Positions 1 to 5,981 of a stretch of DNA of 5,981 bases are shown one piece after another. Made by a program: the position numbers and the translations under genes. Under the pieces are notes generated by a model that saw only the letters and a program-made list of their open reading frames with translations, was not told the origin of the DNA and searched no databases. Position 1 is the first letter of the stretch. Every line of letters begins with the position of its first letter. Source of the DNA: Pseudomonadota bacterium (lineage in GTDB: Bacteria; Desulfobacterota; Desulfobacteria; Desulfobacterales; Desulfobacteraceae); NCBI GenBank assembly GCA_018816605.1, contig JAHIVS010000263.1, forward strand, positions 1 through 5,981, given 5' to 3'.

Positions 1-3
1 TAG

Positions 4-1275
4 TCATTCTACCCACACGAAATGGAAAAGAGGCTTTTTTGTTGATCTGACCCGGAGTTGACCCGGACCCCCCTGTTGTTGGGGCAGGATGAAGGGTTCA
101 ACCAGGCATTGGCCCGGCCGGGTGGTCAACGTCGGGAAAGGTTGATCAACGCCCCGAACTCTGCTTGGGCCGGAATGGGTATAATTCTGGCTGATCAAAA
201 AAGGCTCAACCAATCCATACCGGTTGCTGGTATCCACTACTGGCAGGGGGCCGTTTACACCATGGACCCGTTTTTCTGAATCTTTCCCTCCATGAAATCG
301 GGTCAAGAACGGCTGACACAGATACATATTCTGTTTGGTGGTCAGAGTGGGCACCGGGGTGTTAATATCCCGGGACATGCTTTTCCCCTTCATGATCGTA
401 AGAAAGGGTTGGCACAGGCCGTGGTGTTTCCCATTGGCCATAACAGTACCAAGAGGCTTGTCAAGAGAAACCCCTTTACCACTCCCGAAAAAGCTGACAA
501 GAAAATCCTCCCCGCCGAACTTCCTCAATCCGTATTCGATCCTGGCCAGTGTCTTTTCTGCCAGTGGCTTTTTCCGGGTAAAAATTGATTGCCCCTCGAG
601 TTCCCAGTCAATGATATTTTTGGCCGGCACCCATGGTTTAATCTCTTTGCCAGCATACCCGGTGTATCCCTTTTCGGCATGGGTAGCACTTGGCCAGGTG
701 ATCCGCTTGTTCCCCCGTCTGGCGATCAGGAAAAATCTATTCCTGCAGGTAGGGTCCCCGTAATCCGCAGCATTTAAAACCCGGTGTTCAACCCGGTACC
801 CGAGGGATTCCAAGGCAACTTTAAACCCTTTGAAGGTTCTGCCCTTCATAGATTTGAGCGGTTGACCGTTTGCACCCAGGGGCCCCCAGGATTGAAACTC
901 CGGAACATTCTCAATCAGGATATTGTCAATGTAGAGAGCCGCTGCCCAATCGACAATCCGAAAGGCCGTGGCCCTGGACTGATCAGAACAAGGGACCCCG
1001 CCCCGGGCATTGGAATGGTGGGTACATTCCGGGGAGGCAACCAAAAGATTTATCCGGCCTGAAGGAAAAAGGGTCCGGGGATTTACATTGTCCAGGTTCT
1101 CGCACAGGTGCCTGACGGTCGGGTGATTTTTCAGGTGGGTTTCAATGGCCTTGTCCCAATGATTAATGGCTGTGAGCTCAACATTTATTCCCATGGATTC
1201 CGCCGCCTGGAGCAACCCGGTACTGGTCCCGCCTGCGCCGCAAAATAGGTCTACTGCTGTGATTGTTTTTATCAT
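4..1275 (-). CDS. Phage-type C5-cytosine DNA methyltransferase, apparently lacking its C-terminal motifs
   Basis: This enzyme would transfer a methyl group from S-adenosylmethionine to C5 of cytosine in DNA, probably to protect element DNA from restriction. Seen in the 423-residue product: motif I DLFCGAGGTSTGL (residues 9-21, SAM binding); motif IV in the variant form SPECTHHS, catalytic Cys84, where classical enzymes have PPCQ; motif VI ENV (122-124); and a motif VIII-like CRNRFFLIARRG (177-188). After about residue 257 the target-recognition region is built of five repeats that start near residues 258, 290, 322, 358 and 394, each opening (P/D)F(L/I) and ending around P-x-PT-x-TT. The frame then drifts into PLFHFVWVE and stops. 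Motifs IX and X (a QxGNAV-like end) are absent, so the protein looks truncated or frameshifted near the window edge. I chose ATG 1275 because AGAGGAG lies 5 nt upstream; a GTG at 1281 overlaps that site. The family assignment is firm; activity is doubtful. Confidence 0.9.
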   Translation of the reverse strand: MIKTITAVDLFCGAGGTSTGLLQAAESMGINVELTAINHWDKAIETHLKNHPTVRHLCENLDNVNPRTLFPSGRINLLVASPECTHHSNARGGVPCSDQSRATAFRIVDWAAALYIDNILIENVPEFQSWGPLGANGQPLKSMKGRTFKGFKVALESLGYRVEHRVLNAADYGDPTCRNRFFLIARRGNKRITWPSATHAEKGYTGYAGKEIKPWVPAKNIIDWELEGQSIFTRKKPLAEKTLARIEYGLRKFGGEDFLVSFFGSGKGVSLDKPLGTVMANGKHHGLCQPFLTIMKGKSMSRDINTPVPTLTTKQNMYLCQPFLTRFHGGKDSEKRVHGVNGPLPVVDTSNRYGLVEPFLISQNYTHSGPSRVRGVDQPFPTLTTRPGQCLVEPFILPQQQGGPGQLRVRSTKKPLFHFVWVE

Positions 1276-1277
1276 CG

Positions 1278-1844
1278 TCACTCCTCTAAAAAAATAACCT
1301 GAAAGACTTCTGTACTGGAATACCGGTTCAATTCTTCATCCAGACCATGGTTCAATGCTTCCAAAAAATCAGCCGATTTTTCAGGTTTTCCACCCACCAA
1401 GGTGATCCATTCCCACACCTTCCGTTGAAAAAGATGACGGAACCCGGATTCCAGGACCGCACCCCTGGCCGCCAGTTCCGACTCAAAATCCTTGCGGGGA
1501 ATATATTTCCCCTCCTCTTTTTCCCGATCAAACCGCAACCGGGCGATTTGCTCATCCAGTTTGTCACATTCTTTTTGACTTTTGATCCCCTGGATATCCC
1601 GGACATCGTCCAGGGTTGCATCCCCCTTGGACAAATTAGTCAAGGCATAGGCCCGGACCTCCACCTCCAGGACACTGCCGTCCGGTTCCATGACAATCAA
1701 TCCCTTTTCAAAATCCCGATATAATTTTGCCGGTGAAACCTGATACCCGGCTTTTTCCAGCTCCAAAAAAACCGCCCGTCTATTGGGAAATGTCGGCAAC
1801 CGGTGCCCTGTTGTGGTCTGTCCATGATTCTGTTCCGGACTCAT
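1278..1844 (-). CDS. Putative Nu1-like phage terminase small subunit (DNA packaging)
   Basis: The 188-residue product has the layout of Nu1-type small terminase subunits, which recognise the packaging site and recruit the large terminase. Seen: an N-terminal segment (about 20-70) that reads as a winged helix-turn-helix (FPNRRAVFLELEKAGYQ, then YRDFEKGLI and a hairpin-like stretch before VRAYAL). A highly charged helical segment follows (about 90-130, KLDEQIARLRFDREKEEGKYIP), typical of the coiled-coil dimerisation region with an 'E-x-G-x-x-IP' turn. The C-terminal helices (130-175) contain WEWITLVGGKPEKSADFLEAL. I chose ATG 1844 because GAGGG lies 8 nt upstream. An in-frame ATG at 1907 would add 21 residues rich in Lys and Gly read from a homopolymer tract and has no ribosome binding site. 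It lies just upstream of the methyltransferase gene, 2 nt between stop and next start. No large terminase is visible; it would be expected beyond the low-coordinate edge. The fold assignment is by pattern only, and another phage DNA-binding protein remains possible. Confidence 0.55.
   Translation of the reverse strand: MSPEQNHGQTTTGHRLPTFPNRRAVFLELEKAGYQVSPAKLYRDFEKGLIVMEPDGSVLEVEVRAYALTNLSKGDATLDDVRDIQGIKSQKECDKLDEQIARLRFDREKEEGKYIPRKDFESELAARGAVLESGFRHLFQRKVWEWITLVGGKPEKSADFLEALNHGLDEELNRYSSTEVFQVIFLEE
1281..1287 (-). promoter_or_regulatory. Ribosome binding site that fixes the methyltransferase start
   Basis: AGAGGAG on the minus strand, 5 nt before ATG 1275. The preceding gene's TGA stop (1280-1278) lies inside the spacer, so terminating ribosomes are positioned to restart on the methyltransferase. 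A GTG at 1281-1279 is in frame but overlaps the site itself, which makes it a poor start. Confidence 0.7.
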
Positions 1845-1850
1845 ATTCTT

Positions 1851-1858
1851 TTCCCTCT
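1851..1858 (-). promoter_or_regulatory. Ribosome binding site supporting the internal start of the nu1-like gene
   Basis: The minus strand reads AAGAGGGAAAAGAATATG, a purine-rich GAGGG core about 8 nt before ATG 1844. The alternative upstream ATG at 1907 is preceded by GGTTTCAAATAT, which has no Shine-Dalgarno match. Confidence 0.55.
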
Positions 1859-1870
1859 TGAAAACTCCAT

Positions 1871-1902
1871 AAAAACCCCCACCCCCCTTTTTTTTTTCCC
1901 CT
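1871..1902. repeat. Homopolymer tract (A5 C5 A C6 T10 C4 on the plus strand)
   Basis: On the coding strand this is a purine-rich run: GGGG, A10, G6, T, G5, T5. It lies in the leader of the nu1-like gene, between the in-frame ATG at 1907 and the better-supported ATG at 1844. Read as coding it gives only a KKK-GGGG peptide, so it is more likely untranslated. Runs of this length are prone to slippage, which would change the frame from the upstream ATG. Confidence 0.8.
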
Positions 1903-1922
1903 GCCATATATTTGAAACCGTT

Positions 1923-2042
1923 TTAGCCGTTCACTTGTGGAACATTGCCGGCACATTTCTCACCGCACAAAATCTGGATGGCCACTGCTTTCAGGCACAG
2001 AAAATGGACCCGGGCACCAATGAGAAAAGCGCCGTTTCTCAT
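1923..2042 (-). pseudogene. Possible decayed com-like zinc-finger gene (Mu Com family)
   Basis: Com is a small phage zinc-finger protein that activates translation of the mom DNA-modification gene. The 39-codon reading frame starts MRNGAFLIG, contains VAIQILCGEKC and ends at TAA. Compared from memory with Mu Com (start MKSIRCKNC, later IEIRCPRC), it aligns without gaps from the start Met to the Cys before the second pair, including I-x-I-x-C and a shared Phe at position 14. The two Cys of the first CxxC fall on Phe6 (TTT) and Gly9 (GGT), each one base from TGT. The second pair is CGEKC (spacing 3, not 2). If related, it has lost its zinc sites. The ribosome binding signal is poor (GAGAG very close to the ATG). 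Chance resemblance in a 39-residue frame is a real alternative. Confidence 0.2.
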
Positions 2043-2043
2043 T
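2019..2043. repeat. Perfect 9-bp inverted repeat (hairpin) with 7-nt loop
   Basis: AATGAGAAA (2019-2027) pairs with TTTCTCATT (2035-2043) around the loop AGCGCCG. On the minus-strand transcript the first arm contains the ATG at 2042 of the possible com-like frame, so folding would hide that start. No U-run follows, so it is not a standard intrinsic terminator. It could be an operator or an RNA control element. Confidence 0.6.
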
Positions 2044-2200
2044 TCTCTCTCATTTTCAAAAATAAATAGAGCCAACCCCCACGCTGCTCGAAACCGTGTA
2101 GAGGGGTCGGTCAGAAGGACCCAAAGCTTTTTGGGCGTGGGTTTTGATAATTGTATGGCCATGAAGATGGTGTTTGAAAAATGGGATAGAGATATCATGA

Positions 2201-2623
2201 TCAAATCCAGTAGTTTTGTTTTAGGTTTATTAAGCCCTGGGATATCAGGGTTTGCAGATCCGGCAGGGCCTGGGTGAACAGGTGTCTTAGATGCAGGACC
2301 AGGTCCCACCGTTCCGGGTCATGGTCCCGGGTTGTCAGGCCCGGGTCGAAAGACAGGGTCGGCTGGCCTTCCCTGGTCACCTGTAAGGAAAATCCTTGAT
2401 TATTGAATTCCTTCAAAAAAGCGGACAGCATGACCACGGGTTCGCTGTCTTTCCAATTTTCCATGTCCTGGTGATCCGGATCCAGGATGGCGGGGGCCAT
2501 GACATGCACCAGAGCCCCCATTTTTTCAGCAGCGTCATACTCCTGGATATCCTGGGCCGCCAGGGCCACCGGGGCCACCGGGGTTCCATATTTTTCATTG
2601 AGCAAATCAAAGGCAGTGGACAT
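2201..2623 (-). CDS. Hypothetical protein, 140 residues
   Basis: I do not recognise a family with confidence. The start at ATG 2623 is well supported by AAGGAG 9 nt upstream, and the sequence downstream is an ordinary soluble, acidic protein. Seen: an N-terminal segment with PVAPVALAAQ (a 9-bp DNA tandem repeat encodes PVAPVA), a Met/Pro-rich middle, then from about residue 66 to 127 a pattern LSAFLKEFNNQGFSL ... PTLSFDPGLT ... LHLRHLFTQALPDLQTLI. That last part loosely resembles small docking-type domains (TubC N-terminal-like: a helix, a two-strand hairpin, then helices) often encoded next to plasmid or phage primases, but the match is weak and by eye. There is no signal peptide, membrane segment or Cys cluster. 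It is the first gene after the repeat array, so it may be controlled by whatever binds there. A role in replication or its control is only inference from position. Confidence 0.75.
   Translation of the reverse strand: MSTAFDLLNEKYGTPVAPVALAAQDIQEYDAAEKMGALVHVMAPAILDPDHQDMENWKDSEPVVMLSAFLKEFNNQGFSLQVTREGQPTLSFDPGLTTRDHDPERWDLVLHLRHLFTQALPDLQTLISQGLINLKQNYWI
2564..2581. repeat. Two tandem copies of a 9-bp unit (GGCCACCGG)
   Basis: This lies inside the 140-residue gene and encodes part of PVAPVA on the minus strand. The unit shares the CCACC core and the 9-bp period with the TTGACCACC units of the nearby intergenic array, but the rest differs, so a link is uncertain. Confidence 0.6.
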
Positions 2624-2640
2624 GGTTTTTTTCTCCTTTT

Positions 2641-2666
2641 TTGGTTTGGTCAGGGTGGTCAATGCT
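2641..2666. repeat. 26-bp direct repeat, copy 1 (with 2706-2731)
   Basis: It begins TTGGTTTGGTCA and ends GGTCAATGCT, and is identical to 2706-2731 at 25 of 26 positions (G at 2653 against A at 2718). A partial third copy, GGTCAGGGTGG, lies at 2680-2690. Each full copy holds two GGTCA(A/G) hexamers 9 bp apart. Confidence 0.85.
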
Positions 2667-2705
2667 GGACTGGGTGAATGGTCAGGGTGGAAACCCGCTC
2701 CGGTA

Positions 2706-2731
2706 TTGGTTTGGTCAAGGTGGTCAATGCT
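2706..2731. repeat. 26-bp direct repeat, copy 2
   Basis: This is the second copy of the repeat at 2641-2666, offset by 65 bp. It contains GGTCAAGGTGGTCAA (2713-2727), whose exact reverse complement occurs at 2807-2821 and again, overlapping, at 2816-2830. Confidence 0.85.
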
Positions 2732-2770
2732 TTTTTTTAGAAAAGAAGATTTTAAAAACAATAATAAAAA

Positions 2771-2789
2771 ATATGCGCGCGCACGTGTA
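2771..2789. other. 19-nt perfectly alternating purine-pyrimidine tract (Z-DNA candidate)
   Basis: ATATGCGCGCGCACGTGTA alternates purine and pyrimidine at every position and has a GC-repeat core, the classical composition for a B-to-Z transition under negative supercoiling. It directly follows the AT-rich segment and sits in the spacer between the two arms of the 15-bp inverted repeat. Confidence 0.6.
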
Positions 2790-2806
2790 ATAGGGGAAAA
2801 GTTGCC

Positions 2807-2830
2807 TTGACCACCTTGACCACCTTGACC
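2807..2830. repeat. Three head-to-tail TTGACC units at 9-bp pitch
   Basis: TTGACC at 2807, 2816 and 2825 is joined by ACC, giving two full TTGACCACC 9-mers and a third core. This is the most regular part of the array. Nine base pairs is close to, but short of, one helical turn, so bound proteins would wind gradually around the helix. Confidence 0.8.
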
Positions 2831-2946
2831 GAAATTTTTTAAATAGCTGATTTTGTTATTGATATTGGTGGGTGATAAAAACCGGGTCACCTTGACCACC
2901 CTTGACCGGGCATTGACCAGAATCGGGTCAATCAGGGTTCCCATAA

Positions 2947-2961
2947 TTAGGCGGGGCCTAA
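2947..2961. repeat. Short inverted repeat after the primase-helicase gene
   Basis: TTAGGC (2947-2952) and GCCTAA (2956-2961) flank a GGG loop, about 45 nt past the primase-helicase stop. On the minus strand the stem is preceded by a GC-rich run and T5 but is followed by TTATGG, not a U-run, so terminator function is doubtful. Confidence 0.3.
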
Positions 2962-3006
2962 AAACGGGGCGCGGGGGTCCGGGGATCCGGCGGGCAGTTG
3001 GGCACA

Positions 3007-5358
3007 TCATGACAGGAAATCCTTGATTCTTAGGCCTTGGATATAGGGCAGGCGCTGGGGGTTGTCCTTTCGTGGTCGCCATTGTTTCAAGGATGAATGG
3101 GCCGCGTATAGCTCCCGGAAAAAGTTTTCCCGGGAATAGGTCCTGTATCCGTTTTTACGGCAATACCTTTCATAGACGGCAAACAGGTCCTCTTTTTTGG
3201 CCTGGGCATCGGTCTCCACCTGGCACACATCCTGGCAGAAACAAATGACAGGATTGTTCAGGCGCTTGTATTCCATCAATAGTTCCTCGGTTTCCTCAGA
3301 CCAGGTGAACTTTTGATTTTTCAGCAACCGGTTTAAACCTGCCAGCGCCCAGTGGAAAATCTCTGATTTTTCCGCCAGCAATTTTTCATCCAGGAAGGGA
3401 TCCGTGTTTGGGTCACCCTCTTTGAATTGTGTTTTGAATGATATGGGCAGGATACGCCGGAACAACCCATCCGAATTATCCCGGACCCGGGGCATTTTAT
3501 TGGCTGCAAAAATCTGTTTGCAATAGGGGACAAAGGTAAAAGTGTTTTTGTGTTTAAAGGCTGCATTGATTGGGTCCCCTGCCGTGATTGCTTTAAAATA
3601 TGGAGACTCCACCGCCTTGCTGCCCACCTCCGTGGATATGTTCACGGTCTTTTGATACAGGGAAGACCTTAAAAACTGGTCCTCCATTTCTGCAAAGGAT
3701 ACGGCCGCGCAGTTTTCCGGGCCGATCATTTCCCGGAGCAATTTTAGGATGGTGGATTTTCCATCGGACCCCGGCCCCAGGAGCAACAAACATTTTGCAA
3801 AGGGCACCCGCCTTAAAAAACAATACCCAAAAAATTCCTGGACCTGGGCAATCACCTCCGGAGTTTTAATGGTTTCATCCAGATACTGCAGAAACCGCCC
3901 ACAGGTATCCTTTGACTTTGGGTTAAACGTCACGGCCAATTCATAGGTGGCATAAAAATCCGGGTGGTGATCCTCCAGGATCCCCGTGGTGATATTGAGC
4001 ATCCCGTTTTTAACGCAAATAAAATCCAGCTTATCATTTAGACTCCGGCCATGGGGAATGGTGGACAGGGCCTCGACCTGGAAAACCGCATCGTTTACCC
4101 ATGCCTGTTTACCTTCTATCCCCAGCATCTTTAATGCGGCACTGGACAAATATTTCGCGTGAAATTCTTCCCAATATCGGCCATTCCACTTGTATAATTC
4201 CCCGATATCTGGACAATGCAATAAATTATATTTCTCCATAAGCCGGGAGGCTAACAGGTTTGCCTTAAAGGATATCCGGTCATTCATGCCGCGCACAAAA
4301 AACTCCAGGGCCTGGCTCTCGATGACGGGTTCCGGAGCCTTGAAATGATCCGCGTCATCAATCAACCGCTGCAGGTCCACCGCTGTTTTTTTATGCTTAA
4401 CAAAAAAATCAGTCAGATCCTGGCCGTGATCCTCCGGCCACAAACCATCCTCCCGTCTGCCCATAAAATTGGGCCACTCCAGCATCCGCACCGACTTGGC
4501 CACCTTGTAAATCTCCGGACCTGCAAAGACCTGGGCATAATGCTGGCCCGGTTGATCTGCATCAAATGCAAGGACCACATCCCGGTTTTCAAACTGTTTT
4601 AAATGCTCTTTGCTCCATTTTTTCGGTTTGGTGGTCTGGGTAATGGCATTGAACCCGTTACTGATCGCACAGATAACGTCTGATTCACCCTCACATAATA
4701 GGACGGGGCGGTCCGCCTGGGGGGATGGGGGGAACAGGCGGGCATCCCCGTAGTTACTGCCCCAGGAAATAATCTTTAATTTTTTCGCACCGGGTTTATA
4801 AAGGCGGATATTCCGGACATCGTTGTTTTGATCAAAAATCGGAATGGCAATCCGTTCCGGTTTTTTCAATTGAATGAGCTGGGTGGAATCTTTTTTCTGA
4901 TAATGGGTTTGTTGCCGAATCCCCAAGGCCTTAAGGGCTAAAGGATGCCAGCCCCTGGTTATGACAAGTTTATCAACCCATGGCTCCGGCAAAGGCCCCA
5001 GCATCTGATAGGCCTCATTCAAAGGGGGCTGGACCACTTTTTTTTCCTTCTGGCCTTCCCCTGGGTTAAATCCATCGGATATATTATATTCAATACAAAA
5101 CGCCTTGAAATCCTCCTTACTATCCCCGGATCCCCGGACCTTGCTCCACAAGGCGATAATATCACCGCTAAACCCACAACTGGGTGTAAAACAGTGACAA
5201 ACATCCTTGGCAGCATTGTATGAAAAAGAAGGTTCCTTGTCTTCATGGGCCGGACACAACCCGATCATTTCCCCGCCCTGGGTGGATGTTACTTTGAACA
5301 ACCCCCGGGCAATCCCCTCCAGGTCCGATGTGGTTAGATGTGCGGCCGCCTTGCCCAT
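3007..5358 (-). CDS. CHC2-Toprim DNA primase fused to D5/P4-type SF3 helicase
   Basis: A 783-residue replication protein that would synthesise RNA primers and unwind DNA at an element origin, acting in the cytoplasm. Domains seen in order: a CHC2 zinc finger (C35-x2-H38 with PSF, then CHCFTPSCGFSGD around C56/C61); a Toprim catalytic core (LLCEGESD with E223, and AFDADQPG with D266 and D268); a D5-N-like linker (about 350-510); an SF3 helicase with Walker A GPGSDGKST (528-536, K534), Walker B-like VNISTE (E577), motif C ending in N620 (KQIFAANKMP) and the arginine pair R634-R635; and a C-terminal region (about 690-783) with YERYCRKNGYRTYSRENFF that looks like a winged-helix DNA-binding tail. 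Length and order match phage and plasmid bifunctional primases; phage P4 alpha is similar in size and binds origin repeats with its C-terminus. ATG 5358 directly follows the TAA of the dnaA-like gene, with AAGGGG 7 nt upstream inside that gene, so coupled translation is likely. No key residue appears missing. Confidence 0.93.
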   Translation of the reverse strand: MGKAAAHLTTSDLEGIARGLFKVTSTQGGEMIGLCPAHEDKEPSFSYNAAKDVCHCFTPSCGFSGDIIALWSKVRGSGDSKEDFKAFCIEYNISDGFNPGEGQKEKKVVQPPLNEAYQMLGPLPEPWVDKLVITRGWHPLALKALGIRQQTHYQKKDSTQLIQLKKPERIAIPIFDQNNDVRNIRLYKPGAKKLKIISWGSNYGDARLFPPSPQADRPVLLCEGESDVICAISNGFNAITQTTKPKKWSKEHLKQFENRDVVLAFDADQPGQHYAQVFAGPEIYKVAKSVRMLEWPNFMGRREDGLWPEDHGQDLTDFFVKHKKTAVDLQRLIDDADHFKAPEPVIESQALEFFVRGMNDRISFKANLLASRLMEKYNLLHCPDIGELYKWNGRYWEEFHAKYLSSAALKMLGIEGKQAWVNDAVFQVEALSTIPHGRSLNDKLDFICVKNGMLNITTGILEDHHPDFYATYELAVTFNPKSKDTCGRFLQYLDETIKTPEVIAQVQEFFGYCFLRRVPFAKCLLLLGPGSDGKSTILKLLREMIGPENCAAVSFAEMEDQFLRSSLYQKTVNISTEVGSKAVESPYFKAITAGDPINAAFKHKNTFTFVPYCKQIFAANKMPRVRDNSDGLFRRILPISFKTQFKEGDPNTDPFLDEKLLAEKSEIFHWALAGLNRLLKNQKFTWSEETEELLMEYKRLNNPVICFCQDVCQVETDAQAKKEDLFAVYERYCRKNGYRTYSRENFFRELYAAHSSLKQWRPRKDNPQRLPYIQGLRIKDFLS

Positions 5359-5981
5359 TTAATTACCCCTTGTGCTTGTTTCTAATTTTTTTGACAAATA
5401 ATTGACCTGGTCAAACAGCTTGCCCTTTTGTCTGAGCTCCCGTTCAACTGCATTAATGGAATAGATGGCCGTGGCATGATACCGGCCAAATGCCTGGGCG
5501 ATATGTTTGATAGATTGGTCCGTATATTTGCGGGCCAAGAAAATGGCCAGCTGCCGGGATTTGACAATCCGCTGTTTTCTGACCGGCCCCACCAGATCCT
5601 TTTCTGACACGGAAAATTCTTTACTGATCAGCTGTTTAATCTGGTCCAGGGTGACGGACCGGTGACCGGTTGAAATTGTCTGAACCACCCCCCGGGCCAG
5701 GGCCAGGTCAATGGACCGATTCAGCAACTGCCCCTTGGCAGCAATGCCATGCAATCCGCTTTCCAGCTGCCGGACATCCCGGCACAACTCCTGGGCAATG
5801 TATTCCAGGACCTCCCGGGGCATTTCATACCCGGCCGCCTTGGCCTTTTTCAACAGGATCCGAACCCGGGTATCAAACCCCGGGGCCTTGATCTGGGTGA
5901 CCAGGCCCATGGACAACCGGGACCGCAACCCGGTGTCTATCCGGGGGATGTCCTCGGGCAAAATATTGCTGGAAAAAATGA
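5359..5981 (-). CDS. dnaA: DnaA-family replication initiator, C-terminal part (N-terminus beyond the window)
   Basis: DnaA is the ATP-dependent AAA+ protein that binds 9-mer boxes and melts origins. The frame is open to the window edge: six more codons (IFSSNI) precede a TTG at 5961, and they match the sensor-1 strand of DnaA, so the gene runs on past 5981. Numbering from that TTG: GLRSRLSMGL (11-20) is the box VII region with arginine-finger candidate R15; VLEYIAQELCRDVRQLES (51-68) is the lid with sensor-2 R64; domain IV is 104-190, with KSRQLAIFLARKYT (134-147, R136 matching E. coli R399) and the DnaA signature GRYHATAIYSINAVE (159-173). The signature keeps His but has Tyr and Ala where E. 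coli has Asp and Thr (GRDHTTV), residues that contact the DnaA box, so its box may differ. Walker motifs are outside the window. Direct coupling to a phage-type primase-helicase suggests an element-borne dnaA; chromosomal dnaA at a prophage border is the alternative. Confidence 0.88.
   Translation of the reverse strand, partial: IFSSNILPEDIPRIDTGLRSRLSMGLVTQIKAPGFDTRVRILLKKAKAAGYEMPREVLEYIAQELCRDVRQLESGLHGIAAKGQLLNRSIDLALARGVVQTISTGHRSVTLDQIKQLISKEFSVSEKDLVGPVRKQRIVKSRQLAIFLARKYTDQSIKHIAQAFGRYHATAIYSINAVERELRQKGKLFDQVNYLSKKLETSTRGN
5402..5414. repeat. 13-bp palindrome TTGACC-T-GGTCAA inside the dnaA-like gene
   Basis: This is a perfect inverted pair of the same hexamer that forms the intergenic array, with a 1-bp centre. 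It lies near the 3' end of the dnaA-like coding region, where it encodes part of FDQVN. It may be an initiator or repressor site just before the primase gene, or a coincidence. Confidence 0.5.

What the first reader, a model, noticed from the sequence alone, without database searches (positions are those of the whole stretch)
2641..2935. Dense TTGACC/GGTCAA array: likely uncharacterised replication origin of the element
Ten exact copies of one hexamer in both orientations, plus near variants, are packed into about 280 bp with frequent 9-bp pitch, in the only large non-coding gap of the replication module. The gap lies directly after genes for a DnaA-type initiator and an SF3 primase-helicase. 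Origin function is inferred; the repeats themselves are seen.
Basis: partly seen in the sequence, partly recalled or inferred. Interest (0 to 1): 0.75.

Follow-up and report, generated by a model that had tools for sequence, protein, structure and literature searches.

The report
Phage replication origin with retunable word
The dense repeat block beside a phage replication gene is very probably the phage's DNA replication start site; in related phages the layout stays fixed while the repeated word changes, in step with two amino acids of the replication protein that should read it.

Summary
The array is real: ten TTGACC in 2641-2935, 0.32 expected. Best reading: the origin of a tailed phage, read by the P4-family primase-helicase (3007-5358), not by the DnaA-like protein. 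An array that no shuffle equals follows the primase gene in 46 of 54 loci (window included) and 29 of 34 new ones; 0 of 34 relative records, 30 with such an array, carry DnaA domain IV. Layout is conserved (opposed arms, 9-11 bp pitch, CpG-rich alternating tract) and resembles P4 ori1. The word varies: 16 hexamers in 55 distinct loci. By mutual information over 731 primase columns, residue 771 ranks first for bases 1-2 and 763 for base 6; both sit at the ends of the wing of a C-terminal RFX-like winged helix, the part with which RFX1 reads DNA. A 771 rule written beforehand was right in 6 of 6 closer new relatives and wrong in 7 of 7 remote ones. The kind is known (P4, SaPI/PICI, Sfi21); conserved scaffold, tract and wing code look new. 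No binding or replication was tested.

The parts
2648..2933 (.). whole repeat array (putative origin)
   Evidence: site table; 10 exact TTGACC, 0 of 1000 shuffles
2805..2918 (+). arm next to the primase: CCTTGACC-type sites at 2805, 2814, 2823 (9 bp pitch), 2890, 2900, 2911 (10-11 bp pitch); by eye the half that corresponds to P4 ori1
   Evidence: P4 repeats
2648..2729 (-). arm far from the primase: sites at 2648, 2657, 2680, 2713, 2722 in the opposite orientation
2728..2770 (.). AT-rich stretch between the arms (AT 0.77 over 2728-2780), likely melting site
   Evidence: function inferred
2771..2788 (.). alternating purine-pyrimidine, CpG-rich tract; such a tract lies in the middle of 46 of 55 related arrays
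3007..5358 (-). P4-family primase-helicase (DnaG-type zinc ribbon, Toprim, D5_N, SF3 helicase, C-terminal winged helix), proposed initiator
3007..3276 (-). C-terminal winged helix, residues 695-783, proposed reader of the array
   Evidence: Pox_D5 in 34 of 34 and RFX_DNA_binding in 33 of 34 members of A3 at E<=0.1; model
3046..3048 (-). codon of residue 771 (Pro), the column with the highest mutual information with hexamer bases 1-2
3070..3072 (-). codon of residue 763 (Arg), the column with the highest mutual information with hexamer base 6
5359..5979 (-). DnaA-like gene, cut by the window's end; abuts the primase; apparently accessory to this element
   Evidence: domain IV in 0 of 34 relative records
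2201..2620 (-). small ORF (139 aa, no family) directly after the array, with recognisable relatives at the same place in several core loci

Best explanation
The array is the replication origin of a tailed-phage genome, of the P4/SaPI kind. The primase-helicase encoded just upstream binds the repeated 8-9 bp word with an RFX-like winged helix at its C-terminus, reading bases chiefly through the two ends of its wing (residues 763 and 771). Sites in two opposed arms collect two groups of protein, which would load two helicase rings facing each other over the AT-rich centre, open it and prime synthesis. Shown here: array, geometry, its conservation, similarity to P4 ori1, covariation of word and wing. 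Inferred: binding, melting, ring loading, replication, and that the window's element is a phage (its relatives carry terminase genes).
Against: No binding or replication was tested. In L130/L169 the array lies about 2.4 kb, and in L209 about 0.5-1 kb, from the primase; L167, L138 and L213 show no clear array in the stretch held. In 3 of the 46 passing loci (L133, L139, L161) a control window of the same locus reaches the array's count. The 771 rule fails 7 of 7 in remote relatives. A raw branch co-change test does not single out 771 (rank 142 for bases 1-2). In the leave-out test over all 55 loci 771 leads only narrowly for bases 1-2 (30 against 29 at cuts 0.6 and 1.0; second at cut 0.3) and ranks 13 for base 2 alone at cut 0.6, and 763 ranks 14 for base 6 at cut 0.6 (42 of 55; best column 45). 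Regional distance analysis also peaks at residues 621-660.
Confidence: 0.88

Rival explanations
1. The DnaA-like protein encoded just upstream binds the array as variant DnaA boxes and is the initiator.
For: The two genes abut, and TTGACCACC matches the DnaA box TTATCCACA (recalled) at 6 of 9 positions.
Against: 0 of 34 relative records have the DnaA C-terminal domain though 30 of them pass the array test; no TTWTNCACA in the window; the word covaries with the primase wing.
Confidence: 0.04
2. The array is an operator cluster for a regulator of the downstream operon, with no role in replication.
For: It lies before the small ORF and the following genes; L001 has extra copies of the repeat inside its small ORF.
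Against: Opposed arms around an AT-rich centre, P4 ori1 geometry, covariation with a primase-helicase; only 2 weak promoter-like matches, both on the strand opposite to the genes. Covariation with other neighbouring proteins was not tested.
Confidence: 0.04
3. The array is a packaging (cos/pac) site, since the terminase genes follow.
For: GpA-type terminase large subunit in 22 of 26 relative records chosen; in L130/L169 the array is separated from the primase.
Against: The word follows the primase wing; the same geometry is annotated as replication repeats in P4.
Confidence: 0.02
4. The repeats are a coding tandem (Gly-Gln-Gly) or neutral repeat drift.
For: Elsewhere in viral contigs TTGACCACC tandems do encode GQG repeats; one frame is open across this array.
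Against: Orientation reverses between arms; 23 of 55 relatives have an open frame across the array, not one shared frame; geometry is kept while the word changes.
Confidence: 0.01

Closest known systems
Phage P4 alpha protein with ori1 and crr (NC_001609)
   Same: P4-family primase-helicase; C-terminal origin-binding winged helix (1KA8 covers P4 residues 671-770); repeats in the order and spacing of one arm; crr lies directly 3' of alpha; word TTCACC against TTGACC when set in the register of the geometry (by eye).
   Different: P4 splits its sites between ori1 and crr, about 4.7 kb apart in the record; here both arms are together 3' of the gene. P4 ori1 and crr have no CpG-rich alternating tract by the test used here. 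P4 is a satellite; most relatives here carry terminase genes.
SaPI/PICI pri-rep-ori module
Streptococcus phage Sfi21 origin
   Same: Annotated 302-bp non-coding origin at the end of and following a putative primase gene, in a full phage, with repeats on both sides of an AT-rich centre.
   Different: Fewer, different repeats (GTTAC-type); its geometry was not tested against the arrays here.
RFX DNA-binding domain
   Different: Eukaryotic transcription factor; the window's own Pfam score (18.0) is below the gathering cut-off (27).

Membership tests
P4-type initiator and origin | P4-family primase-helicase | tested here: met
   TIGR01613 207.5 bits, cut-off 108.7
P4-type initiator and origin | C-terminal origin-binding winged helix | tested here: met
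   Pox_D5 over cut-off, winged-helix model; that it binds the origin is not shown
P4-type initiator and origin | type-1 repeat order and spacing of ori1 | tested here: met
   window 5 of 6 sites; 42 of 55 loci 5-6 of 6; 3 of 299 permuted patterns as good
P4-type initiator and origin | origin split into ori and a distant crr | tested here: not met
   both arms lie together in 2648-2933
P4-type initiator and origin | initiator binds the repeats and replication depends on them | not testable with these tools
   needs binding and maintenance assays
SaPI/PICI pri-rep-ori | origin directly 3' of rep with two iteron sets flanking AT-rich DNA | tested here: met
   position and anatomy; origin function itself not tested
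SaPI/PICI pri-rep-ori | element is a satellite that relies on a helper phage's particles | tested here: inconclusive
   terminase GpA in 22 of 26 chosen relative records, capsid PF05065 in 4 of 26, which speaks against it in the relatives; the window itself is too short to say
DnaA-oriC | DnaA boxes and a DnaA gene accompanying the array | tested here: not met
   no TTWTNCACA in the window; a DnaA-like gene does stand in the window, but 0 of 34 relative records have DnaA domain IV
RFX DNA-binding domain | sequence family score over the curated cut-off | tested here: inconclusive
   33 of 34 members match at E<=0.1, best 2.2e-9, but the window's own member scores 18.0 against 27

The most novel reading that the evidence does not exclude
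These phage origins share a conserved scaffold of about a dozen sites whose word is replaced in concert, and the word is set largely by two residues at the ends of the wing of an RFX-like reader in the initiator (771 for bases 1-2, 763 for base 6): a recognition code that lets related phages keep separate origins. The CpG-rich alternating tract between the arms, absent from P4, would be a third, so far undescribed element of the origin.
Probability: 0.55. Interest if true: 0.72.

Novelty: new variant of a known kind. Interest (0 to 1): 0.62.

Why it matters
It ties the P4, SaPI/PICI and phage origins to one layout, found here in viral contigs and in genomes titled as Desulfo-, Geo- or Deltaproteobacteria, and gives a testable account of how an initiator and its origin change specificity together. 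If it holds, the origin, and in closer relatives part of the repeat word, could be anticipated from the last 90 residues of the primase.

Tried and rejected
A viral relative of the DnaA-like protein: none found in one scan. Blastn of the gap against phage records: no match. Rfam: none at gathering score. First scan of genome contigs with the single protein: no relative; repeated with an alignment. Regional distance analysis: modest, with peaks at 741-780 and 621-660. Raw branch co-change of residue 771: rank 142, not supportive; I suppose because the residue also varies among Q, N, T, E within one word class. L126 against L127 first looked like a word difference with identical C-termini; positions outside the hexamer are loose there and the hexamer is the same. 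Euratis and AcaML1 have only short gaps after the primase. 1KA8 did not appear among the 50 fold hits listed in either search with the C-terminal domain. Papers PMC9371898 and PMC3804134 are not held.

Rows dropped: of 57 loci and the window in the first set, 3 had no primase end within the contig and 1 too short a flank. Of the 69 loci newly numbered, 29 came from contigs already used and were left out; of the other 40, 6 lacked the primase C-terminus in the match. Before the covariation counts the loci not passing 0 of 200 shuffles were left out (8 of 54 and 5 of 34), L176 (26% identity) was dropped, and 74 loci were collapsed to 55. The 'core' set of 41 leaves out 14 remote or aberrant loci that I named by hand after seeing the table. 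The hexamer register of L154, L155, L156, L158, L173 and L157 was set by hand from arm orientation. The 0.44 identity line was drawn after the result was seen. The written rule allowed that R sometimes goes with CG; such cases are counted as misses. The 26 records and the 34 members of A3 were chosen by me, mostly the longer records and the core loci.

Full report
Observation. The window holds 17 TTGACC on both strands against 4.8 expected; ten of them lie in 2657-2931. Shuffling the segment gives 0.32 on average and never ten in 1000 trials. The array has two arms: plus-strand sites at 2805, 2814, 2823, 2890, 2900 and 2911 near the primase, and minus-strand sites at 2648, 2657, 2680, 2713 and 2722 on the far side. 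Between them lie an AT-rich stretch (0.77 AT over 2728-2780) and an 18-bp alternating tract, ATATGCGCGCGCACGTGT (2771-2788).

Genes. All on the minus strand: a DnaA-like gene cut by the window's end, the primase-helicase, the gap, a 139-aa ORF without family, a 209-aa ORF without family, and a C5 methyltransferase. The primase-helicase has a DnaG-type zinc ribbon, Toprim, D5_N, an SF3-type helicase part and a C-terminal Pox_D5 domain, and scores well over the cut-off of the P4-family model TIGR01613. No whole genome is held for the window.

Relatives. Three close relatives (74% identity) came from viral contigs, 20 loci from bacterial genomes titled as Desulfo-, Geo- or Deltaproteobacteria, and 37 and 75 loci (overlapping) from two more viral scans. 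Testing the 700 bp after the primase stop for any over-frequent 8-mer, 46 of 54 loci (the window included) exceeded all 200 shuffles; of 40 loci from contigs not used before, 34 could be tested and 29 exceeded all shuffles. As a second control, windows elsewhere in the same locus reached the array's count in 3 of the 46 (L133, L139, L161). Of the failures, L130 and L169 have a complete array about 2.4 kb further on, L209 one of five copies about 0.5-1 kb on, and L136 one overlapping the primase end. L163 missed by one shuffle. L172 and L175 show similar but looser repeats by eye, and L223 ends in the same protein sequence as L175. L238 fell short with 4 of 200 and L237 with 20 of 200. L138, L167 and L213 show no clear array in the stretch held.

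Conserved geometry, changing word. Collapsed to 55 distinct loci, the arrays use 16 different hexamers. Minus-strand sites come before plus-strand sites (in the sense of the primase) more than the reverse in 54 of 55, with one tie (L230); for four of the 55 the orientation had been set from the arms. Among same-strand neighbours the commonest pitches are 9 (119), 11 (57) and 10 bp (31). A pyrimidine-purine run of at least 10 bp with three or more CpG lies between the arms in 46 of 55, against 11 of 1994 random 110-bp windows of the same loci. The annotated P4 ori1 repeats (9310-, 9320-, 9331-, 9353+, 9396-, 9406-) have the order and spacing of the arm next to the primase: 17 loci match all six sites within 3 bp and 25 match five (the window five); 13 match four or fewer. 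The mean is 4.82 against 3.19 for permuted patterns, of which 3 of 299 do as well. In P4 the crr repeats lie directly after the alpha gene, so P4 seems to hold apart what these phages hold together.

Who reads it. DnaA is not needed: 0 of 34 records of relatives have DnaA domain IV, 22 of them with more than 1.8 kb upstream of the primase, and 30 of the 34 pass the array test. A scan of 731 primase columns by mutual information put residue 771 first for hexamer bases 1, 2 and 1-2 (1.04 bits over the shuffle mean for bases 1-2, next 0.49) and residue 763 first for base 6 (0.92, next 0.64). Leaving out relatives within tree distance 0.6 (tree from residues 1-690), residue 771 predicts bases 1-2 in 34 of 41 core loci, the next column 22 and the majority guess 18; residue 763 predicts base 6 in 36 of 41 against a majority guess of 34. 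In 17 independent pairs that differ in bases 1-2, residue 771 differs in 17 (so does column 735); in 19 independent pairs that agree, it is the same in 15. Arg or Tyr at 771 goes with G at base 2 in 22 of 22; Arg at 763 goes with C at base 6 in 33 of 33, and of the 22 without Arg only two have C, with His and Lys. The alignment of the wing in the remote relatives is uncertain.

A rule for residue 771 (P/A to TT, Q/N/T/E to CT, Y to CG, R to TG and sometimes CG) was written down before new loci were fetched. Counted strictly, among the 18 distinct new loci it made 13 predictions: 6 of 6 right in relatives of at least 44% identity (a line drawn afterwards) and 0 of 7 right in remote ones, where N or R goes with CG; 5 had residues the rule does not name. 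In the training set it was right in 33 of 37, wrong in 3, silent in 1. So the code holds inside the subfamily only. Results that do not favour the code: for 771, raw branch co-change rank 142 for bases 1-2, and over all 55 loci a narrow lead for bases 1-2 (second at cut 0.3) and rank 13 for base 2 alone at cut 0.6; for 763, rank 14 for base 6 over all 55 loci at cut 0.6 (42 of 55, best column 45). In favour of 763, the branch test gives rank 1, with 8 of 9 base-6 changes on branches where 763 changes (uncorrected p 7e-8). No other neighbouring protein was put through the same test.

Mechanism proposed. The primase-helicase binds the repeats of both arms through its C-terminal winged helices; the arms, being opposed, place two rings facing each other over the AT-rich centre, as argued for SaPI origins (PMC9894130, passages) and with C-terminal recognition as stated for SaPI Rep (PMC7581432, passages). 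The role of the alternating tract is open: it may absorb supercoiling or form Z-DNA (inference only).

What is known. P4, SaPI/PICI (PMC6092414, passages) and the annotated Sfi21 origin make this a known kind. [quoted passage not shown] the loci here show it in elements of which 22 of 26 chosen records carry a GpA-type terminase. I saw no report of the wing code or the alternating tract in the listings of ten searches of open-licence papers; no search was aimed at the tract, and papers outside that library were not searched.

Noticed in passing
window 5359-5979: DnaA-like gene with lid and domain IV abutting the primase; domain IV found in none of 34 relative records, so apparently an acquisition of this element. 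Its domain IV motif reads GRYHATAIYS.
   Followed up: partly
window 2201-2620; L143, L147, L124, L155 and others after the array: Small protein directly after the array (pattern like W-DS--V--LS-FLK), with no Pfam, PHROG or NCBIfam match in the window's copy; a candidate accessory replication factor.
   Followed up: partly
L001 5767-6213: The small ORF of this relative holds extra copies of the origin repeat inside its coding sequence.
   Followed up: no
window 2771-2788 and the same place in 46 of 55 related arrays: CpG-rich alternating purine-pyrimidine tract between the arms, which could form Z-DNA; role unknown.
   Followed up: partly
L126 and L127 (Desulfoluna limicola chromosome): Two loci in one genome with the same primase C-terminus and hexamer, so their origins should be readable by each other's initiator.
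   Followed up: no
L130/L169: Complete array separated from the primase by about 2.4 kb of intervening ORFs.
   Followed up: partly
window 1278-1907: 209-aa ORF without family, at a position where a terminase small subunit might be expected.
   Followed up: no
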